From contig CAMFII010000007.1 in the NCBI GenBank assembly GCA_945952585.1, positions 1-64,000 on the forward strand: 64,000 bases of DNA, read 5' to 3'. The notes below the pieces were generated by a model. It was not told where the DNA came from. It saw only the letters and a list, made by a program, of their open reading frames with translations, and searched no databases. Source of the stretch: an uncultured Rhodobacter sp. Lineage in GTDB: Bacteria; Pseudomonadota; Alphaproteobacteria; Rhodobacterales; Rhodobacteraceae. This document shows positions 1-64,000 of this stretch, piece after piece (the first letter of the stretch is position 1; every line of letters begins with the position of its first letter). The position numbers and the translations under genes are program-made.

Positions 1-54
1 AACTCACGACCCTAACCTTGGCAAGGTTATGCTCTACCCCTGAGCTACGCCCGC
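1..54 (-). tRNA. tRNA-Gly(GCC), 3' part cut by window edge
   Basis: These 54 bases are identical to the matching part of the complete tRNA-Gly at 261-335. Read on the minus strand they give the acceptor 5' strand, D arm, the anticodon loop TTGCCAA (anticodon GCC) and the start of the T arm. The rest of the T arm, the acceptor 3' strand and CCA lie outside the window. It is the downstream copy of a tandem pair and has its own candidate promoter at 67-95. Confidence 0.95.
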
Positions 55-66
55 ACCGTTGGCTGC

Positions 67-95
67 GGATTAGCGCATGTATCGGCAGAGGGCAA
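67..95 (-). promoter_or_regulatory. Candidate sigma70-type promoter of downstream tRNA-Gly
   Basis: On the minus strand TTGCCC (95-90) is followed after 17 bases by TAATCC (72-67), ending about 12 bases before the tRNA 5' end at 54. The spacing matches the arrangement at the other tRNA copy. The assignment rests on consensus resemblance and position only. Confidence 0.45.
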
Positions 96-210
96 GCGCG
101 TTTCGGCGCGGCGGGCAGGGCACGGCAACCGTCGCGCGGGGCGCGGCGAGGCGAGCCGATGACAGGGCATGCGAGCGAGGTTCGGACTGCTGTCGAAGCT
201 GCGGGATGGA

Positions 211-258
211 TCGGAAAATGCGAAGGGCGCCCCGTGGGACGCCCTTCGCGTTTTCCGA
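211..258. terminator. Bidirectional intrinsic terminator between the tRNA-Gly copies
   Basis: A long inverted repeat has the inner stem GCGAAGGGCG/CGCCCTTCGC flanked by TCGGAAAA on one side and TTTTCCGA on the other, so either strand gives a GC-rich hairpin followed by a T tract. It starts three bases after the CCA end of the tRNA at 261-335. It should end that transcript before the second tRNA. Confidence 0.8.
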
Positions 259-260
259 CC

Positions 261-335
261 TGGAGCGGGCGATGAGATTCGAACTCACGACCCTAACCTT
301 GGCAAGGTTATGCTCTACCCCTGAGCTACGCCCGC
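261..335 (-). tRNA. tRNA-Gly(GCC)
   Basis: The complement folds as a full cloverleaf: acceptor GCGGGCG/CGCCCGC, D stem GCTC/GAGC, anticodon stem TAACC/GGTTA with loop TTGCCAA (anticodon GCC), T arm GTGAG-TTCGAAT-CTCAT, discriminator T and an encoded CCA. It decodes GGC and GGU glycine codons. It is the complete, upstream member of a tandem duplicate. Confidence 0.97.
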
Positions 336-355
336 GTTCCTAGTCCGGTGGCGGG

Positions 356-384
356 GATTTATAAAGCCCCGCTGCGGCTTGCAA
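356..384 (-). promoter_or_regulatory. Promoter of tRNA-Gly
   Basis: On the minus strand TTGCAA (384-379), a 17-base spacer and TAAATC (361-356) place a start site a short distance before the tRNA 5' end at 335. The 356-361 segment lies in an A/T patch unusual for this GC-rich sequence. Confidence 0.55.
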
Positions 385-587
385 GAGGCAAAACGGTGTG
401 TCGACGGAAATCGGCCAAATTTATCCGGGACGGTCGCGCCGTGCCATGGCGCGGACCTGGGCAGACCCGACATCGCTGTCACGGAGCGCGTTGAAAGGCC
501 GCGGGGTTCCTTTACCATCGCCGCCGTGGCGACCGACGCCCGCGCGCCGGCGCTGCAGGTTGATCCGGGCGACAGGAGGGGGCCGCG

Positions 588-1406
588 ATGACCGATTGCG
601 TTGCACAGCATTACAGCGGAGAAGACCGTCTTTCGCTGGCCATAGCGGAAAGCCTGCGCAAGGCAGGCAAGGATATCGGAACGCTGACAACGGCCGATCT
701 GGCCAGCGTCGACGAGTTTCATATCGGCGGCCGCAAATCGACGTTGCACCTCGCCGAAGCGCTGAACCTCGCGCCCGGGTCAAGGGTCCTTGACCTCGGC
801 AGCGGTCTTGGTGGCCCCGCCCGCACGCTTGCCGAAACCTATGGCTGCCATGTCACCGGCATCGACCTGACGCCGGCCTTCTGCGAGGCGGCGGCCACCT
901 TGAGCGAGTGGGTCGGCCTTTCTGACCGGGTGACCTTTCTTGAGGGCGACGCCACGGACCTGCCGTTTAAGGACGCCAGCTTCGACGCGGCGACGACGAT
1001 CCATGTCGCGATGAACATCGCGCGCAAGGACCGCATGTATGCCGAGGCGCACCGGGTCCTGAAACCCGGCGGTCGCTTCGCCGTCTATGACGTGCTGCAG
1101 GGCGAGGGCGGGCCGCTGGTCTATCCCGTGCCCTGGGCGCGAACACCGGAGATCAGCCACCTTTCAACGCCCGAGGAGATGCCACGTCTGCTGGCAGATG
1201 CCGGGTTCCGGGTCGTCTCTACCGAGGATTCCACCGAAGAGTCGCTGAAATGGTTCGAGGCGATGGCGGCGCGGCTGTCGGTCGCCGCGCCGGCGGTGAC
1301 TTTCCAGACCTTCCTCGGCAACGACTTCCCGGTCATGGCCCGAAATCAGGTCACCAACCTGCGTGACCGCCGCATCCGGACGGTCACCTATATCTGCGAG
1401 GCGTAG
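588..1406 (+). CDS. SAM-dependent class I methyltransferase
   Basis: A 272-residue cytoplasmic methyltransferase. The SAM-binding motif I is clear near residues 67-80 (VLDLGSGLGGPART), followed by the acidic motif GIDLTP and motif VLKPGGRFAVYDV near residue 150-165. The fold resembles the UbiE/sarcosine-dimethylglycine methyltransferase group, but the substrate cannot be read from sequence. The ATG at 588 follows a GGAGGGGG ribosome site. About 250 bases without a recognisable gene separate it from the tRNA. It converges on pyc with a gap of only about 20 bases. Confidence 0.85.
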   Translation: MTDCVAQHYSGEDRLSLAIAESLRKAGKDIGTLTTADLASVDEFHIGGRKSTLHLAEALNLAPGSRVLDLGSGLGGPARTLAETYGCHVTGIDLTPAFCEAAATLSEWVGLSDRVTFLEGDATDLPFKDASFDAATTIHVAMNIARKDRMYAEAHRVLKPGGRFAVYDVLQGEGGPLVYPVPWARTPEISHLSTPEEMPRLLADAGFRVVSTEDSTEESLKWFEAMAARLSVAAPAVTFQTFLGNDFPVMARNQVTNLRDRRIRTVTYICEA

Positions 1407-1427
1407 GGTCGCGACGGCGGCGCAACC

Positions 1428-4400
1428 CTATTCCAATTCGATCAGCAGGTCCTTGGCGTCGATCTGCACGCCGGGCGTGACCAGCACCGACTTGACCGTC
1501 GCGGCGCGGTCGGCATGCAGGCCGGTCTCCATCTTCATCGCTTCGATGGTCAGGAGGAGATCGCCGGCATTGACCTTCTGCCCGGCCACCACCGCGACCG
1601 AGGCGATCGAGCCCGGCATCGGCGCGCCGACATGGGCGGGGTTGCCCTCGGCGGCCTTGGGGCGGGCCGCGGTCTTGGCCTTGATGGCACGGTTCGGCAC
1701 GCGGATGGTACGGGGCTGGCCGTTCAGCTCGAAGAAGACCTTCACCTCGCCGTCGTCACCCACCTCGCCCACGGTCTGCAGGCGGATCTCAAGCGTCTTG
1801 CCCGGATCGATCTCGGCGGTGATCTCCTCACCCGGCTGCATCCCGTAGAAGAAGGTGCGGGTCGGCAACACACGGACGGGACCGTAGGTGCGATGCCGCG
1901 CGCGGTAGTCGGAGAAGACCTTGGGATACATCAGGTAGCCGTTCAGGTCCTCGTCGTCGATCACCTCGCCTTCGGCGTCGCCCTTGCCAAGGCCGAGGTC
2001 CTTGACCAGCTTCTTGCGTGTGGCCTCGATGTCGAGCGCGGGGGCCAGCAGGCCGGGCCGGTCGGTGAAGGGTTTCTCGCCCTTCAGCACCTTGGCCTGG
2101 ATGCCCTTGGGCCAGCCGCCATGGGGCTGGCCAAGGTTGCCCTTGAGCATGTCGGCAACGGATTCAGGGAATGCCACGTCCACCGCCGGATCCTCGACCT
2201 GGGCCCGCGTCAGGCCCTGCGCCACCATCATCAGGGCCATGTCGCCAACGACCTTGGACGAGGGCGTGACCTTCACGATATCCCCGAACATCTGGTTGGC
2301 ATCGGCATAGGCCTGCGCGACCTCGTGCCAGCGGTCCTCCAGCCCGAGGCTGCGGGCCTGGGCCTTGAGATTGGTGAACTGGCCGCCGGGCATCTCGTGC
2401 AGGTACACCTCGGATGCCGGGGCTTGCAGGCCGCTCTCGAAGGCCGCGTATTGCTGGCGCACGGCTTCCCAGTAGTTCGAGATCTCACGGATCGCGCTCA
2501 TGTCGAGCCCGGTATCGCGGTCGGTATGCCTCAGCGCCTCGACGATCGAGCCGAGGCAGGCCTGTGAGGTGCCGCCCGAGAAGGCGTCCATCGCGGCGTC
2601 GACCGCATCCACGCCAGCCTCGCAAGCAGCGATGATCGTCGCTGCCGCCGCGCCGCTGGTGTCATGGGTGTGGAAGTGGACGGGCAGGCCCACCTCCTGC
2701 TTCAGCGTCTTGACGAGTTGGCGCGCGGCGGCGGGCTTCAGCAGCCCCGCCATGTCCTTCAGCCCGAGGATGTGGGAACCAGCGGCTTTCAGTTCCTGCG
2801 CGCGGGCGACGTAGTACTTCAGGTCATACTTCGACCGGTTGGGGTCGAGCATGTCGCCGGTATAGCAGACCGCCCCTTCCAGCACCTTGTTGGCCTCGAG
2901 CACCGCGTCCATCGCCACGCGCATGTTCTCGACCCAGTTCAGGCTGTCGAAGACTCGGAAGACGTCGACGCCGGTCTTGGCGGCCTGCGCGACGAAGAAC
3001 TTCACCACGTTGTCGGGGTAGTTGGTGTAGCCGACGCCGTTGGCCCCGCGCAGCAGCATCTGGGTCATCAGGTTCGGCATGGCCGCGCGCAGGTCGCGCA
3101 GGCGCTGCCAAGGGCATTCCTGCAGGAAGCGGTATGCCACGTCGAAGGTCGCGCCCCCCCAGCATTCGACGCTGAAGAGCTGCGGAAGGTTCGCGGCATA
3201 GACCGGCGCCACGCGGATCATGTTGATCGAGCGCATCCGGGTGGCGAGCAGGCTCTGGTGGCCGTCGCGCATGGTGGTGTCGGTGATGAGCACCTTCTTC
3301 TGCGCCTTGAGCCAGTCGGCGACTGCCTGCGGCCCCTTCTGTTCCAGCAGGTTGTGGGTGCCCATTGCGGGCTCGGCGTGGAGCTTTGGCACCCGCAGCG
3401 CGCGCGCCTCGGCCGGGGGTTTCGGCCGCCCGGCGGTCTCGGGATGCCCGTTCACCGTGATGTCGGCGATGTAGGTCAGGATCTTGGTCGCCCGGTCGCG
3501 CCGCTTCTTGAACTGGAACAGCTCGGGCGTCGTGTCGATGAACTTGGTCGTGTAGCTGTAGTCGAGGAAAGTCGGGTGTTTCAGCAGGTTGATGACGAAC
3601 TCGATATTCGTCGCCACGCCCCGGATGCGGAACTCGCGCAGCGCGCGGTCCATGCGGGCGATGGCCTTTTCGGGCGTCTGGGCATGGGCGGTGACCTTGA
3701 CCAAGAGCGAGTCGTAGTAGCGGGTGATGACCCCGCCCGCATAGGCCGTGCCGCCATCGAGCCGGATGCCGTTCCCCGTGGCCGAGCGATAGGCGGTCAG
3801 GCGGCCATAGTCGGGGATGAAGTTGTTGAGCGGGTCTTCGGTCGTGACCCGGCATTGCAGCGCGTGGCCGTTCAGCTTCACCTCGGCCTGGCTGGCGACG
3901 CCGGTCGCCTCGGACAGCGACTTGCCTTCCTCGATCAGGATCTGGGCCTGCACGATGTCGATGCCGGTCACTTCCTCGGTGACGGTATGCTCGACCTGGA
4001 CGCGGGGGTTCACCTCGATGAAGTAGAACTTGCCCGAGTCCATATCCATCAGGAACTCGACAGTGCCGGCGCATTCATAATTGACGTGCTGACAGATGCG
4101 CTTGGCCATCGCGCAGACGTCTTCGCGCTGCTCCTGTGTCAGGTAGGGAGCAGGCGCGCGCTCGACGACCTTCTGGTTTCGGCGCTGCACGGTGCAGTCG
4201 CGTTCCCACAGGTGCCAGACATTGCCTTGCCGGTCGCCGAGGATCTGCACCTCGACGTGTCGGGCCCGCAGGATCATCTTTTCGAGGTAGCCCTCGCCGT
4301 TGCCGAAGGCGGCTTCGGCCTCGCGCCTGCCCTCGCGCACTTTGTCGGCCAGTTCCTCGGGACTGGTGATCGGCCGCATCCCGCGCCCGCCGCCGCCCCA

Positions 4401-4889
4401 GCTGGCCTTGAGCATCAGGGGATAGCCGACCTCGGCCGCCTGTTTCTTGATGACTTCCATGTCATCGCCCAGGACCTCGGTCGCCGGGATGACCGGCACG
4501 CCGGCCTCGATCGCAACACGGCGGGCGCTGGCCTTGTCGCCAAGGGCACGCATCGTCTCGGCCCGCGGCCCGATGAAGGTGATGCCGGCGGCATCGCAGG
4601 CTTCGACGAAATCGGGGTTCTCGGACAGCAGCCCATAGCCCGGATGGATTGCATCAGCGCCAGACAGCTTGGCCACGCGGATGATTTCGGGGATGGAGAG
4701 GTAGGCACCGACTGGCGACAGGCCCTCTCCGATGCGATAGGCCTCGTCGGCCTTGAAGCGATGGAGGCTGAGCTTGTCTTCTTCCGCGTAGACGGCGACC
4801 GTCTTCTTTCCCATCTCGTTGGCGGCGCGCATGACGCGGATGGCGATCTCGCCGCGGTTGGCGACAAGGATCTTGCGGAATTCGGGCAT
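1428..4889 (-). CDS. pyc: Pyruvate carboxylase
   Basis: A 1153-residue multidomain enzyme that makes oxaloacetate from pyruvate, bicarbonate and ATP, refilling the TCA cycle. Domains in order are biotin carboxylase (residues about 1-460, starting FRKILVANRGEIA, with a GGGGRGM glycine loop), the metal-dependent carboxyltransferase (about 530-830, DTTMRDGHQSLLATR) and a C-terminal biotin carrier with EAMKMET; the biotinylated lysine is about residue 1119. Length fits single-chain bacterial Pyc. The start was set at 4889 because GGGAG precedes it closely; an in-frame extension to 4994 has no ribosome site and is low complexity. TTTGC/GCAAA repeats crowd its upstream region. Confidence 0.97.
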   Translation of the reverse strand: MPEFRKILVANRGEIAIRVMRAANEMGKKTVAVYAEEDKLSLHRFKADEAYRIGEGLSPVGAYLSIPEIIRVAKLSGADAIHPGYGLLSENPDFVEACDAAGITFIGPRAETMRALGDKASARRVAIEAGVPVIPATEVLGDDMEVIKKQAAEVGYPLMLKASWGGGGRGMRPITSPEELADKVREGRREAEAAFGNGEGYLEKMILRARHVEVQILGDRQGNVWHLWERDCTVQRRNQKVVERAPAPYLTQEQREDVCAMAKRICQHVNYECAGTVEFLMDMDSGKFYFIEVNPRVQVEHTVTEEVTGIDIVQAQILIEEGKSLSEATGVASQAEVKLNGHALQCRVTTEDPLNNFIPDYGRLTAYRSATGNGIRLDGGTAYAGGVITRYYDSLLVKVTAHAQTPEKAIARMDRALREFRIRGVATNIEFVINLLKHPTFLDYSYTTKFIDTTPELFQFKKRRDRATKILTYIADITVNGHPETAGRPKPPAEARALRVPKLHAEPAMGTHNLLEQKGPQAVADWLKAQKKVLITDTTMRDGHQSLLATRMRSINMIRVAPVYAANLPQLFSVECWGGATFDVAYRFLQECPWQRLRDLRAAMPNLMTQMLLRGANGVGYTNYPDNVVKFFVAQAAKTGVDVFRVFDSLNWVENMRVAMDAVLEANKVLEGAVCYTGDMLDPNRSKYDLKYYVARAQELKAAGSHILGLKDMAGLLKPAAARQLVKTLKQEVGLPVHFHTHDTSGAAAATIIAACEAGVDAVDAAMDAFSGGTSQACLGSIVEALRHTDRDTGLDMSAIREISNYWEAVRQQYAAFESGLQAPASEVYLHEMPGGQFTNLKAQARSLGLEDRWHEVAQAYADANQMFGDIVKVTPSSKVVGDMALMMVAQGLTRAQVEDPAVDVAFPESVADMLKGNLGQPHGGWPKGIQAKVLKGEKPFTDRPGLLAPALDIEATRKKLVKDLGLGKGDAEGEVIDDEDLNGYLMYPKVFSDYRARHRTYGPVRVLPTRTFFYGMQPGEEITAEIDPGKTLEIRLQTVGEVGDDGEVKVFFELNGQPRTIRVPNRAIKAKTAARPKAAEGNPAHVGAPMPGSIASVAVVAGQKVNAGDLLLTIEAMKMETGLHADRAATVKSVLVTPGVQIDAKDLLIELE

Positions 4890-4972
4890 CGGTTTCTCCC
4901 TGCGCGAAGGCGGTGGCGCTAACGGCCGCAGTCTAGGGGTGCTGCGGTGCGGCGCAAGGGCGGGAACTGCCG

Positions 4973-5047
4973 TTTGCGGCGCAAATTGCGACATTTGCAG
5001 GCATGGCTTGGCGATCGCGTTTGCGGAGCGCCCAAAGATTGTGCAAA
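4973..5047. promoter_or_regulatory. Cluster of TTTGC/GCAAA motifs upstream of pyc
   Basis: Within 75 bases upstream of pyc there are TTTGC at 4973, 4994 and 5020 and GCAAA at 4981 and 5043. The first two form the perfect palindrome TTTGC-GGC-GCAAA (4973-4985). Regulators of the short-chain acyl-CoA-responsive ScfR/PccR/RamB type are known to bind TTTGCAAA-like sites in Rhodobacter and actinobacteria. That such a regulator acts here is inference; none is encoded in the window. Confidence 0.45.
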
Positions 5048-5060
5048 GGCCCGACTGCGA

Positions 5061-6590
5061 CTATTCGCCTCTGGGAACCACGCGGTTGGCCAGCGGGATT
5101 TCTTCAAGCCGCAGGGCAATGAAGAATCCAATCGCGCCAAGCACGGCGACGGCCCAGTAGATCGGGTGAACGGCGTTCACGACGGCCGAGGCCACGTCGG
5201 CCTTCAGCGCCGGGTCGAGGCTCGCCATCTGCTGAGGTCCGATTTCGACCCCCGCCGGAAGTGTGACGCCCTTGGCGGCAAGGCTCGCTGCCATCCGCGC
5301 CGTGAACAGGGCGCCGAAGGCCGCGACGGCAAGCGAGCCGCCGATCTGGCGGAACATCACGCCGGCCGCTGTCGCCGTCCCCAGTTGCTGGCGCGGCACG
5401 GCGTTCTGGACGGCAGTGGTCACGACCGGAAAGATGCAGCCCATGCCTAGGCCGAGGAGGGCGATGATCAAGCCGAAGGTCACCTCACTGGTCGTCCCGC
5501 TCAGCGTCGCAAGAAGCAGTCCGGCCACGGAAATGACGGCAGTTCCGATCATCGGCAGGATCCGGTATCGACCCGTCTTGCCCATGTAACGCCCCGAAAG
5601 GTTCGCCGCTGTCAGGATGCCAAGCGTCATCGGCACCAGCAGCAACCCCGACACGGTGGGCGAGGCGCCCTTGGCGATCTGCAGGTAGATCGGCAGGAAG
5701 GTGATGGCCCCGAACATTGCCGCACCCGAGATGAACCCGATCGCCGAGGTGTTGCGGAACACGTTCAGTCCGAAAAGCGAGGGCGGCAGGATCGGCTCGG
5801 AGGCGCCGGCCTCGATCCGGAAGAACAGCCAGCCCGAGGCCAGCACCAGCACGATCAGGCCAAGCGTGGTGGGCGACAGCCAGTCGATCGTCGAGCCGCC
5901 AAGACTGGTCACCAACGTCAGGGAGGCCAGCGCAACAGAAAGCGTCGCAGCTCCAGCCCAGTCGATCTTGTGGTCGTGATGGGCGGTGAAGGGCGGGAAG
6001 CTGAGCGTGAAAAAGACGACGGCCAAAAGGCCGAAGGGGATGTTGACGTAGAAGATCCAGTGCCAGCTGGCCACCTCGACGAACCAGCCGCCGATGAGCG
6101 GGCCAAGCATCGAGGCGAGCGAAAAGACGATGGCGAAGATGCCCTGCACCTTGCCGCGGTCGCGGGGCGCGATGACGTCGCCGACAACGGCCAGCGCCAG
6201 CACGAAAAGTCCGCCGCCTCCAAGGCCCTGAATGGCGCGCGAGATGATCAGGAACAGCATCGAGGTCGCCAGACCGCAAAGCGCTGATCCGAACAGGAAC
6301 AACCCGACCGAGATGAAGACCATCCGCCGCCGCCCGTACAAATCGCCGAGCTTGCCGTAAAGGGGCGCCACGACTGTCGAGGCGAGGACATAGGCTGTCA
6401 CGACCCAGGACAGGTGATCCAGGCCGCCAAGATCGGCGACGATGGTCGGCAGCGCGGTCGAGACGATGGTCTGATCCATGGCGGCGAGCAGAAGCAGAAC
6501 GCCGATCGAGGCGATGACCATCCGGGTCGATCCGGTCGCGACCTGCGCCGGAGCGTGCGGGGATGGGGGCGTCTGGATCGGATCCGGCAT
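5061..6590 (-). CDS. MFS exporter, DHA2 family (EmrB/QacA type, 14 TM)
   Basis: A 509-residue inner-membrane proton-coupled exporter. The N-terminal segment has the DHA2 signature around the first helix (LLLLAAMDQTIVSTALPTI), the loop motif GKLGDLYGRRR between helices 2 and 3, and a motif-C-like glycine/proline helix near SMLGPLIGGWF. Length and hydrophobicity fit 14 transmembrane helices. It is divergent from the MarR gene at 6714, and the shared intergenic region holds inverted repeats overlapping its likely promoter, so repression by that MarR is likely. The substrate, probably drugs or hydrophobic toxins, is inferred from family. Confidence 0.9.
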   Translation of the reverse strand: MPDPIQTPPSPHAPAQVATGSTRMVIASIGVLLLLAAMDQTIVSTALPTIVADLGGLDHLSWVVTAYVLASTVVAPLYGKLGDLYGRRRMVFISVGLFLFGSALCGLATSMLFLIISRAIQGLGGGGLFVLALAVVGDVIAPRDRGKVQGIFAIVFSLASMLGPLIGGWFVEVASWHWIFYVNIPFGLLAVVFFTLSFPPFTAHHDHKIDWAGAATLSVALASLTLVTSLGGSTIDWLSPTTLGLIVLVLASGWLFFRIEAGASEPILPPSLFGLNVFRNTSAIGFISGAAMFGAITFLPIYLQIAKGASPTVSGLLLVPMTLGILTAANLSGRYMGKTGRYRILPMIGTAVISVAGLLLATLSGTTSEVTFGLIIALLGLGMGCIFPVVTTAVQNAVPRQQLGTATAAGVMFRQIGGSLAVAAFGALFTARMAASLAAKGVTLPAGVEIGPQQMASLDPALKADVASAVVNAVHPIYWAVAVLGAIGFFIALRLEEIPLANRVVPRGE

Positions 6591-6639
6591 ATCAGAGACT
6601 CATCGTTTGACTGTGCCCAGCATGCCTATGCCCTGCGAA

Positions 6640-6684
6640 TTTATGTGTCAACAGCACATAAATGTCATTATCATATTGTTGACA
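6640..6684. promoter_or_regulatory. Divergent operator/promoter between MFS and marR
   Basis: Two overlapping inverted repeats are present. TTTATGTG (6640-6647) pairs with CACATAAA (6655-6662), and TGTCAACA (6646-6653) pairs with TGTTGACA (6677-6684). The second pair places a TTGACA -35 hexamer on each strand facing outward. MarR proteins typically bind such palindromes between divergent genes, so repression of both genes at this site is a reasonable inference. Confidence 0.6.
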
Positions 6685-6713
6685 AGAGCACTGGATTGAG
6701 CGAACTCGCCGGC

Positions 6714-7268
6714 ATGACCACACGCGATGCCCATCCCTATTCCGCCAAACTGGCGACGGCCCTGGCCGAACACGGCTTTTCCCCTGCTGCCGCCGAGGCG
6801 CTTCTGGGTATTGATGCCGAAAGCTTCGCGTTCATGCGGCGGGTCAAGAAGGGTGACATCCCCCAAAGCCTGATGGAGGAGTTGGGGGCCGGTATCGAAC
6901 CGATGCAGTTCCAGTCTCTGGCGGCAATCATCCGGATCGAGACCGGGCGCGGACGGCCTGCCGAGGAGCCGACCGTTGGACTTCTGGCCGAAGAAATGCA
7001 GGTCGACGCCTCGCGCGCCAGCCGCATCGCCGCCGACCTGGTCGAGCGCGGCCTAGTGGCCCGCGCCGCCAGCCAGGAGGATGGCCGTCGCTCGGTTCTC
7101 GTGCCGACGGCGCAGGGACGCGCGCTTCTGGACGCTTTCCTGCGGGCGAAGTGGCAGCGGACGATGCGCCTTTTCCGCGACTGGCCCGAAGAGGATGTTC
7201 TGGCCTTCGCCCGCCTTCTCAAGCGCTATAATGATGGCATGAGGGCCCAGTATCCGACGGCCCGTTAA
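6714..7268 (+). CDS. MarR-family transcriptional regulator
   Basis: A 184-residue winged-helix regulator. The HTH runs from about residue 85 to 140 ([26 protein letters not shown]), followed by the wing (EDGRRSVLVPTAQGRAL). It has a longer N-terminal helix region than most MarR proteins, about 50 residues before the dimer helix. The ATG at 6714 was chosen because upstream in-frame codons overlap the divergent MFS gene and its operator; no strong ribosome site is visible. It most likely represses the MFS exporter and itself through 6640-6684. The next gene starts 17 bases after its stop and may be cotranscribed. Confidence 0.88.
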   Translation: MTTRDAHPYSAKLATALAEHGFSPAAAEALLGIDAESFAFMRRVKKGDIPQSLMEELGAGIEPMQFQSLAAIIRIETGRGRPAEEPTVGLLAEEMQVDASRASRIAADLVERGLVARAASQEDGRRSVLVPTAQGRALLDAFLRAKWQRTMRLFRDWPEEDVLAFARLLKRYNDGMRAQYPTAR

Positions 7269-7285
7269 GCTGCGGGAGGGGCGTC

Positions 7286-8062
7286 ATGCGGCTGGGTATT
7301 CTCGGGGCGACCGGCTGGTTAGGGCAGGGGCTTGGTCTGGGTCTGATCGCGAAGGGCCTGTGGCCCGCCGACCAGTTGGTGCTGCTCAACCGATCGGGCA
7401 AGGCGGGCGACTATGCCGACCAGCCGGTGGTCTGGGCGCAGGACGCCGCCGATCTTTGTTCCAGGTCCGACATTCTTGTCTTGTCCACCCGGCCCGAGGA
7501 TTTTCCGCCCGAGGGCTTCGACGCCGGTGACCGGCTGGTGATCTCGTTCATGACCGCCTGGACGCTGGCAAAGCTTTCGGCGCGTTGGCCTGCCGCCCGG
7601 ATCGTGCGGGCCATGCCGAATGGCGGGGCGAGCATCGGACGGTCCTATACGCCCTGGGTCGCGCCCGGCCTGTCGGGCGAGGACGTGGGGCTGGTCAGCC
7701 GGATCCTGTCGGCCATGGGGGCTGAGGACCGGGTCGCCGACGAGGGGCTGCTAGATTATCTGACCGCCCTGTCGGGGTCGGGGCCCGCCTATCCCGCGCT
7801 CCTCGCCCAGGCGATGCTGGCCGATGCGCTGGCGCGGGGCGTGCCAAGGGCGATCGCCGAAAAGGCGGTCGAGGCGGTCGTCTGCGGATCGGCCCCGTTC
7901 CTTGAAGGGCGGATGGATGGCCTGCAGGAGATCGTCGACAGCTTCCTGTCCTATCGCGGCGTGACTGCGGCCGGGATGGCGATCGCCGGGCCTGCCTTCG
8001 ACCGTGCGATGCATGACGCACTCTCTGCCGCCGAGGCAAAGGCGCGGGCGATGGGCGAATAG
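7286..8062 (+). CDS. Pyrroline-5-carboxylate reductase-like protein (ProC family)
   Basis: A 258-residue NAD(P)-dependent oxidoreductase. The Rossmann N-terminus is MRLGILGATGWLGQGL, the middle carries RAMPNGGASIG, and the C-terminal half has the ProC hallmark LTALSGSGPAYPALL. ProC reduces pyrroline-5-carboxylate to proline. The glycine loop GATGWLG differs from the usual GxGNMG/A form, so it may be a side-branch homologue acting on another imine. A GGGAGGGGC site precedes the ATG. It sits 17 bases after marR, and no proline-biosynthesis partner is adjacent. Confidence 0.8.
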   Translation: MRLGILGATGWLGQGLGLGLIAKGLWPADQLVLLNRSGKAGDYADQPVVWAQDAADLCSRSDILVLSTRPEDFPPEGFDAGDRLVISFMTAWTLAKLSARWPAARIVRAMPNGGASIGRSYTPWVAPGLSGEDVGLVSRILSAMGAEDRVADEGLLDYLTALSGSGPAYPALLAQAMLADALARGVPRAIAEKAVEAVVCGSAPFLEGRMDGLQEIVDSFLSYRGVTAAGMAIAGPAFDRAMHDALSAAEAKARAMGE

Positions 8063-8133
8063 GCGCGGTTTTGCCTGCCGGTCACATTGGGACGCCGACA
8101 GAAGACTGTAGCCTTCGGGATGGCGGAGCAGCC

Positions 8134-8529
8134 TCAGACGGGCCGCGGACGCACCGGAACATGGGTCTGTCCGGGCCTCAGCCGGTCGCGCTGCCGCTCC
8201 CGCGCCAGGATCGACACCGCGTCGACCTCGCGCAGCCGATGTGACGGATCGGTGGGGATTTCCCCTGCCGCGATCAGCGACAGGTAGCGCGCGCAACACA
8301 CCCGCAGGAACGAGGTGAAGTTGCCCATGTCGTGATCCGCCTCCAGCGCCTCGCGATAGAGCCGGGCGATGAGCTGGTTCACCGTCAACTCATCCCGGGC
8401 ACCGATCTCCTCGAGCGTTGCCCAGAAGAACGCCTCGAGCCGGATCGAGGTCGCCACGCCGTCGATGCGCAGCGACTTGGTGCGTTGGTTCCAGTTGTCG
8501 GGGTCGGCCCCGATGAACAGCTGGCACAT
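8134..8529 (-). CDS. Ribbon-helix-helix domain protein (RHH_4 type)
   Basis: A 131-residue cytoplasmic protein whose middle segment (KSLRIDGVATSIRLEAFFW... TVNQLIARLYREAL) matches the ribbon-helix-helix family often found in alphaproteobacteria, usually annotated as an aryl-sulfate sulfotransferase-associated or hypothetical RHH protein. The strand-helix-helix layout suggests a DNA-binding dimer. The C-terminus (about residues 100-131) is arginine-rich and probably disordered. A GGGGGAGG ribosome site supports the ATG at 8529. No toxin gene is adjacent, so an antitoxin role is not supported. Confidence 0.75.
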   Translation of the reverse strand: MCQLFIGADPDNWNQRTKSLRIDGVATSIRLEAFFWATLEEIGARDELTVNQLIARLYREALEADHDMGNFTSFLRVCCARYLSLIAAGEIPTDPSHRLREVDAVSILARERQRDRLRPGQTHVPVRPRPV

Positions 8530-8574
8530 GGGCCTCCCCCCTCGTTTCAGCAGTATCGACGGTGTCGCGGCAGG

Positions 8575-9132
8575 CTAGAGCAGCCGCATGAATTGCGCCA
8601 TCCATTCCGCATTCGCGGGCCAGGCGGGCGCCGTCACCAGCTTGCCATCCGTCACGGCGGCATCGACGGCAATATCGGCGAAGGTCCCGCCCGACGCCGT
8701 CACCTCCGGCCCGCAGGCAGGGTAGGCCGAGCAGGTGCGCCCCTTCAGCACGCCAGCGGCGGTCAGGATCTGGGCGCCGTGGCAGATGGCGGCGACCGGC
8801 TTGTCGGCGGTGAAGAAGTGCCGGACCATGTCGAGCACCTTTGCGTTGAGCCGCAGGTATTCCGGCGCCCGCCCGCCGGGTACGACGAGGGCATCGTAGT
8901 CCGCCACGTTGACGGAAGCGAAATCGGCGTTCAGCGCGAAGAGGTGGCCGGGCTTTTCGGTATAGGTCTGGTGCCCCTCGAAATCGTGGATCGCGGTCGC
9001 CACCCGGTCACCCGCCTTCTTGTCGGGGCAGACCGCATCCACCTTGTGCCCGCAGGCCAGAAGGATCTGGAACGGCACCATGGTTTCGTAGTCCTCGGTG
9101 TAGTCACCGGTAATCATCAGGATCCTGGCCAT
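8575..9132 (-). CDS. DJ-1/PfpI family protein
   Basis: A 185-residue class I glutamine amidotransferase-like protein. The nucleophile elbow is [10 protein letters not shown], with the cysteine followed by His, and the fold starts [15 protein letters not shown] with the acidic residue expected near the active site. [11 protein letters not shown] is the conserved second loop. Family members act as deglycases, glyoxalases or chaperones, and the exact role cannot be told. Two ATGs are in frame at 9135 and 9132; the second has the better spacing from GGAGG. The ribbon-helix-helix gene follows 45 bases downstream on the same strand. Confidence 0.88.
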
Positions 9133-9269
9133 CATGTCCTCCCGCTCTGGCTCTGACGAAAGCCTAGCCCTGACCGGGGTCGAGCGGGTGGTAGCCGGTT
9201 GTGACAGATGTAAGGAACAATAAAGGAACAAAGCTTTAACTTTGCGGCGAGGCAGGCTAGACTCGGTCC

Positions 9270-11786
9270 ATGACCGGATTTGACGAAAGTGACGCCTTCG
9301 AGGCAGCGGTGCCGCTCAGCCGTCGCGCGATGGCAGCGCGGCCGGCTCCGTATCTGGACGACCTGAACCCCGCGCAGCGCGCGGCGGTAGAGGCACTGGA
9401 CGGCCCCGTGCTGATGCTGGCGGGCGCGGGCACCGGCAAGACCAAGGCACTGACCGCCCGGATCGCGCACCTTCTGACCACGGCGCGGGCGCGGCCGAAT
9501 GAGATCCTTGCCGTCACCTTCACCAACAAGGCTGCGCGCGAGATGAAGGAGCGCGTTGGGCGTCTGCTGGGCGAGGCGGTGGAGGGGATGCCCTGGATGG
9601 GCACCTTCCATTCGATCAGCGTCAAGATCCTGCGCCGCCACGCCGAGCTGGTCGGGCTGAAGTCGAACTTCACCATCCTCGACACTGACGACCAGATCCG
9701 GCTGATGAAGCAGCTGATCGTCGCCGCGAATATCGACGAGAAGCGCTGGCCCGCCCGGATGCTGGCGGGACTGATCGACGGCTGGAAGAACCGGGCGTTG
9801 ACGCCGCAGAAGGTCCCGAATTCCGAAGCGGCGGCCTTCAACCACCGCGGGACGGAGCTTTACGAGCAGTACCAGGAGCGGCTGAAGACGCTGAACGCCG
9901 TCGATTTCGGTGACCTGCTGCTGCATGTCCTGACCATCTTCCAGGCCCACCCTGACGTTCTGGCCCAGTATCAGCGCTGGCTGCGCTACATCCTTGTCGA
10001 CGAGTATCAGGACACCAACGTCGCCCAGTATCTCTGGCTGCGGCTGCTCGCTCAGGCGCATCACAACATCTGCTGCGTGGGCGATGACGACCAGTCGATC
10101 TACGGCTGGCGCGGCGCCGAGGTTGGCAACATCCTGCGCTTCGAGAAGGATTTCCCGGGCGCCAAGGTGATCCGGCTGGAGCAGAACTACCGCTCCACCC
10201 CCCATATCCTCGCCGCCGCCTCGGGAGTGATCTCGGCAAATGCCGGCCGGCTGGGCAAGACGCTCTGGACCGAGGTCGAGGACGGCCACAAGGTCCGCCT
10301 CATCGGCCATTGGGACGGCGAGGAAGAGGCGCGCTGGATCGGGGAAGAGGTTGAGCGGCTGCAGAAGGGCACGCGGGATTTCAAGCGGATGTCGCTGAAC
10401 GACATGGCGATCCTCGTCCGCGCCAGCCATCAGATGCGCGCCTTCGAGGACCGCTTCCTGACCATCGGGCTGCCCTATCGCGTCATCGGCGGCCCGCGCT
10501 TCTATGAGCGGCTCGAGGTGCGCGATGCGATGGCCTATTTCCGGCTGGCGGTTAACCCCGACGACAACCTCGCCTTCGAGCGGGTCGTGAACACGCCAAA
10601 GCGCGGTCTGGGCGAAAAGGGGATGCAGGAAATTTACCAAACAGCGCGCGCGGGCCGACTGAGTCTTTTCGATGCGGCTCGCCTCATGACTGTGAGGGGA
10701 GAGTTCAAAGGAAAGGCGGCCAATGCCGTCAGGTCATTCCTGGATGCAATCGATCGCTGGAACGAAGTTGCGAGTTCGCGAAGGCGCTCCGCTGCTGCTG
10801 ACGTTACAGACGTTCGCCGGATTGTCCCAGGCAGCGACGAAGCATTTACCGCCTTTGAACCGGAGGAGACTGTAGACGCCGGGTCAGCAAGTGACGAACA
10901 AGCTTTGTCCGATGCTCCAGCATCGGATTATGACCATGTCCGCTTGGCCGAGTTGATCCTCGACGAATCCGGCTACGCGGCGATTTGGCAGCAAGACAAG
11001 ACACCCGAGGCACCGGGTCGGTTGGAGAACCTCAAGTCGCTGATCGAGGGGCTGGAGGAGTTCGACAACTTGCAGGGCTTTCTCGAGCACGTTGCGCTCA
11101 TTATGGACAATGACAGCGTGGACGCGGTCGAGAAGGTGTCGATCATGACGCTCCACGCCGCCAAGGGGCTCGAGTTTCCCGCGGTCTTCCTCCCGGGTTG
11201 GGAGGACGGGCTGTTCCCCAGCCAGCGCAGCATGGACGAGAGCGGGTTGAAGGGCCTCGAAGAGGAGCGTCGGTTGGCTTATGTCGGCATCACCCGCGCC
11301 GAGAAACTCTGCACCATTTCCTTTGCCGCGAACCGCCGGGTCTACGGCCAGTGGCAATCCGCACTGCCCTCGCGCTTCATCGACGAACTGCCGGCCGATC
11401 ATGTCGAGGTACTGACCCCGCCCGGCCTTTATGGCGGCGGGTTCGGTGCGGCAGGGATGGCTGCGGGCTTCGGCGGCGGCTCGACCATCGAGCAGAAGGC
11501 AATGAAGGCCGATGTCTACAACTCGCCGGGCTGGAAGCGGATGCAGGCGCGGGGGGCGGACCGTCCGATGGCGCAGCCGCAGGAGGCGCGGAACATGGTG
11601 ATCGACGCCACCGCGGTGTCGTCCTTCGTCCTCGACGACCGGGTGTTCCACCAGAAGTTCGGCTACGGAACGGTGGTGGGGATCGAGGGCGACAAGCTGG
11701 ACGTGGCTTTTGACAAGGCCGGTGTGAAGAAGATCGTCGCGCGCTTCGTGGTGTCGGCGGCGCAGGCGGATGACGTGCCGTTCTAG
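9270..11786 (+). CDS. uvrD: UvrD/PcrA-type superfamily 1 DNA helicase
   Basis: An 838-residue ATP-dependent 3'-5' helicase for repair and replication-fork restart. The ordered motifs are Q (LNPAQRAAV), I (AGAGTGKT), Ia ([10 protein letters not shown]), II (VDEYQDTN), III ([13 protein letters not shown]), IV (QNYRST), V ([10 protein letters not shown]) and VI ([11 protein letters not shown]). The C-terminus ends in a conserved [18 protein letters not shown] Tudor-like segment. Residues about 455-570 are unusual: the DNA is visibly poorer in GC and codes for an acidic Asp/Glu/Ser-rich linker of about 55 residues between 2A/2B blocks. Paired hairpins follow the stop. Confidence 0.95.
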
Positions 11787-11793
11787 GGAAAGA

Positions 11794-11858
11794 AGGGGGC
11801 GCTGCCCCCTCTGAGCCTGCGGCTCATTCACCCCCGGGATATTTGAGAGCAGAAAATG
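11794..11858 (+). terminator. Double hairpin after uvrD, with Rhodobacterales intergenic element
   Basis: AGGGGGC-GCT-GCCCCCT (11794-11810) is followed by GAGCC-TGC-GGCTC (11812-11824) and then by CACCCCCGGGATATTTGAG and AGAAAATGAG. The last part is the type of extragenic element common in Rhodobacterales, and a related copy lies at 60814-60848. The hairpins lie between convergent uvrD and benE and may serve both, though neither has a clean T tract. Confidence 0.55.
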
Positions 11859-11862
11859 AGGC

Positions 11863-13014
11863 TCAACGGCGCTTGATCCGGCTCGCCGCATGCTCCAATC
11901 CGAAGATGGTCAGGCCAGCGATCAGCCCCCAGAAGGCCGCTCCGACGCCGAAGAAGGCCATCCCCGAGGTGGTGGTCGTCAAGGTCACGGCGGCAGCGAA
12001 GCGCTGTTGCGGGTGGGAGAAAGCGCCAGTCAGCGCCCCGGTCAGCGGGCCAAGGAGCGCGAGCGCGACGAGGGCGGTCACGGTCGCGGCGGGCAGAGCG
12101 CCGATCAGGGCAAGGATCAGCGGGCCGAAGATGCCGAGACCGACCCAGACGGCGGCATAGGCAAGACCCACCTTCCAGCGCTGGCTGCGGTCGGGATGCA
12201 CGTCGTCGCCCAGGCAAATCGCAGCGGTGATCGCGGCCATGCTGATCGTGTGCGAGCCGAAGAGGCCGCCGAGCGCCGAAAGCCCGCCGGTAACAGCCAA
12301 CGCCGGGCGGACTGGCGGCTCGTATCCGGCGGCGCGGAGTGTCGCGAAGCCGGGCAGGTTCTGCGACGCCATCGTCACCAGGTAAAGCGGCAGGCTGAGG
12401 CCGATCAGCACACCCGGCGCGAATTCCGGCGCAATGAACGTCAGGCGGGGCAGGGCAAAGCGGAACCCATCCAGCGCTTCGGGATGGAGGCCGGTCACGA
12501 CGCCGGTCGCCAAAGCCGCGAGAACGGCGAAGGACGGGTTCCACAGCCGCACCAGGGCGAAGACGACGATCATCGGCAGGACCTGCATCGGCGCCGCTTG
12601 CACCGCACCGGCAAGTTTGAGCACGAATGGCAGGAGGACACCCGCAAGCATCCCCGCGGCGATCCCGTCGGGAATCGCCGCGACCAACTTGCCGAGCGGG
12701 CGGATCGCCCCGGTCAGCGCAATGAGCACACCCGCAAGGAGAAAGGCCCCGACAGCCTGCGGCATGGTGATGCCGGTCGTCGCCGCGATCAGCGCCGCGC
12801 CGGGGGTAGACCAGGCCAGAACGACGGGGATCCGGCTTGTCGCGCTCAGGAAGGCGCTGCCGGCCGCCTTGATGAGGCAGACCGCAAAGACCCAGGAGGC
12901 GGTCTGCGCTGCCGTCGCGCCGACGGCGGCGGCGGCTGCAAGGACAAGCGTGATGGTCGAGCCGTATCCGACGAGGGCGGCGACAAGGGCCGCGGAGATC
13001 ATCGAAAGGCGCAT
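11863..13014 (-). CDS. benE: BenE-family transporter (benzoate/H+ symporter type)
   Basis: A 383-residue inner-membrane protein, almost wholly hydrophobic, with around 12 predicted helices. Recognisable BenE features are TPGAALIAATT near residue 70, IPDGIAAGMLAGVLLPF, and the conserved GLFGSHTISMAAITAAI around residue 250. Family members import benzoate by proton symport. No aromatic-degradation gene is adjacent, so the real substrate may differ. It begins 84 bases after the last CcsR hairpin on the same strand; that hairpin is followed by a T-rich run, so benE probably has its own promoter. Confidence 0.88.
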   Translation of the reverse strand: MRLSMISAALVAALVGYGSTITLVLAAAAAVGATAAQTASWVFAVCLIKAAGSAFLSATSRIPVVLAWSTPGAALIAATTGITMPQAVGAFLLAGVLIALTGAIRPLGKLVAAIPDGIAAGMLAGVLLPFVLKLAGAVQAAPMQVLPMIVVFALVRLWNPSFAVLAALATGVVTGLHPEALDGFRFALPRLTFIAPEFAPGVLIGLSLPLYLVTMASQNLPGFATLRAAGYEPPVRPALAVTGGLSALGGLFGSHTISMAAITAAICLGDDVHPDRSQRWKVGLAYAAVWVGLGIFGPLILALIGALPAATVTALVALALLGPLTGALTGAFSHPQQRFAAAVTLTTTTSGMAFFGVGAAFWGLIAGLTIFGLEHAASRIKRR

Positions 13015-13097
13015 CCCGAACTCCTGCTTTTCGCCCGACCTTTAGCGGGCGGCAGCAGAGTTGCAATCGGAACGCATCAGCGGGGGGAGAAAAAGGA

Positions 13098-13168
13098 AAC
13101 GGCGGCGCTCAGGGAGGAGGAGGAGCGCCGCCGTTCTGCACGTCGGACCCAGGGAGGAGGAGGGGTCC
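13098..13168 (-). ncRNA. CcsR-type sRNA, unit 4 (terminal)
   Basis: On the minus strand a 6-bp hairpin (13168-13163 with 13150-13145, GGACCC/GGGTCC) precedes a perfect 13-bp hairpin (13135-13123 with 13110-13098). Both loops are exactly CTCCTCCTCCCT, the CCUCCUCCC motif of the Rhodobacter CcsR/cuckoo family. TTTCCTTTTTC follows the second stem, so it probably also ends the whole transcript. It is the last of four units downstream of the DUF1127 gene. Confidence 0.88.
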
Positions 13169-13204
13169 TTCGTAGCCCTCGGACCCGATGGGTCCTGTTT
13201 GTCT

Positions 13205-13275
13205 GCGACGACACCCAGGGAGGAGGAGGGGTATCGCCGCCTTTCAACGCCCGGCCCGAGGGAGTAGGAAGGCCG
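13205..13275 (-). ncRNA. CcsR-type sRNA, unit 3
   Basis: The 5' hairpin (13275-13271 with 13256-13252, CGGCC/GGCCG) has a degenerate loop: the plus strand reads AGGGAGTAGGAA instead of AGGGAGGAGGAG. The 3' hairpin pairs 13240-13229 with 13216-13205 around a perfect motif. Two mismatches in that stem on the plus strand (C13212/A13233 and A13208/C13237) become G-U wobbles on the minus strand. This fixes the transcribed strand as minus. Confidence 0.85.
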
Positions 13276-13327
13276 AACGCATCCGTTTTGGGGTGGCGGG
13301 CCTTGTGCCCGATCCCCGGAACTTGGC

Positions 13328-13393
13328 GCGGCGACCCCAGGGAGGAGGAGGGGGTCGCCGCTGGTCCGATCGGCCCAGGGAGGAGGAGGGGCC
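13328..13393 (-). ncRNA. CcsR-type sRNA, unit 2
   Basis: A 5-bp hairpin GGCCC/GGGCC (13393-13389 with 13376-13372) is followed on the minus strand by a perfect 11-bp hairpin (13361-13351 with 13338-13328). Both have the loop CTCCTCCTCCCT. The weak-then-strong order is the same as in the other three units. Confidence 0.88.
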
Positions 13394-13434
13394 TTTCGTA
13401 CGCCGTTGGAAGCGCTTTGGCTTCCGAAGAAAGT

Positions 13435-13503
13435 GCGGCGGCACCAGGGAGGAGGAGAAGTGCCGCCGCTTTTGCTACGAGCCCCAGGGAGGAGGAGAGG
13501 GGC
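13435..13503 (-). ncRNA. CcsR-type sRNA, unit 1
   Basis: This unit starts 13 bases after the DUF1127 stop. A 5-bp hairpin (13503-13499 with 13485-13481, loop of 13) is followed by a 10-bp hairpin (13469-13460 with 13444-13435, loop of 15). Both loops contain the complete motif with one to three extra bases. In Rhodobacter sphaeroides the CcsR RNAs are processed from a transcript shared with the DUF1127 gene, and the same is inferred here. Confidence 0.88.
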
Positions 13504-13515
13504 CCCGCAATAATC

Positions 13516-13731
13516 TTACTTGCCGTAGGCCGCTTCCGCTGCGATCTCGGGGATCAGCACGCGGTTGATGCCCAGGTCGGAAAGTTCGCGATCCGTCAGG
13601 ACCGCCAGTTCCCGGTAGGTCTGCTTGTACAGCCGGCGTTTGCGAAGCGCATCGCCGACCGTCTTCAGGACCGCGCCCAGGCGTTCCGGATAGCCGGAGC
13701 GGACTGCGGAGGAAGTTGTCACATAGCTCAT
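13516..13731 (-). CDS. DUF1127 small protein, CcaF1-like
   Basis: A 71-residue basic protein. The C-terminal half is the DUF1127 signature YRELAVLTDRELSDLGI, preceded by an arginine/lysine patch (RKRRLYKQ). In Rhodobacter sphaeroides the 71-residue DUF1127 protein CcaF1 is an RNA-binding protein that affects maturation of the CcsR sRNAs encoded directly downstream. The same arrangement exists here, with four CcsR units starting 13 bases after the stop. GAGG lies 7 bases before the ATG at 13731. The role is therefore inferred as an RNA-binding stress factor that acts on its own 3' sRNAs. Confidence 0.92.
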   Translation of the reverse strand: MSYVTTSSAVRSGYPERLGAVLKTVGDALRKRRLYKQTYRELAVLTDRELSDLGINRVLIPEIAAEAAYGK

Positions 13732-13785
13732 CGTCTTGCCTCGGTTGTCAGGTGCGCTTGTTTCGTCATTCGCGCTGTTAGGGCA

Positions 13786-13813
13786 AACATAACCCAATGC
13801 TGCAGATGCACAA
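13786..13813 (-). promoter_or_regulatory. Candidate promoter of DUF1127-CcsR transcript
   Basis: On the minus strand TTGTGC (13813-13808), 16 bases and TATGTT (13791-13786) lie about 55 bases before the DUF1127 start. In R. sphaeroides this operon is driven by RpoH-type sigma factors; no clear RpoH consensus was recognised here, so this hexamer pair is tentative. Confidence 0.35.
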
Positions 13814-13980
13814 TAACCCGAGCGCTCAATGCTGCCATGCGGCAAGTGCATGGCTTCCTTTGCGTAATTTTGACTTTTCCACAAATCTGCTGCCTGATTT
13901 CTGAGCGCGGTACGAACGCCCCTTGCCCTGCTGCCGACAAACGGCAACCTATGCCGCCCAGACAAGCCAGGGAGAATGAC

Positions 13981-15048
13981 ATGTCGCTTTCGCGTGAGTC
14001 GGTGTTGCAGGTACTTGCGACGATTGATGTGCCTGGCGGCGGCAATCTGGTTTCGCGCGATCTGGTGCGCGCCCTCAGTCTGGACGGCGGCATCGTGCGA
14101 TTCGTCGTCGAAGTCGCCAATGCGGCCGAGGCGCAGGCGCTTGAGCCGGCGCGGTCCCGGGCCGAGACGGCCTTGCGCAGCTTGCCGGGGGTGGTTTCGG
14201 TTCAGGTCGTGCTGACCGCTCCCGCCGGCAAGGCCGCGCCGCCGAATCTGAAGATTGGGCAGCACCCCACGCCCCAGCAGGGCGGGCCGCAGCCCGTTTC
14301 GGGCGTGGACCGCATTCTTGCGATCGCCAGCGGCAAGGGCGGGGTGGGGAAATCGACCGTGTCGTCGAACCTCGCGGTGGCGCTGGCACGGCAGGGGCGG
14401 CGGGTCGGGTTGCTCGACGCCGATATCTACGGCCCGTCGCAGGCGCGGATGATGGGGGTGACCAAGCGCCCTGCTTCGCCCGACGGCCAGACGATCCTGC
14501 CGCCAGTGGCGCATGGCGTCGTCATGATGTCGATGGGGCTGATGCTGAAGGAGAACGAGGCGGTCGTCTGGCGTGGGCCGATGATCATGGGCGCTCTCCA
14601 GCAATTGCTGACCCAGGTCGACTGGGGGAAGCTCGACGTGCTGATCGTCGACCTGCCGCCGGGAACGGGTGACATCCAGCTTACGCTGTGCCAGCGCACG
14701 AAACTGACCGGGGCGATCGTCGTCTCGACTCCGCAGGACGTCGCGCTGCTTGATGCGCTTAAGGCGCTCGACATGTTCCGCAAGCTGAACACGCCTGTCC
14801 TGGGTTTGATCGAGAACATGTCGACCTTCATCTGCCCCAACTGCGGTCACGAGGAGCATATCTTCGGTCACGGCGGCGTCCGGGCCGAGGCCGCAAAGTT
14901 GGGGCTGCCCTTCCTTGGTGAGTTGCCGCTGAGCCTTGATGTCCGGCTTGCGGGCGACAGCGGCATCCCGGCTGCGGCGGGCGAAGGACCGACGGCGGAA
15001 GCCTATGCCCGGATCGCGGCGGGGCTGATCGCCGGCGGCATGGCCTGA
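13981..15048 (+). CDS. apbC: Mrp/ApbC-type iron-sulfur cluster carrier ATPase
   Basis: A 355-residue P-loop NTPase that carries and delivers Fe-S clusters in the cytoplasm. The N-terminal 75 residues form a DUF59/MIP18-like domain, followed by a proline/glutamine-rich linker and the ATPase domain with the deviant Walker A IASGKGGVGKST near residue 115 and DADIYGPSQ. The cluster-binding CPNC motif lies in the segment TFICPNCGHEE. A GGGAG site lies just before the ATG at 13981. It is divergent from the DUF1127 gene and is followed by a hairpin at 15097-15122. Confidence 0.93.
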   Translation: MSLSRESVLQVLATIDVPGGGNLVSRDLVRALSLDGGIVRFVVEVANAAEAQALEPARSRAETALRSLPGVVSVQVVLTAPAGKAAPPNLKIGQHPTPQQGGPQPVSGVDRILAIASGKGGVGKSTVSSNLAVALARQGRRVGLLDADIYGPSQARMMGVTKRPASPDGQTILPPVAHGVVMMSMGLMLKENEAVVWRGPMIMGALQQLLTQVDWGKLDVLIVDLPPGTGDIQLTLCQRTKLTGAIVVSTPQDVALLDALKALDMFRKLNTPVLGLIENMSTFICPNCGHEEHIFGHGGVRAEAAKLGLPFLGELPLSLDVRLAGDSGIPAAAGEGPTAEAYARIAAGLIAGGMA

Positions 15049-15096
15049 CCGCCCGGATCACGCGGGAAATCATGGGAATTGCCCCGTTCCGGGGTG

Positions 15097-15122
15097 TCAC
15101 GCGCCGAATCACTGGCGCGTGA
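15097..15122 (+). terminator. Hairpin downstream of mrp
   Basis: TCACGCGCC (15097-15105) pairs with GGCGCGTGA (15114-15122) around an 8-base loop, about 50 bases after the mrp stop. A smaller CCCC/GGGG hairpin precedes it. No T tract follows, so it may be a 3' stabiliser or a Rho-assisted end rather than an intrinsic terminator. Confidence 0.5.
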
Positions 15123-15208
15123 GCCGTCGTGATTCGGAGTTCCTGCTCAGTATATTCGTTGTTTGTTCTCCACTCGACGCCGGTGCGGACTGTTGGTTCG
15201 GCTGTCAG

Positions 15209-15233
15209 TGGGAATTCATGGGATTTTGTGGCT
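15209..15233 (+). promoter_or_regulatory. MraZ-type operator array, plus orientation
   Basis: TGGGA at 15209, TGGGA at 15219 and a degenerate TGGCT at 15229 are spaced exactly 10 bases apart. E. coli MraZ binds three TGGGN repeats separated by five bases upstream of its own gene. The match in motif and spacing suggests autoregulation of the dcw operon. Confidence 0.65.
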
Positions 15234-15380
15234 CATCGACATCTGTATCTACATGTTGTGGGTTTATCGATCTAGGTTCCGATTTGTGGGATCGGCCATC
15301 CCGAATCTTGTCCAATCACAAGCGCGTTAGCGAATTTTCGCTGTTTTCCTGTGATGCTGCTCCAAAGAAAGGGTTTGCTT

Positions 15381-15405
15381 TCCCATGCTTTCCCATGGCA
15401 TCCCT
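15381..15405 (-). promoter_or_regulatory. MraZ-type operator array, minus orientation
   Basis: TCCCA at 15381, TCCCA at 15391 and TCCCT at 15401 give, on the minus strand, TGGGA repeats with the same 10-base period. The array faces the plus-oriented one 150 bases away, with both degenerate copies on the inner-right end. It lies about 290 bases before mraZ. Confidence 0.65.
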
Positions 15406-15582
15406 TGTCCATCGAAGGCGGCAGCGAATGACAAGCAGGGGCGGCAAAGACCCCGAACAGGCGAAAGTCAGGTTTCATACAGGCAGCCGCCGCTTTCGAA
15501 AAACTGAGATCCGGCGCGCGAGCGAGCAGACATCCCCCCAGGTGGCGCGCGCAGCTGGACGGACCCAGCGATGGGACGAGGG

Positions 15583-15618
15583 CGGCGGATCGGGCGTGGC
15601 AGCAGTCCCGATCCGCCG
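15583..15618 (+). other. Perfect 12-bp stem-loop in the mraZ leader
   Basis: CGGCGGATCGGG (15583-15594) pairs perfectly with CCCGATCCGCCG (15607-15618) around a 12-base loop, about 80 bases upstream of the mraZ start. No T tract follows. It may be a transcript-stability or attenuation element in the leader; its role is unknown. Confidence 0.5.
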
Positions 15619-15696
15619 TTGTCCGTTTCAGGGCCGGGCAAACGAGGGACCAGACCCCGACGCAAGGGCGGGGCGCGAGTGAAGGAGCCGCACGTC

Positions 15697-16218
15697 GTGG
15701 CGGAGAGCTTCAGAGGCGAGGTCGTCCAGAAGGTGGACGCCAAAGCGAGGGTCTCGATCCCCGCCGCCTTTCGTCGCGTTCTGGAAAACGGCGATCCCTC
15801 CTGGCCCGAAAGCCCCCGCCCGCGCGTGATCATGGTCTATGGCGACGAGCGTCGCCGCTTCGTCGAATGCTATCCGATCACCGAGATGAAGCGGGTCGAG
15901 GCGCTGATCGCGCGCCTGCCCAAAGGCTCTCCCCGCCGCCGCGCACTCGAGCGCAACCTCATCACCCTGTCGGTGACCGTCGAGGTTGACGAGGACGGTC
16001 GCATCGTGTTGCCGCAGAAGGTCCGCGAGAAGATCGGCGCGGCGCCGGAGGAATTCTCGGGCGGCTTCGAGGCGATGTTCGCCGGCGCGCTCGAAACCTT
16101 CCAGCTGTGGAAGCGCGACGCCTACGAAGAAGAGATCGCGGCGCAATCCCTTGAAGAAATGGAAGAACTGGCGGAGGGGCTCGATATCCTGTCGCTTCTG
16201 CCGGATCCGGAGGCGTGA
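15697..16218 (+). CDS. mraZ: Transcriptional regulator MraZ
   Basis: A 173-residue protein with two AbrB/SpoVT-like halves, first around residues 5-60 ([20 protein letters not shown]) and second around 90-135 ([19 protein letters not shown]). MraZ forms a ring that binds TGGGN repeats and regulates the dcw operon. The start chosen is GTG 15697 because AAGGAG at 15682-15687 lies nine bases before it; an in-frame GTG at 15679 overlaps that ribosome site. The C-terminal 25 residues ([14 protein letters not shown]...) are acidic and beyond the second domain. First gene of the dcw operon; its stop TGA lies just before rsmH. Confidence 0.95.
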
Positions 16219-16220
16219 GC

Positions 16221-17222
16221 ATGGTGACGAGCGGTCCTGCCGACGCCCGCCCGCCCCATATTCCCGTTCTCCTGCGCCCCCTCCTGCAGGCGGTCGCACC
16301 CGTTCGCGGCGTCTGGATCGACGGCACGTTCGGCGCCGGCGGCTATGCGCGAGGGCTGCTTGACGCTGGCGCAGATCAGGTCATCGGCATCGACCGTGAC
16401 CCGCTTGCCCTTCGGATGGCGGAAGAATGGTCGGGTTCCTATGGGTCGCGGTTGCACCTCGTGGCCGGCACCTTCTCGGAACTCGATACGGTCGCGGACG
16501 GCCCGGTCGACGGTGTGGTGCTGGACCTCGGGGTGTCCTCGATGCAGCTCGACCAGGCCGAGAGGGGCTTTTCCTTCCTCAAGGACGGGCCGCTCGACAT
16601 GCGGATGAGCCAGTCGGGCGAAAGCGCTGCCGATCTGGTCAACACGGCCCCGGAAGAGGTGCTGGCTGACATCCTTTATCTCTATGGCGAGGAACGCGCC
16701 TCGCGCCGGATCGCGCGGGCAATCGTGGCGGCGCGGGGCGAAGCGCCGATCGAGACAACCCTGCGCCTGTCCGAAATCGTGGCCCGCTGCCTTCCCCGCC
16801 CGAAACCCGGGCAAAGCCATCCGGCGACGCGCAGTTTCCAGGCAATCCGCATCGCCGTGAATACCGAGTTCGAAGAACTCGCAGAGGGCTTGATGGCGGC
16901 CGAAAGGGCGCTTAGGCCGGGGGGTATGCTGGCCGTTGTCACATTCCATTCCCTCGAGGACCGCATGGTGAAGCGCTTCTTGCAACTCCGCTCCGGCGGC
17001 GAAGCACAAAGCAATCGCTATGCCCCGGCCAACAGCCCGGAAAAACCGCGTTTTCAACTGGTTACACGCCGAGCGGTCGGGCCGGACGATCAGGAAATGG
17101 CTGAGAACCCGCGCGCGCGCTCGGCCAAGCTTCGCGTCGCGCGGCGCACCGATGCCCCGGCGGGACCTGTCGATCCCGCCGCGCTTGGCGTTCCCCTTCT
17201 TCAGCGGAAAGGTCGCCGGTGA
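16221..17222 (+). CDS. rsmH: 16S rRNA m4C1402 N4-methyltransferase RsmH (MraW)
   Basis: A 333-residue SAM-dependent methyltransferase that modifies C1402 of 16S rRNA in the decoding centre. Family motifs are HIPVLL near the start, [14 protein letters not shown] (SAM site), [20 protein letters not shown] and the C-terminal [14 protein letters not shown]. The ATG at 16221 follows GGAGG by eight bases and lies two bases after the mraZ stop. The stop overlaps the ftsL start. The short basic tail (LLQRKGRR) is typical. Confidence 0.97.
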
Positions 17223-17608
17223 TGCGTTCTGTCCTCTACGCCCTGTCGTTCCTGGCTGTCATGGGGTTGGCCTTCTGGGCCTACCGCGAGAACTATGCCA
17301 CCCAGGACGCGCTGCGGAACGTCGATCGGCTGCAGAACGAGATCGCCGACCTGCGCGACGAACTGGCGATGCAGAAGGCGGAATGGGCCTATCTGAACCG
17401 CCCTGACCGGATTCGCGAACTTGCCGCGATCAGTTTCGACAAGCTGGGCCTCCTGCCGATGGAACCGGAGCAGTTCGGCGACGCCAAGGACATTCCCTAT
17501 CCGCCGCCGCCCGTTACCTCGCTTCCGTCGGAGCTGTCGCTGTCCGCGCCGGTTTCGGTGCAGGGCAAGCTTGATGTCGTGCCGACCAACGAGGTGCAGA
17601 TCCCATGA
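17222..17608 (+). CDS. ftsL: Cell division protein FtsL
   Basis: A 128-residue bitopic membrane protein of the divisome, partner of FtsB and FtsQ. One N-terminal transmembrane helix (VLYALSFLAVMGLAFWA) is followed by a heptad-like coiled coil (residues about 25-65). The C-terminal half contains RIRELAAISFDKLGLLPM and a proline-rich periplasmic tail. Position between rsmH and ftsI is diagnostic. The ATG overlaps the rsmH stop (TGATG) and its own stop overlaps the ftsI ATG, so the genes are translationally coupled. Confidence 0.93.
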   Translation: MRSVLYALSFLAVMGLAFWAYRENYATQDALRNVDRLQNEIADLRDELAMQKAEWAYLNRPDRIRELAAISFDKLGLLPMEPEQFGDAKDIPYPPPPVTSLPSELSLSAPVSVQGKLDVVPTNEVQIP

Positions 17609-19392
17609 CCCGTATCCCGCTGCGCCCGCTGGCCCGCATCCTGTCCGCCCGTGCCCGCGGCGAGAACCCCGACACGATCGAACGCGAAAACATCCGCTTG
17701 CGCCAGAAGCAGACGCACGATCGCGCTCGTGCGCGCGCGCAAGGTCGTCTTCTGCTGCTGGGTGTGGCCTTTACCATGGCCTTCACCAGCATCGGGGCGC
17801 GCATGGGCATGATGGCGGCAACGATGCCGACCGAGCCGCGCAGCGCCAGTTCCGGCGCCCAGATCGAGGCGCAGCGCGCCGATCTGACCGACCGCAACGG
17901 CCGCATCCTTGCGACCAACATTCTGACGCACTCGCTTTATGCGCAACCCAAGGACATGGTCGATCCGGCCCGCGTGGCGCATGAGCTGGTCGGCATCTTC
18001 CCGGATCTCGACGAGAAGCAACTCCTGACCCGCTTCACCGATGGCCGCAGCTTCCTCTGGATCAAGAAAAAGCTCTCGCCCGAGCAGATGCAGCAGGTGC
18101 ATGACATCGGCGATCCCGGCCTGCTGTTCGGCCCGCGTGAGATGCGCCTTTACCCCAACGGCCGCCTTGCCGCGCATGTGCTGGGCGGCGCAAGCTTTGG
18201 CGCGGAAGGCGTAAATTCGGCCGAAGTGATCGGGACCGCGGGCATCGAGAAGGCACTCGACGCCCGCCTGCGCGATCCGGCCAATGCCGGCAAGCCGGTG
18301 GCGCTGTCGCTTGACCTCACGGTCGAGGCGACCGTCCAGGAGGTGCTGGAAGGCGGCATGAAGATGATGCAGGCCAAGGGCGCCGCGGCCATCCTCATGG
18401 ACGTGCATACGGGCGAAATCCTGTCGATGGTCTCGCTGCCTGATTTCGACCCGAATGATCGCCCGCAGCCTCTGGTGTCTGGCGACCCCGCGGACAGCCC
18501 GCTGTTCAACCGGGCGGTGCAGGGGGTTTACGAGCTTGGCTCGACCTTCAAGATCTTCGCGGCCGCGCAGGCGCTCGAGCTTGGACTGGTCAATCCCGAC
18601 ACGATGATCGACGCCGACGCGCCGTTGATCTGGGGCAAGTTCAAGATCAAGGAATTCGACAACCACAACTATGGTCCGCTGCTTTCGGTCACGAACGTGA
18701 TCGTGAAATCCTCGAACGTCGGGGCAGCTCATATAGCGCTGATGATCGGAGGCGTGCGTCAGCAAGCCTTCCTGAAGTCCCTCGGCTTCTTCGACCCGAC
18801 CCCGGTCGAACTGGTCGAGGCGGCAGGGGCGAAACCGCTGGTTCCGGCTCGCTGGCCGGACATCACGACGATCACCACCTCCTATGGTCACGGCATCTCG
18901 GCCAGCCCGATGCATCTGGCGGCGGCCTATGCGACGATTGCAAACGGCGGCACCTTGGTGAGGCCGACGCTTCTGAAGTCCGATGCGATCGAGCATGGCC
19001 CCCGGATCATCTCGGAAAAGACGGCGCAGGAAGCGGTGGCGATGTTGCGCGGCGTGGTGACCGAGGGCACCGCCAGCCTCGGCAACGTGCCGGGTTACTC
19101 CGTGGCCGGAAAGACCGGCACAGCCGACAAGCCGAAGAAGGGCGGCGGCTACTGGCACGACAAGGTGATCAATACCTTTGCCTGCACCTTCCCTTCGAAC
19201 AATCCGAAATATGTCCTGGTCCTGACGCTTGACGAGCCGGTCGAGACGGTCGGCTCGGAGGTGCGCCGCACCGCGGGTTGGACGGCGGTGCCGGTCGCCG
19301 CCGAGGTGATCCGTCGCGTTGCGCCGCTCCTCGGGCTGCGGCCCGAGGTTGAAACCGCCTCTGCGGCCGAGGTAACACTCGCCCACAACTGA
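17605..19392 (+). CDS. ftsI: Penicillin-binding protein 3, septal transpeptidase FtsI
   Basis: A 595-residue class B PBP that crosslinks septal peptidoglycan. There is a basic cytoplasmic start, one transmembrane segment (LLLLGVAFTMAFTSIGA, residues about 48-65), the dimerisation domain beginning RADLTDRNGRILATN, and the transpeptidase domain with the active-site motif STFK (serine near residue 313), SSNVG and KTGTAD (lysine near 503). The ATG overlaps the ftsL stop. It acts with FtsW, encoded at 35513. Confidence 0.97.
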   Translation: MTRIPLRPLARILSARARGENPDTIERENIRLRQKQTHDRARARAQGRLLLLGVAFTMAFTSIGARMGMMAATMPTEPRSASSGAQIEAQRADLTDRNGRILATNILTHSLYAQPKDMVDPARVAHELVGIFPDLDEKQLLTRFTDGRSFLWIKKKLSPEQMQQVHDIGDPGLLFGPREMRLYPNGRLAAHVLGGASFGAEGVNSAEVIGTAGIEKALDARLRDPANAGKPVALSLDLTVEATVQEVLEGGMKMMQAKGAAAILMDVHTGEILSMVSLPDFDPNDRPQPLVSGDPADSPLFNRAVQGVYELGSTFKIFAAAQALELGLVNPDTMIDADAPLIWGKFKIKEFDNHNYGPLLSVTNVIVKSSNVGAAHIALMIGGVRQQAFLKSLGFFDPTPVELVEAAGAKPLVPARWPDITTITTSYGHGISASPMHLAAAYATIANGGTLVRPTLLKSDAIEHGPRIISEKTAQEAVAMLRGVVTEGTASLGNVPGYSVAGKTGTADKPKKGGGYWHDKVINTFACTFPSNNPKYVLVLTLDEPVETVGSEVRRTAGWTAVPVAAEVIRRVAPLLGLRPEVETASAAEVTLAHN

Positions 19393-19416
19393 TCCTGAAA
19401 GCCGGAGCGCCGAGCC

Positions 19417-20898
19417 ATGACCGAAGCCGTGAAATCCCTCGCCGACCTGGGCTTGACCGCCCGCGGCGGGCGCGAGGCGCGGATCACCGGACTGGCGGTC
19501 GACAGCCGCGCCGTTCGCCCCGGATACCTGTTCGCGGCCCTGCCGGGCAGCAAGGCGCATGGCGCGACCTTCATCCCCGCCGCGCTGGATCTTGGCGCTG
19601 TCGCCGTGCTGACCGACGCCGAGGGCGCGCGGATCGCACAAGGGTTGCCGGGCATGGCCGATATCGCGCTTGTCGTGGCAGAAGACGCGCGCGAGGCGCT
19701 GTCCTTCGCCGCCGCGCTGTGGTTCGGTCGCCAACCTGCGACGATGGTCGCGGTCACCGGCACCAACGGCAAGACCAGCGTCGCCACCTTCACCCGCCAG
19801 ATCTGGGCCGCGCTTGGTCTGCCCGCGATCAACATCGGCACGACCGGGGTCGAGGGCGCCTGGGACGCGCCTTCGGGCCATACGACGCCCGAACCGATCA
19901 CGCTCCACCGCCTGTTGGCCGAGGCGGCCGAGGCTGGCATCACCCATGCGGCGATGGAGGCGTCCTCGCACGGGCTGGACCAGCGCCGGCTGGATGCAGT
20001 GCGGCTGAAGGCGGCTGGGTTCACCAACTTCACGCAGGACCACCTCGACTATCACGGCACCTTCGAGGCCTATTTCGCCGCCAAGGCCGGGCTCTTTGAT
20101 CGAGTCCTGCCAGAGGATGGCGTGGCGGTCCTGAACACGAATGACCCGAAAAGCGTCGATCTGGCGCTGATCGCAACGGCCCGCGGGCAGAAGATCCTGC
20201 GCACCGGCCATGGCGAGGATGCCGACCTGCGCATCCTCGGCCAGCGCTACGACGCGACCGGGCAGGATGTGCGCTTTGCCTGGAAGGGTGCGCCGCATCA
20301 GGTTCGCCTCAACCTGATCGGCGGTTTCCAGGCCGAGAACGTGGCGGTGGCGGCTGGCCTGGCGATCGGCTCCGGTTGTGCGCCAAACGACGTGTTCGCG
20401 GTCCTGCCGCAGCTTTCGACCGTGCGTGGGCGGATGCAACTGGCCGGTCGGCGCAAGAACGGTGCGAGCGTCTTCGTCGACTATGCCCATACCCCCGATG
20501 CGATCGAGACGGCGCTGAAGGCTCTGCGCCCGCATGTCATGGGGCGCATCGTCGTCGTATTCGGCGCGGGCGGAGACCGCGACCGCAGCAAGCGCCCTTT
20601 GATGGGTAAGGCCGCGGCGGAAAATGCCGACATCCTGTTCGTGACCGACGACAACCCGCGCTCCGAGGACCCGGCGGCAATCCGTGCGCAGATCATGGAA
20701 GCCTGCCCCGAGGCGAACGAGGTCGGTGACCGTGCCGAGGCGATCCTGCGCGGCGTCGATGCGCTTGGCCCCGGCGATGCCCTGCTCGTGGCCGGGAAGG
20801 GCCATGAAAGCGGCCAGACCATCGCCGGGAATGTGTATCCTTTCGACGATGTCGAACAGGCCAGCGTTGCTGTCGCTGCACTGGATGGGCTGAACTGA
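19417..20898 (+). CDS. murE: UDP-MurNAc-tripeptide synthetase MurE (meso-DAP adding)
   Basis: A 493-residue cytoplasmic ligase that adds the third residue of the stem peptide. The ATP loop is VAVTGTNGKTSVA near residue 110, and the central domain has the TTPEP and MEASSHGL motifs. The C-terminal domain carries TDDNPRSEDP, the DNPR signature of enzymes specific for meso-diaminopimelate. It follows ftsI by 24 bases with a GGAGCG site, and its stop overlaps the murF start by one base. Confidence 0.97.
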   Translation: MTEAVKSLADLGLTARGGREARITGLAVDSRAVRPGYLFAALPGSKAHGATFIPAALDLGAVAVLTDAEGARIAQGLPGMADIALVVAEDAREALSFAAALWFGRQPATMVAVTGTNGKTSVATFTRQIWAALGLPAINIGTTGVEGAWDAPSGHTTPEPITLHRLLAEAAEAGITHAAMEASSHGLDQRRLDAVRLKAAGFTNFTQDHLDYHGTFEAYFAAKAGLFDRVLPEDGVAVLNTNDPKSVDLALIATARGQKILRTGHGEDADLRILGQRYDATGQDVRFAWKGAPHQVRLNLIGGFQAENVAVAAGLAIGSGCAPNDVFAVLPQLSTVRGRMQLAGRRKNGASVFVDYAHTPDAIETALKALRPHVMGRIVVVFGAGGDRDRSKRPLMGKAAAENADILFVTDDNPRSEDPAAIRAQIMEACPEANEVGDRAEAILRGVDALGPGDALLVAGKGHESGQTIAGNVYPFDDVEQASVAVAALDGLN

Positions 20899-22343
20899 TG
20901 ACTGCGCTCTGGACATCCGCCGAAGCTGCCGCCGCAACCTGCGGGCGCATCACCTGCGACTGGGTGGCGAAAGGCGTCTCGATCGACACACGGACCTTGC
21001 AGCCGGGTGACCTGTTCGTGGCGCTCAAGGACGTGCGCGACGGGCACGAATTCGTCGGCCAGGCGCTCGACAAGGGGGCAGCCGCCGCGCTTGTCACCCA
21101 TGTGCCGGAAGGCGTGGGCGTCGACGCGCCGCTTCTCGTCGTGCCGGACGTGCTCGAGGCGCTTCGCGGCCTTGCCCGCGCGGCGCGGGCGCGGACGAAG
21201 GCGAAGGTCGTGGGCGTCACCGGCTCGGTCGGCAAGACCTCGACCAAGGACATGCTGCGCGCGGTGCTGGGCGGGCAGGGCAAGACCCACGCTGCAGAGG
21301 CGAGCTACAACAACCACTGGGGCGTGCCGCTGACGCTGGCGCGGATGCCGGTGGACACCGATTTCGCCGTGGTCGAGATCGGCATGAACCACCCAGGCGA
21401 AATCGCGCCGCTGGCTGAGCTGGCGCAGTTGGACGTCGCCATCATCACGACGGTCGCCCCTGCCCATCTCGAGGCCTTCGAGAGCATCGAGGGGATTGCC
21501 CACGAAAAGGCGGCGATCATGGGCGGGCTGAAACCCGGCGGTACAGCTGTGTTGCCCGCCGACCTGACCGTCAGCCCGATCCTTCTGGCCAAGGCTGCCG
21601 AAGTCGGTGCGCGGGTGCTGCGCTTTGGCAGCGGCGAGGATGCCGACTACCGTCTGACGGATGTAACTCTGACCCCCGATGCGACGGTCGTGCGCGCGAC
21701 GGCGCAGGGCGAGCCGCTTCTCTTCAAGGTCCGCAGCCCCGGTCGCCATTTCGCCCCGAACGCTCTGGCGGTTCTCGCGGCAGCCGCGGCGCTTGGGCTC
21801 GATCCCTCGATCGCAGGCTGCGACATCGGCAACTGGCTGCCGCCCAAGGGGCGCGGCACGCGCGAGCGCATTCTCCTTGACGCGGTCGACGACCGCGGGT
21901 TCGAGCTGATCGACGACGCCTTCAACGCCAATCCCGCCTCGATGGCCGCGAGCCTCGATCTGCTGGCGGCGATCCCGCCGGTCGATGGCGTCGGGCGCAT
22001 CCATCCGGGCCGCCGCATCGCCATTCTTGGCGACATGCTGGAACTCGGGCGCACGGAGCTGGACCTGCACGCGGCCATCGCCCGGTATCCGGCGATGGCA
22101 AGCATCACGACGGTGCATTGCGTGGGCCCGCGGATGCGCGCGCTCCACGCGGTTCTGCCGCTGCAGAAGCGCGGGCTCTGGGTTGAAACCGCCGCCGATC
22201 TGGTGCCGCAACTGCGCCAGCTGGTCGATGCCGGCGACATCGTGCTGGTCAAGGGCTCGAAGGGTATCAAGGTTTCGCAGGTCGTTGACGGCTTCCGCAA
22301 ATTGGGGCAGGCGATCGCACAGGATACGACAGGCGCCGAGTAA
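20898..22343 (+). CDS. murF: UDP-MurNAc-pentapeptide synthetase MurF
   Basis: A 481-residue ligase that joins D-Ala-D-Ala to the UDP-MurNAc-tripeptide. It has the Mur N-terminal [18 protein letters not shown], the P-loop [14 protein letters not shown] near residue 105, the central [14 protein letters not shown] segment and the C-terminal [15 protein letters not shown]. Its start shares a base with the murE stop (TGATG), so translation is probably coupled. mraY follows after 26 bases. Confidence 0.97.
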
Positions 22344-22369
22344 CGGCGCGGACGAGAGGGGCGAAGGGC

Positions 22370-23452
22370 ATGTTCTACTGGTTGGCCGATCTGTCGGACG
22401 GGGGCGGCATCCTCAACCTTTTCCGCTACATCACCTTCCGCGCCGGTGCGGCTTTCTTCACCGCGCTGGTCTTCGGCTTCATCTTCGGCCGACCGCTCAT
22501 CAACATGCTGCGCCGCAAGCAGGGCAAGGGCCAGCCGATTCGCGATGACGGCCCGCAGAGCCATTTCGCCAAGGCCGGAACCCCGACCATGGGCGGCCTC
22601 TTGATCCTGTCTGCATTGACCTTTTCGACCCTGCTCTGGGCGAGGCTCGACAATCCCTATGTCTGGATCGTCGTGTTCGTGACGCTGGCCTTCGGTCTGA
22701 TCGGTTTCGCCGACGACTTCGCCAAGGTCACCAAGCAGAACACCAAGGGGGTCTCCAGCCGCGCCCGCTTCCTGCTGGGCCTGCTGATCGCGGCGCTGGC
22801 GTCCTATGCCGCCGCCCGGTTCCATCCCGGCCCGCTGACCGATCAGCTTGCCCTGCCGTTTTTCAAGAACGTGCTGATCAACCTTGGCTATTTTTTCGTG
22901 CCGTTCGGGATGCTCGTCATCGTCGGTGCCGCGAACGCGGTGAACCTGACCGATGGGCTTGACGGTCTGGCGATCATGCCGGTGATGATCGCGGCCGGCA
23001 CGCTCGGCGCCATCGCCTATGTCGTCGGCAATGCGAACTTCGCCGAGTATCTGGGTGTCCATTTCGTGCCCGGCACCGGCGAACTCCTCGTCTTCACCGC
23101 GGCCCTGATCGGCGGTGGGCTTGGCTTCCTGTGGTACAACGCGCCTCCGGCGGCAGTGTTCATGGGCGATACCGGCTCGCTGGCGCTTGGGGGCTCGCTT
23201 GGCGCGATCGCCGTCTGCACCAAGCACGAGATCGTGCTGGCCATCGTCGGCGGCCTTTTCGTGGTCGAGGCGCTCTCGGTCATCATCCAGGTGATGTATT
23301 ACAAGCGCACCGGCCGGCGGGTCTTCCTGATGGCCCCGATCCACCATCACTTCGAGAAGAAGGGCTGGGCCGAACCGCAGATCGTCATCCGATTCTGGAT
23401 CATCTCACTGATCCTCGCCCTGATCGGCCTTGCCACGCTGAAGGTCCGCTGA
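22370..23452 (+). CDS. mraY: Phospho-MurNAc-pentapeptide transferase MraY
   Basis: A 360-residue inner-membrane enzyme with about 10 helices that makes lipid I from UDP-MurNAc-pentapeptide and undecaprenyl phosphate. Signature segments are [11 protein letters not shown], the aspartate motifs FADDFAKV and [10 protein letters not shown], and the cytoplasmic HHHFEKKGW loop near the C-terminus. GAAGGGC precedes the ATG. In the usual dcw order murD would follow; here seven accessory genes intervene. Confidence 0.97.
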
Positions 23453-23514
23453 CGGGGGCTGGCGCGTCACGAGGCGCTGTGCGACTGTCCGTACGTTGGA
23501 ACCGGAGGGTAAAC

Positions 23515-24147
23515 ATGGCTTCGACTGAGACTTTGTTGGCCTTCGTCGTAGCCACCGGACTATTCGCACTGATGCCCGGACCCGCGATGCTTTATGCGGC
23601 GGCGCGGACACTTGCAGGAGGCCGCCGTGCCGGTCTTGGCGCGGCCTTCGGTATACTTCTTGGCTGCTGCGTCCATGTCGTAGCGGCGGCGGCCGGCCTC
23701 TCGGTCCTTTTCCATGCGGTGCCGACCATCTACTTCGTCGTCAAGCTTATCGGCGCGGGCTATCTGGTCTGGCTCGGCATCGGCATGATCCGCAGCCGCG
23801 AGATGTTGGGCGCGATGCCAACCGGACTTCCGGTCATGTCGGCTGGCAAGGCGTTCCGGCAAAGCGTGATGGTCGAGCTTCTGAACCCGAAGACCGCCCT
23901 GTTCTACGTCGCCTTCCTGCCGCAATTCGCCGACCCGTCTGCGGCTCTGCCTGTCTGGTCGCAGTTGCTTGTGCTTGGCGTGATCGCCTGCCTGATGTTC
24001 AGCGCAATGGATCTGGTTGCAATCTTCGCGGCATCCGCCGTTGCGGGCCGCTTGTCCCGGTCCACGCGTATCACCCAGTGGATGCAGCGGACGGGGGGCG
24101 CGATCCTGATCGGCCTTGGCCTGCACGTGGCGACCCAAAGGGCCTGA
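23515..24147 (+). CDS. LysE/RhtB-family amino-acid exporter
   Basis: A 210-residue inner-membrane protein with six predicted helices. Family marks are FALMPGPAMLYAAARTLAGGRRAG near the start and the conserved ELLNPKTALFYVAFLPQF near residue 125. Family members export amino acids or homoserine lactone-like compounds; the substrate here is unknown. CCGGAGGG precedes the ATG at 23515. It lies on the same strand as mraY after 62 bases and only three bases before the class-III PLP enzyme, so the exporter and that enzyme are probably cotranscribed. Confidence 0.9.
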   Translation: MASTETLLAFVVATGLFALMPGPAMLYAAARTLAGGRRAGLGAAFGILLGCCVHVVAAAAGLSVLFHAVPTIYFVVKLIGAGYLVWLGIGMIRSREMLGAMPTGLPVMSAGKAFRQSVMVELLNPKTALFYVAFLPQFADPSAALPVWSQLLVLGVIACLMFSAMDLVAIFAASAVAGRLSRSTRITQWMQRTGGAILIGLGLHVATQRA

Positions 24148-24150
24148 CAC

Positions 24151-25428
24151 GTGACCGACCCCTCCGCCTCGCTCATCGCGCGCGACGCGGCGGTCTTCCT
24201 GAGCCAGGACCTGTCCTCGCCCTGCGCGTCGAGCGTCCGGCGCGCCGAGGGCATCTGGATCGAGGATCATGCTGGCCAGCGGTTCATGGATTTCCATGGC
24301 AACTCGGCCCATCACCTCGGCTATGCCCATCCGCGCATCCTTGCCGCGATCCGCGACCAGCTTGACCAACTGACCTTCGCGCCCCGTCGGTTCGCCTGCG
24401 AACCGGCTACCGAACTGGCCGAGGAGCTGGCCCGGATCGCCCCGGGCGATCTGGGGCGGTCGCTGTTCCTTCCGTCGGGGTCGGACGCGGTCGAAACGGC
24501 GTTGCGCCTCGCCCGCGCCGTGACCGGGCGATGGAAGACGGTCTCGTTCTGGGGCTCCTACCACGGGTCGGGCTTTGGCGCGGCGGCAGTCGGCGGCGAT
24601 CCGGCGTGGCGGAACCGGGCAACCGGCCCCTTGCCGACCGGCGCCGAGCATGTTGCGCAATATGACTGTCTTGCCTGCCCCTACAATCATCCCGGCCCCG
24701 CCGCCTGTGGCCTGGCCTGTGCACGGGCAATCACCGACATCCTGCGGCGCGAAGGGGACGTGGCGGCAGTCGTGGCCGAGCCGATGCGGTCCTGGCCGCT
24801 GATCCCGCCCGCGGGCTTCTGGGCCGAGGTCCGCCGCGCCTGCGACGAGACCGGCACGCTGCTGATCTTCGACGAGATTCCGACAGGTCTGGGCAAGACC
24901 GGGCGGATGTTCTCCTCGGCGCATGAAGGCGTGGTGCCCGACATCATGGTTCTCGGCAAGGCACTTGGCGGAGCGGTCCTGCCGCTCGCAGCCGTGATCG
25001 CGCGCCGCGATCTGGACTTGGCGGCACCTTGGTCGATCGGTCATTTCACCCATGAGAAGAACCCGGTCACCACCCGCGTCGGACTCGAGGTGCTGCGGGT
25101 GATCGCCGAAGAGGGCCTGGTCGACCGGTCCGCCGAGTTAGGGTCAAGGGCGCTCGACCGTTTGCGCGCGATTGAGGGCCGTGCAATTGGCCTGCGCCAT
25201 GCCCGTGGCCGCGGGCTTCTGCTGGGCATCGAGGTCACCGACGCTGTGGGCCGCCCGGATGCCGCGCGGGCCGAGTGCATCCGCAAGGCGTCGCTCGAGG
25301 CCGGCCTCAACTTCAAGCTGTCGAACGGGGCGACGATCACGCTCTCGCCGCCCCTTGTCATCGACTGGTCCGATCTCGACCGTGCCCTGTCGATCCTTGC
25401 CGCCGCGGCGGGCGCCTGTCAGCCGTAG
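24151..25428 (+). CDS. Class-III PLP-dependent enzyme, possibly PbfA-like hydroxyaminoethylphosphonate ammonia-lyase
   Basis: A 425-residue PLP enzyme of the class-III aminotransferase fold. LFLPSGSDAVETALRLAR binds the cofactor phosphate, FDEIPTGLGKTGRMF carries the PLP-binding aspartate, and the Schiff-base lysine is in VLGKALGGAVLPL. The N-terminal FMDFHGNSAHHLGYAHP resembles (R)-1-hydroxy-2-aminoethylphosphonate ammonia-lyase PbfA rather than typical omega-transaminases. No other phosphonate gene is in the window, so an aminotransferase acting on an amine exported by LysE is equally open. The end overlaps the converging gene at 25419 by ten bases. Confidence 0.75.
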   Translation: MTDPSASLIARDAAVFLSQDLSSPCASSVRRAEGIWIEDHAGQRFMDFHGNSAHHLGYAHPRILAAIRDQLDQLTFAPRRFACEPATELAEELARIAPGDLGRSLFLPSGSDAVETALRLARAVTGRWKTVSFWGSYHGSGFGAAAVGGDPAWRNRATGPLPTGAEHVAQYDCLACPYNHPGPAACGLACARAITDILRREGDVAAVVAEPMRSWPLIPPAGFWAEVRRACDETGTLLIFDEIPTGLGKTGRMFSSAHEGVVPDIMVLGKALGGAVLPLAAVIARRDLDLAAPWSIGHFTHEKNPVTTRVGLEVLRVIAEEGLVDRSAELGSRALDRLRAIEGRAIGLRHARGRGLLLGIEVTDAVGRPDAARAECIRKASLEAGLNFKLSNGATITLSPPLVIDWSDLDRALSILAAAAGACQP

Positions 25429-25724
25429 CGGCGCAGGACCTGCATGTGCGCGACGCCCTCGGATGCATCGCTGCTCATCTGCATCAGGTCGAAATAGGCG
25501 AGGCAGGCAGGCGAGGTCATCGCCACGGCCATCACCGCCTCGGCCGCCCGTGCGGAAGACCAGCGTACGATGTCCATGTAGGTGCCATCCGCACCGCGCA
25601 TCAGGTCCCGACCGAGAAAGCCGTCGACATGGGCGAGGAAATCGTTCTGGAACTGGTCTGATACCGCGATGAGCCGTTCTTCGCTGATGCCTGCCTTCAG
25701 ACGGATCCGGGCAAGCTCGATCAC
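25419..25724 (-). CDS. Small dimeric alpha-beta barrel-like protein, 5' end possibly frameshifted at a G10 tract
   Basis: A 101-residue protein starting from GTG at 25724. The pattern (short strand, ARIRLKAGISEERLIA, WSSARAAEAVMAVAM helix, terminal strand HMQVLRRYG) suggests an antibiotic-biosynthesis-monooxygenase or stress-response barrel fold; the function is unknown. No ribosome site precedes the GTG. An ATG at 25750 with an ideal GGAG-ATCAAG site is 26 bases upstream, out of frame because of a run of ten C on this strand. One extra C would restore the frame. So the real start is probably 25750, with the tract variable or mis-sequenced. Confidence 0.6.
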   Translation of the reverse strand: MIELARIRLKAGISEERLIAVSDQFQNDFLAHVDGFLGRDLMRGADGTYMDIVRWSSARAAEAVMAVAMTSPACLAYFDLMQMSSDASEGVAHMQVLRRYG

Positions 25725-25734
25725 GGGGGGGGGG
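25725..25734. repeat. G10/C10 homopolymer at the start of the 25419 gene
   Basis: Ten consecutive G on the plus strand lie between a well-spaced ribosome site with ATG (25750, minus strand) and the coding frame. Length changes by one base would switch the frame. Such tracts occur in phase-variable genes, but a sequencing length error is also possible. Confidence 0.7.
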
Positions 25735-25834
25735 TCGCTGTCGGTGTCATCTTGATCTCCATGATTGATCTGACGCTCGACGGATTGACCGATAACATGT
25801 CATCTAATGGCATATTTCTTGATTTGATATCCCC

Positions 25835-26572
25835 ATGCCCAGGCCCGACACCCTTGGTCGCCTCGACCGTCTCGACCTGCTCGCGAGCCGCCTGAAGGCC
25901 GACGAGCCGATGACGGTTGCGGAGCTTGCCGCCGAATTCTCGGTCAGCCCGCGAACGCTGGCCCGTGACCTGGCGCTGTTGCGCGACCGCGGACTGCCAG
26001 TTGAGACGGATCGCGGGCGAGGGGGCGGCGTGCGGCTGCACCGGCTCTGGGGCGTCGGCCGGCTGACCCTGACCGCGCCCGAGGCGATCAACCTGCTCGT
26101 CAGCCTCGCGATCGCCGAAAAGATGTCGGCTCCCTGGCTTCTGGCCAACCTCGCGCCGATCCGCCGCAAGCTTGCCGCTTCGTTCTCGCCGGCGCTGCGC
26201 GACCAGATCGGCGGCTTGCGTCGGCGTATCCTGATCGGGGCATCGGCGTCGGCGCAGGTGGTCGGCGGCTTCAGGCCGCCGGACCAGGCCGAGGTCGCCG
26301 CCCTGTTCTCGGCCTTTCTGGAACAGCGCATCCTCGCGTTCCGGTACACGGGCGCCGCGGGAGAGGAGAGGTCACGTCAGGTCGAGCCTCAGCTTCTGCT
26401 TCTCAACTATCCGGTCTGGTATCTGGTGGCCTGGGACATCGATCGCGCCGCAGTCCGGACCTTCCGCTGCGACCGCATCCGCGCGGCGCGTGCCATGCCG
26501 GACAGATTTGCACTTCGCCCTCCGGAGACCTTTGCCGAGGCGGTGGCAGGGGTCGAGGCCCTTCATCCCTGA
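25835..26572 (+). CDS. HTH and WYL-domain transcriptional regulator
   Basis: A 245-residue regulator. The N-terminal winged helix (RLDRLDLLASRLKADEPMTVAELAAEFSVSPRTLARDL, given here in outline) is followed by GGGVRL and a WYL domain around residues 150-215 containing YPVWYLVAWDIDRAAVRTF. WYL domains usually sense ligands or nucleic acid. It is divergent from the small barrel gene at 25419, with only about 85 bases between the two likely start codons, so regulation of that neighbour is plausible. TTGACC at about 25783 could be its -35 box. An SDR gene follows on the same strand after 75 bases. Confidence 0.87.
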   Translation: MPRPDTLGRLDRLDLLASRLKADEPMTVAELAAEFSVSPRTLARDLALLRDRGLPVETDRGRGGGVRLHRLWGVGRLTLTAPEAINLLVSLAIAEKMSAPWLLANLAPIRRKLAASFSPALRDQIGGLRRRILIGASASAQVVGGFRPPDQAEVAALFSAFLEQRILAFRYTGAAGEERSRQVEPQLLLLNYPVWYLVAWDIDRAAVRTFRCDRIRAARAMPDRFALRPPETFAEAVAGVEALHP

Positions 26573-26647
26573 AGTCGCATCCGGCGCGGCCTTGCCGCGG
26601 GGGACCCGCTGCGTCATCCTTCCTGTTCCGCCTCACAGGAGCCCGCC

Positions 26648-27319
26648 ATGACCCGACCGTTGCATCCGACCGCCCTTGTCACAGGCGGCAATCGCGGGAT
26701 CGGCAAGGCCGTCGCTGCGGGGCTGAAGGCGAAAGGCTGCCGGGTGACGATCGGCGCCCGGTCGGAAGAGGACGGGCGGCAAGCGGCGGCAGAGCTGGGG
26801 ACGGCTTTCGCGCGGATCGACCTGACCGAGCCGGACAGCTATTTCGACGCGATCGTGCAGGCGGGCGGCTTCGACATCCTCGTGAACAATGCCGGCATCC
26901 TGAACGACATCTCGCTTCTGTCCCCGAGAAGCGATTTCGCCGAGGCGATGGAGGTGATGGTTGCCGCGCCGCTGGACCTGGTCCGGCTGAATGTTCCCCA
27001 TTGGCGCGAAAGCGGCTGGGGCAGGATCGTCAACCTGTCCTCCGGCTGGGGCAGTTTTTCGGCGGGCCTTGGGGGGCCGGGGGCCTATGGCATCGCCAAG
27101 GCGGCGCTCAATGCCGTAACCAAGGCCTTGCCGCGCGACCTGCCGCCCGGCGTTAAGATCAATGCCTGCGATCCCGGATGGGTGCGGACGCGGATGGGCG
27201 GCCCCTCGGCCAGGCTTTCCCCCGAGGAAGCGGCCGATACCGCGCTTTGGCTCGCGCTTCTGCCCGAGGATGGCCCGACCGGCGGCTTCTTCCGCAGGCG
27301 CGAACCGGTCGGCTGGTAG
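26648..27319 (+). CDS. Short-chain dehydrogenase/reductase
   Basis: A 223-residue SDR. The cofactor loop TGGNRGIGKAV is near residue 14, NNAG near residue 80, the catalytic serine is in VNLSSGWGS and the YxxxK pair is in GAYGIAKAAL. DPGWVRTRMGG follows. The C-terminus GGFFRRREPVGW resembles SDRs annotated as carbonyl reductases. AGGAG precedes the ATG at 26648. The substrate is unknown. It converges on the GlxA-type regulator with a seven-base gap. Confidence 0.9.
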   Translation: MTRPLHPTALVTGGNRGIGKAVAAGLKAKGCRVTIGARSEEDGRQAAAELGTAFARIDLTEPDSYFDAIVQAGGFDILVNNAGILNDISLLSPRSDFAEAMEVMVAAPLDLVRLNVPHWRESGWGRIVNLSSGWGSFSAGLGGPGAYGIAKAALNAVTKALPRDLPPGVKINACDPGWVRTRMGGPSARLSPEEAADTALWLALLPEDGPTGGFFRRREPVGW

Positions 27320-27326
27320 GACAGGG

Positions 27327-28361
27327 TCAGGCCTGGGGCACAAGCGCGCGGCGCAGGGCGCCAAAGCGAAGCCGATACTGGCTTGGCGTCAGCCCGACCC
27401 GCCGCCGGAACAGCCGCCCGAAGAAGCTCGCGTCCTCGTAGCCCACTTCCTCGGCGATGGCCTCGACCGGCAGGTCGCTGCGCTCGAGCATCTGCTTGGC
27501 CTCTTCCAGCCGGTGGGCATGGACGTAGTCGAGCGGCGTCATGCCCGTTGCCGTGCGGAACCGGCGCATGAAGGACCGCTCCGGCAGGCCCGATTGTTCG
27601 ATCATCGCGGCGACGGGTGTGGGCTGGCCATAGTTCGCGGCCACCCAGTCCTGGCTTTTCCGGATCGCGGCGTCGTCGCTCTGGCGAAAGTTCACCGGCG
27701 CGGCGAAGGGCATCTGGCCGATGTCGTGCCATTGCAGCAGGTAGACCCGCGCCACCTCGATCGCCTCCTGCAGCCCGACATGCCGGGCGATCAGGTAAAG
27801 CGACAGGTCCTGCCAGCTGGTCCCGCCTCCGGCCATGACGATGCGCTGCGCCTCGCCGGTCAGGACCAGCGTCTGGTTCTGCCGCACCCGCACCCCGGCA
27901 TAGTTGTTGGTCAGGGTGGAGACATAGGCCCAGTGGATCGTCGCATCCCGCCCGTCGAGCAATCCCGCCTCGCCCAGCAGCACCGCCCCGGAACAGGCGC
28001 TGGCCAGCATCCCGCCCCCCCTGTGGACGCGGGCAAGCCAGGCCGCCTCGGGCGCATATTGCCCGGCGACGCTGGCGCCGGGATCGACGAAGAAATCCGG
28101 TATGCAGACGATGTCGGGCATCGGCGCGCTGTCGAAATCGAACTCTGGCTGCACCGGGATGCCGTTCGCCGCAAGGAACTGCTCGCGGCTCCGGGCGACG
28201 ATGAAGGGCCGCATCCGCTGTTCGCCGGCCTCGCCTTTGGTGACGAAGCTGAAGTCGCGGCCCGGCGAGGAAAACAGGTCGAACATGCCGTAAAGCGCCG
28301 AAGCGGTGACTTCGGGCACGGCCACGATGGCCACGAGAAGGCGTCCCTGATCATCCGGCAT
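27327..28361 (-). CDS. GlxA-family AraC-type transcriptional regulator
   Basis: A 344-residue regulator with an N-terminal DJ-1/PfpI-like ligand domain (residues about 8-200, LASACSGAVLLGEAGLLDG at the pseudo-nucleophile elbow) and a C-terminal AraC HTH pair (residues about 235-330; PERSFMRRFRTATGMTPLDYVHAHRLEEA in outline, then EEVGYEDASFFGRLFRRRVGLTPSQYR). It is divergent from the flavin oxidase gene at 28450 with less than 90 bases between, so that gene is its most likely target. An adjacent effector gene was not identified. Confidence 0.92.
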   Translation of the reverse strand: MPDDQGRLLVAIVAVPEVTASALYGMFDLFSSPGRDFSFVTKGEAGEQRMRPFIVARSREQFLAANGIPVQPEFDFDSAPMPDIVCIPDFFVDPGASVAGQYAPEAAWLARVHRGGGMLASACSGAVLLGEAGLLDGRDATIHWAYVSTLTNNYAGVRVRQNQTLVLTGEAQRIVMAGGGTSWQDLSLYLIARHVGLQEAIEVARVYLLQWHDIGQMPFAAPVNFRQSDDAAIRKSQDWVAANYGQPTPVAAMIEQSGLPERSFMRRFRTATGMTPLDYVHAHRLEEAKQMLERSDLPVEAIAEEVGYEDASFFGRLFRRRVGLTPSQYRLRFGALRRALVPQA

Positions 28362-28449
28362 GGCAGAAACGAACGCTTTCCATCAGGATCGGCTTTGGGT
28401 CACGCGACAATCCGACCTAGCCTTTCTACACCAACGAGGGAGGCACGTC

Positions 28450-29874
28450 ATGACAAAGCATGAAGTGAAATCGGGGACACGCGCCCTCGACCCGGCCGCG
28501 GTGGAGGCGTTCCGCGCCGAGATGCGGGGCGAGGTGCTCGACCCTGCGAGCGAGGCCTATGACGAGACGCGCGTGATCTGGAACGGGATGATCGACCGGC
28601 GGCCAGCGCTGATCGCCCGTTGCGTGAATGCAGCCGATGTCTCGGCGAGCGTCCGCTTCGCCCGGGCGCAGGGGCTGACGGTCGCGATGCGCAGCGGCGG
28701 GCACAACGTCGCGGGCTATGCGGTCTGCGATGGCGGGCTGATGATCGACATGTCGCTGATGGATGGCGTCCGCGTCAGCCCCGAGCTCGACCGGGCCTGG
28801 GTTGAAGGCGGCGCGACCTGGGCCGCGGTGGACCGCGCGACGACACCCTTTGGCCGGGCGACGCCGGGCGGGCTGATCTCGGCCACCGGGGTTGCGGGCC
28901 TGACCCTTTCGGGCGGGATCGGCTGGCTGCGCGGCACCCATGGCCTTGCCTGCGACAACCTGGTGGCGGCCGATCTGATCGACGCCGAGGGCCGGCTCAT
29001 CCACGCCAGCGAGACCGAGAACCCCGACCTGCTCTGGGCCTTGCGCGGGGGCGGCGGCAACTTCGGAGTGGTGGTGAACTTCGAATTCCGCCTGCACCCG
29101 ATCGCGCCCGAGGTCTTCTTCTGCGCGCCGATCTATGCCGAGGAGCGCGCCGCCGAGATCCTGCCGCTCTGGCGCGATTTCATGGCGACGGCGCCAGACG
29201 AACTGAGCGGTCTCGCCGAGTTTTCGACCATTCCTGAGGATCCCGGCTATCCCGAGGAAATCTGGGGTCGCCGTGTGGTCGCGCTGGCCCATGTCTATGA
29301 CGGTCCGGCGGATGTGGGCGAAAGGGTGACGGCGCCCCTGCGGGCCTTCGGCTCGATGTTGACCGACTTCAGCGGCGCGATGCCCTATGCGACGCTTCAG
29401 ACGCTTTATGACGGGATTTTCCCGAAGGGGCGCGACCGCTGCTACTGGAAGTCCACCTACCTGAAGCGCCTCGACGGCGAGGCTATTGCGGAGATCGTCG
29501 CCCAGCTTTCGCGCCGACCCTCCGAGATGACCTACGCCTCGGTCTGGAAGTTCGGCGGCGCGGTGCAGCGTGTCGCGGCGGATGCGACCGCCTTTGGCGA
29601 CAGGTCGATGCCGTTCATGTTCAGCCTGGATGCGATCTGGCAGGACCCGGCCGCGGACGAGGCCAATATCGGATGGGTGCGCGGCGCCTGGAGCGCGATG
29701 CAGAAACACTCGACCGGACGGATGTATCTCAACTTTCCCGGCCTCGGCGAAGGCGAAAGCCTGGTCCGGGATGCCTTCGGCGCCGCGACTTACGCCCGGC
29801 TGCAGGCGGTCAAGCGGCGCTACGATCCGAAGAACGTCTTCCGGATGAACCAGAACATCCTGCCATCCGGCTGA
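28450..29874 (+). CDS. FAD-linked oxidase, berberine-bridge-enzyme type
   Basis: A 474-residue flavoprotein. The PCMH FAD-binding domain (residues about 45-215) contains [16 protein letters not shown], whose histidine is the usual covalent flavin site, and [14 protein letters not shown]. The second covalent site, a cysteine in plant BBE enzymes, is not present in the [13 protein letters not shown] stretch. The C-terminus has the BBE segment [20 protein letters not shown]. Such enzymes oxidise sugars, alkaloid-like or phenolic substrates; this one is unassigned. GGGAGGC precedes the ATG at 28450. Next comes murD after 68 bases. Confidence 0.92.
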
Positions 29875-29942
29875 TACCGGCCGCCCTTGCGGCCCGCCGC
29901 CGCCCTCCCCATTCTGCGCCGGAACGGCAAGGAGGGCGGCAG

Positions 29943-31343
29943 ATGATTCCGGTCAAGGGCTATGAGGGGCGCAAGGTCGGCGTGCTGGGGCTGGGCCGGT
30001 CCGGTCTTGCCACCGCGCGCGCCCTCATTGCCGGCGGTGCCGAGCCGGTCGTCTGGGACGATAGCCCCGAGGCCCGCGCCAAGGCCGAGGCCGAAGGTTT
30101 CACCCCGATCGACCTGACCCGGGGCGGGGTGATGGACGGGCTGGCGGCGCTGGTCGTCTCGCCCGGGATCCCTCATCTCTACCCGCAGCCCAACAAGGTG
30201 ATCGCGCTGGCGCTGGAGCGGGGCATCCCGGTCGACAACGACATCGGCCTCTTCTTCCGCTCGTTCGCGACCAAGGCCTGGGACAATTTCGACCAGGCGC
30301 CACGCGTGGTCTGCGTCACGGGGTCGAACGGCAAGTCGACCACGACGGCGCTGATCCACCACATCCTTCAGGTCGCGGGTCGGCCCACGCAGATGGCCGG
30401 CAATATCGGGCGCGGTGTTCTGGACATCGACCCGGCGCAGGACAGCGAGGTGGTGGTGCTGGAACTGTCGAGCTACCAGACCGACCTCGCCCGCGCGCTG
30501 ACGCCGGATATCGCGGTCTTCACCAACCTCTCGCCGGACCACCTCGACCGGCACAACGGCATGGGCGGCTACTTCGCCGCCAAGCGCAGGCTCTTTGCCG
30601 AGGGCGGGCCGGACCGCGCGGTGATTGGCGTGGACGAACTGGAGGGCCGGTTCCTCGCCAACCAGATGTCCGAAGGCCCCGAGGACGACCGCGTGATCCG
30701 GATATCGTCTGGCCAGAAACTGGACGATCACGGCTGGACGGTCTTTGCCCGCAAGGGCTTCCTGGCCGAATGGCGCAAGGGCCGGCAGGTCGCCTCGATC
30801 GACCTGCGCGAGGTTCAGGGCCTTCCGGGCGCCCACAATCACCAGAATGCCTGCGCGGCTTATGCGGCGGCGCGGGCACTCGGCGTGGCGCCGAAGCTGA
30901 TCGAGCAGGCCTTCCACTCCTTCGCGGGCCTCCCGCATCGCAGCCAGCTTGTGGGCGAGCGGGGCGGCGTCCGCTTCATCAACGATAGCAAGGCCACCAA
31001 TGTGGACAGCGCCGCCAAGGCCCTGCAGGCCTTCCCGAAAATCCGCTGGATCGCCGGTGGCCTCGGCAAGGACGGTGGCATCGCCGCGCTTGAGCCGTAT
31101 CTGAACTCCGTCGTCAAGGCCTACCTGATTGGCCATTCGGCGCGCGACTTCGCGCTCCAGATCGGCGACACCCCGCACGAAATTTGCGAGACGATGGAGC
31201 GCGCCGTGGCCCGCGCCGCCGAAGAGGCGCAATCGGGCGAGGTGGTGCTCCTCGCCCCGGCCGCGGCGAGTTTCGACCAGTATCCGAACTTCGAAAAGCG
31301 CGGCGAGGATTTCATGGCGCGGGTAAAGGCACTGCTGGGGTAG
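29943..31343 (+). CDS. murD: UDP-MurNAc-L-alanine:D-glutamate ligase MurD
   Basis: A 466-residue cytoplasmic Mur ligase adding D-Glu. The N-terminal Rossmann domain starts [20 protein letters not shown], the P-loop is [15 protein letters not shown] near residue 125, LELSSYQTD and [10 protein letters not shown] mark the central domain and FINDSKATN with GGLGKDGG the C-terminal domain. GGAGGGCGGC precedes the ATG. It is separated from mraY by about 6.5 kb of accessory genes and from ftsW by 4.2 kb. Confidence 0.97.
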
Positions 31344-31392
31344 GCATGCCGCGGACTGCACCCGACCAGCCACAGTGACGTGCCGCCGCTCG

Positions 31393-31623
31393 GGCACAGA
31401 GATCGGCCCCGACCAGCGCGTCACCCCGCTTGAAGGGCTGAAGGCCATGACCATCTGGCCGGCGGATCAGTACCGCGAGCAGGACGGCAAGGGATCGCTT
31501 GAACCTGGCAAGCTCGCGGACCTCGTCATTCTCAGCGGCAACCCGCTGACCGTCGATCCGGCGAAGATCAGGGAGATCACCGTGGTCGAGACGATCAAGG
31601 ACGGCAGGACGATCTCCACGGCC
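31393..31623 (+). pseudogene. C-terminal remnant of a YtcJ-like amidohydrolase
   Basis: The frame reads IGPDQRVTPLEGLKAMTIWP, then a segment ending SLEPGKLADLVILSGNPLTV, then DPAKIREITVVETIKDGRTI. This is the last part of the amidohydrolase-3 family and lines up with residues about 520-600 of the intact gene at 45245. Nothing of the metal-binding N-terminal 80 percent is present; murD ends 49 bases before. It is interpreted as debris of a deleted gene. An open frame continues for 55 codons past the homology into the next gene's start region. Confidence 0.75.
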
Positions 31624-31705
31624 ACCCGATCCCCGCAGTATTGTTGGACCGTTCCTTGTGATATGCTCGCCGGTATCGCAGAAAATCTCATTGAAGGAGG
31701 GCCCG

Positions 31706-32287
31706 ATGACGTCGCTTTCCTGCTTGCGAAAGGGGACCGGTTTCTGCGTTCCCCTTTTCGCGCTGACCGTTCTTGGTGGTTGCAGTGACGAGTTCCTGAC
31801 GTCAAGCTACAAGGTCGCCCCGAAAAGCCCCGCCTTTGCATCCGAGGTGCGCCGGGGCGATCGACAGATTTCGGACATCTTCACCGGCACACCCTGCCTG
31901 CTGACCGTCGACAACGACACGACGCCGCTTCAGTCGACGAAGAACGGAACGCTCGGGCAGGCCGGGTTCAACATCTCTGTGAACTCCACGAATCCGGCCA
32001 ACATGGCCACCAATGATCCGTCATGTCCGACGATCACGGAGCTTTCGATTGGCGTCGGCGGCGCGAATGACGTGCTGGCAGTTGGCAGCAGCACCGACCA
32101 GACGGCGCTGGCTGTCACGGTTGACGGCACGACCTACTCGACGGATTCGCCCGGCGGCTACTTCAAGTCCACGATCACCGGCCGGAACACGTCGAAGGAC
32201 ACCGTGAGCGCGAGCTTCGAGGCGGTCGCGACGGCGCCCGCCAATCCGTCGATGGTCGTGACGCAGGGCTCGTTCAACATTCGCTGA
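31706..32287 (+). CDS. Putative lipoprotein, paralogue A
   Basis: A 193-residue secreted protein. The signal peptide ends in a lipobox (LFALTVLGGC), so the mature protein should start at a lipid-modified cysteine near residue 25. The rest has two cysteines (TPCLLTV and DPSCPTIT) that may form a disulfide, and a closing SPGGYFKSTITGRN beta-rich segment. No known family was recognised. A tandem paralogue lies at 32513 with the same layout and the same GAAGGAGGG ribosome site. Function unknown; cell-envelope location inferred. Confidence 0.75.
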   Translation: MTSLSCLRKGTGFCVPLFALTVLGGCSDEFLTSSYKVAPKSPAFASEVRRGDRQISDIFTGTPCLLTVDNDTTPLQSTKNGTLGQAGFNISVNSTNPANMATNDPSCPTITELSIGVGGANDVLAVGSSTDQTALAVTVDGTTYSTDSPGGYFKSTITGRNTSKDTVSASFEAVATAPANPSMVVTQGSFNIR

Positions 32288-32512
32288 CGCGGATCCGGGA
32301 CCGTCGAAAGGCGAAATCTTGCCTGCAGGCGATTGCGGGAAGCTGCCGCTTTGTCTGGAGAAATCAACGTTCCGCAATCCTGGCGTCGCGATCGCGGTGC
32401 CCGGCTTGCGTTTTTCCGCTGGCGCCTGAACCCGCTGCCATTCCGCGGGTTGGGCTTAAGCAGGACAGGCGATAGGATCAGTCCATGCAGAGATAGCGTC
32501 GAAGGAGGGACC

Positions 32513-33085
32513 ATGACCCCGCTTCCGTTCCTGCGCAGGGGCACGCTGCCCTGTGCCTCGTTGGTCGCCTTTGGCGGTCTTGCCGGCTGCAGTGAAGACG
32601 TCCTGAGGGCGGATTATCAACTCGCCCAAGACAACCCTGCCTTTGTTGCCGCTGTTCGGCGGGGCGAACGGCAAGTGTCGGACATTTTCGCCGGCCCGCC
32701 CTGCGTGCTGAACGTCGACAGCCAGGCCACGCCGCTCCAATCCCGCGGCAGCGGGACCACAGGCCCGGTGGCCTTTACCGTTGTCAGCGTGAACCCCGTC
32801 AACGATGCCATGAACACGCCGAGTTGCCCGACGATCACCAACCTCGTCATCACGGTCGGGGAAGGCGGCGGGGGGCGGGCCGATACGCCTCTGCCGGCAA
32901 CAAGGCTGGTCGTCACCGCCGACGGGACGACCTATGCGACCGATGCGCCCGGTGGATACTTCTCGGCAACGATCACCGGCCGGAACCGGAATACGGGGGC
33001 GGTCAGCGCAAGGTTCGCCGCGGTGGCTACGGCCCCGGCAACGCCATCGATGATCGTGGCGCAAGGATCGTTTGACATCCATTGA
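32513..33085 (+). CDS. Putative lipoprotein, paralogue B
   Basis: A 190-residue companion of the 31706 gene. Lipobox FGGLAGC gives a lipidated cysteine near residue 24. Shared landmarks are RRGERQVSDIF, PPCVLNVDSQATPLQS, SCPTIT, APGGYFSATITGRN and ATPSMIVAQGSFDIH. The middle differs by a glycine-rich insert (GEGGGGRADT). The two genes are about 225 bases apart and have diverged considerably, so the duplication is not recent. Both probably localise to the inner or outer membrane facing the periplasm. Confidence 0.75.
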   Translation: MTPLPFLRRGTLPCASLVAFGGLAGCSEDVLRADYQLAQDNPAFVAAVRRGERQVSDIFAGPPCVLNVDSQATPLQSRGSGTTGPVAFTVVSVNPVNDAMNTPSCPTITNLVITVGEGGGGRADTPLPATRLVVTADGTTYATDAPGGYFSATITGRNRNTGAVSARFAAVATAPATPSMIVAQGSFDIH

Positions 33086-33112
33086 CTTCGCGCCCGGCGG
33101 CGAGGCCCGCTG

Positions 33113-34324
33113 TCAGGCCGCCTGGGTGGCGCCAGGTGCCTCGGCCGGGAATGGCCGGAAAGTCGTCGAGATGGCGAAGGCCATCAGGCCGAAGACGAAG
33201 CTGGTGATGTAAAGCGCGCCATAGCCGCCTGTCGTGTCGAAGATCCAGCCTCCCAGCAGCGGCCCGCTTGCCATGCCAAGCGATCCGGCCATGCCGGTTC
33301 CGCCCATGATCGTTCCCATCATCCTCATCGGGAAATTCTCGCGGATCAACACGGCATAGAGCGGCATGATCCCGGCATAGATGAAGCCGAAAATGGTGGC
33401 GACCGTGTAGAACTGGATCAGTTCATGCGCGAAGAAATACCCGAGCGCTCCGAAGGCCTGCGCAAGCAGCCCCGCAACGAGAACCCGCTTGGCGCCGAAA
33501 CGGTCGCCCATCACCCCGAACCCGATCCGGCCGAACATGCCGGCGATCCCCTCGACCGAGTAGATCGAGACCGCAACGATCGCAGACAGGCCGCAGAGTT
33601 CAGCATAGCTGACGGTATGAAAGATGGGTCCGGAATGGGTCGCGCAGCAGAAGAAGTTGGTAGCGACAAGAACGATGAAGGGCAGTGAGGTCACAGCCTG
33701 GCGGACGGTCATGCCGCCTGCCGGGCCGTCCTGCATCTCTGCCCCGCTTTCCTGCTGCCGGGGCGGGTGGCGCAAGAGCATCGCCGTCGGCACGTTCACC
33801 GCCGCCACGATCAGCGCGAGGATCGACAGCACCGTGCGCCAGTCATGCGTCTCGACCAGCTTTGCGACGAGGGGTGACATGGTGACGGGCGCAAGCCCCA
33901 TGCCTGCCGAGACAAGCGAAACGGCAAGGCTGCGCTGGGTGGTGAACCACCCGGTCACGGTCGCCATCATCGGGGCGAAGAAGGCCGCGACGGCACCGCC
34001 CACCAGCCCACCAAAGCAAAGCTGAAAGGCCAGTAGACTGGGGGCTCGGCTGGCAAGGAAGAGGCTGGCGGAGAACAGGACGGCGCCGGTCATCACGACC
34101 GGACGCGCGCCGAAGCGGTCGGACAAGGCCCCCCAGCCCATCGAGGTCAGCGCCATGGCCAGAAAGCCGATGGTCATTGCCGAGGAGATACCGGTGCGGG
34201 ACCATCCCGTTTCCTCCGCCATCGGCGTCAACAGCACAGGCAGCGAAAACAACGCCCCCATCGCGACACAGCCCATGAGGCCGCCAGCGGCAACGATGAT
34301 CCAGCGATAGGATGACTCTGCCAT
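33113..34324 (-). CDS. MFS transporter, 12-TM (OFA/monocarboxylate-like)
   Basis: A 403-residue inner-membrane carrier. It opens with RWIIVAAGGLMGCVAMGALFS, the helix 2-3 loop reads WGALSDRFGARPV and the mirrored loop is FGVMGDRFGAKRV. Overall pattern resembles oxalate:formate antiporter-like and monocarboxylate porters. It is divergent from a MarR gene at 34398, with a perfect ATTGATATCAAT palindrome between, so it is probably under MarR repression. The substrate is unknown. Confidence 0.88.
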   Translation of the reverse strand: MAESSYRWIIVAAGGLMGCVAMGALFSLPVLLTPMAEETGWSRTGISSAMTIGFLAMALTSMGWGALSDRFGARPVVMTGAVLFSASLFLASRAPSLLAFQLCFGGLVGGAVAAFFAPMMATVTGWFTTQRSLAVSLVSAGMGLAPVTMSPLVAKLVETHDWRTVLSILALIVAAVNVPTAMLLRHPPRQQESGAEMQDGPAGGMTVRQAVTSLPFIVLVATNFFCCATHSGPIFHTVSYAELCGLSAIVAVSIYSVEGIAGMFGRIGFGVMGDRFGAKRVLVAGLLAQAFGALGYFFAHELIQFYTVATIFGFIYAGIMPLYAVLIRENFPMRMMGTIMGGTGMAGSLGMASGPLLGGWIFDTTGGYGALYITSFVFGLMAFAISTTFRPFPAEAPGATQAA

Positions 34325-34380
34325 GACCGCCTCCCCGCGACCGCGACTCTCGGTGTCCCGAGTTGCGTTCCAAGAGTTAG

Positions 34381-34392
34381 ATTGATATCAAT
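34381..34392. promoter_or_regulatory. Candidate MarR operator
   Basis: ATTGATATCAAT is a perfect 12-bp palindrome ending five bases before the marR start codon and about 57 bases before the divergent MFS start. The position would let a bound dimer block marR translation initiation or its promoter. The assignment is inference from symmetry and location. Confidence 0.5.
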
Positions 34393-34397
34393 ATAAA

Positions 34398-34841
34398 ATG
34401 GACAAGACAAGTATTCCCATATCGACAATTCATGAAATCCGCGACGAATGCCTGTGCCTTGCGTCACAGCGCGCGGCGCGGGTTCTGGCCCGCCGGTTCG
34501 ATCGCCTGTTTGCGCCGCTCGGGATCACCAACGGTCAGTTTTCCCTGATGGTCGCGTTGAGCGGGGACTGGCAGCCGAAGCTTGGCGAACTCGCTGACTT
34601 TCTCGCGATGGATTCGACGACGCTTACCGCAGCTGTGAAAACGCTGGAACGCAGGGGGCTGCTGCAACTTTCCTTGGACAAGGCCGACGCCCGCGTCAGG
34701 AGGCCAAGACTGACCGCTGCGGGACGCGAGGTGGTCGCCCAGGCCGTTCCGCTTTGGCGTGACGAACACCGATTGGTGCAGGAGGCGCTTCCCGGGCAGG
34801 ATGCCGTAGCTCTGGCCAAGGTGCTGGCGCAGCTGCGCTAG
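34398..34841 (+). CDS. MarR-family transcriptional regulator
   Basis: A 147-residue winged-helix regulator. The first helix contains two cysteines (DECLCLASQRAARV), which could sense oxidants. The HTH is KLGELADFLAMDSTTLTAAVKTLERRG in outline and the wing is KADARVRRPRLTAAGR. The sequence ITNGQFSLMVAL is typical of the MarR dimer-to-HTH connector. It is divergent from the MFS gene at 33113. No ribosome site is visible before the ATG, and the upstream palindrome is almost adjacent, so translation may be weak or leaderless. Confidence 0.9.
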   Translation: MDKTSIPISTIHEIRDECLCLASQRAARVLARRFDRLFAPLGITNGQFSLMVALSGDWQPKLGELADFLAMDSTTLTAAVKTLERRGLLQLSLDKADARVRRPRLTAAGREVVAQAVPLWRDEHRLVQEALPGQDAVALAKVLAQLR

Positions 34842-34917
34842 GGGCCACGATCAACCGCTTGCGGATGCCACAGGCCGCGCGATGATTGCTGCAGAGGGCA
34901 GGAGAGGGGGCGAACCG

Positions 34918-35373
34918 ATGGAAGGGCAATGTACCTGTGGCCGCATCCGGTACCGGATGACCGACAGTCCGATGTTCGTCCACGCCTGCCACTGCAGCTG
35001 GTGCCAGCGGGAAACCGGATCGGCCTTCGCCCTGAATGCCCTGATCGAGATGTCCAGGCTACAGGTCGAGGGCGAGGTTCAGTACGTGATGACTCCCTCT
35101 GCCTCCAGCAAGGGACAGGAGATCGCCCGCTGCCCGGAGTGTCATGTCGCCCTCTGGTCCCACTATGCCGGCCTGCGCCGCAAGCTTGCCTTTGTCCGGG
35201 TCGGAACGCTGGAGAATCCGGGCGCTTGCCCGCCGGATGTCCACATCTTCACCTCGACCAAACTCCCTTGGATCGTGCTGCCCGAGGGGGCGCTGGCCTT
35301 CGAGGAGTATTACAGCACAAGCCAGCTCTGGCCGGCCGCCAGCCTCGCGCGGCGCGAGGTGCTGAAGGCTTAG
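34918..35373 (+). CDS. GFA/CENP-V-family zinc protein
   Basis: A 151-residue protein with the glutathione-dependent formaldehyde-activating (GFA) zinc fold. Zinc ligands are visible in order: CTC near residue 5, CHCSWCQRETG near residue 26 and CPECH near residue 78. The family also contains CENP-V-like proteins without formaldehyde activity, so the reaction is not assigned. The ATG at 34918 was chosen at the start of the homology; an earlier ATG at 34882 lacks support. A second GFA gene lies at 54949. Confidence 0.85.
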   Translation: MEGQCTCGRIRYRMTDSPMFVHACHCSWCQRETGSAFALNALIEMSRLQVEGEVQYVMTPSASSKGQEIARCPECHVALWSHYAGLRRKLAFVRVGTLENPGACPPDVHIFTSTKLPWIVLPEGALAFEEYYSTSQLWPAASLARREVLKA

Positions 35374-35512
35374 GCAGGACAGGTTTTCGACCGGGTTTTC
35401 TCTGGCCTTGCGCGGGCTTATCCGCTAGTCTGCCGTCAGACCCGGAAAACCGGGCGATCGAGACAGTGGCGGGGTGAGCAGCCCTGCGTGAAGGCGGAAC
35501 AGGCGACGCACC

Positions 35513-36679
35513 ATGACTGAGATGGTCTATGGCTCCATGCCCGCACGTGTGGGCGAGCCGGTACTCCCCCGTTGGTGGCGAACGATCGACAAGTGGTCGA
35601 TGACCTCGATCATGATGCTGTTCGGCATCGGTCTGTTGCTGGGCCTGGCGGCCTCGGTACCGCTGGCCACGCGCAACGGGCTCGACCCGTTCCACTATGT
35701 CCAGCGCCAGGCGATCTTCGGCGGTATGGCGATGGTCGCGATGATGGCGACCTCGATGATGACGCCGCAGCTTGTCCGCCGGCTGTCGGTCATCGGCTTT
35801 GCGATGTTCTTCGGGGCGCTCTGCCTCTTGCCCTTCCTGGGAACCGATTTCGGCAAGGGTGCCGTGCGCTGGTTCTCGATGGGCTTCCTGTCCTTCCAGC
35901 CATCGGAATTCCTCAAGCCGTTCTTCGTCGTTGTCTGCGCCTGGCTGATCGCGGCCGGGCAGGATCTGAACGGCCCTCCGGGCAAGTTGATCTCCTTCGT
36001 CATGGCGGTGATTGTCGTCCTGCTTCTGGCGCTTCAGCCAGACTTCGGTCAGGCGGCGCTGGTGCTGTTCGGCTGGGGCGTGATGTATTTCGTTGCCGGT
36101 GCGCCATTCCTGCTCATCACCACGATTGGCGGGCTGGTCACCGCGGGCGGCATGTTCGCCTATGCCCATTCCGAGCATTTCGCCCGCCGCATCGACGGCT
36201 TCCTGACGCCGGATGTCGATCCGCGCACCCAACTTGGTTATGCCGCCAACGCCATCCAGGAGGGCGGCTTCTTCGGAGTTGGCGTGGGCGAGGGACAGGT
36301 GAAGTGGTCGTTGCCCGATGCCCATACCGACTTCATCATCGCCGTCGCGGCCGAAGAATATGGCCTTGTGCTGGTCCTCATCATCATCGCGCTTTACGCC
36401 GCGATCACCGTCCGCTCGCTTTGGCGGCTGACGCGCGAGCGTGATCCGTTCAGCCGCCTCGCCGGCACCGGGCTGGCCTGCATGTTCGGCGTCCAGGCGA
36501 TGATCAACATGGGCGTCGCCGTGCGCCTGCTGCCGGCCAAGGGTATGACGCTTCCCTTCGTCAGTTACGGCGGCTCCTCTGTCATCGCCGCCGGGATCAC
36601 GGTGGGCATGCTCCTTGCCTTCACGCGGCAGCGGCCGCAGGGCGAGATGGGCGACATCCTGTTCAAGCGGGGCCGGTAA
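35513..36679 (+). CDS. ftsW: Septal peptidoglycan glycosyltransferase FtsW
   Basis: A 388-residue SEDS-family polytopic membrane protein, about 10 helices, which polymerises lipid II at the septum with FtsI. Signatures are [20 protein letters not shown], the periplasmic loop [20 protein letters not shown], the catalytic-aspartate region [14 protein letters not shown] and C-terminal [10 protein letters not shown]. The N-terminal 35 residues are cytoplasmic. murG begins one base after the stop, indicating coupled expression. Confidence 0.97.
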
Positions 36680-36680
36680 G

Positions 36681-37817
36681 ATGGCGGGGCGGGGCGAACG
36701 CGCACCGCTGCTGCTGATCGCAGCCGGCGGCACGGGCGGCCACATGTTCCCCGCCCAGGCCTTGGCCGAAGCGATGATCGCAAAGGGTTGGCGGGTCAAG
36801 CTGTCGACGGATCCCCGCGGCGCCCGTTACGCCATAGCCTTTCCCGAAGAGGTCGTGATCGAGGAAATCTCCTCGGCCACGTTCGCCCGTGGCGGGGCGG
36901 CGGCCAAGCTGGCCGTTCCGTTCCGGATTGCCGGAGGCGTTCTCGGCGCCACGGGGCAGATGCTGCGCGACCGGCCAACGGTCGTTGTCGGCTTCGGCGG
37001 CTACCCGACGATCCCGGCCCTGTCGGCGGCGACGGTCCTGCGGATCCCCCGCATGATCCACGAACAGAACGGTGTGCTCGGCAAGGTGAACACCGCCTTC
37101 GCCTCGCGCGTCGATGCCGTGGCCTGCGGCACTTGGCCGACTGCGTTGCCCGACGGCGTCGCGGGCATCCATACCGGCAATCCGGTGCGGCAGGCGGTGC
37201 TGGACCGGGCTGGCGCAGGCTACATCGCGCCCGGTGACTACCCCATGAGCCTTCTGGTGATCGGCGGCAGCCAGGGCGCCCGTATCCTGTCCGACGTGGT
37301 GCCGGCGGCGATCGCGGCCCTGCCTGGACCATTGCGAGATCGACTTCGCGTCGCCCATCAGGCCCGCGAGGAGGATGCCGAGCGGGCCCAGGCGACCTAT
37401 GATGCCGCCGGCATCAAGGTCGAGATCGAACCCTTCTTCACTGACATTCCGCGTCGCCTGTCCGAGGCGCAACTGGTGATCTCGCGCTCGGGCGCATCGT
37501 CGGTCGCCGACATCTCGGTGGTCGGTCGGCCCTCGATCCTGATCCCCTTCGCCGCAGCGACCGGCGACCATCAGGCGGCCAATGCCAAAGGCCTGTCAGA
37601 CGCCGGGGCAGCAATCGTCATTCGCGAATCCGAGCTTGATCCCGCCGGACTTTCCGGCCATATCGCCGCGATTTTGGGGGAACCCGCCAAGGCCGAGGCC
37701 ATGGCCCGGGCCGCCCTGACGCAAGGCCGGCCGGACGCCACGATGCGGCTGGTCGAGATCGTGGAACGACTGGCGGCCGGCACTCCGGCGGCCCAAGACA
37801 AGAAAGGCGGCGCATGA
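36681..37817 (+). CDS. murG: Lipid II synthase MurG (GlcNAc transferase)
   Basis: A 378-residue peripheral membrane GT-B glycosyltransferase that transfers GlcNAc from UDP-GlcNAc to lipid I. The N-terminal glycine loop is [28 protein letters not shown] is the second, [11 protein letters not shown] follows and the C-terminal donor site has [10 protein letters not shown] and [11 protein letters not shown]. The ATG at 36681 is one base after the ftsW stop, and its stop overlaps the murC ATG. Confidence 0.97.
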
Positions 37818-39220
37818 ACGCGGCAACCAAACTCCCGCTGGAACTGGGACCCATCCATTTCGTCGGCATCGGCGGCATCGGCATGTCCGGCATCGCCGAG
37901 GTGCTCATCACGCTTGGCTACACGGTTCAGGGGTCGGACTCGAAGGCGTCCAAGATCACCGACCGGCTGGTCGAACTGGGCGCGAGCTTCTTCGAAGGCC
38001 AGCGGGCCGAGAATATCGGCGAGGCGGCCGTGGTGGTGATTTCCTCCGCCATCAAGAAGGGCAACCCCGAACTGGAAGAAGCCCGCAAGCGGAAGCTGCC
38101 GGTGGTGCGCCGGGCCGAGATGCTGGCCGAGCTCATGCGGCTGAAGTCGAACATCGCCATTGCCGGGACGCACGGCAAGACCACGACGACGACGATGGTC
38201 GCCACGCTTCTGGACAAGGGCGGCTTCGACCCGACGGTCATCAACGGCGGTATCATCCATGCCTATGGCTCCAACGCTCGCGCCGGGGCAGGGGAGTGGA
38301 TGGTGGTCGAGGCGGATGAATCCGACGGTTCCTTCAACCGGCTGCCCGCGACCATCGCCATCGTCACCAACATCGACCCCGAACACATGGAGCACTGGGG
38401 CAGCTTCGACGCGCTCAGGAAGGGCTTCCTCGACTTCGTCTCGAACGTGCCCTTCTACGGCCTCGCCGTCTGCTGCACCGACCACCCCGAGGTGCAGGCC
38501 CTGGTCGGCCGCGTCACCGACCGCCGCATCGTGACCTTCGGCTTCAACGCCCAAGCTGACGTGCGGGCGCTGAACCTGCGGTTCGAGAATGGCACCGCGC
38601 ATTTCGACGTTGCCCTTCAGAACGAGGGCGACGGCAGCATGATCGAGGACATGACCCTGCCGATGCCGGGCGACCACAACGTGTCGAACGCGCTGGCGGC
38701 TATCGCGGTTGCGCGCCATCTCGGCATGAAGAAGGACGAAATCCGCGAGGCGCTGGCCAAGTTCGGTGGCGTCAACCGCCGCTTCACCAAGGTGGGCGAG
38801 GTGCTGGGCGGCGTCACCATCATCGACGATTATGGCCACCACCCCGTCGAGATTGCAGCCGTGCTCAAGGCAGCGCGTCAGGCGACCAAGGGGCGGATCA
38901 TCGCGGTCCACCAGCCGCACCGTTATACCCGCCTGTCCAGCCTGTTCGAGGATTTTTGCACCTGCTTCAACGAGGCGGACGTCGTCGCCATCGCCGAGGT
39001 TTATGCCGCCGGCGAGGACCCGATCCCGGGTGCCACCCGCGACGATCTGGTGGCTGGCCTGATCGCCCATGGTCACCGCCATGCCCGCGCCATCCTGTCG
39101 GAAGAGGATCTGGCGCGGCTGGTGAAGGAACAGGCGCGGCCAGGCGACATGGTCGTCTGCCTTGGCGCGGGCACGATCTCGGCCTGGGCGAATGGCCTGC
39201 CGGCGCGGCTTGGGGCGTGA
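37814..39220 (+). CDS. murC: UDP-MurNAc:L-alanine ligase MurC
   Basis: A 468-residue Mur ligase that adds L-Ala to UDP-MurNAc. The N-terminal [17 protein letters not shown] is typical, the P-loop is [15 protein letters not shown] near residue 115, EADESDGSF and [10 protein letters not shown] define the central domain, and [10 protein letters not shown] with HQPHRYTR the C-terminal domain. Its start overlaps the murG stop (ATGA). In related genomes murB, ddl and ftsQAZ follow closely; here two DUF2484 genes follow and then an unrelated operon on the opposite strand. Confidence 0.97.
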
Positions 39221-39298
39221 GATGACGGCCCTATCCCAAAGAACTATCGCCTTCCGCGTGTGGACTGCGCTAACCAGTGTCCGCGAGGAGACGCAAGC

Positions 39299-39565
39299 AT
39301 GTCCACTCCACTGACACTTGCCTGCATCTGGGTGCTGGCCGCGACCGCCGTGGCCCTGCTGCCCTATCGCCGCCAGATGGTGCCAGGGCTGGCGCTGCTG
39401 GTCGCGGCCCCGGTGCTGATTGCCTGGATCGGCTGGGTCCATGGCTGGATCTGGTCTGCCCTGGCGCTGCTGGGCTTCGGGTCGATGTTCCGACGGCCGC
39501 TGATCTATTTCGGTCGCCGTGCGCTCGGATTGCCGGTCGAACGGGTTGGGGAGCAGAAACGGTGA
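39299..39565 (+). CDS. DUF2484 small membrane protein, copy 1
   Basis: An 88-residue protein with three hydrophobic helices (residues about 4-20, 28-46 and 50-62) ending in a basic tail FRRPLIYFGRRALGL. DUF2484 genes are typical of Rhodobacteraceae and are found beside murC. Function unknown; an envelope or divisome link is suggested only by location. GAGGAGACGCAAGC precedes the ATG at 39299. Its TGA overlaps the GTG start of copy 2. Confidence 0.8.
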   Translation: MSTPLTLACIWVLAATAVALLPYRRQMVPGLALLVAAPVLIAWIGWVHGWIWSALALLGFGSMFRRPLIYFGRRALGLPVERVGEQKR

Positions 39566-39825
39566 GCCTGTCCCTCGTCGCCGTCTGCGTCTGGCTTGTC
39601 GTGGCGAACGTGATCGCCATGCTGCCGAGCCGCGATCACCATTGGCGCGCGGCCTATCTGCTGATCTCGATCGGTATCCCGATCCTTGGATGGGTCACGT
39701 ACGAGAACGGCCCGTGGATCGGGATGCTGGCCTTGGCGGCCGGGTCGTCGGTCCTGCGTTGGCCCTTGATTTATCTCTGGCGCGGCATTCGTCGGCGCGT
39801 GTTCCAGCAGAGCCCGGCCGAATAG
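39562..39825 (+). CDS. DUF2484 small membrane protein, copy 2
   Basis: An 87-residue protein starting at GTG 39562, overlapping the end of copy 1 by four bases, so the two are translationally coupled. It shares the layout of copy 1: CVWLVVANVIAMLPSRDHHW, a second helix, then VLRWPLIYLWRGIRRRV matching the RPLIYFGRR end of copy 1. The pair probably arose by duplication. It closes the dcw segment; the converging thiolase gene ends three bases beyond. Confidence 0.8.
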   Translation: MSLSLVAVCVWLVVANVIAMLPSRDHHWRAAYLLISIGIPILGWVTYENGPWIGMLALAAGSSVLRWPLIYLWRGIRRRVFQQSPAE

Positions 39826-39828
39826 CGC

Positions 39829-40923
39829 TCAGCCCTCAAGCAGCAGCGCGCTGCCGATCCCGCCCGCCGCCGCGATGGCGGCGAGCCCGATCCCTCCCCG
39901 CAGATCGTGAAACAGCCGCGTCGCAAGGATCGCACCCGATGCGCCGACAGGATGGCCGCGCGCCAGCGCCCCGCCATTTGGGTTGACCCGGCCCGGATCA
40001 AGACCCGCCCCGCTGACGCAGGCCATGGCCTGAACGGCATAGGCTTCCATGATCTCGGCCTGGGCGATGTCATGGACTGTCACACTGGACTTGGCGAGGC
40101 ACGCCGCTATGGCCGGGATGGGAGCAAGGCCGGGTTCCTCGGGCCGGGCGCCGAGCGTCACACCGCCCAGGATACGCAAGGCGCGCGGTGCCCGCCGCAT
40201 CAGCCTGTCCGAGACGACAAGGCACAGTGCCGCTCCGTCTGCCGCGACGGCCGCCGTCGCGGCCGTGATGCTGCCGGTGATGGCTTGCGCGCGTGCTGCC
40301 GTCGTGGCCGTCAGCCGCCGGGTGAAGGCATCATCGCTTAGTCCGGCAAGCGGAACGATCTCGGCCCGCAGTCGGTCCCGCGCCGCGAGCGCCTTGGCAT
40401 GGCTCGCCACGGCCCATGCGTCCTGCTCGGCGCGGCTGAGGCCAAGGCGGTCTGCCAGCGAAGCAGCCGCTTCGGCCATGTCGGGGTCGCGGTCGGGCCA
40501 GGGGGTGAAGCGCGCCTGGTCGTAGGCGACAGGCGCGCCGCCGGACGGGTCCGTGCGCAGCCGCAGCGGTCGGCGCGAATAACTCTCGCTGCCGCCGGCC
40601 AGAACGGCCTCTGCCTGACCGGACTCGACCAGCGCCGCTGCTATCAGGATCGCATCCAGGCCGCCCGCGCATTGCCTGTCGATGGTCAGCCCTGCCACGC
40701 GCTCGGGCAGTCCAGCGGCTAGCGCAGCAAGGCGGGCCGGGTTCCCTCCTTCGCCAAGCGCATTCGACAGGATCAGTTCATCCACCAGATCCATCTCGAT
40801 CCCGCCGGCCGAGAGGCAAGGCCCGACCAGGGGGGCGGCAAGGTCATGGGCGTGCAACCGGGCAAGCGCACCGCCGCGTGGGGCGACCGGGGTGCGGAAG
40901 GCGGCGGTGATCCAGGCTGTCAT
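39829..40923 (-). CDS. Thiolase-family protein lacking the second catalytic cysteine
   Basis: A 364-residue thiolase-fold protein. The nucleophilic cysteine is in TIDRQCAGGLDAI near residue 84 and the histidine motif is NPNGGALARGHPVGASGA. The C-terminal base, normally a cysteine in a CIGGG-type loop, is replaced: the segment reads LAAIAAAGGIGSALL, with Ala at that position. Standard Claisen or cleavage chemistry may therefore be impaired or different. It is the last gene of an aroQ-aldolase-ligase-thiolase operon and overlaps the ligase stop by four bases. The length is somewhat short for thiolase II (about 390). Confidence 0.85.
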   Translation of the reverse strand: MTAWITAAFRTPVAPRGGALARLHAHDLAAPLVGPCLSAGGIEMDLVDELILSNALGEGGNPARLAALAAGLPERVAGLTIDRQCAGGLDAILIAAALVESGQAEAVLAGGSESYSRRPLRLRTDPSGGAPVAYDQARFTPWPDRDPDMAEAAASLADRLGLSRAEQDAWAVASHAKALAARDRLRAEIVPLAGLSDDAFTRRLTATTAARAQAITGSITAATAAVAADGAALCLVVSDRLMRRAPRALRILGGVTLGARPEEPGLAPIPAIAACLAKSSVTVHDIAQAEIMEAYAVQAMACVSGAGLDPGRVNPNGGALARGHPVGASGAILATRLFHDLRGGIGLAAIAAAGGIGSALLLEG

Positions 40924-42074
40924 GGCAGCGCACGCTCAAGCGCTGCGAGGTCGGTCTTGCCGGACGGGAGCAATGGCCAGTCAGCGATGCGATGGATGCG
41001 TCGGGGGGCGGCCAGGGGGCCAAGCTGGTTGCGGCAGGCCGACAGGACCGCGTCGGTGTCGCCGCCGGTCACGAATGCCTCGATCACATGGCCGCGCCGC
41101 GGGTCCGGGCGGGCAAGCGCAGCGGCGCGGGTCACGCCCGGCAGGGACAGAAGAAAGCTCTCGACCGCCTCGGGAAAGACGTTCTGGTCGGCCACCGTGA
41201 CCATGCGTCCGGCGCGGCCGTGCAGGTAGAGATACCCATCCTCGAGCCGCCCGAACTCTCCGACCGACAGCCAGCCATCCCGCCAACGGGCTGGGCCGGG
41301 ATCGCCGGCATAGCCCTGGAACAGGTAGGGCGATTGCACCCAGATCTCGCCATCAAGGATGTCGATCTCGGTGCCGGGATAGGCCCGACCAACGGACTCC
41401 GTCGGTGTGTCGGCGTCGGAAAGGGTAATGAAGCTCGCCTCTGCCGCGCCGTAGAACTCGCAAAGATTGGCGCCAGGCGCGACAGTGGCAACAAGGTCGC
41501 GTGTCGCGGGATCGAGCCTTGCCCCACCGCACAGGACAAGCCGCAGGGAAGGCAGTGAAATCCCCGCCTCGGCAATCAGGCGCAGTTGCACGGGGCTGGC
41601 ATAGAGCATGTCGATGCCCTTGGTCCTGATCGCCTGCGCCTGATGGTCCGGGCGCAGGCCGTCGAGGGGATGCAACTCGCCCCCGAGATGGAGCGTCTCG
41701 ATTGCACCGTAAAGCGCGAGCGACTGCACCAACTGCCCCGGAATGCCCACGCGGCGACCCGGACCAAGGCCGAACAGCCGGACATTGACCTCGAAGCTCG
41801 CGATCCATGACGCCTGCGTGCGGCGGATCCGTCGCGGAATCCCGCTTGAACCCGATGTGAGGGTTTCAAGGCAGTCGCCGGGCTGAGGCGGTTCGCCCCC
41901 GCCGCCGATGCGGAAGGCAAGCCCGGCCGCCGCCGCTGACATCGCCTGACAAAGGGCTTCTGCCGGGGGGCGGGGCGCGATAACGGGCCGGGCGGTGGCA
42001 GCCGAGCCATCGCTCACCCCCTCGGCCGTGACGATCCGGGCGGCGGGATGCCAGCGGAATCGCTCGGAACCCAT
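40920..42074 (-). CDS. AMP-binding acyl-CoA ligase, short form
   Basis: A 384-residue adenylate-forming enzyme. Core motifs are TLTSGSSGIPRRI (P-loop, near residue 90), EFYGAAEASF, the hinge GRAGRMVTVADQNVFPEAVE and the catalytic-lysine end LLPSGKTDLAAL. It is about 120 residues shorter than a typical ligase because the region before the P-loop is reduced. Paired with the adjacent thiolase, it recalls the VraA-VraB type pairs annotated in Gram-positive bacteria. The substrate is unknown. Start 42074 is three bases after the aldolase stop. Confidence 0.85.
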   Translation of the reverse strand: MGSERFRWHPAARIVTAEGVSDGSAATARPVIAPRPPAEALCQAMSAAAAGLAFRIGGGGEPPQPGDCLETLTSGSSGIPRRIRRTQASWIASFEVNVRLFGLGPGRRVGIPGQLVQSLALYGAIETLHLGGELHPLDGLRPDHQAQAIRTKGIDMLYASPVQLRLIAEAGISLPSLRLVLCGGARLDPATRDLVATVAPGANLCEFYGAAEASFITLSDADTPTESVGRAYPGTEIDILDGEIWVQSPYLFQGYAGDPGPARWRDGWLSVGEFGRLEDGYLYLHGRAGRMVTVADQNVFPEAVESFLLSLPGVTRAAALARPDPRRGHVIEAFVTGGDTDAVLSACRNQLGPLAAPRRIHRIADWPLLPSGKTDLAALERALP

Positions 42075-42077
42075 CGG

Positions 42078-42845
42078 TCAGACGTCGCGGAACTCGGCCG
42101 CCAGCCGGCGTGCGGCAAGGACGAGCAGGTGCAGGTCGACCCCGACAGCGGTGAAGGTCGTGCCAAGCGCCATGCAGCGGCGGGCAAAGGCTACGTCGGT
42201 CGCAAGAATGCCGGCGGCCTTGCCGGTCGCAACGATGCGTGGGATGGCGGCCTCGATCGCGGCCACCACCTCGGGGTGGCCCGGCTCGCCCGGATGCCCC
42301 ATGCTCGCCGCAAGGTCGGAGGGGCCGATGAAAAGCCCGTCCACCCCGTCGACCGCAGCGATTTCCTCGATCCGCGTCAGGGCTGCGTCGGTTTCGACCT
42401 GAAGAAGCAGGCAAAGCTCGGTCTCGGCGCGTTTCAGATAGCCTTCGACCGCCCCATAACCCGTAGCGCGGGTCATGTAGGAGACGCCGCGAATGCCGCG
42501 GGGGGCATAGCGGATTGCGGCAACCGCCGCTTCGGCCTCGGCCCGGGTCTGGACATAGGGGATGAGCAGGGTCTGCGCACCAAGATCGAGCAGGCGCTTG
42601 ATGAGGACAGGGTCGTTCGCGGCGGGCCGGACCAGCGAGGAGGGGCCATGACCCACCATCGCCTGCATCATCGCCATCGTGTCGGGGATGTCGGTCAGCG
42701 AATGCTCTGTGTCGATCAGGACCCAGTCATAGCCGCAGGTCGCAAGCGCCTCGGCGGGGACGGGTCCGGGGATGGTGCACCACATGCCGATCTGCGGGCG
42801 ACCTTCAAGCAGTGCCTGCTTGAAGCGGTTCTTCGGCAGGTCCAT
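42078..42845 (-). CDS. HpcH/HpaI-family class II aldolase
   Basis: A 255-residue metal-dependent aldolase. Signatures are GYDWVLIDTEHS near residue 40, VRPAANDPVLIKRLLDLGAQTLLIPYV (in outline), QVETDAAL with the metal-binding glutamate and GVDGLFIGPSDLAASMGHPG. Family members cleave 2-keto-3-deoxy acids or 4-hydroxy-2-oxo acids to pyruvate and an aldehyde. The exact substrate cannot be told. The ATG at 42845 shares a base with the aroQ stop, so translation is coupled. Confidence 0.92.
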   Translation of the reverse strand: MDLPKNRFKQALLEGRPQIGMWCTIPGPVPAEALATCGYDWVLIDTEHSLTDIPDTMAMMQAMVGHGPSSLVRPAANDPVLIKRLLDLGAQTLLIPYVQTRAEAEAAVAAIRYAPRGIRGVSYMTRATGYGAVEGYLKRAETELCLLLQVETDAALTRIEEIAAVDGVDGLFIGPSDLAASMGHPGEPGHPEVVAAIEAAIPRIVATGKAAGILATDVAFARRCMALGTTFTAVGVDLHLLVLAARRLAAEFRDV

Positions 42846-43288
42846 CACTTGCCCCCGAGCAGTGTTGCCATCCGCCGTAGCGCCAGCGTGTAACCCTCAA
42901 TCCCGAAGCCCGCGATCACGCCCTCGGCCCTGAGCGAGACATAGGAGTGATGGCGGAAGGCGTCGCGCTTGTGGATGTTCGAGATATGCACCTCAAGCAC
43001 CGGACCGTCGAAGGCATTCAGGGCATCGAGGATGGCGATCGAGGTGTGGGTCAGCGCGCCGGCATTGATGATGATGCCCGCGCCTTCGCCCCGCGCCTCC
43101 TGGATCCAGTCGATCAGCTGACCTTCGTGATTGGACTGGTGGAAGCGGATCGTCAGGCCCACCTCTTCCGCAAGCCCGGCACAGGACTCGGCCACATCCT
43201 CAAGCGTCGCGCGGCCGTAGATCTCGGGCTGGCGCTGGCCCAGCAGGTTCAGGTTGGGTCCGTTCAGGATGTAGATCGGTTTCGGCAT
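42845..43288 (-). CDS. aroQ: Type II 3-dehydroquinate dehydratase
   Basis: A 147-residue enzyme of the shikimate pathway that converts 3-dehydroquinate to 3-dehydroshikimate. It begins [19 protein letters not shown] with the lid-loop arginine and tyrosine (RQPEIYG), then [27 protein letters not shown] and [18 protein letters not shown]. Length matches the dodecameric type II family. AAGGA precedes the ATG by eight bases. It heads the minus-strand operon, which could mean it serves quinate catabolism with the aldolase instead of, or as well as, biosynthesis. Confidence 0.96.
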
Positions 43289-43405
43289 CACGGCGTCCTT
43301 GCGGTTTGGCGCGACGATAGCCGATCCGGGCGAAAGGGCAAACGGGATGCGCTTGCCAATCCGCTGGCCGCGGAGTTCTCTGCCGACTGTCAGCGGAGGA
43401 CGGCG

Positions 43406-44356
43406 ATGGATCAGGTGCGCGACTACTATCCGGCGATCGAGCCCTATGCGACGGGGCGGATGGAGGTCGGCGACGGCCATGTGATCTACTGGGAAAGGGT
43501 CGGCACGCCGGGGGCGACACCGGCCGTGTTCCTGCATGGCGGACCGGGCGGCGGCTGCGAACCGGACCACCGGCGGTTCTTCGATCCCGCCCGCTATGAT
43601 GTCCTGCTGTTCGACCAGCGCGGCTGCGGGCGCTCGACGCCCTATGCAGAGCTCGAGGCGAACACGACCTGGCACCTTGTTGCCGATATCGAGCGGCTGC
43701 GGGCGATGGTGGGCTGCGGCAGCTGGGTGGTGTTCGGCGGCTCCTGGGGCTCGACGCTGGCGCTCGCCTATGCCGAGACGCATCCGGAACGGGTGCGCGC
43801 CCTGATCGTGCGGGGCATTTACACCGTCACGAAGGCCGAGATCGACTGGTACTACCGCTTCGGCGTCTCCGAGATGTTTCCCGACGCTTGGGAGAGGTTC
43901 CTCGCGCCGATCCCTGAGGCAGAGCGGAGCGACCTCGTCGCGGCCTACCGCCGGCGGCTGACCTCGCCGGATGCCGAGGTGCGGCGGGTGGCGGCGCAGG
44001 CCTGGTCAACCTGGGAGGGGACGACGATCACGCTTCTGCCGCGTCCCGCGTTGATCGAGCATTTCGGCGAGGCGGAGTTCGCGGTGGCCTTCGCCCGGAT
44101 CGAGAACCACTATTTCTTCCACGACTGCTGGCTGGAGGAGGGGCAGCTCCTACGCGACGCGCACCGGCTGCACGGCATCCCCGGCGCGATCATCCACGGC
44201 CGCTACGACATGCCCTGCCCGGCGCGGACGGCGTTCGAGCTGCACCGGGCCTGGCCCGGGGCAGAGTTCCACCTGATCGAGGGCGCGGGTCACGCGGCCT
44301 CGGAACCCGGCATCCGCGACGCGCTGATCCGGGCGACGGACCGGTTTGGTGCTTAG
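43406..44356 (+). CDS. pip: Proline iminopeptidase
   Basis: A 316-residue alpha/beta hydrolase that removes N-terminal proline from peptides. The oxyanion loop is [25 protein letters not shown] is the family signature, the nucleophile elbow is [16 protein letters not shown] (serine near residue 111), and the acid and histidine lie in HGRYDMPCP and [22 protein letters not shown] precedes the ATG at 43406. It is divergent from aroQ across about 115 bases without a clear operator. Confidence 0.95.
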
Positions 44357-44375
44357 GTGATTATGGGGCCGCGGA

Positions 44376-45083
44376 TCAGGGGGACCTAGTGAATGCGGCC
44401 AATGCAGCCTGGTCCAGAATAGCCACCTGTCCGTAGGACCTTGCCACCGCGCCCATTTCGGCCATGCGCCTCAAGACCTGATTGACCAGCCGACGGTCCA
44501 CGTTGGCCATTTCGCCGAGCATGGACTGTGTGACCCGGACGAGGCCTTTCGAGTCCGGATCGGCGGCGGCAAGCCGCATCAGGGTCGCTGCGATGCGCTG
44601 GTCGGGGCGTCGGAAGAGCAGACAGGCGATGGTCGCTATCGCGATGTCCATCCCGTATTCGCCAATGGTCAGTATTGCCCGCTGGAACTCGGGCGACTGG
44701 CCGGCGATCGACCTGGCTTCTGACAAGTAAAGATAGAAAAGGCTGGCCTCTTCGATCACCGAAAAGGTCAGGCTGCGTTGGCTGGGACGCAAGAGCGGCC
44801 CATAGCCGAACCACGTGCCGCAGGACATGACGTGGGCAAGTTGCGCGTCTCCGCCAGCTATCGGCACCTGAACTCCGATCGTCCCGCTGACAATGCCGTA
44901 AATTCCGCCCGGTTCGTCGCCGGCCTGATGCAGCAGTTGTCCGGGCCCCCTCGAAATCAGGCGCGCCTGCGAGAAAACCGCCTTCTGCAGGTCATCTGTC
45001 TGGTCGGCAAGCCAGCCACGCCGCAGGACAAGACGTTCTGCTTCGGAACGGTTACGTGGGCCGCGAGAGTTGTGCGCTATCAT
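44376..45083 (-). CDS. Crp/Fnr-family transcriptional regulator
   Basis: A 235-residue regulator with an N-terminal cyclic-nucleotide-binding-like domain (residues about 15-130, LISRGPGQLLHQAGDEPGGIYGIVSG in outline) and a C-terminal winged HTH (residues about 165-230; VRVTQSMLGEMANVDRRLVNQVLRRM). The four cysteines of Fnr are absent. It is divergent from the amidohydrolase at 45245, and a 22-bp palindrome between them has CRP-site dimensions. The effector is unknown. Confidence 0.88.
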   Translation of the reverse strand: MIAHNSRGPRNRSEAERLVLRRGWLADQTDDLQKAVFSQARLISRGPGQLLHQAGDEPGGIYGIVSGTIGVQVPIAGGDAQLAHVMSCGTWFGYGPLLRPSQRSLTFSVIEEASLFYLYLSEARSIAGQSPEFQRAILTIGEYGMDIAIATIACLLFRRPDQRIAATLMRLAAADPDSKGLVRVTQSMLGEMANVDRRLVNQVLRRMAEMGAVARSYGQVAILDQAALAAFTRSP

Positions 45084-45145
45084 AAGAGGCTTCTCCGCTG
45101 GGGCTGAGCGAACGCAACTTAGACGGCGGCATTCTGTCTGCCCGT

Positions 45146-45167
45146 GATTGTCGGGATGGCGACAATC
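45146..45167. promoter_or_regulatory. 22-bp palindrome, candidate Crp/Fnr-type operator
   Basis: GATTGTCG and CGACAATC form a perfect inverted repeat with a six-base spacer, the size of a Crp/Fnr-dimer site, 63 bases before the crp-like gene start and 78 bases before the amidohydrolase start. Two further GC-rich inverted repeats (TAGGG/CCCTA, TGCCC/GGGCA) lie at about 45173-45199. Confidence 0.55.
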
Positions 45168-45244
45168 CGTGCTAGGGGTTTTGCCCTAAACTAAGGGCAG
45201 TTTCAATCACGCCTTGATGGCCCTGTAGTTGGTGGAGAATTGCC

Positions 45245-47131
45245 TTGGACGAATTCACGCGCCGCACCTTCCTCGCGCTAGGACTTGCCGGAGCCTCGGG
45301 CGCCCTGCAGGCCGGGCGAGCCTTCGCGCTGGACCAGTCTCTGACAGATATCGGTCAGGCGGTTGTTGGCCCGCCCATGGCCCGGGTCTTTGTCGCGCGA
45401 GAGATCGTGACGCTTGATCCCGACCGCCCTTCGACCGAAGCGATTGCCGTGGTGAACGGCCGGATCCTTTGGGCTGGTGACCTTGACGAGGTGGTCAGGG
45501 TCCTGGGCGACCAGCCCTATGAGGTTGACCAGACCTTCGCGGATCACGTGATCGTCCCAGGCTTTATCGCGCAGCACGACCATCCCGTGCTTGCGGCGCT
45601 GACGATGTCGTCGGTGATCCTGTCGATCGAGGACTGGGCGCTGCCCGGCGGTACGATACCGGCCGTCAAGGACAAGGCGGACTTCATCACAAGGCTGACC
45701 GAGGCCGCAAATGCCATCGCCGATCCAGAGCAACCGGTGCTCACCTGGGGCTATCACTCCGCCTTCTTCGGCCCGTTGACCGGCGCAGATCTCGACAAGA
45801 TCAGCGCGACCCGGCCGATCATCACCTGGGCGCGGTCCTGTCACGAAATGATCATGAATACGGCGGCGATGCAGAAGGCGGGGATTACGAAGGTGATGGT
45901 CGATGCCTTCCCCCCCACTGCGAAGGAGCAGAGCAGCTTTGACGAGCAGCGGTTCTGGGAGCAGGGCCTGTTCGCGATCCTTCCCAACGTATCTTCTTTA
46001 GTGGCGAGCCCCGCGCAGCTTAAGGCCGGGCTGGAACTTACCCGCGACTACATGCAGGCCAAGGGCATCACGATCGGCAACGAACCAGGCGGCATCCTTG
46101 CCAAGCCAGTGCAAGACGCTGTGAATGCGGTGTTCTCCAGCCCCGACATGCCGTTCCGCTGGTCGTTCATGGTGGACGGGAAGAGCATGGTGGCGGCCTA
46201 TGCCGACGACGCACAGGTGATCGAGGAAAGCCAGAAGCTCGCCACCTGGTACGGCGGAATGACCAGCCTTGCGCCGATGCAGGTGAAGCTTTTTGCGGAC
46301 GGCGCGATCTATTCGCAGCTTATGCAGCTCCGCGATCCCTACCTCGACGACCATGACGGGGCCTGGATGATGGATGAGGCTGTGTTCGAACGCGCCTTCC
46401 GCGTCTATTGGGACGCGGGGTTCCAGATCCACATCCATGTAAACGGCGATGCCGGTCTTGACCGGGTCTTGAACTCGTTGGAGACCAACCTGCGGCGAAA
46501 TCCGCGATATGACCACCGCACAGTGATGGTGCATTTCGCAGTCAGCCAGCCCGACCAAGTGGCGCGGATCCGCGACCTCGGGGCAATTGTCAGCGGCAAC
46601 CCCTACTATGTCGCCGCGCTGGCCGACCAGTATGCCAAGGTTGGCCTGGGGCCGGAGCGCGCCGACGAGATGGTGCGACTGGGCGACCTGAGCCGGGCCG
46701 GCATCTCGTGGTCGCTGCATTCCGATATGCCGATGGCCCCGGCCGATCCCCTGTTTCTGATGTGGTGCGCGGTCAACCGGATCACTCCGTCAGGTCGGGT
46801 CGCCGGGCCGGATCAGCGGATCACGGTCGAAGAGGCGCTGCGCGGCGTTACCATCAATGCCGCCTATTCCCTGAAGCTCGAGGATGAGATCGGCACGATC
46901 CAGCCCGGCAAGCGGGCGAACCTGACCATCCTGTCGGAGAACCCGCTCAGCGTCGATCCGGACAAGCTGCGCGAGATCGCCGTCTGGGGCACCATGATGG
47001 AAGGCCGGGTTCTCCCTGCCGGTCAGCCTGAGCGGAAGGCCGAGAATGATGCGTTTGGCGCGGGCGAGGCACAGTTCGCGGATGCTGCCCTCAAGCATGC
47101 GTTCAAGGTGACCCATGTCGGTATGCCTTAA
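45245..47131 (+). CDS. Tat-exported YtcJ-like metal-dependent amidohydrolase
   Basis: A 628-residue periplasmic hydrolase. The N-terminus has a twin-arginine signal (TRRTFLALGLAG, residues about 5-16) and an Ala-rich cleavage region near residue 28. The metal-binding HxH is in GFIAQHDHPV near residue 113, with later histidines in HIHVNGDAG and MVHFAVSQ and the aspartate in SLHSDMPMAP. The C-terminal beta segment is IQPGKRANLTILSENPLSV. It starts with TTG at 45245. The substrate is unknown. A remnant of a related gene lies at 31393. Downstream it overlaps the DUF333 gene by 17 bases. Confidence 0.9.
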   Translation: MDEFTRRTFLALGLAGASGALQAGRAFALDQSLTDIGQAVVGPPMARVFVAREIVTLDPDRPSTEAIAVVNGRILWAGDLDEVVRVLGDQPYEVDQTFADHVIVPGFIAQHDHPVLAALTMSSVILSIEDWALPGGTIPAVKDKADFITRLTEAANAIADPEQPVLTWGYHSAFFGPLTGADLDKISATRPIITWARSCHEMIMNTAAMQKAGITKVMVDAFPPTAKEQSSFDEQRFWEQGLFAILPNVSSLVASPAQLKAGLELTRDYMQAKGITIGNEPGGILAKPVQDAVNAVFSSPDMPFRWSFMVDGKSMVAAYADDAQVIEESQKLATWYGGMTSLAPMQVKLFADGAIYSQLMQLRDPYLDDHDGAWMMDEAVFERAFRVYWDAGFQIHIHVNGDAGLDRVLNSLETNLRRNPRYDHRTVMVHFAVSQPDQVARIRDLGAIVSGNPYYVAALADQYAKVGLGPERADEMVRLGDLSRAGISWSLHSDMPMAPADPLFLMWCAVNRITPSGRVAGPDQRITVEEALRGVTINAAYSLKLEDEIGTIQPGKRANLTILSENPLSVDPDKLREIAVWGTMMEGRVLPAGQPERKAENDAFGAGEAQFADAALKHAFKVTHVGMP

Positions 47132-47396
47132 GTTCAGTCACACGGCATTGGTCGTGATATTGTCCGTCGCGACAATCGGGTTCGCCCTGGCTGGTGAAGG
47201 CACGTCTGGCCAAATCGGCAGCGGGGAAGAAGGTCAGGCCACAACCGAGCTTGCCAATCCATCCGCAACATTCTGCATCCGTAACGGGGGACGCTACGAA
47301 ATCCGGACGGCAGTGGATGGCGGACAAACCGGAGTTTGCGTTCTGCCGGATGGCCGGGTTGTCGATGCCTGGCAGTACCTTAGGGAGAACAACTGA
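47115..47396 (+). CDS. DUF333-domain secreted protein
   Basis: A 93-residue protein with a signal peptide (VVILSVATIGFALAGE) and a C-terminal DUF333 module: NPSATFCIRNGG, then GVCVLPDGRVVDAWQYLREN. The two cysteines are typical and probably form a disulfide. DUF333 proteins are often called putative hemolysins, without good evidence. It overlaps the end of the amidohydrolase gene, so the two are likely cotranscribed. Confidence 0.85.
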   Translation: MSVCLKFSHTALVVILSVATIGFALAGEGTSGQIGSGEEGQATTELANPSATFCIRNGGRYEIRTAVDGGQTGVCVLPDGRVVDAWQYLRENN

Positions 47397-47438
47397 GCCA
47401 AGCGCCGCGCGATGCGGCATAGCGGGCCCAGACAAGTC

Positions 47439-47468
47439 AAAAAAAATGGGGGGCCGTGGGGCCCCCCA
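47439..47468 (-). terminator. Intrinsic terminator of metF
   Basis: On the minus strand a 9-bp GC-rich stem (47468-47460 with 47455-47447, loop of four) is followed at once by eight T. It is one of the clearest intrinsic terminators in the window. It ends the metF transcript about 50 bases after the stop codon and shields the converging DUF333 gene. Confidence 0.9.
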
Positions 47469-47478
47469 GTTCGCGCAA

Positions 47479-47503
47479 CAAGGGGGCCAGGGAGGGCCCC
47501 TTG
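47479..47503 (-). ncRNA. Stem-loop with CCCUCCC loop in the metF 3' UTR
   Basis: On the minus strand CAAGGGG (47503-47497 read as CAAGGGG) pairs with CCCCTTG (47485-47479), and the 11-base loop reads CCCTCCCTGGC. The loop resembles the CCUCCUCCC motif of the CcsR units at 13098-13503. The terminator hairpin follows 10 bases later, giving the same weak-then-strong order. It may be a 3' UTR-derived sRNA, but this is tentative. Confidence 0.4.
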
Positions 47504-47516
47504 GACGCCTGACCTC

Positions 47517-48383
47517 TCAGGCAACCTTTTCCAGCGCAGGCTGCGCCGTGATCCCGAGCGCGTGGCACACCTCGCGCGTGAGGTGGGGGCGGTTGAGGGT
47601 GTAGAAGTGCAGGTCTTCCACCCCTTCCGAAATGAGCGTGTCGCAAAGCTCGGTGCAGAGGGCGACCGACAGGAGTTCCTCGCGCCCGTCGCGGGCGGCG
47701 TTGCGGAACGCCTCGTCAAGCCAGAGCGGCACCTGCGCGCCGCAGCGCGAGGCGAAGCGTTTGACGCCAGCCCAGTTATCGATCGGCAGGATGCCGGGGA
47801 TGATCGGCGCGGTGATGCCTTCTTTTGCGCAGAGGTCGCGGAAGCGCAGGAAGGTCTCGGGTTCGAAGAAGAACTGGGTGATGGCCGAAGACGCCCCGGC
47901 CTCGACCTTGCGCTTCAGCCAGCGGACATCGGCAAGCGTGTCGGCGGCATCCGGGTGCGGTTCGGGATAGGCCCCGACGCGCAGGGTGAAGTTGCCGGTT
48001 GCGGCCAGCGCCTCGATCAATTCGACCGAATTGGCGAAGCCGTCGGGATGGGCGGTGAAGCGGGTCGCGCCTTTCGGCGCATCGCCGCGCAGTGCGACGA
48101 TCTCGGTCACGCCGGCCTCGGCATAGGCGCGGGCGATCTCCAGCGTCTCGGCGCGGGTGGCATCGACGCAGGTCAGGTGGGCGGCCACGTTCAGCCCGGT
48201 TGCGCGGCCGATGGTGGTGACGGCGTCATGGGTCAGCTTCCGGGTCGTCCCGCCTGCCCCGTAAGTGACCGAGACGAATTCCGGGCGCAGGGGCGCCAGC
48301 ATCTGCACCGTCTCCCACAGCCGGAAGGACGCTTCGAGCGTCTGGGGCGGGAAGAACTCGAACGAAACGCGGGGTGCAGGCAT
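47517..48383 (-). CDS. metF: 5,10-methylenetetrahydrofolate reductase
   Basis: A 288-residue flavoenzyme making 5-methyl-THF for methionine synthesis. Signatures are VSFEFFPPQT at the N-terminus (catalytic glutamate), VTYGAGGTT, HLTCVDATR, EIVALRGDAPKG, ITQFFFEPETFLRF and PGILPIDN. The ATG at 48383 is preceded by AAGGAG with seven-base spacing; an earlier in-frame start at 48404 lies over that site. It is divergent from metR with a MetR-type box between, and ends at a strong terminator. Confidence 0.96.
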   Translation of the reverse strand: MPAPRVSFEFFPPQTLEASFRLWETVQMLAPLRPEFVSVTYGAGGTTRKLTHDAVTTIGRATGLNVAAHLTCVDATRAETLEIARAYAEAGVTEIVALRGDAPKGATRFTAHPDGFANSVELIEALAATGNFTLRVGAYPEPHPDAADTLADVRWLKRKVEAGASSAITQFFFEPETFLRFRDLCAKEGITAPIIPGILPIDNWAGVKRFASRCGAQVPLWLDEAFRNAARDGREELLSVALCTELCDTLISEGVEDLHFYTLNRPHLTREVCHALGITAQPALEKVA

Positions 48384-48439
48384 AGGTCGACTCCTTGGGT
48401 CCACTTCTCGGACACCCCCTTGTCCCAGATTTCCGAATG

Positions 48440-48452
48440 TGAGACCAATTCA
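48440..48452. promoter_or_regulatory. MetR-type operator
   Basis: TGAGACCAATTCA differs at one position from the enterobacterial MetR consensus TGAA-N5-TTCA and lies between divergent metF and metR, 56 and 34 bases from their start codons. It sits inside a wider GAAT/ATTC inverted repeat. Binding by the adjacent LysR-type protein is inferred. Confidence 0.6.
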
Positions 48453-48486
48453 TAATTCTCAAGATCAATATGAGGATCACCGCAAG

Positions 48487-49392
48487 ATGCACCTCGAATT
48501 CCGTCACCTGCGCACGATACGGGCCATCCAGCAGGCCGGCGGCCTCGCCCGCGCGGCCGAGATGCTCAACATGACCCAGTCGGCGCTGTCGCATCAGGTG
48601 AAGGGGCTTGAGGACCAGGCGGGGGTGGAACTCTTCGTTCGCCGGTCGAAGCCGATGCGGCTTTCGGCGGCGGGCCTGCGGATGCTCAAGCTCGCCGAGC
48701 GCATCCTGCCCGAGATCGACGCGCTGGAGGAGGAGTTCCGGGCGCTGAAATCTGGCAAGACCGGGCGGCTGCACATCGCCATCGAGTGCCATGCCTGTTT
48801 CGACTGGCTGTTCCTTGTCCTCGAGCAGTTCCGCCATGCCTGGCCCGAGGTGGACGTGGACATCCGCGCGGGGCTCGCCTTCGAGGCGATGCCGGCGCTG
48901 GTGCGGGAAGAGGTGGACCTGGTGATCTCTTCCGATCCAGTGCGGCTGGACGGCGTGGTCTACAACCCGCTCTTCGACTACCATCCGACCTTCGTCGCCT
49001 CGTCGCAGCATCCGCTGGCCGCGAAGGACTGGATCGGGGCCGAGGATTTCCGGGATGAGATCCTCATCACCTACCCGGTCAGCCGCGACAAGCTCGACGT
49101 CTTCACCGAACTCCTGACCCCGGCGCGGGTCGAGCCGCGCGGGCAGCGACCGGTGGAACTGACGGCGGTGATCCTGATGCTGGTGGGCTCAAACCGCGGG
49201 GTTTCGGTGCTGCCCGACTGGGTGCTGCGCGACGTGCGCTCGAACGCCGATTACGTCACCCGCCCGCTCGGACCCGAGACGATTACGCGGCGCCTTTACG
49301 CGGCCACGCGGGAGGACGACGCGACCAAGCCCTTCATGGCGCATTTCCTGCGGCTGGGACGAAGCGAGCCGGTCAAGCTGCAGCGGGGCTAA
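48487..49392 (+). CDS. metR: LysR-type regulator MetR
   Basis: A 301-residue LysR regulator. The HTH is RTIRAIQQAGGLARAAEMLNMTQSALSHQVKGLE in outline (residues about 7-40), followed by the linker and the effector domain from about residue 92 with CHACFDWLFLVLEQF, a MetR-type segment, and FDYHPTFVASSQHPL. In E. coli MetR uses homocysteine as coactivator and controls metF among others. Divergent placement with metF and the intervening box support the name. The ATG follows a CCGCAAG stretch without a strong ribosome site. Confidence 0.93.
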   Translation: MHLEFRHLRTIRAIQQAGGLARAAEMLNMTQSALSHQVKGLEDQAGVELFVRRSKPMRLSAAGLRMLKLAERILPEIDALEEEFRALKSGKTGRLHIAIECHACFDWLFLVLEQFRHAWPEVDVDIRAGLAFEAMPALVREEVDLVISSDPVRLDGVVYNPLFDYHPTFVASSQHPLAAKDWIGAEDFRDEILITYPVSRDKLDVFTELLTPARVEPRGQRPVELTAVILMLVGSNRGVSVLPDWVLRDVRSNADYVTRPLGPETITRRLYAATREDDATKPFMAHFLRLGRSEPVKLQRG

Positions 49393-50414
49393 CTGGCAAC
49401 CCGGATCAGGAGTTTGCCGAAGTTCCGGCCGGTCAGAAGGTCGATGAAGGCGCCCGGCGCGTTTTCGAGGCCATCGACGATATCCTCGCGGTACTTCAAC
49501 CGTCCCTCGGCGATCCAGCGGGAGGCTTCGGCATGGAAAGCCGGGAACTGGTCGGCGAATTCGCGCTGGATGAAGCCGCGGAGCGTCAGGCTTTTCGTCA
49601 GGATCGCCCGCATGAGCGCCGGCAGGCGGTCGGGGCCGGCAAAGGCAGCGGGGCCGAGGTTGTACTGCGCGATCAGTCCGCAGACCGGGATCCGGGCGAA
49701 GGTGTTCAGCAGCGGAAAGACCGCATCCCACACCGCGCCGCCGACATTCTCGAAATAGACGTCGATTCCCTCCGGGCAGGCGGCGGCGAGTTGCGCAGCG
49801 AAATCGGGGGCGCGGTGATCGACGACGGCATCGAAGCCAAGCTCGTCACGGACATAGGCACATTTCTCGGGCCCCCCGGCGATGCCCACGGCGCGCGCGC
49901 CCTTGATCCGGGCGATCTGGCCGACGACCGAGCCGACGGCGCCGCTCGCCGCGGCGACCACGACCGTCTCGCCCGGCTTCGGCTGGCCGAGGGTCAGGAG
50001 GCCCGCATATGCGGTGAAACCGGGCATCCCCAGCACGCCGAGGGCCGTACTCGGTGGGGCCGCCGTGGGGTCGAGCTTGCGTAGCCCCTTGCCGTTGGCG
50101 ACGGCGTAAGACTGCCAGCCGGAATGGGACAGGACCACGTCGCCCTCGGCCAGACCGGGAAAGCGCGAGCGGATCACCCGGCCGACTGTGCCACCCTCCA
50201 TCACCGCACCCAGTTCCACAGGGGCAGCATAGGATTTCTCGGTGCTCATCCGGCCGCGCATGTAGGGGTCGAGCGAGAGGTAGAGCACCTTGAGCAGCAC
50301 CTGTCCCTCGCCCGGTTCCGGGATCGGCGCGGTGTCGAAGCGGAAATCGCTGGCGCGCGGCATGCCATCGGGGCGTGCGGCCAGGAGAATGCGCGTGTTC
50401 AGGCCTTCGGTCAT
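49389..50414 (-). CDS. NADP-dependent MDR oxidoreductase (CurA/leukotriene-B4-dehydrogenase-like)
   Basis: A 341-residue zinc-independent medium-chain reductase. N-terminal LSLDPYMRGRM is the hallmark of the prostaglandin-reductase/CurA group. The NADP fold has VVVAAASGAVGSVVGQIA and GIAGGPEKC, then DVYFENVGG. Such enzymes reduce the double bond of alpha,beta-unsaturated ketones. Start 50414 was chosen because homology starts there and a GGAAAGGG lies upstream. It converges on metR with a four-base overlap. Confidence 0.92.
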   Translation of the reverse strand: MTEGLNTRILLAARPDGMPRASDFRFDTAPIPEPGEGQVLLKVLYLSLDPYMRGRMSTEKSYAAPVELGAVMEGGTVGRVIRSRFPGLAEGDVVLSHSGWQSYAVANGKGLRKLDPTAAPPSTALGVLGMPGFTAYAGLLTLGQPKPGETVVVAAASGAVGSVVGQIARIKGARAVGIAGGPEKCAYVRDELGFDAVVDHRAPDFAAQLAAACPEGIDVYFENVGGAVWDAVFPLLNTFARIPVCGLIAQYNLGPAAFAGPDRLPALMRAILTKSLTLRGFIQREFADQFPAFHAEASRWIAEGRLKYREDIVDGLENAPGAFIDLLTGRNFGKLLIRVAS

Positions 50415-50451
50415 CGGATGCGCCCTTTCCGGCAAGGTCATGGTCGGGCGC

Positions 50452-50616
50452 TCAGCCCTTTTTCTTGGCCTCGGCCGCTGCCTTCAGCTTGGCAAGAAGT
50501 TCGGCCTTGGGCGGGGTCTGGCCGTAGGGATTCTTCGCCGTGCCCTTGGCGTTGTGCTCCTGATGCTTCGGCGCGTTCTTGCGCTGCGAGGGATTGCCTG
50601 ACTTGCCGTAATCCAT
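50452..50616 (-). CDS. Small basic hypothetical protein (54 aa)
   Basis: A 54-residue, strongly hydrophilic, lysine-rich protein starting MDYGKSGNPSQRKNAPKHQ, with NPYGQTPPKAELLAK and ending EAKKKG. GGGAG lies seven bases before the ATG at 50616, which argues for translation. The C-terminal 20 residues may form a helix. It has no signal peptide or cysteines. The family is unnamed to my knowledge; similar short proteins occur in alphaproteobacteria. It lies 37 bases upstream of the reductase on the same strand. Confidence 0.7.
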   Translation of the reverse strand: MDYGKSGNPSQRKNAPKHQEHNAKGTAKNPYGQTPPKAELLAKLKAAAEAKKKG

Positions 50617-50729
50617 CGCGATGCTCCCGGTTGACACGATCCCCTGACGTCTTGCCGGAAAAGTGGCGGCGCGACAAGGTGATCGCCCGGTGATGGACGC
50701 CACCGGCCTGACGTGACAGGGTCCGGCTC

Positions 50730-51941
50730 ATGAAGAACGATCGCACCGACACCATCGGCCGCAGGCGGCTTCCCCGCGGGATCTGGGCGCTCGGTTTCGT
50801 CTCGCTCCTGATGGATGTCTCTTCCGAGATGATCCACGGCCTGCTGCCCGTCTATCTCGTGACGGTCTTCGGCGCCGGCTATGCCGTAGTCGGGCTGATC
50901 GAGGGCATCGCCGAGGCGACGGCGCTGATCGTCAAGGTGTTCTCGGGGACGCTGTCTGACTGGCTGGGGCGAAGAAAGGGGCTGGCCGTCGCCGGTTATG
51001 GCCTTGCCGCGTTAACCAAGCCGGTCTTTCCGCTGGCGGGCAGCCTGGGCTGGGTTGTTGCCGCGCGCTTTATCGACCGCGTCGGCAAGGGCATCCGCGG
51101 GGCGCCGCGCGACGCCTTGGTGGCCGACCTCGCGCCGCCAGAGCTGCGGGGGGCGGCCTTCGGTTTGCGCCAGTCTCTCGACACGGTCGGCGGCTTTCTT
51201 GGACCCTTGCTGGCGATCGGGTTGATGGCGCTCTGGGCCGGGAACTTCCGCTCGGTCTTCTGGGTGGCCGTGATCCCGGCCGTGTTGTCGGTGCTGGTGC
51301 TGGTCGTTGCGGTGAAGGAGCCGCCGACCGCTCAGCCCGCCCGAACCGCCCGGTTTCCGCTGCATCGCTCGGAGCTCGACCGCCTGCCCGCGGCCTTCTG
51401 GCGGGTAGTTGCCGTGGCGCTGGTCTTCACCCTCGCGCGGATAAGCGAGGCGTTCCTGATCCTGAGGGCCAGCGATGCGGGTCTGGCCGTCGCCCTGGCC
51501 CCGCTGGTTCTGGTGGTTCTGAACCTTGTCTATGCGCTGACTGCCTATCCGGTGGGAATTCTTTCGGACCGGATCGGGCGCAACGGGCTGCTGATGCTGG
51601 GCTTCGCGGTTCTGGCGCTGTCGGATCTGGTGCTGGCCCTTGGCGGCGGGCTGCCGATCATCTGGGCAGGGATCGCCCTATGGGGCCTGCACATGGGCTT
51701 GACGCAGGGCTTGCTTGCCACGCTTGTCGCCGATACGGCGCCGCCGGACCTGCGCGGCACGGCCTTCGGCCTGTTCAATCTGGCGGGGGGAGTGGCCGTT
51801 CTTCTCGGAAACTTCGCGTCCGGCCTGATCTGGCAGGCCCACGGCGCCGCGGTGACCTTCGGACTTGCGGCGCTCGTGACGGTCGTGGGCATGGCGGGGC
51901 TTGTCTGGCTGTCGCGCCACCGCCCGGACAGGAAGGAATAG
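50730..51941 (+). CDS. MFS transporter, 12-TM
   Basis: A 403-residue inner-membrane carrier. After a basic N-terminus it reads WALGFVSLLMDVSSEMIHGL, a signature of one MFS_1 subgroup of unknown substrate. The helix 2-3 loop is GTLSDWLGRRK, DRVGKGIRGAPRDALVAD follows helix 4, and the second-half loop is GILSDRIGRNG. No regulator or substrate gene is adjacent. It converges on the glycine-zipper lipoprotein gene with a gap of 40 bases. Confidence 0.9.
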   Translation: MKNDRTDTIGRRRLPRGIWALGFVSLLMDVSSEMIHGLLPVYLVTVFGAGYAVVGLIEGIAEATALIVKVFSGTLSDWLGRRKGLAVAGYGLAALTKPVFPLAGSLGWVVAARFIDRVGKGIRGAPRDALVADLAPPELRGAAFGLRQSLDTVGGFLGPLLAIGLMALWAGNFRSVFWVAVIPAVLSVLVLVVAVKEPPTAQPARTARFPLHRSELDRLPAAFWRVVAVALVFTLARISEAFLILRASDAGLAVALAPLVLVVLNLVYALTAYPVGILSDRIGRNGLLMLGFAVLALSDLVLALGGGLPIIWAGIALWGLHMGLTQGLLATLVADTAPPDLRGTAFGLFNLAGGVAVLLGNFASGLIWQAHGAAVTFGLAALVTVVGMAGLVWLSRHRPDRKE

Positions 51942-51981
51942 CGCGCCGTCCATTGGCCGGCGCGCCACCCATTGTCGCTGG

Positions 51982-52425
51982 TCAGCCGATGATCCGTGCG
52001 CCACCGTTGCCGGTGAACTGGACCTTGACCCGCTGTCCGACCTTGAAGTTCTGGTTCTGAACCACGGCGACCGAGCGCCCATCGTCCAGCCGTACGGTCC
52101 ATTGCAGCGCGGTCGTGCGCGAGTTCGCGGCGGCCATGTTCGAGCCGGCAGCCATCCCGGCAGCGGCGCCGAGGCCAGTCATCACGTCCTTACCGGTGCC
52201 GTTGCCGAACTGGTTGCCGATGAGGCCGCCGGCGATACCGCCGACCACCGCGCCGGCCATCTGGCTGTTCGGATTGGTTTGGACGACCTGCTGGACGTTG
52301 GTGATCGTTCCGTCAAAGACGGTCTGCTGCGCGACTGCAGGATAGGTCGTGGCGGTCGTCGTCGGCACACAGGCCGCCAGCGCGGCACAAGCAACAAGCG
52401 GAAGGGCAAGTACTGTCGATTTCAT
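51982..52425 (-). CDS. Glycine-zipper lipoprotein (SlyB/17-kDa antigen-like)
   Basis: A 147-residue outer-membrane lipoprotein. The signal ends at a lipobox (CAALAAC), so the mature protein starts at the cysteine near residue 19. Glycine-zipper repeats run from about residue 57 (AGAVVGGIAGGLIGNQFGNG) to 95, followed by a beta domain (LQWTVRLDDGRSVAVVQNQ) closing in RVKVQFTGNGGARIIG. The order matches SlyB/Pcp proteins that help keep outer-membrane integrity. AAGGAG precedes the ATG at 52425. Confidence 0.9.
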   Translation of the reverse strand: MKSTVLALPLVACAALAACVPTTTATTYPAVAQQTVFDGTITNVQQVVQTNPNSQMAGAVVGGIAGGLIGNQFGNGTGKDVMTGLGAAAGMAAGSNMAAANSRTTALQWTVRLDDGRSVAVVQNQNFKVGQRVKVQFTGNGGARIIG

Positions 52426-52575
52426 TTATGAAACTCCTTGGAACGGACGACCCCAGCAATAAGGCATTTGGGAAACGCCTCCAAGCGTCCGCTGGTTCCA
52501 TCCGCGTGATCGCCCTCTTTCCTTCGCACCCCATCCCGCCTATACGCACGCCCTGACAAACCGGAGCCGATCGCC

Positions 52576-53364
52576 ATGCAGGGCAGCGCCAACCTCAACC
52601 TGATGATCAAGGCCGCACGCAAGGCGGGTCGCAGCCTCGTGAAGGATTTCCGCGAGGTCGAGAACCTGCAGGTGTCATCCAAGGGGCCGGGCGATTTCGT
52701 GTCAAAGGCCGACCGCGAGGCCGAGCGGATCATCAAGGAGGAACTCCTTGGCGGTCGCCCGACCTATGGCTGGCTGGGAGAGGAAACCGGCGGAGCGGAC
52801 GGCGAGGACCCGACCCGGCGCTGGATCGTCGATCCGCTGGACGGGACGACCAACTTCCTGCACGGCCTGCCGCATTGGGCGGTTTCGATCGCGCTTCAGC
52901 ACAAGGGCGAGATCGTCGCGGGCGTAGTCTACGACCCGGCGAAGGACGAGATGTTCGTGGCCGAGAAGGGCGCCGGCGCCTGGCTGAACGACATGCGCAT
53001 CCGCGTCTCGGGCCGCCGCCACATGATCGAGGCGATCTTTGCAACCGGGGTGCCCTTTGGCGGCCGTGGCACGCTGCCTGCGACGCTGCAGGACCTTGCC
53101 CGGCTGATGCCGGTCTGTGCCGGCGTGCGGCGGTGGGGCTCGGCGGCGCTTGACCTCGCCTATGTCGCAGCCGGCCGCTATGACGGCTACTGGGAACGCG
53201 GCATCAATGCCTGGGACATGGCTGCGGGCATGCTGCTTGTCCGCGAGGCAGGTGGCTTTGTTTCGGCAATCCGCGAGGGCGACGACCCGCTCGAGAAGGG
53301 CGCAGTGATCGTCGGCAATGGCGAACTGTTCGAAGGCTTCCGCAAGATCATCCGCGGCGAGTGA
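52576..53364 (+). CDS. suhB: Inositol monophosphatase family protein SuhB
   Basis: A 262-residue Mg-dependent phosphatase. Metal ligands are in GWLGEETGG (Glu) and the hallmark RWIVDPLDGTTNFLHGLPHWAVS in outline, with the second signature WDMAAGMLLVREAGG near residue 216. It dephosphorylates inositol-1-phosphate in vitro; in E. coli SuhB also acts in rRNA antitermination. The ATG at 52576 follows GGAGCCGATCGCC. It is divergent from the lipoprotein gene and converges on osmC-like gene. Confidence 0.94.
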   Translation: MQGSANLNLMIKAARKAGRSLVKDFREVENLQVSSKGPGDFVSKADREAERIIKEELLGGRPTYGWLGEETGGADGEDPTRRWIVDPLDGTTNFLHGLPHWAVSIALQHKGEIVAGVVYDPAKDEMFVAEKGAGAWLNDMRIRVSGRRHMIEAIFATGVPFGGRGTLPATLQDLARLMPVCAGVRRWGSAALDLAYVAAGRYDGYWERGINAWDMAAGMLLVREAGGFVSAIREGDDPLEKGAVIVGNGELFEGFRKIIRGE

Positions 53365-53381
53365 CCGGGGCCGTTCCGGCT

Positions 53382-53846
53382 TCAGACAAACTCAAAGGTC
53401 GGTTCGTAGCGGATCGGGAAGTTGACCGACCGCGCGATGAAGCACACCTCGTGGATGCGATGGTGGATGGCCTCTGCAAAGCCGAGGTCGGCTCCCGCGC
53501 GCAGGATTACATGCGGGCGCAGGACGGCAGCTGAAAAACGCCCCGCGCCGCCGGCCGAAACCTCTCCGATACCGACCGGGTCGTCCTCGTAGCTGGTCAC
53601 CGTGATCCCGGCATCGGCTGCATAGTGCAGGTACCAAAGCATGTGGCAGGCCGCCAAAGCCGACAGCAGCAGATCCTCGGGATTCATTTTCGCAGGATCT
53701 CCGCCCAGAAGCGGATCGTTCGAACAGGACACAACCGGCTTGCCGGGCACGGCGATGTCCCAGGTGCGGTCATAGGTGCGATAGCCAGAGGTTCCCGTTC
53801 CCCGGTTTCCCGTCCAGACGATCCGCGAGGAATAGGCGTGTTCCAT
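53382..53846 (-). CDS. OsmC/Ohr-family peroxiredoxin-like protein
   Basis: A 154-residue protein of the OsmC superfamily, which reduces organic peroxides through a cysteine pair. The first cysteine is in LLLSALAACHMLWYLHYA and the second in EVCFIARSVNFPI. GNRGTGTSGYRTYDR and PVVSCSNDPLLGGDP are typical of the OsmC-like group. The start was set at 53846, the beginning of homology; in-frame ATGs upstream overlap the divergent gntR operator. Regulation by the adjacent GntR is likely. Confidence 0.9.
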   Translation of the reverse strand: MEHAYSSRIVWTGNRGTGTSGYRTYDRTWDIAVPGKPVVSCSNDPLLGGDPAKMNPEDLLLSALAACHMLWYLHYAADAGITVTSYEDDPVGIGEVSAGGAGRFSAAVLRPHVILRAGADLGFAEAIHHRIHEVCFIARSVNFPIRYEPTFEFV

Positions 53847-53873
53847 GGGCTTGCCCTGTCTCATCGACGAGTC

Positions 53874-53887
53874 GTATACGTGTATAC
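53874..53887. promoter_or_regulatory. Candidate GntR operator
   Basis: GTATAC-GT-GTATAC is a direct and inverted pair of a self-palindromic hexamer, located between divergent osmC-like and gntR genes, 28 and 22 bases from their start codons. Its A/T-rich, symmetric character fits an FadR/FCD-type GntR site. The link is inferred. Confidence 0.55.
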
Positions 53888-53908
53888 AGATAAGCGAAGG
53901 ACATGCCA

Positions 53909-54517
53909 ATGGCTCTTGCCGACCGGATTCGGGCTGCGATCCTCGAGGGGCGCTTTGCCCCAGGCGCGATCCTTTCCCAGACCGAACTTGCCCGGGCCCA
54001 TGGTGTCAGCCGCATCCCCGTGCGTGATGCGCTGCAAAGCCTTGCCTCCGAGCGGCTCGTCGAAGTGATCCCCGGCAAGGGGGCAAGGGTCGTCCGATTG
54101 ACACGAGAGGATCTGGCCGAGATCCGGGATCTGCGACTTATGCTGGAATGCGATCTCTTGTTCCGCGCCATGGAGAAGGCGACCGCGGCGGATCATTTGG
54201 ACATCGACTACGCCCTGCGAAAGTCCTCGCTCGAGGCCGGACGGCCGGGTTGGCAGGCGGGCGACCGGGACTTCCACTTGGCGCTTTATCGGCCCGCCGG
54301 GCGGCCGCGGCACCTGTCGATCGTCGAAGAACTCCGGACCAGCTGCGCTCTCTACGCGAGCGGCTATGACAGCCTCGCCGCGCAGACCGACCGGTGGCTG
54401 GCCGAGCATGAGGAAATCGTCGCGGCCTATGTTGCCGGTCGGACCGATCAAGCCTGCGACATCCTCCGTCAGCACATTCTCGGCGCGCATGCCCATCTCG
54501 ACTCGCTGATGCGCTGA
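53909..54517 (+). CDS. GntR-family regulator with FCD domain
   Basis: A 202-residue regulator. The winged HTH (residues about 3-65) includes RIRAAILEGRFAPGAILSQTELARAHGVSRIPVRDAL in outline, followed by LASERLVEVIPGKGARV. The FCD ligand domain has EIRDLRLMLECDLL, the metal-site FHLALY and HEEIVAAY. An ATG at 53903 is in frame, but AAGGAC is too close to it; 53909 has seven-base spacing. The divergent OsmC-like gene is the likely target. Confidence 0.9.
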   Translation: MALADRIRAAILEGRFAPGAILSQTELARAHGVSRIPVRDALQSLASERLVEVIPGKGARVVRLTREDLAEIRDLRLMLECDLLFRAMEKATAADHLDIDYALRKSSLEAGRPGWQAGDRDFHLALYRPAGRPRHLSIVEELRTSCALYASGYDSLAAQTDRWLAEHEEIVAAYVAGRTDQACDILRQHILGAHAHLDSLMR

Positions 54518-54594
54518 CCGCTGCGCCTTGTCGGACGCCTGAAAGCGCGCCCACGCCTTCCTTGCCAAGGGCGCAGGCCTGGGTCGCGGCCGGT

Positions 54595-54888
54595 TCAGGT
54601 CCGAAATCCGTAACGGTCGGCCTCTTCGAAAGCGTCAATTACCCTTGTCCCGGCCTTGATCCGGGCGCCGTGGCGAACGCCGGCGGGAATGAAATAGCTG
54701 TCCCCTCGGCCATAGGATTTCGTCTCGTCGCCGATGGTGAATTCGATCTCGCCCTCGACCACCGTGCCCCATTGCGCCCCGTGCGCGTGAAGTGGCAGGT
54801 CCATGTCGCGATGAAAGGTGAAGAACACCACGAGGCCGGAGTCCGACTTGATGGCGGCTGTCTGGACGACATCATCGGGGAACGGCAC
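54595..54888 (-). CDS. Cupin-domain protein, start uncertain
   Basis: A 97-residue single cupin barrel. Metal-binding motif 1 is HAHGAQWGTVVEGEIEF and motif 2 is GDSYFIPAGVRHGA. Function unknown. The only usual start codon in frame is GTG at 54888, which lacks a ribosome site. The reading frame continues upstream with protein-like sequence (IPFPDFITRFPALD), but reaches the stop of the previous gene without an ATG, GTG or TTG. An AGGAGTG lies one base out of frame with it. A non-standard start or an indel near 54920-54935 is possible. Confidence 0.8.
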   Translation of the reverse strand: MPFPDDVVQTAAIKSDSGLVVFFTFHRDMDLPLHAHGAQWGTVVEGEIEFTIGDETKSYGRGDSYFIPAGVRHGARIKAGTRVIDAFEEADRYGFRT

Positions 54889-54948
54889 GTCCAGGGCGGG
54901 GAATCTGGTGATGAAATCGGGAAAGGGTATCGGGCACTCCTGTGCCGT

Positions 54949-55308
54949 TCAGCGCCGATCCGAAGGATGGTTCACCCCGTCGACCCAAGGCACCTCTCCC
55001 AGATCGCGGGGGGTGACGCCCTCAAGGATCGCGACGTTGACGCCGTATTCGTTGGGGTTCGAGCGGCGCTGATGGTGCGTGTAGATGCCGCAGGTCCGGC
55101 AGAACCAGTGCTTCGCGGTCCTGGTGCCCCATTGGTAGAGCGTCAGGTTGTCGGCGCCCCTGATAACCCGAAGGTCCTCCAGCCTCGCCGAGACCGCAAT
55201 CGCGCCTCGCCTGCTGCAAAAGGAGCAGTCGCAGCGGCGCGCGGTGGCGAAACCGTCCTTCAGCGAGACCTCGATCTCGACCGCTCCGCAGTGGCAGGAG
55301 CCAATCAT
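54949..55308 (-). CDS. GFA/CENP-V-family zinc protein
   Basis: A 119-residue GFA-fold protein, shorter than that at 34918. Zinc ligands are CHCG near residue 5, CDCSFCSRRG near residue 26 and FCRTCGIYTHH near residue 70. The last 30 residues contain NPNEYGVNVA and LGEVPWVDGVNHP, typical of the family. The reaction is unassigned. Its ATG overlaps the rhomboid stop by four bases, so translation is coupled. The cupin follows on the same strand. Confidence 0.87.
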   Translation of the reverse strand: MIGSCHCGAVEIEVSLKDGFATARRCDCSFCSRRGAIAVSARLEDLRVIRGADNLTLYQWGTRTAKHWFCRTCGIYTHHQRRSNPNEYGVNVAILEGVTPRDLGEVPWVDGVNHPSDRR

Positions 55309-56045
55309 CTCCGCCTCCTGACGATCGGGATGCGGCTGTTGGAATAGGCCATCGCGGGGTGGGGCGGCGCGCCCAGGGTCTTGTCCCAGAACGTCCGGCC
55401 GCCGAGGCGCAACCAGAGCGGCAGGGTCAGGAGGACGCCCGCGACAAAGCCACCGGCATGGGCCCAGTGGGCAACGCCGCCCTCGGCGGGCGAGGTGATG
55501 ACGCCGCTACCGATCTGGATCAGGAACCACAGGCCCAGCATCAGCCAGGCGCGCACTGGGAAGACCTTGAAGAACAGGACGAAGAAGACGAACACGTCCA
55601 CCCGCGCCTTCGGGAAGAGCAGCAGATAGCCTCCCATCACCCCGGCGATCGCGCCCGAGGCGCCGACCATCGGGATGCGCGAATAGGGGTCCGCGACGAT
55701 CTGAAGCGCGGCCGCGGCAAGGCCGCTGGCAAGGTAGAAGGCGAGAAAGCCGACATGGCCCATTTCGTCTTCCATGTTGTCGCCGAAGATGTGCAAAAAC
55801 AGCATGTTGCCGATCAGGTGCATCCAGCCGCCATGCAGGAACATCGAGGTCAGGATCCCGTGCAGGTCGTGCCCCTCCATCACGTAGAGCGGCACGAGCC
55901 CCCAATGGTCGAAGAAGACGGCGGCGGCATAGTCCGAGGTCAGGCTCGGCCAATAGAGCAGGAAGACCGCGATGTTCAGCGCGATCAGGGCGTAGGTCAC
56001 ATAAGGCGTGCGACCCGAAGGGTTGTGATCGCGGATCGGGAACAT
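55305..56045 (-). CDS. Rhomboid-family intramembrane serine protease
   Basis: A 246-residue integral membrane protease with six or seven helices. It starts MFPIRDHNPSGRTPYVTY, has HGGWMHLIGNMLFLHIFGDN (family histidine/asparagine region), the catalytic serine in VGASGAIAGVMGGY near residue 138 and the catalytic histidine in VAHWAHAGGFVAG near residue 194. The C-terminal tail is basic and cytoplasmic. It cuts membrane proteins within the bilayer. The start 56045 was chosen at the beginning of homology. Downstream coupling to the GFA gene is evident. Confidence 0.94.
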   Translation of the reverse strand: MFPIRDHNPSGRTPYVTYALIALNIAVFLLYWPSLTSDYAAAVFFDHWGLVPLYVMEGHDLHGILTSMFLHGGWMHLIGNMLFLHIFGDNMEDEMGHVGFLAFYLASGLAAAALQIVADPYSRIPMVGASGAIAGVMGGYLLLFPKARVDVFVFFVLFFKVFPVRAWLMLGLWFLIQIGSGVITSPAEGGVAHWAHAGGFVAGVLLTLPLWLRLGGRTFWDKTLGAPPHPAMAYSNSRIPIVRRRR

Positions 56046-56076
56046 GGCACGAGCGTTCCCGATCCGGGCAGGGGCG

Positions 56077-59000
56077 TCAAGCCTCGGCGGCCTCGGACAG
56101 AAGGCGCGCGTTGCCGCCCGCAGCCGTCGTGTCGATGCAGACCTGCCGTTCGAGCCGGGCATGGCAGAGGTCGGGCAGACCGCCGATCAGCGGCAGGATC
56201 GGGCCGGGGCGGCTCGCGAGCGCCTGCGCGTAGGGCCGTGCCTGATCGGGGCTGCCCCAGTGAATCGCGCCGGAGAAGCCAGCGAGCGTCGCCAGCGCCT
56301 CGGGCGGCAGGCCGGGTGCGGGGGTTGCGCGCCCGCCAAGCGCGCGGATCGCCTGCGCCTGCCGCTCGGCCGCTGCCCGGCCCGGGCCGAGGCACAGGAC
56401 CGGCGCGCGGGCCGAAAGCGCGAGGCGGTTCGACTCTCCGGTCGGGCCGGGAAGCTCCAGCGTCTCGTCCGCGCGGACCTCCCGTGCAGCGGCGTTAATG
56501 GCGGCCTGGGCCGCGTTGGCTGCGGTGGAAGCCCCGTCCTCCTTCGCCGCGTCCGCTGCGGTCCGGGTGAACCGGGGCAGGTAGTTCGGTCCGCCCGCCT
56601 TCGGGCCGGTGCCCGACAGGCCTTCCCCGCCGAAGGGCTGGCTGCCGACCACCGCGCCGATCTGGTTGCGGTTGACGTAGAGGTTGCCGGCATGGACATC
56701 CTCGACGATCTTCTGCACCCGGTCGTCGATGCGGGTGTGCAACCCGAAGGTCAGCCCGTAGCCGGTGGCATTCACCGCCGCGACCACCTTGTCGAGGTCG
56801 GCGGCGCGGAAGGTGGCGATGTGCAGGACAGGGCCGAAGATTTCGCGCGGCATATCCTCGATGCCCTTCACGCGCAGCACGGTCGGGGGAATGAAGGTGC
56901 CCTTGCGCGGCGCGTGCAGTTCCTTCAGCACCCGGCGCTCGGCGCGGGCGGCTTCGATGTAAGCGCGGATGCCGGATTGCGCCTCGGCGTCGATGACCGG
57001 GCCGATATCGGTGGACAGGTGCCAGGGATCGCCGATGGTCAGCTCGTCCATCGCGCCAAAGAGCATCTCCTGCACCGTTTCGGCGATGTCCTCCTGCAGA
57101 TAGAGGCAGCGCAGCGCCGAACAGCGCTGGCCCGCCGACTGGAAGGCCGAGGCCAGCACGTCGCGCACCGCCTGTTCGGGCAAAGCGGTCGAGTCGACGA
57201 TCATCGCGTTGAGACCCCCGGTCTCGGCGATCAGTGGCGCGGTCGGGTCGAGGTGGTCGGCCATGCTCCGCCGGATGATCTGCGCGGTCTCGGTCGAGCC
57301 GGTGAAAGCGACGCCCGCCACGCGCGGATCACGGGTCAGCGCCGCGCCGACCGATCCGTCGCCGGGCAGGAGTTGCAGCGCCGTCTTCGGCACGCCCGCT
57401 TCGTGCAGCAGCGACACCGCGAAAGCGGCGATCAGCGGGGTCTGTTCAGCAGGCTTCGCCAGCACCGCATTGCCGGCGGCAAGGGCGGCGGCGATCTGGC
57501 CGGTGAAGATGGCGAGCGGGAAGTTCCACGGGCTGATGCAGGCGAAGATGCCGCGCGCAGGCGCGCTCAGGCCCTTGGACTGCGCCGCGTAGTAATGCAG
57601 GAAGTCGACCGCTTCGCGCAGTTCCGAGACCGCATCGGGCAGGGTCTTCCCGGCCTCGCGCGCCAGAAGCGCGAAGATCGGGCCGAGGTTCTGCTCGTAC
57701 AGCCTTGCGGCTTGGGTCAGGACGGCGGCGCGTTCCGCCGGGGCAGCGGCCCAGGGCTCGGCGAGCGAGAGCGCTTCGCCGACATCCGATGGCAACGCGG
57801 GCAGGACGTGACCGGCGACCGCACCCGTTGCGGGGTTGTGGACCACCTCCCGCTTTCCGCCCGACGCGGGACCGGCCAGCATCGGTCGCGCTTCGAAGGG
57901 ATGGTCCAGATGCGCCGCCCGCGCGGCCTCGATCGCGGCGAGGTCGGTGAGGTCGGTCAGGTCATGTCCGGTCGAGTTCGGGCGGGGCGCGAACAGCTGC
58001 GGCCCCGGGGGGATCGCCGGGTTCACGACCGGATCCATCGCCTCCATCGCCGTCAACGGGCAGGCGGCAACGACCTCGGGCGAGACCTCGGCATCGACGA
58101 TCTGGTGCACGAACGACGAGTTGGCGCCGTTTTCCAGCAACCGCCGCACGAGGTATGCGAGCAGGTCGCGATGCGCGCCGACCGGCGCGTAGATCCGGCA
58201 GCGGGTTCCGTTGTCGGTCAGGACAAGGTCATGCAGCCGCTCGCCCATGCCGTGCAGGCGCTGGAACTCGAAGGCGGTCTTGTCGGTCGCCATGTCGAGG
58301 ATCGCGGCGACGGTATGAGCGTTGTGGGTGGCGAATTGCGGGTAGATGCGGTCGGTCATCCCGAGCAGCTTGCGCGCATTGGCGATGTAGCTGACATCGG
58401 TCGCCTGCTTGCGGGTGAAGACCGGGAAGGAGGCAAGGCCCAGCACCTGCGCGCGCTTCACCTCGGCGTCCCAGTAGGCGCCCTTCACCAGCCGGACCAT
58501 GATCTTGCGGTCAAGCCGGGCGGCGAGCGCATGAAGCCAGTCGAGCACGGCCCCGGCGCGGCGGCCGTAGGCCTGCACCACCACGCCGAAGCCGGACCAG
58601 CCGGCCAGGCTGGGATCGGAAAGGACCGCCTCGATCACCTCGAGCGACAGGGCAAGCCGATCGGCTTCTTCCGCGTCGATGTTGAAGCCGAGACGGGATT
58701 CCTTGGCGAGGCGGGCAAGCGACAGGACGCGCGGCACCAGTTCCGCCAGCACCCGGTCGCGCTTGGCAATCTCGTAGCGCGGATGAAGCGCCGAGAGTTT
58801 GACCGAGATACCGGGATTGGCGCGGATGTCGTCGCCCTTGGCCGCCTTGCCGATGGCGCGGATCGCGGCGGCATAGGCGGCCTCGTAGCGCTTGGCATCG
58901 GCGGCGGTGCGGGCGGCCTCGCCCAGCATGTCATAGCTGTAGGTGTAGCCCTTCGCCTCCAGCTCCTCTGCGCGGGTCATGGCAGACTGGATCGTCTCGC

Positions 59001-59526
59001 CCAGGACGAACTGGCGCCCCATCTCCTTCATCGCGCGGGCGACGGCAGTGCGGATCACCGGCTCGCCCAAGCGGCGCACGGCGGCGCGCAGATGACCGAC
59101 GACGCCCGGCTCCCGGTCGTCGAGCACCCGGCCGGTCAGCATCAGCGCCCAGGTCGAGGCGTTGACGAGCGAGGACGAGGACTGGCCCAGATGCCGGCCC
59201 CAGTCGGACGGGGCGATCTTGTCCTCGATCAGCGCGTCCATCGTTTGCGCATCCGGCACCCGCAGCAGCGCTTCGGCCAGGCACATGAGCGCGATGCCCT
59301 CATCGGTGGAAAGGCCGTATTCCGCAAGGAACACTTCCATCAGCCCCGGCTTGGTCGAGGCGCGGATGCGGCTGACGAGATCGGCCCCGGCTGTGGTGAT
59401 GCGTGCACGGGCGGCGGTGTCGAGCGCGGCCTCGTCGATCAGGCGCCGGATAAGCGGCGCCTCCTCGGCCAGCGAGGCGGCGGTGATGGTGGTCCACGGG
59501 TCTGTCATGGTTGCGCGGGCGGGCAT
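56077..59526 (-). CDS. putA: Bifunctional proline dehydrogenase/P5C dehydrogenase
   Basis: A 1149-residue flavoprotein that oxidises proline to glutamate in two steps. The proline dehydrogenase barrel spans about residues 130-440 (VKLSALHPRYEI, MVRLVKGAYWDAEVKRAQ) and the aldehyde dehydrogenase domain about 520-980, with ISPWNFPLAIFTGQ, GFTGSTETAQ and the catalytic cysteine in SAGQRCSALRCL near residue 799. A C-terminal ALDH-like domain follows. The N-terminal ribbon-helix-helix DNA-binding domain of E. coli PutA is absent, so regulation must come from the divergent Lrp gene. AGGAG precedes the ATG at 59526. Confidence 0.96.
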   Translation of the reverse strand: MPARATMTDPWTTITAASLAEEAPLIRRLIDEAALDTAARARITTAGADLVSRIRASTKPGLMEVFLAEYGLSTDEGIALMCLAEALLRVPDAQTMDALIEDKIAPSDWGRHLGQSSSSLVNASTWALMLTGRVLDDREPGVVGHLRAAVRRLGEPVIRTAVARAMKEMGRQFVLGETIQSAMTRAEELEAKGYTYSYDMLGEAARTAADAKRYEAAYAAAIRAIGKAAKGDDIRANPGISVKLSALHPRYEIAKRDRVLAELVPRVLSLARLAKESRLGFNIDAEEADRLALSLEVIEAVLSDPSLAGWSGFGVVVQAYGRRAGAVLDWLHALAARLDRKIMVRLVKGAYWDAEVKRAQVLGLASFPVFTRKQATDVSYIANARKLLGMTDRIYPQFATHNAHTVAAILDMATDKTAFEFQRLHGMGERLHDLVLTDNGTRCRIYAPVGAHRDLLAYLVRRLLENGANSSFVHQIVDAEVSPEVVAACPLTAMEAMDPVVNPAIPPGPQLFAPRPNSTGHDLTDLTDLAAIEAARAAHLDHPFEARPMLAGPASGGKREVVHNPATGAVAGHVLPALPSDVGEALSLAEPWAAAPAERAAVLTQAARLYEQNLGPIFALLAREAGKTLPDAVSELREAVDFLHYYAAQSKGLSAPARGIFACISPWNFPLAIFTGQIAAALAAGNAVLAKPAEQTPLIAAFAVSLLHEAGVPKTALQLLPGDGSVGAALTRDPRVAGVAFTGSTETAQIIRRSMADHLDPTAPLIAETGGLNAMIVDSTALPEQAVRDVLASAFQSAGQRCSALRCLYLQEDIAETVQEMLFGAMDELTIGDPWHLSTDIGPVIDAEAQSGIRAYIEAARAERRVLKELHAPRKGTFIPPTVLRVKGIEDMPREIFGPVLHIATFRAADLDKVVAAVNATGYGLTFGLHTRIDDRVQKIVEDVHAGNLYVNRNQIGAVVGSQPFGGEGLSGTGPKAGGPNYLPRFTRTAADAAKEDGASTAANAAQAAINAAAREVRADETLELPGPTGESNRLALSARAPVLCLGPGRAAAERQAQAIRALGGRATPAPGLPPEALATLAGFSGAIHWGSPDQARPYAQALASRPGPILPLIGGLPDLCHARLERQVCIDTTAAGGNARLLSEAAEA

Positions 59527-59630
59527 TGCGGGCTCCTGTCCTTTGCGGCAGGATACACGGGATCACGCGGGCGATTTTCCTGATATTGTCGTAAATGCGG
59601 GCGATCAGACTGTTCTTGGGTGACAGAGCG

Positions 59631-60089
59631 ATGCCTTCTGCCTTCGATCTGGATGATTTCGATCGAGCCATCTTGCGGGTGCTTGAAACCGACGGCCGGA
59701 TTCCGGCGGTGGAACTGGCGCGGCGGGTCGGCCTGTCCAAATCGCCGGTGCAGGCGCGGCTGAAACGGCTTGAAGCGCAGGGGGTCATCACCGGCTATCG
59801 CGCGGTTCTGGACCATGTCCGCATGGGCGAGGCACATGTCGCCTTTGTCGAAGTCAAACTGTCGGACACCCGCGAGGCCGCGCTTCAGGCCTTCAACCGG
59901 GCGGTCCTTGCGGTGCCCGAGATCGAGGAATGTCACATGATCGCCAGCCGCTTCGATTACCTGTTGAAGGTGCGAACGACCGATATCCAGGCCTATCGCC
60001 GGGTTCTGGCCGAACGCATCTCGGCCCTGCCGCATGTGGCTTCGACCTCGACCTATGTGGCGATGGAGGCGGTCAAGGAAACCGCCTGA
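59631..60089 (+). CDS. Lrp/AsnC-family regulator, probable putA activator
   Basis: A 152-residue regulator. The HTH (residues about 5-60) reads FDRAILRVLETDGRIPAVELARRVGLSKSPVQARLKRLE in outline, followed by the RAM ligand domain with VAFVEVKL, VPEIEECHMIASRFDYLLKV and the TSTYVAME end. Its divergence from putA matches the PutR arrangement of alphaproteobacteria, where the regulator activates putA in response to proline. The intergenic A/T-rich stretch at about 59571-59595 (TTTTCCTGATATTGTCGTAAA region) could be the binding site, but no clean palindrome is present. Confidence 0.92.
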   Translation: MPSAFDLDDFDRAILRVLETDGRIPAVELARRVGLSKSPVQARLKRLEAQGVITGYRAVLDHVRMGEAHVAFVEVKLSDTREAALQAFNRAVLAVPEIEECHMIASRFDYLLKVRTTDIQAYRRVLAERISALPHVASTSTYVAMEAVKETA

Positions 60090-60241
60090 GGCGGGACGCC
60101 CCGCCATGAAAAGGGGCGCGCGCCGTGAAATCGCCGCTGCCTTCGCAATCTGGATAGCGCGAGGACGCGAAGCTTCGCATGGAAAGGACGTCGGCGCCCG
60201 CGCCCGGGGCGACAGGACCCGCTTCCAAGAGGAGTATTCGC

Positions 60242-60694
60242 ATGATGAGATCCGCCATTTCGCTTCTCTCCGCCCTCGCGGTCATTGCTCTCGCCACAGC
60301 CGCGCAGGCCAAGACCGTCTCGCAGCGCGAATACGAGCGCGGCTACAAGGACTGTTCGCAGGGCCGCTACGACCAGAACCAGCATGGCGCGTCCTACAAG
60401 AAGGGCTGCCGGGCCGCGGAAGACGGTCAGCCGATGTCGCCGCCTGCAGCAAGCCAACCTGCCCCGTCGAATACGGGCAAGGCGAAGATTTCGGACCTGA
60501 AGGGGATGGAGTCGATCAAGGCGTTCGACGTGATGACCTCGCGCGGGTTCACCAATGTCGACACCCTGACCTCGGGCGATACGATCTATGGGATCTACTA
60601 CAACGCCAAGACGAAGCAATGCGTCCAGGTGACCAACGCCAACGATATCGTCGTCAGCGCCGACGATATCGGTACGCATCCGAACTGCCATTGA
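60242..60694 (+). CDS. Small secreted protein of unknown function
   Basis: A 150-residue exported protein. The signal peptide (SLLSALAVIALATAAQA) is cleaved near residue 23. A charged cysteine-containing region (YERGYKDCSQGRYDQNQHG) is followed by a Pro/Ser/Gln linker and a C-terminal domain with LKGMESIKAFDVMTSRGFTN and IYYNAKTKQCVQVTNAND, which resembles PepSY-like small beta domains. Function unknown. GAGGAG precedes the ATG at 60242 by seven bases. A near-perfect hairpin follows the stop. Confidence 0.8.
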   Translation: MMRSAISLLSALAVIALATAAQAKTVSQREYERGYKDCSQGRYDQNQHGASYKKGCRAAEDGQPMSPPAASQPAPSNTGKAKISDLKGMESIKAFDVMTSRGFTNVDTLTSGDTIYGIYYNAKTKQCVQVTNANDIVVSADDIGTHPNCH

Positions 60695-60742
60695 TACCAA
60701 CCGGCCGCGCGAGGCGGGGCCTCGCGCGAAGGTCTTTGCCTC

Positions 60743-60850
60743 ACCTCCGCGCCTGCAGGCGCAGAGGTTCAGGGGCCGGGGCTGTCTGCCCCCGCCGCGG
60801 CCCGGGGGCCGCGCCCCCGAGGATACTTTCCGAACGGAAGATCTGAAGCG
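60743..60850. repeat. Hairpins plus Rhodobacterales extragenic element
   Basis: ACCTC-c-GCGCC-TGCA-GGCGC-a-GAGGT (60743-60768) is a long hairpin after the secreted-protein gene. A second hairpin CGCGGCCC/GGGCCGCG is at 60796-60813, followed by CCCCCGAGGATACTTTCCG and GGAAGATCTGAAG. The last part resembles the sequence after uvrD at 11830-11858. The element separates two convergent genes. Confidence 0.6.
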
Positions 60851-60875
60851 GGGGAGATCAAGACGCGATGGCCGT

Positions 60876-61226
60876 CTATTTCAGCACGCCGTCGCCGTCC
60901 TGGTCCGCTGTCTTGAAGTCGGTGCGAAACTGCTCGGTCAGTTCTTCCACCGTGATGACGCCATCGCCATTAGCGTCGATCGTAGTGAACTGCGCCTCAG
61001 TCAGGACGACTAGAGCCTCGGTCTTGTCGATCTTGCCGTCGCCGTTGGTATCGAAAGCCGGAAAGACGGCGACAGCGAAGGCGTCCATTTCGTCAACGGT
61101 GATGATTTCGTCGCCATTGCGGTCGAGCAGGTTGCCGACCTCACCCGGAACCGATGCCTCTTCGGCGACGGCCGGCAGAGCAAGGAATGCCGCGACAATC
61201 GCGGCGGGAAGGATGCGAAGGGTCAT
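60876..61226 (-). CDS. Secreted EF-hand calcium-binding protein
   Basis: A 116-residue exported protein. After a signal peptide (PAAIVAAFLALPAVAEE) there are EF-hand loops DRNGDEIITVDE, DTNGDGKIDKTE and DANGDGVITVEE, and a fourth loop start DQDGDGVLK cut by the C-terminus. The first three loops keep the Asp/Asn/Asp and Glu ligand positions. It probably buffers or senses calcium in the periplasm. AAGGA lies seven bases before the ATG at 61226. A glycine-zipper gene lies 17 bases upstream on the same strand, suggesting an operon. Confidence 0.9.
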   Translation of the reverse strand: MTLRILPAAIVAAFLALPAVAEEASVPGEVGNLLDRNGDEIITVDEMDAFAVAVFPAFDTNGDGKIDKTEALVVLTEAQFTTIDANGDGVITVEELTEQFRTDFKTADQDGDGVLK

Positions 61227-61243
61227 GTCGAAATCCTTTCCGG

Positions 61244-61507
61244 TCATTGCTGCTTCTTGCAGCCAAGCTTGTGGCCAAGGAAGCCGCCGCCAGTGCCGCC
61301 CGCGATTTCCATCAGCGACTTGCCGACACCGCCACCGAAAAGACCGCCCACCGCTGCGCCAAGAATGATACCGGTCGCGGTCCCCGCGATGCAGCCGATC
61401 TCGTGTTCCCGCTTCTGTTTCTCGGTCTCCTGCGTCGTTGTGGTCTGGGCCATCGCTGCGGTCGTCGTGAACGCGATGGCCAGCAGAAGTGTCATTGGCT
61501 TCTTCAT
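61244..61507 (-). CDS. Small glycine-zipper protein with signal peptide
   Basis: An 87-residue protein. The signal peptide is LLLAIAFTTTAAMAQ, followed by a charged segment (ETEKQKREHEIG) and a glycine-zipper stretch GIILGAAVGGLFGGGVGKS with GGTGGGFLGHKLG. Two cysteines (IGCIAG and LGCKKQQ) flank the zipper. Such proteins insert into or span membranes. No lipobox is present. It is upstream of the EF-hand gene in a probable two-gene operon. Confidence 0.8.
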   Translation of the reverse strand: MKKPMTLLLAIAFTTTAAMAQTTTTQETEKQKREHEIGCIAGTATGIILGAAVGGLFGGGVGKSLMEIAGGTGGGFLGHKLGCKKQQ

Positions 61508-61728
61508 GCCTGATCCTCTTGCCTGAAATAATGTTTTCCCTTTGCCGAGCCGCACATCTTGTAGGCGCGGTCGCCGTGGCCACGATAAGCAGTTTGGACA
61601 GCGCTGTCACGGGGCACGGGGAACAATCTTGGCGCGCAAAGTTCCACCCTCTGGTTGACGTCCTGCGGTCAACATGTCGAAACTGGGGAAGGCAAGCGCC
61701 GGGCAAACAGACAGCGGGGAAGCGTGTC

Positions 61729-62634
61729 GTGGCGGAACAACCCAATCGGCTGACGTCGGTTCTTGCCGCGTTGGTCATGGCGCTGGCGACGGCGGCCGGC
61801 CTGTATTTTGTCGCCCAGGCGCAGAGACCCGCTGCCGTCCAGACGGATCTGCGCTATGCGCCGCAATCCGAGAAGAACCGGCTTGATCTTTACCTGCCAC
61901 CCGGCGATGGCCCGTTTCCCTATGTGATCGACATCCACGGCGGCGGCTTTGCCGGGGGGGACAAGGCAGATGCCGCTATTCCCGAGCCGCTGCTCGACCT
62001 TGGAATTGCCGTTGTCCGTGTAAATTACCGTCCGGCAACCGAGGCGCAATGGCCGGGACCGCGGGATGACATCGTTGCGGCCGTAAGGTTCCTGCAGGCG
62101 GCGGGACCGCAGTTCGCACTTGATCCGGCGCGGTACGCGCTTTGGGGGCGGTCCACGGGTGGCTTTCTGGCCGTGACCGCCGGTCTGGAACTGACGCGCG
62201 GCGGGAAGCCGCCACGGGCCATCGTCGATTTTGCCGGGCCCGTGGCCTTCGGGCAGCTGGATGCCGACATGGCCGCGCTCGACCGTGTGCCGGAACGCGG
62301 CCCCGCCGACGCGGCCGACAGTCCCGAAAGCCAGCTGCTGGGCTTTCCGATCGCCGGCAATCGCGCGAGGGCGGACGAGGTCGGGCCGCTCGGCGTCCTG
62401 TCCGGCTGGCCGGCGGGGCAGAAGCTGCCGCCGCTGATGATCCGGCATGGCGATGGCGACATGGAGGTCTCTCAGCTGCAGTCTGGCCGCCTGCGCGATG
62501 CCTGGGCCGCGGCGGATCCGTCGGCGGTCGTCGATTTCGTCGTGGTTCCGGGCGAGGAGCACGCCTCGAAGGGCTTTGCGACCGACGAGGCCCTGGGTGA
62601 GCTTGCCGTCTTTCTTGCGGAGCGCCTGCAGTAG
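61729..62634 (+). CDS. Alpha/beta hydrolase (BD-FAE/esterase-lipase type)
   Basis: A 301-residue hydrolase with an N-terminal membrane anchor or signal (VLAALVMALATAAGLYFVA). The oxyanion hole is DIHGGGFAGGDK, the nucleophile elbow is LWGRSTGGFLAV (GxSxG), and the acid and histidine appear in RHGDGDMEV and GEEHASKGF. The fold is that of BD-FAE/carboxylesterase enzymes that remove acyl or feruloyl groups. GTG 61729 was chosen because GGGGA lies eight bases upstream; earlier frame overlaps the divergent gene's leader. Confidence 0.85.
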   Translation: MAEQPNRLTSVLAALVMALATAAGLYFVAQAQRPAAVQTDLRYAPQSEKNRLDLYLPPGDGPFPYVIDIHGGGFAGGDKADAAIPEPLLDLGIAVVRVNYRPATEAQWPGPRDDIVAAVRFLQAAGPQFALDPARYALWGRSTGGFLAVTAGLELTRGGKPPRAIVDFAGPVAFGQLDADMAALDRVPERGPADAADSPESQLLGFPIAGNRARADEVGPLGVLSGWPAGQKLPPLMIRHGDGDMEVSQLQSGRLRDAWAAADPSAVVDFVVVPGEEHASKGFATDEALGELAVFLAERLQ

Positions 62635-62658
62635 CCTCTCGCGGCCACCGCCGGCCGT

Positions 62659-63405
62659 TCAGACCACAGTCTCGCCGCCGTCCACCACCAGTACCTGACC
62701 GGTCATGTAGGACGACCGGTCCGAGACAAGGAACAGGATCGGCTCGGCCATCTCTTCAAGCCGGGCCCAACGTCCCAGGGGAACGCGCTCGGCCACGTAG
62801 GCCTCAAGCTCGGCGCGGCCGCCCATCTGTTCCATGAAGGGTGCGTTGAACGGGGTGTCCACCCAGCCGGGGCAGAGCGCGTTGACCCGGATGCCGTGCC
62901 GCCCGTAATCGCCCGCCATCTGCCGGGTCATCGCCACGACCGCGTGCTTTGTCGTGGCATAGGCGATCATCTCGCGATCGTACTGGATCCCTGACGAGGA
63001 CGAGGTGTTCAGGATGACCCCGCCACCTTGTGCCTTCATCGCCGGAACCACGGCACGCGCGGCGATGAAATAGGCCCGCACGTTCACAGCCCAGGAGGCA
63101 TCGAAGCCCTCGACCGCGACCTGCTCGAGATCGCCGGCCACCTGGATGCCCGCGTGATTGTGCAGGATGTCGACGCGGCCGTGGTGGGCCAGGACCTTGT
63201 CGATGGCGGTGGTCAAGGCCACGTCATCGGCCACATCTACTGCCATGGCCTCGGCACCGATGCGGTCGGCGGCGGCAGCGGCCCTGTCGCGGTCTCGGTC
63301 GAGGATCACGACGCGCGCCCCCTCGCGTGCCATGGCGGCGGCGCCCGCCTCGCCGATGCCAGAGGCGGCCCCGGTAACGATGGCGACCTTGCCTTCAAGC
63401 AGCAT
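62659..63405 (-). CDS. Short-chain dehydrogenase/reductase
   Basis: A 248-residue SDR. Cofactor loop TGAASGIGEAGA near residue 12, HNHAGIQ in place of the usual NNAG near residue 84, catalytic serine in LNTSSSSGIQYD, YxxxK in IAYATTKHAV, and the end MTGQVLVVDGGETV. The His in NHAG is unusual but seen in some subfamilies. It starts inside the end of the upstream ABC permease gene (11-base overlap), so it is cotranscribed with that transporter and may act on its imported substrate. Confidence 0.92.
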   Translation of the reverse strand: MLLEGKVAIVTGAASGIGEAGAAAMAREGARVVILDRDRDRAAAAADRIGAEAMAVDVADDVALTTAIDKVLAHHGRVDILHNHAGIQVAGDLEQVAVEGFDASWAVNVRAYFIAARAVVPAMKAQGGGVILNTSSSSGIQYDREMIAYATTKHAVVAMTRQMAGDYGRHGIRVNALCPGWVDTPFNAPFMEQMGGRAELEAYVAERVPLGRWARLEEMAEPILFLVSDRSSYMTGQVLVVDGGETVV

Positions 63406-64000
63406 GGAGTTTCCTTTCCCGCATCAGGAGCCATGCCAGCGCGATCAGGATCAGCGAGGCGACAAGGACCATCGTGGCGATGGCGTTGATCTCGGGCGTC
63501 ACGCCGCGCCGGATCGAGGCGAAGACATACATCGGCAGGGTCGTCTTCGCCCCGGCGACGAAGAAGGCGATGATGAAATCGTCGAAGGAGAAGGTGAAGG
63601 ACATGAGGAACCCCGCCAGGATCGACGGGCGCAGTTGTGGCAGGACGATCTGGAAGAAGGTCGCGAAGGGGGGCGCGTAGAGATCGTAGGACGCCTCGAC
63701 GATATCCCGTGACAGGCTGGCGATGCGGGCCTTCACGATCATCGCCACCAGCGCCATGGCGAAAAGTCCGTGAGCCGCGATCAGCGACAGGTAGCCCATC
63801 TGGAACTGCGGCGCGTTCGGCGACAGCTCGGCCAGCGCCGGGTTGACGATCCCGAACAGGCCCGCCAGCGCGACCAGCGTCGCGATGCCGATCACCACGC
63901 CCGGCACGACGATCGCGGCTGCCAGCATGCCGTCGAAGAGCGCGCGCAGGCGGGGGCTGAGCCGCTCCATACCCATGGCTGCCATCGTTCCGAAGACGGC
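63395..64000 (-). CDS. ABC transporter permease, PotC-like (5' part beyond window)
   Basis: The last 201 codons of an inner-membrane permease. Frame is open to the window edge. The EAA-type coupling loop is EASYDLYAPPFATFFQIVLP, followed by LRPSILAGFLMSFTFSFDDFIIAFF, typical of spermidine/putrescine-type PotC proteins, and a final helix ending LAWLLMRERK. The ATP-binding and solute-binding partners are presumably outside the window. The downstream SDR overlaps it. Confidence 0.92.
   Translation of the reverse strand, partial: AVFGTMAAMGMERLSPRLRALFDGMLAAAIVVPGVVIGIATLVALAGLFGIVNPALAELSPNAPQFQMGYLSLIAAHGLFAMALVAMIVKARIASLSRDIVEASYDLYAPPFATFFQIVLPQLRPSILAGFLMSFTFSFDDFIIAFFVAGAKTTLPMYVFASIRRGVTPEINAIATMVLVASLILIALAWLLMRERKLHAA

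Follow-up and report, generated by a model that had tools for sequence, protein, structure and literature searches.

The 64,000-nt stretch analysed here (the window) carries on its minus strand a small DUF1127 gene followed by eight hairpins with a common loop motif, and the question is what kind of locus this is and what switches it on. The original prediction took it for a complete CcaF1-CcsR locus, i.e., an array of cuckoo-type small RNAs together with the gene of their RNA-binding protein. The gene and the array consist of the following features.

13516..13731, minus strand: gene of a CcaF1-type DUF1127 protein, 71 aa (open reading frame; Pfam PF06568, 4.7e-10)
13430..13515, minus strand: unit 1 (CcsR1), two loops; RF02791 84 bits; fold z = −4.45 against shuffles
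13323..13403, minus strand: unit 2, two loops; RF02791 48.9 bits, below cut-off; z = −3.44
13200..13283, minus strand: unit 3, two hairpins with stems of 11 and 12 bp, first loop degenerate (TTCCTACTCCCT); RF02791 28.5 bits, below cut-off; z = −2.94
13094..13176, minus strand: unit 4, two loops; RF02791 48.6 bits, below cut-off; z = −7.50
13085..13135, minus strand: putative terminator judged by sequence and fold, in which TTTCCTTTTT comes after the 14-bp stem of the last hairpin

Identity of the gene and the hairpin array

Regarding the covariance-model check that came with the original prediction, unit 1 exceeds the Rfam gathering cut-off for CcsR1 (RF02791, 65.3 bits), but units 2–4 are sub-threshold though in register, and their assignment to the CcsR family is based on position, loops, and folding rather than on score. 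The stop codon of the DUF1127 gene ends at 13516 and the match of unit 1 begins at 13515 on the same strand. The 13-base gap claimed between gene and array does not hold: pairing in the unit-1 fold begins 5 nt past the stop codon, and the first loop motif follows at 18–20 nt.

The loop motif AGGGAGGAGGAG occurs exactly seven times on the plus strand (13111, 13151, 13217, 13339, 13377, 13446, and 13486), and a degenerate copy with two mismatches, AGGGAGTAGGAA, lies at 13259. A count over the complete genome of 3,910,532 bases gives 7 exact matches to the 12-mer, every one of them within the array, and none to the reversed control pattern. When up to two mismatches are allowed, the window contains 15 matches compared with a shuffle mean of 7.16, and 3 of 100 shuffles reach 15; since this count is much weaker, the whole-genome count of the 12-mer is the better test.

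All eight loops are hairpin tips, with contiguous stems of 7, 11, 5, 11, 11, 12, 6, and 14 bp, and the whole precursor folds with z = −5.5 (100 shuffles). In the window the hairpins' own arms pair over at least 6 bp in 7 of 8 cases, compared with 11 of 56 for arms swapped between hairpins. The same holds for 43 loci, where the numbers are 291 of 346 for own arms, 746 of 2950 for arms swapped within a locus, and 213 of 3000 for shuffled arms. The excess of swapped over shuffled arms is what near-copy units, and the frequent C and G beside the loop, would lead one to expect. The stem sequences diverge yet stay paired. These results confirm the original description of a 71-residue DUF1127 gene with eight hairpins behind it, seven exact loops and one degenerate, differing stems, and tips that read as anti-Shine-Dalgarno sequences on the minus strand.

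The CIN1 locus is described as having this layout, with CcsR-like sRNAs behind a DUF1127 gene, and in Rhodobacter sphaeroides ccaF1 is co-transcribed with four CcsR RNAs, whose maturation is helped by RNase E and CcaF1 (PMC10253847). The R. sphaeroides CcaF1-CcsR1-4 locus shares with the one in the window a 71-aa DUF1127 gene, four two-hairpin units with CCUCCUCCC loops and diverged stems, and a terminator-like 3' end. It differs in that the window has unit 1 alone above the Rfam cut-off and one degenerate loop among eight. Together with the RF02791 match and the DUF1127 gene upstream, this arrangement supports the CcaF1-CcsR reading; the locus is almost certainly a CcaF1-CcsR operon, and it is an ordinary, intact-looking member of this known operon type. 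As for the protein, DUF1127 proteins, including CcaF1 by complementation, can act through the PhoR kinase (PMC12501420), so RNA binding is perhaps not its main role.

No other place in the genome reaches the cut-off for CcsR1. The two best ones, C10:77664 (20.7 bits) and C11:62435 (19.5 bits), were dropped as candidate arrays, both fetched loci being free of CCTCCTCCC, and four weaker CcsR-like places have a motif count of 0 each. In the region C10:77664-80007, the weak CcsR1 match is accompanied within 2.4 kb by one gene each for a DUF1127 and a LysR protein. Elsewhere in the window, two tRNA genes lie on the minus strand at 1-54 and 264-335; they are identical over 54 shared bases, and the one at 1-54 is cut by the window end.

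In the sample of 100 genomes of the family, CcsR1 has a match with E <= 0.01 in 84 and above the Rfam cut-off in 6. The top-scoring one (L018, 106.2 bits) is preceded by a DUF1127 gene whose product is 51% identical to the window protein. Of the 29 family arrays L018-L046, 22 are preceded by a DUF1127 gene, and none is detected at the other 7 (L023, L026, L029, L032, L033, L035, and L043). Outside the window genome these counts come from an HMM built here from such proteins, except for L145 and L157, for which Pfam was used. Exact loops are present in the fetched stretch of 14 among 36 relatives of the window DUF1127 protein taken from titled genome records: the 11 best have 7 to 12, followed by L067, L060, and L058 with 8, 2, and 1, respectively. 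Across L018-L057 the number of exact loops per fetched stretch ranges from 2 to 14.

Several relatives have unusual arrays. L018 (G051:C4) has 14 loops (7 units), and its last five units are nearly identical. In L031 (G007:C6) four same-strand DUF1127-type reading frames lie within or overlap a ten-loop stretch. The loops of L145, L157, L146, and L161 are mostly variants (TCTCCTCCC, CTTCCTCCC, and GATCCTCCC) that exact-motif counts miss, and in L157 the variants alternate regularly.

The two-box promoter upstream of the DUF1127 gene

Beyond the original prediction, the comparison reveals a conserved two-box promoter of ccaF1-CcsR. It appeared as a conserved block in a 250-nt upstream alignment of the window and its 11 nearest relatives, and its parts at the window locus are the following.

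13837..13851, minus strand: box 1, ATGCACTTGCCGCAT (ATGC-N7-GCAT), operator-like, identified by conservation
13827..13840, minus strand: right part of box 1, GCATGGCAGCATTG, one base off the VtlR consensus GCAT-N3-TG-N3-T (AG for TG)
13798..13813, minus strand: box 2, TTGTGCATCTGCAGCA, holding TGC-N7-GCA and overlapping the −35-like TTGTGC (sequence and alignment)
13786..13791, minus strand: −10-like TATGTT, 16 nt from TTGTGC (sequence and alignment)

In the window alone, ATGC-N7-GCAT has 2 matches compared with 1.82 expected and is not improbable, so the evidence for box 1 is its conservation. Box 1 was also considered as an RNA structure and rejected; judged by eye, its outer bases vary across loci without pairing, and it is therefore treated as a DNA element. 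As for box 2, its exact 13-mer core has 1 match in the window (0.15 expected), and TTGTGCANNNGCAGCA is present exactly once in the genome, namely in box 2, with one-mismatch copies at control level. With spacings of 10–14 nt allowed, box 2 follows GCATTG at 12 or 13 nt in 59 aligned sites, some of which share genomes.

A pair of position weight matrices (PWMs) was trained on the 12 aligned loci and recounted elsewhere with order and spacing enforced (11–12 nt between the matrices). The cut-offs (2.2 and 6.0 bits) are the best scores in 300 shuffled stretches, which were 330 nt long compared with 396–400 nt for the tested ones. The pair, correctly ordered and spaced, precedes 25 of the 29 family arrays, all outside the training set, and none of the 28 array-less DUF1127 genes whose upstream stretch was scanned. 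It is missing from L029, L031 (box 1 alone), L033, and L035, and is present in four of the seven arrays with no detected DUF1127 gene (L023, L026, L032, and L043). Among the further loop-bearing loci, L060 and L067 have the pair and L058 does not. Box 1 alone passes in 8 or 9 of the 28 DUF1127 genes without array. L069, which belongs to these 28, exceeds the cut-off for each box singly and was discarded, as its two matches fall on the same box. The loci are related, and their counts are thus not independent.

The exact composite GCATRGCNGCATTG-N9-14-TTGTGCA has 53 sites in 51 of the 100 family genomes, and the reversed pattern has none. Of 240 genomes sampled from the class, three belonged to the same family, two of them matching, and the remaining 237 contain no composite. 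By genome, it is present in 50 of 84 with a CcsR match compared with 1 of 16 without (Fisher p 6.8e-5). Thirty of the 53 sites, the window's included, were read: exact loops lie downstream in 28, and the other 2 (L145 and L157; DUF1127 Pfam matches of 7.8e-15 and 2.2e-11, respectively) show variants of the loop, among them TCTCCTCCC and CTTCCTCCC, behind the DUF1127 gene.

The single box ATGC-N7-GCAT lies upstream of 35 of 40 DUF1127 genes with arrays (shuffle mean 0.185), a set that includes the 12 loci from which the motif was discovered, and also of 16 of 24 DUF1127 genes without arrays (shuffle mean 0.1). The latter value becomes 16 of 30 once six box-less DUF1127 genes of the window genome are counted, which the HMM built here did not find at 1e-5. 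The window genome has nine DUF1127 genes altogether, and the motif is upstream of the one in the window and of two others (L113 and L114, on C2 and C10). The two-box promoter is not described for R. sphaeroides CcaF1-CcsR in the passages of the literature covered here.

The candidate regulator and the neighbouring sRNA

Box 1 resembles operators of LysR-type regulators described in Rhizobiales. In the NfeR1 promoter, gel shifts and point mutations show that Sinorhizobium meliloti LsrB recognizes TGCA-N6-GCAT, located at −72 to −57/−60 (PMC10746234). LsrB also binds the abcR1 promoter; there GCAT-N3-TG-N3-T spans −61 to −49, and most abcR1 promoters have T-N11-A boxes in tandem (PMC8844928). 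For Brucella the motif CAATGCAGCCATGCA is given, with AbcR2 and three DUF1127 genes as the main targets (PMC12595884). Box 1 contains both TGCA-N6-GCAT and a T-N11-A box, and TGCACTTGCCGCAT at 13850-13837 fits the published LsrB site exactly. The second consensus, GCAT-N3-TG-N3-T of Rhizobiales, is missed by one base: GCATGGCAGCATT has AG rather than TG, and TG is found in L048, one relative among the 11 nearest.

With transcription starting at 13779, box 1 would span −72 to −58 and GCATGGCAGCATT −61 to −49; this start was placed by hand, 7 nt after TATGTT, during the comparison with the published sites, so the agreement in position is soft by a few bases. Regarding an RpoHI/RpoHII promoter, TTGTGC-N16-TATGTT contains TTG/TAT as described for rsp_0557 (PMC10673084), but it suits other sigma factors as well.

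LsrB is stated to be unique to Rhizobiales (PMC11975290), and the trxB-vtlR gene order is called well conserved across the class (PMC7486931). The query was a LysR protein (L183) whose gene immediately follows trxB in a genome from a different family of the class. Out of 53 trxB matches, 30 loci were examined, and 14 of these have a close homologue of the query behind trxB (phmmer). In the family, 96 of 100 genomes contain exactly one match at <=1e-50, which in the window genome is C9:9538-10401 (6.0e-83). Against solved structures, the best match of this regulator is 9HH1, i.e., Agrobacterium tumefaciens LsrB (9.7e-74), and the next one reaches 1.3e-33. In a tree, 31 family proteins and the 14 trxB-linked VtlR proteins form one clade with a support of 0.98, inside which each group is a clade of its own (0.892 and 0.929, respectively). 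The other members of the tree, 29 further LysR proteins of the window genome (of 41 HTH matches), all fall outside. The DNA-binding helix is nearly identical. The trxB-linked proteins are tied to LsrB via the published gene order and 9HH1 alone.

Some features differ from the Rhizobiales systems. The regulator of the window genome has no cysteine, so the redox sensing of A. tumefaciens LsrB would differ here; its 30 relatives have 0–2 cysteines, and 11 of the 14 trxB-linked homologues have none. In the window genome trxB lies at C1:506044, next to a gene that looks Lrp-type by eye, and the regulator is on C9. Two array-bearing genomes that are 85–86% complete (G022 and G028) have no detected regulator. 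Among the papers shown in the literature listings, none was found that connects CcsR with LysR, or SorY with LysR or AbcR1. As box 1 departs from one consensus and the trxB context is absent, membership of the locus in an LsrB/VtlR regulon is proposed only. Judging from the sequences, an LsrB/VtlR-type LysR protein probably controls ccaF1-CcsR.

Directly behind the LysR gene, on the same strand, there is another ATGC-N7-GCAT box followed by an sRNA-like stretch with a strong terminator.

L223 (window genome, C9) 1252-1413, minus strand: SorY-like sRNA, terminator, and ATGC-N7-GCAT box, adjoining the LsrB-type LysR gene

According to Rfam, this stretch scores best as SorY (76.1 bits, cut-off 111), followed by SorX (42.8, cut-off 46.6) and suhB (26.9, cut-off 41), and no match at the locus reaches its gathering threshold. 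Of 31 loci, 28 have a CCTCCCTGTTGG-type core after the regulator gene, and 17 have the strict box no more than 400 nt behind that gene, compared with 0.14 expected; one of the 17 (L197) lacks the core.

The VtlR regulon of Brucella and Agrobacterium (AbcR1/AbcR2, VrsA, and DUF1127 genes) is similar in having a regulator of the same clade, an sRNA directly behind the regulator gene, and DUF1127 genes among the targets. There, however, the regulator is beside trxB and the box core is TG, whereas the window genome has it away from trxB and AG in the box; its sRNA scores only weakly as suhB, i.e., the AbcR family (PMC7143759). LsrB-activated S. meliloti NfeR1 (alpha-r14) is likewise similar, with CCUCCUCCC loops, variable stems, and TGCA-N6-GCAT at about the same position; it differs by three hairpins with CCUCCUCCC motifs, a sigma-70 promoter of its own, and an NtrC site (PMC10746234).

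Alternative explanations and proposed mechanism

The conserved block could serve either side, because 35 of 40 array loci have a divergent frame with S[GA]KGGVGKST, which in the window starts at about 13981 on the plus strand. This P-loop gene is one we take to be of the Mrp/ApbC type. That the block belongs to it and not to ccaF1-CcsR is very improbable: L023, L032, and L043 keep array and boxes, yet their fetched stretches contain neither S[GA]KGGVGKST nor a detected DUF1127 gene, and loops follow the composite in a single orientation at each of the 30 loci read, exact at 28 and variant at 2. Least probable of all is a DNA- or terminator-type repeat (REP/BIME-like) with no sRNA function. Its GC-rich palindromes and terminator-like last hairpin have to be set against an exact 12-mer confined to a single place in the genome, a gene-then-array order that recurs in 22 of 29 family arrays, and stems that diverge and still pair; moreover, R. 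sphaeroides CcsR1 has been probed on a northern blot (PMC8625941).

A more serious, still unlikely, alternative keeps the operon and changes its control, the boxes being read by another LysR protein or dimeric activator, with RpoHI/RpoHII being the sole stress input. RpoHI/RpoHII is the promoter input published for R. sphaeroides, and no LysR protein is named in the passages of that source covered here (PMC10253847). In addition, the window genome has 41 LysR HTH matches over the cut-off, two other LysR genes being near other DUF1127 genes (C10:79828 near C10:78926 and C7:201741 near C7:201431), and box 1 is one base off the published VtlR consensus. On the other hand, box 1 holds the experimentally dissected LsrB site, 96 of 100 genomes have exactly one LsrB-type gene, and the same type of box lies between this gene and its SorY-type neighbour in about half of 31 loci.

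The main reading, to which we give a probability of about 0.75, is a single ccaF1-CcsR transcript whose promoter is switched by the LsrB/VtlR-type regulator. All its steps after the DNA are modelled on R. sphaeroides and S. meliloti. The C9:9538-10401 protein, bound at two T-N11-A boxes, would recruit polymerase to TTGTGC-N16-TATGTT, a −35/−10 pair that RpoH or RpoD holoenzyme could use. One minus-strand transcript would then run from near 13779 to the terminator-like hairpin near 13085. Its 5' part would be translated into the small CcaF1-type DUF1127 protein, and the 3' part, with four two-hairpin CcsR units, might be cut into separate sRNAs by RNase E aided by CcaF1, as in R. sphaeroides. 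Each unit would display CUCCUCCUCCCU (one of eight degenerate) in two open loops held by stems. These loops may pair with G-rich Shine-Dalgarno regions and compete with the ribosome, so that translation of several mRNAs would be blocked. Regarding targets, GGGAGGA-N4-13-ATG has 101 sites in the genome compared with 12 for the reversed pattern, and thus many partners are possible; as a target prediction the pattern was set aside, since it shows Shine-Dalgarno sequences and singles out no CcsR targets.

The locus itself is one more CcaF1-CcsR operon, and its promoter is a concrete candidate for what controls CcsR sRNAs besides RpoH. Beyond this, the analysis adds the conserved promoter and an LsrB-type regulator with its SorY-like neighbour, a well-conserved finding that runs against one printed statement, that of uniqueness to Rhizobiales (PMC11975290). 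It is fairly likely that LsrB/VtlR regulators extend beyond Rhizobiales and switch ccaF1-CcsR via a dedicated two-box promoter, which stays beside the array also at loci lacking a detected DUF1127 gene, that Rhizobiales and Rhodobacterales share one circuit, and that SorY is the positional counterpart of AbcR. In Rhodobacteraceae, a single circuit would then comprise the LsrB-type regulator, DUF1127 proteins, and anti-Shine-Dalgarno sRNAs, as a counterpart to LsrB/VtlR, AbcR1/2, NfeR1, and DUF1127 in Rhizobiales, and one regulator, testable in R. sphaeroides as an organism safe in the laboratory, would tie together the AbcR/NfeR1 and SorY/CcsR systems.
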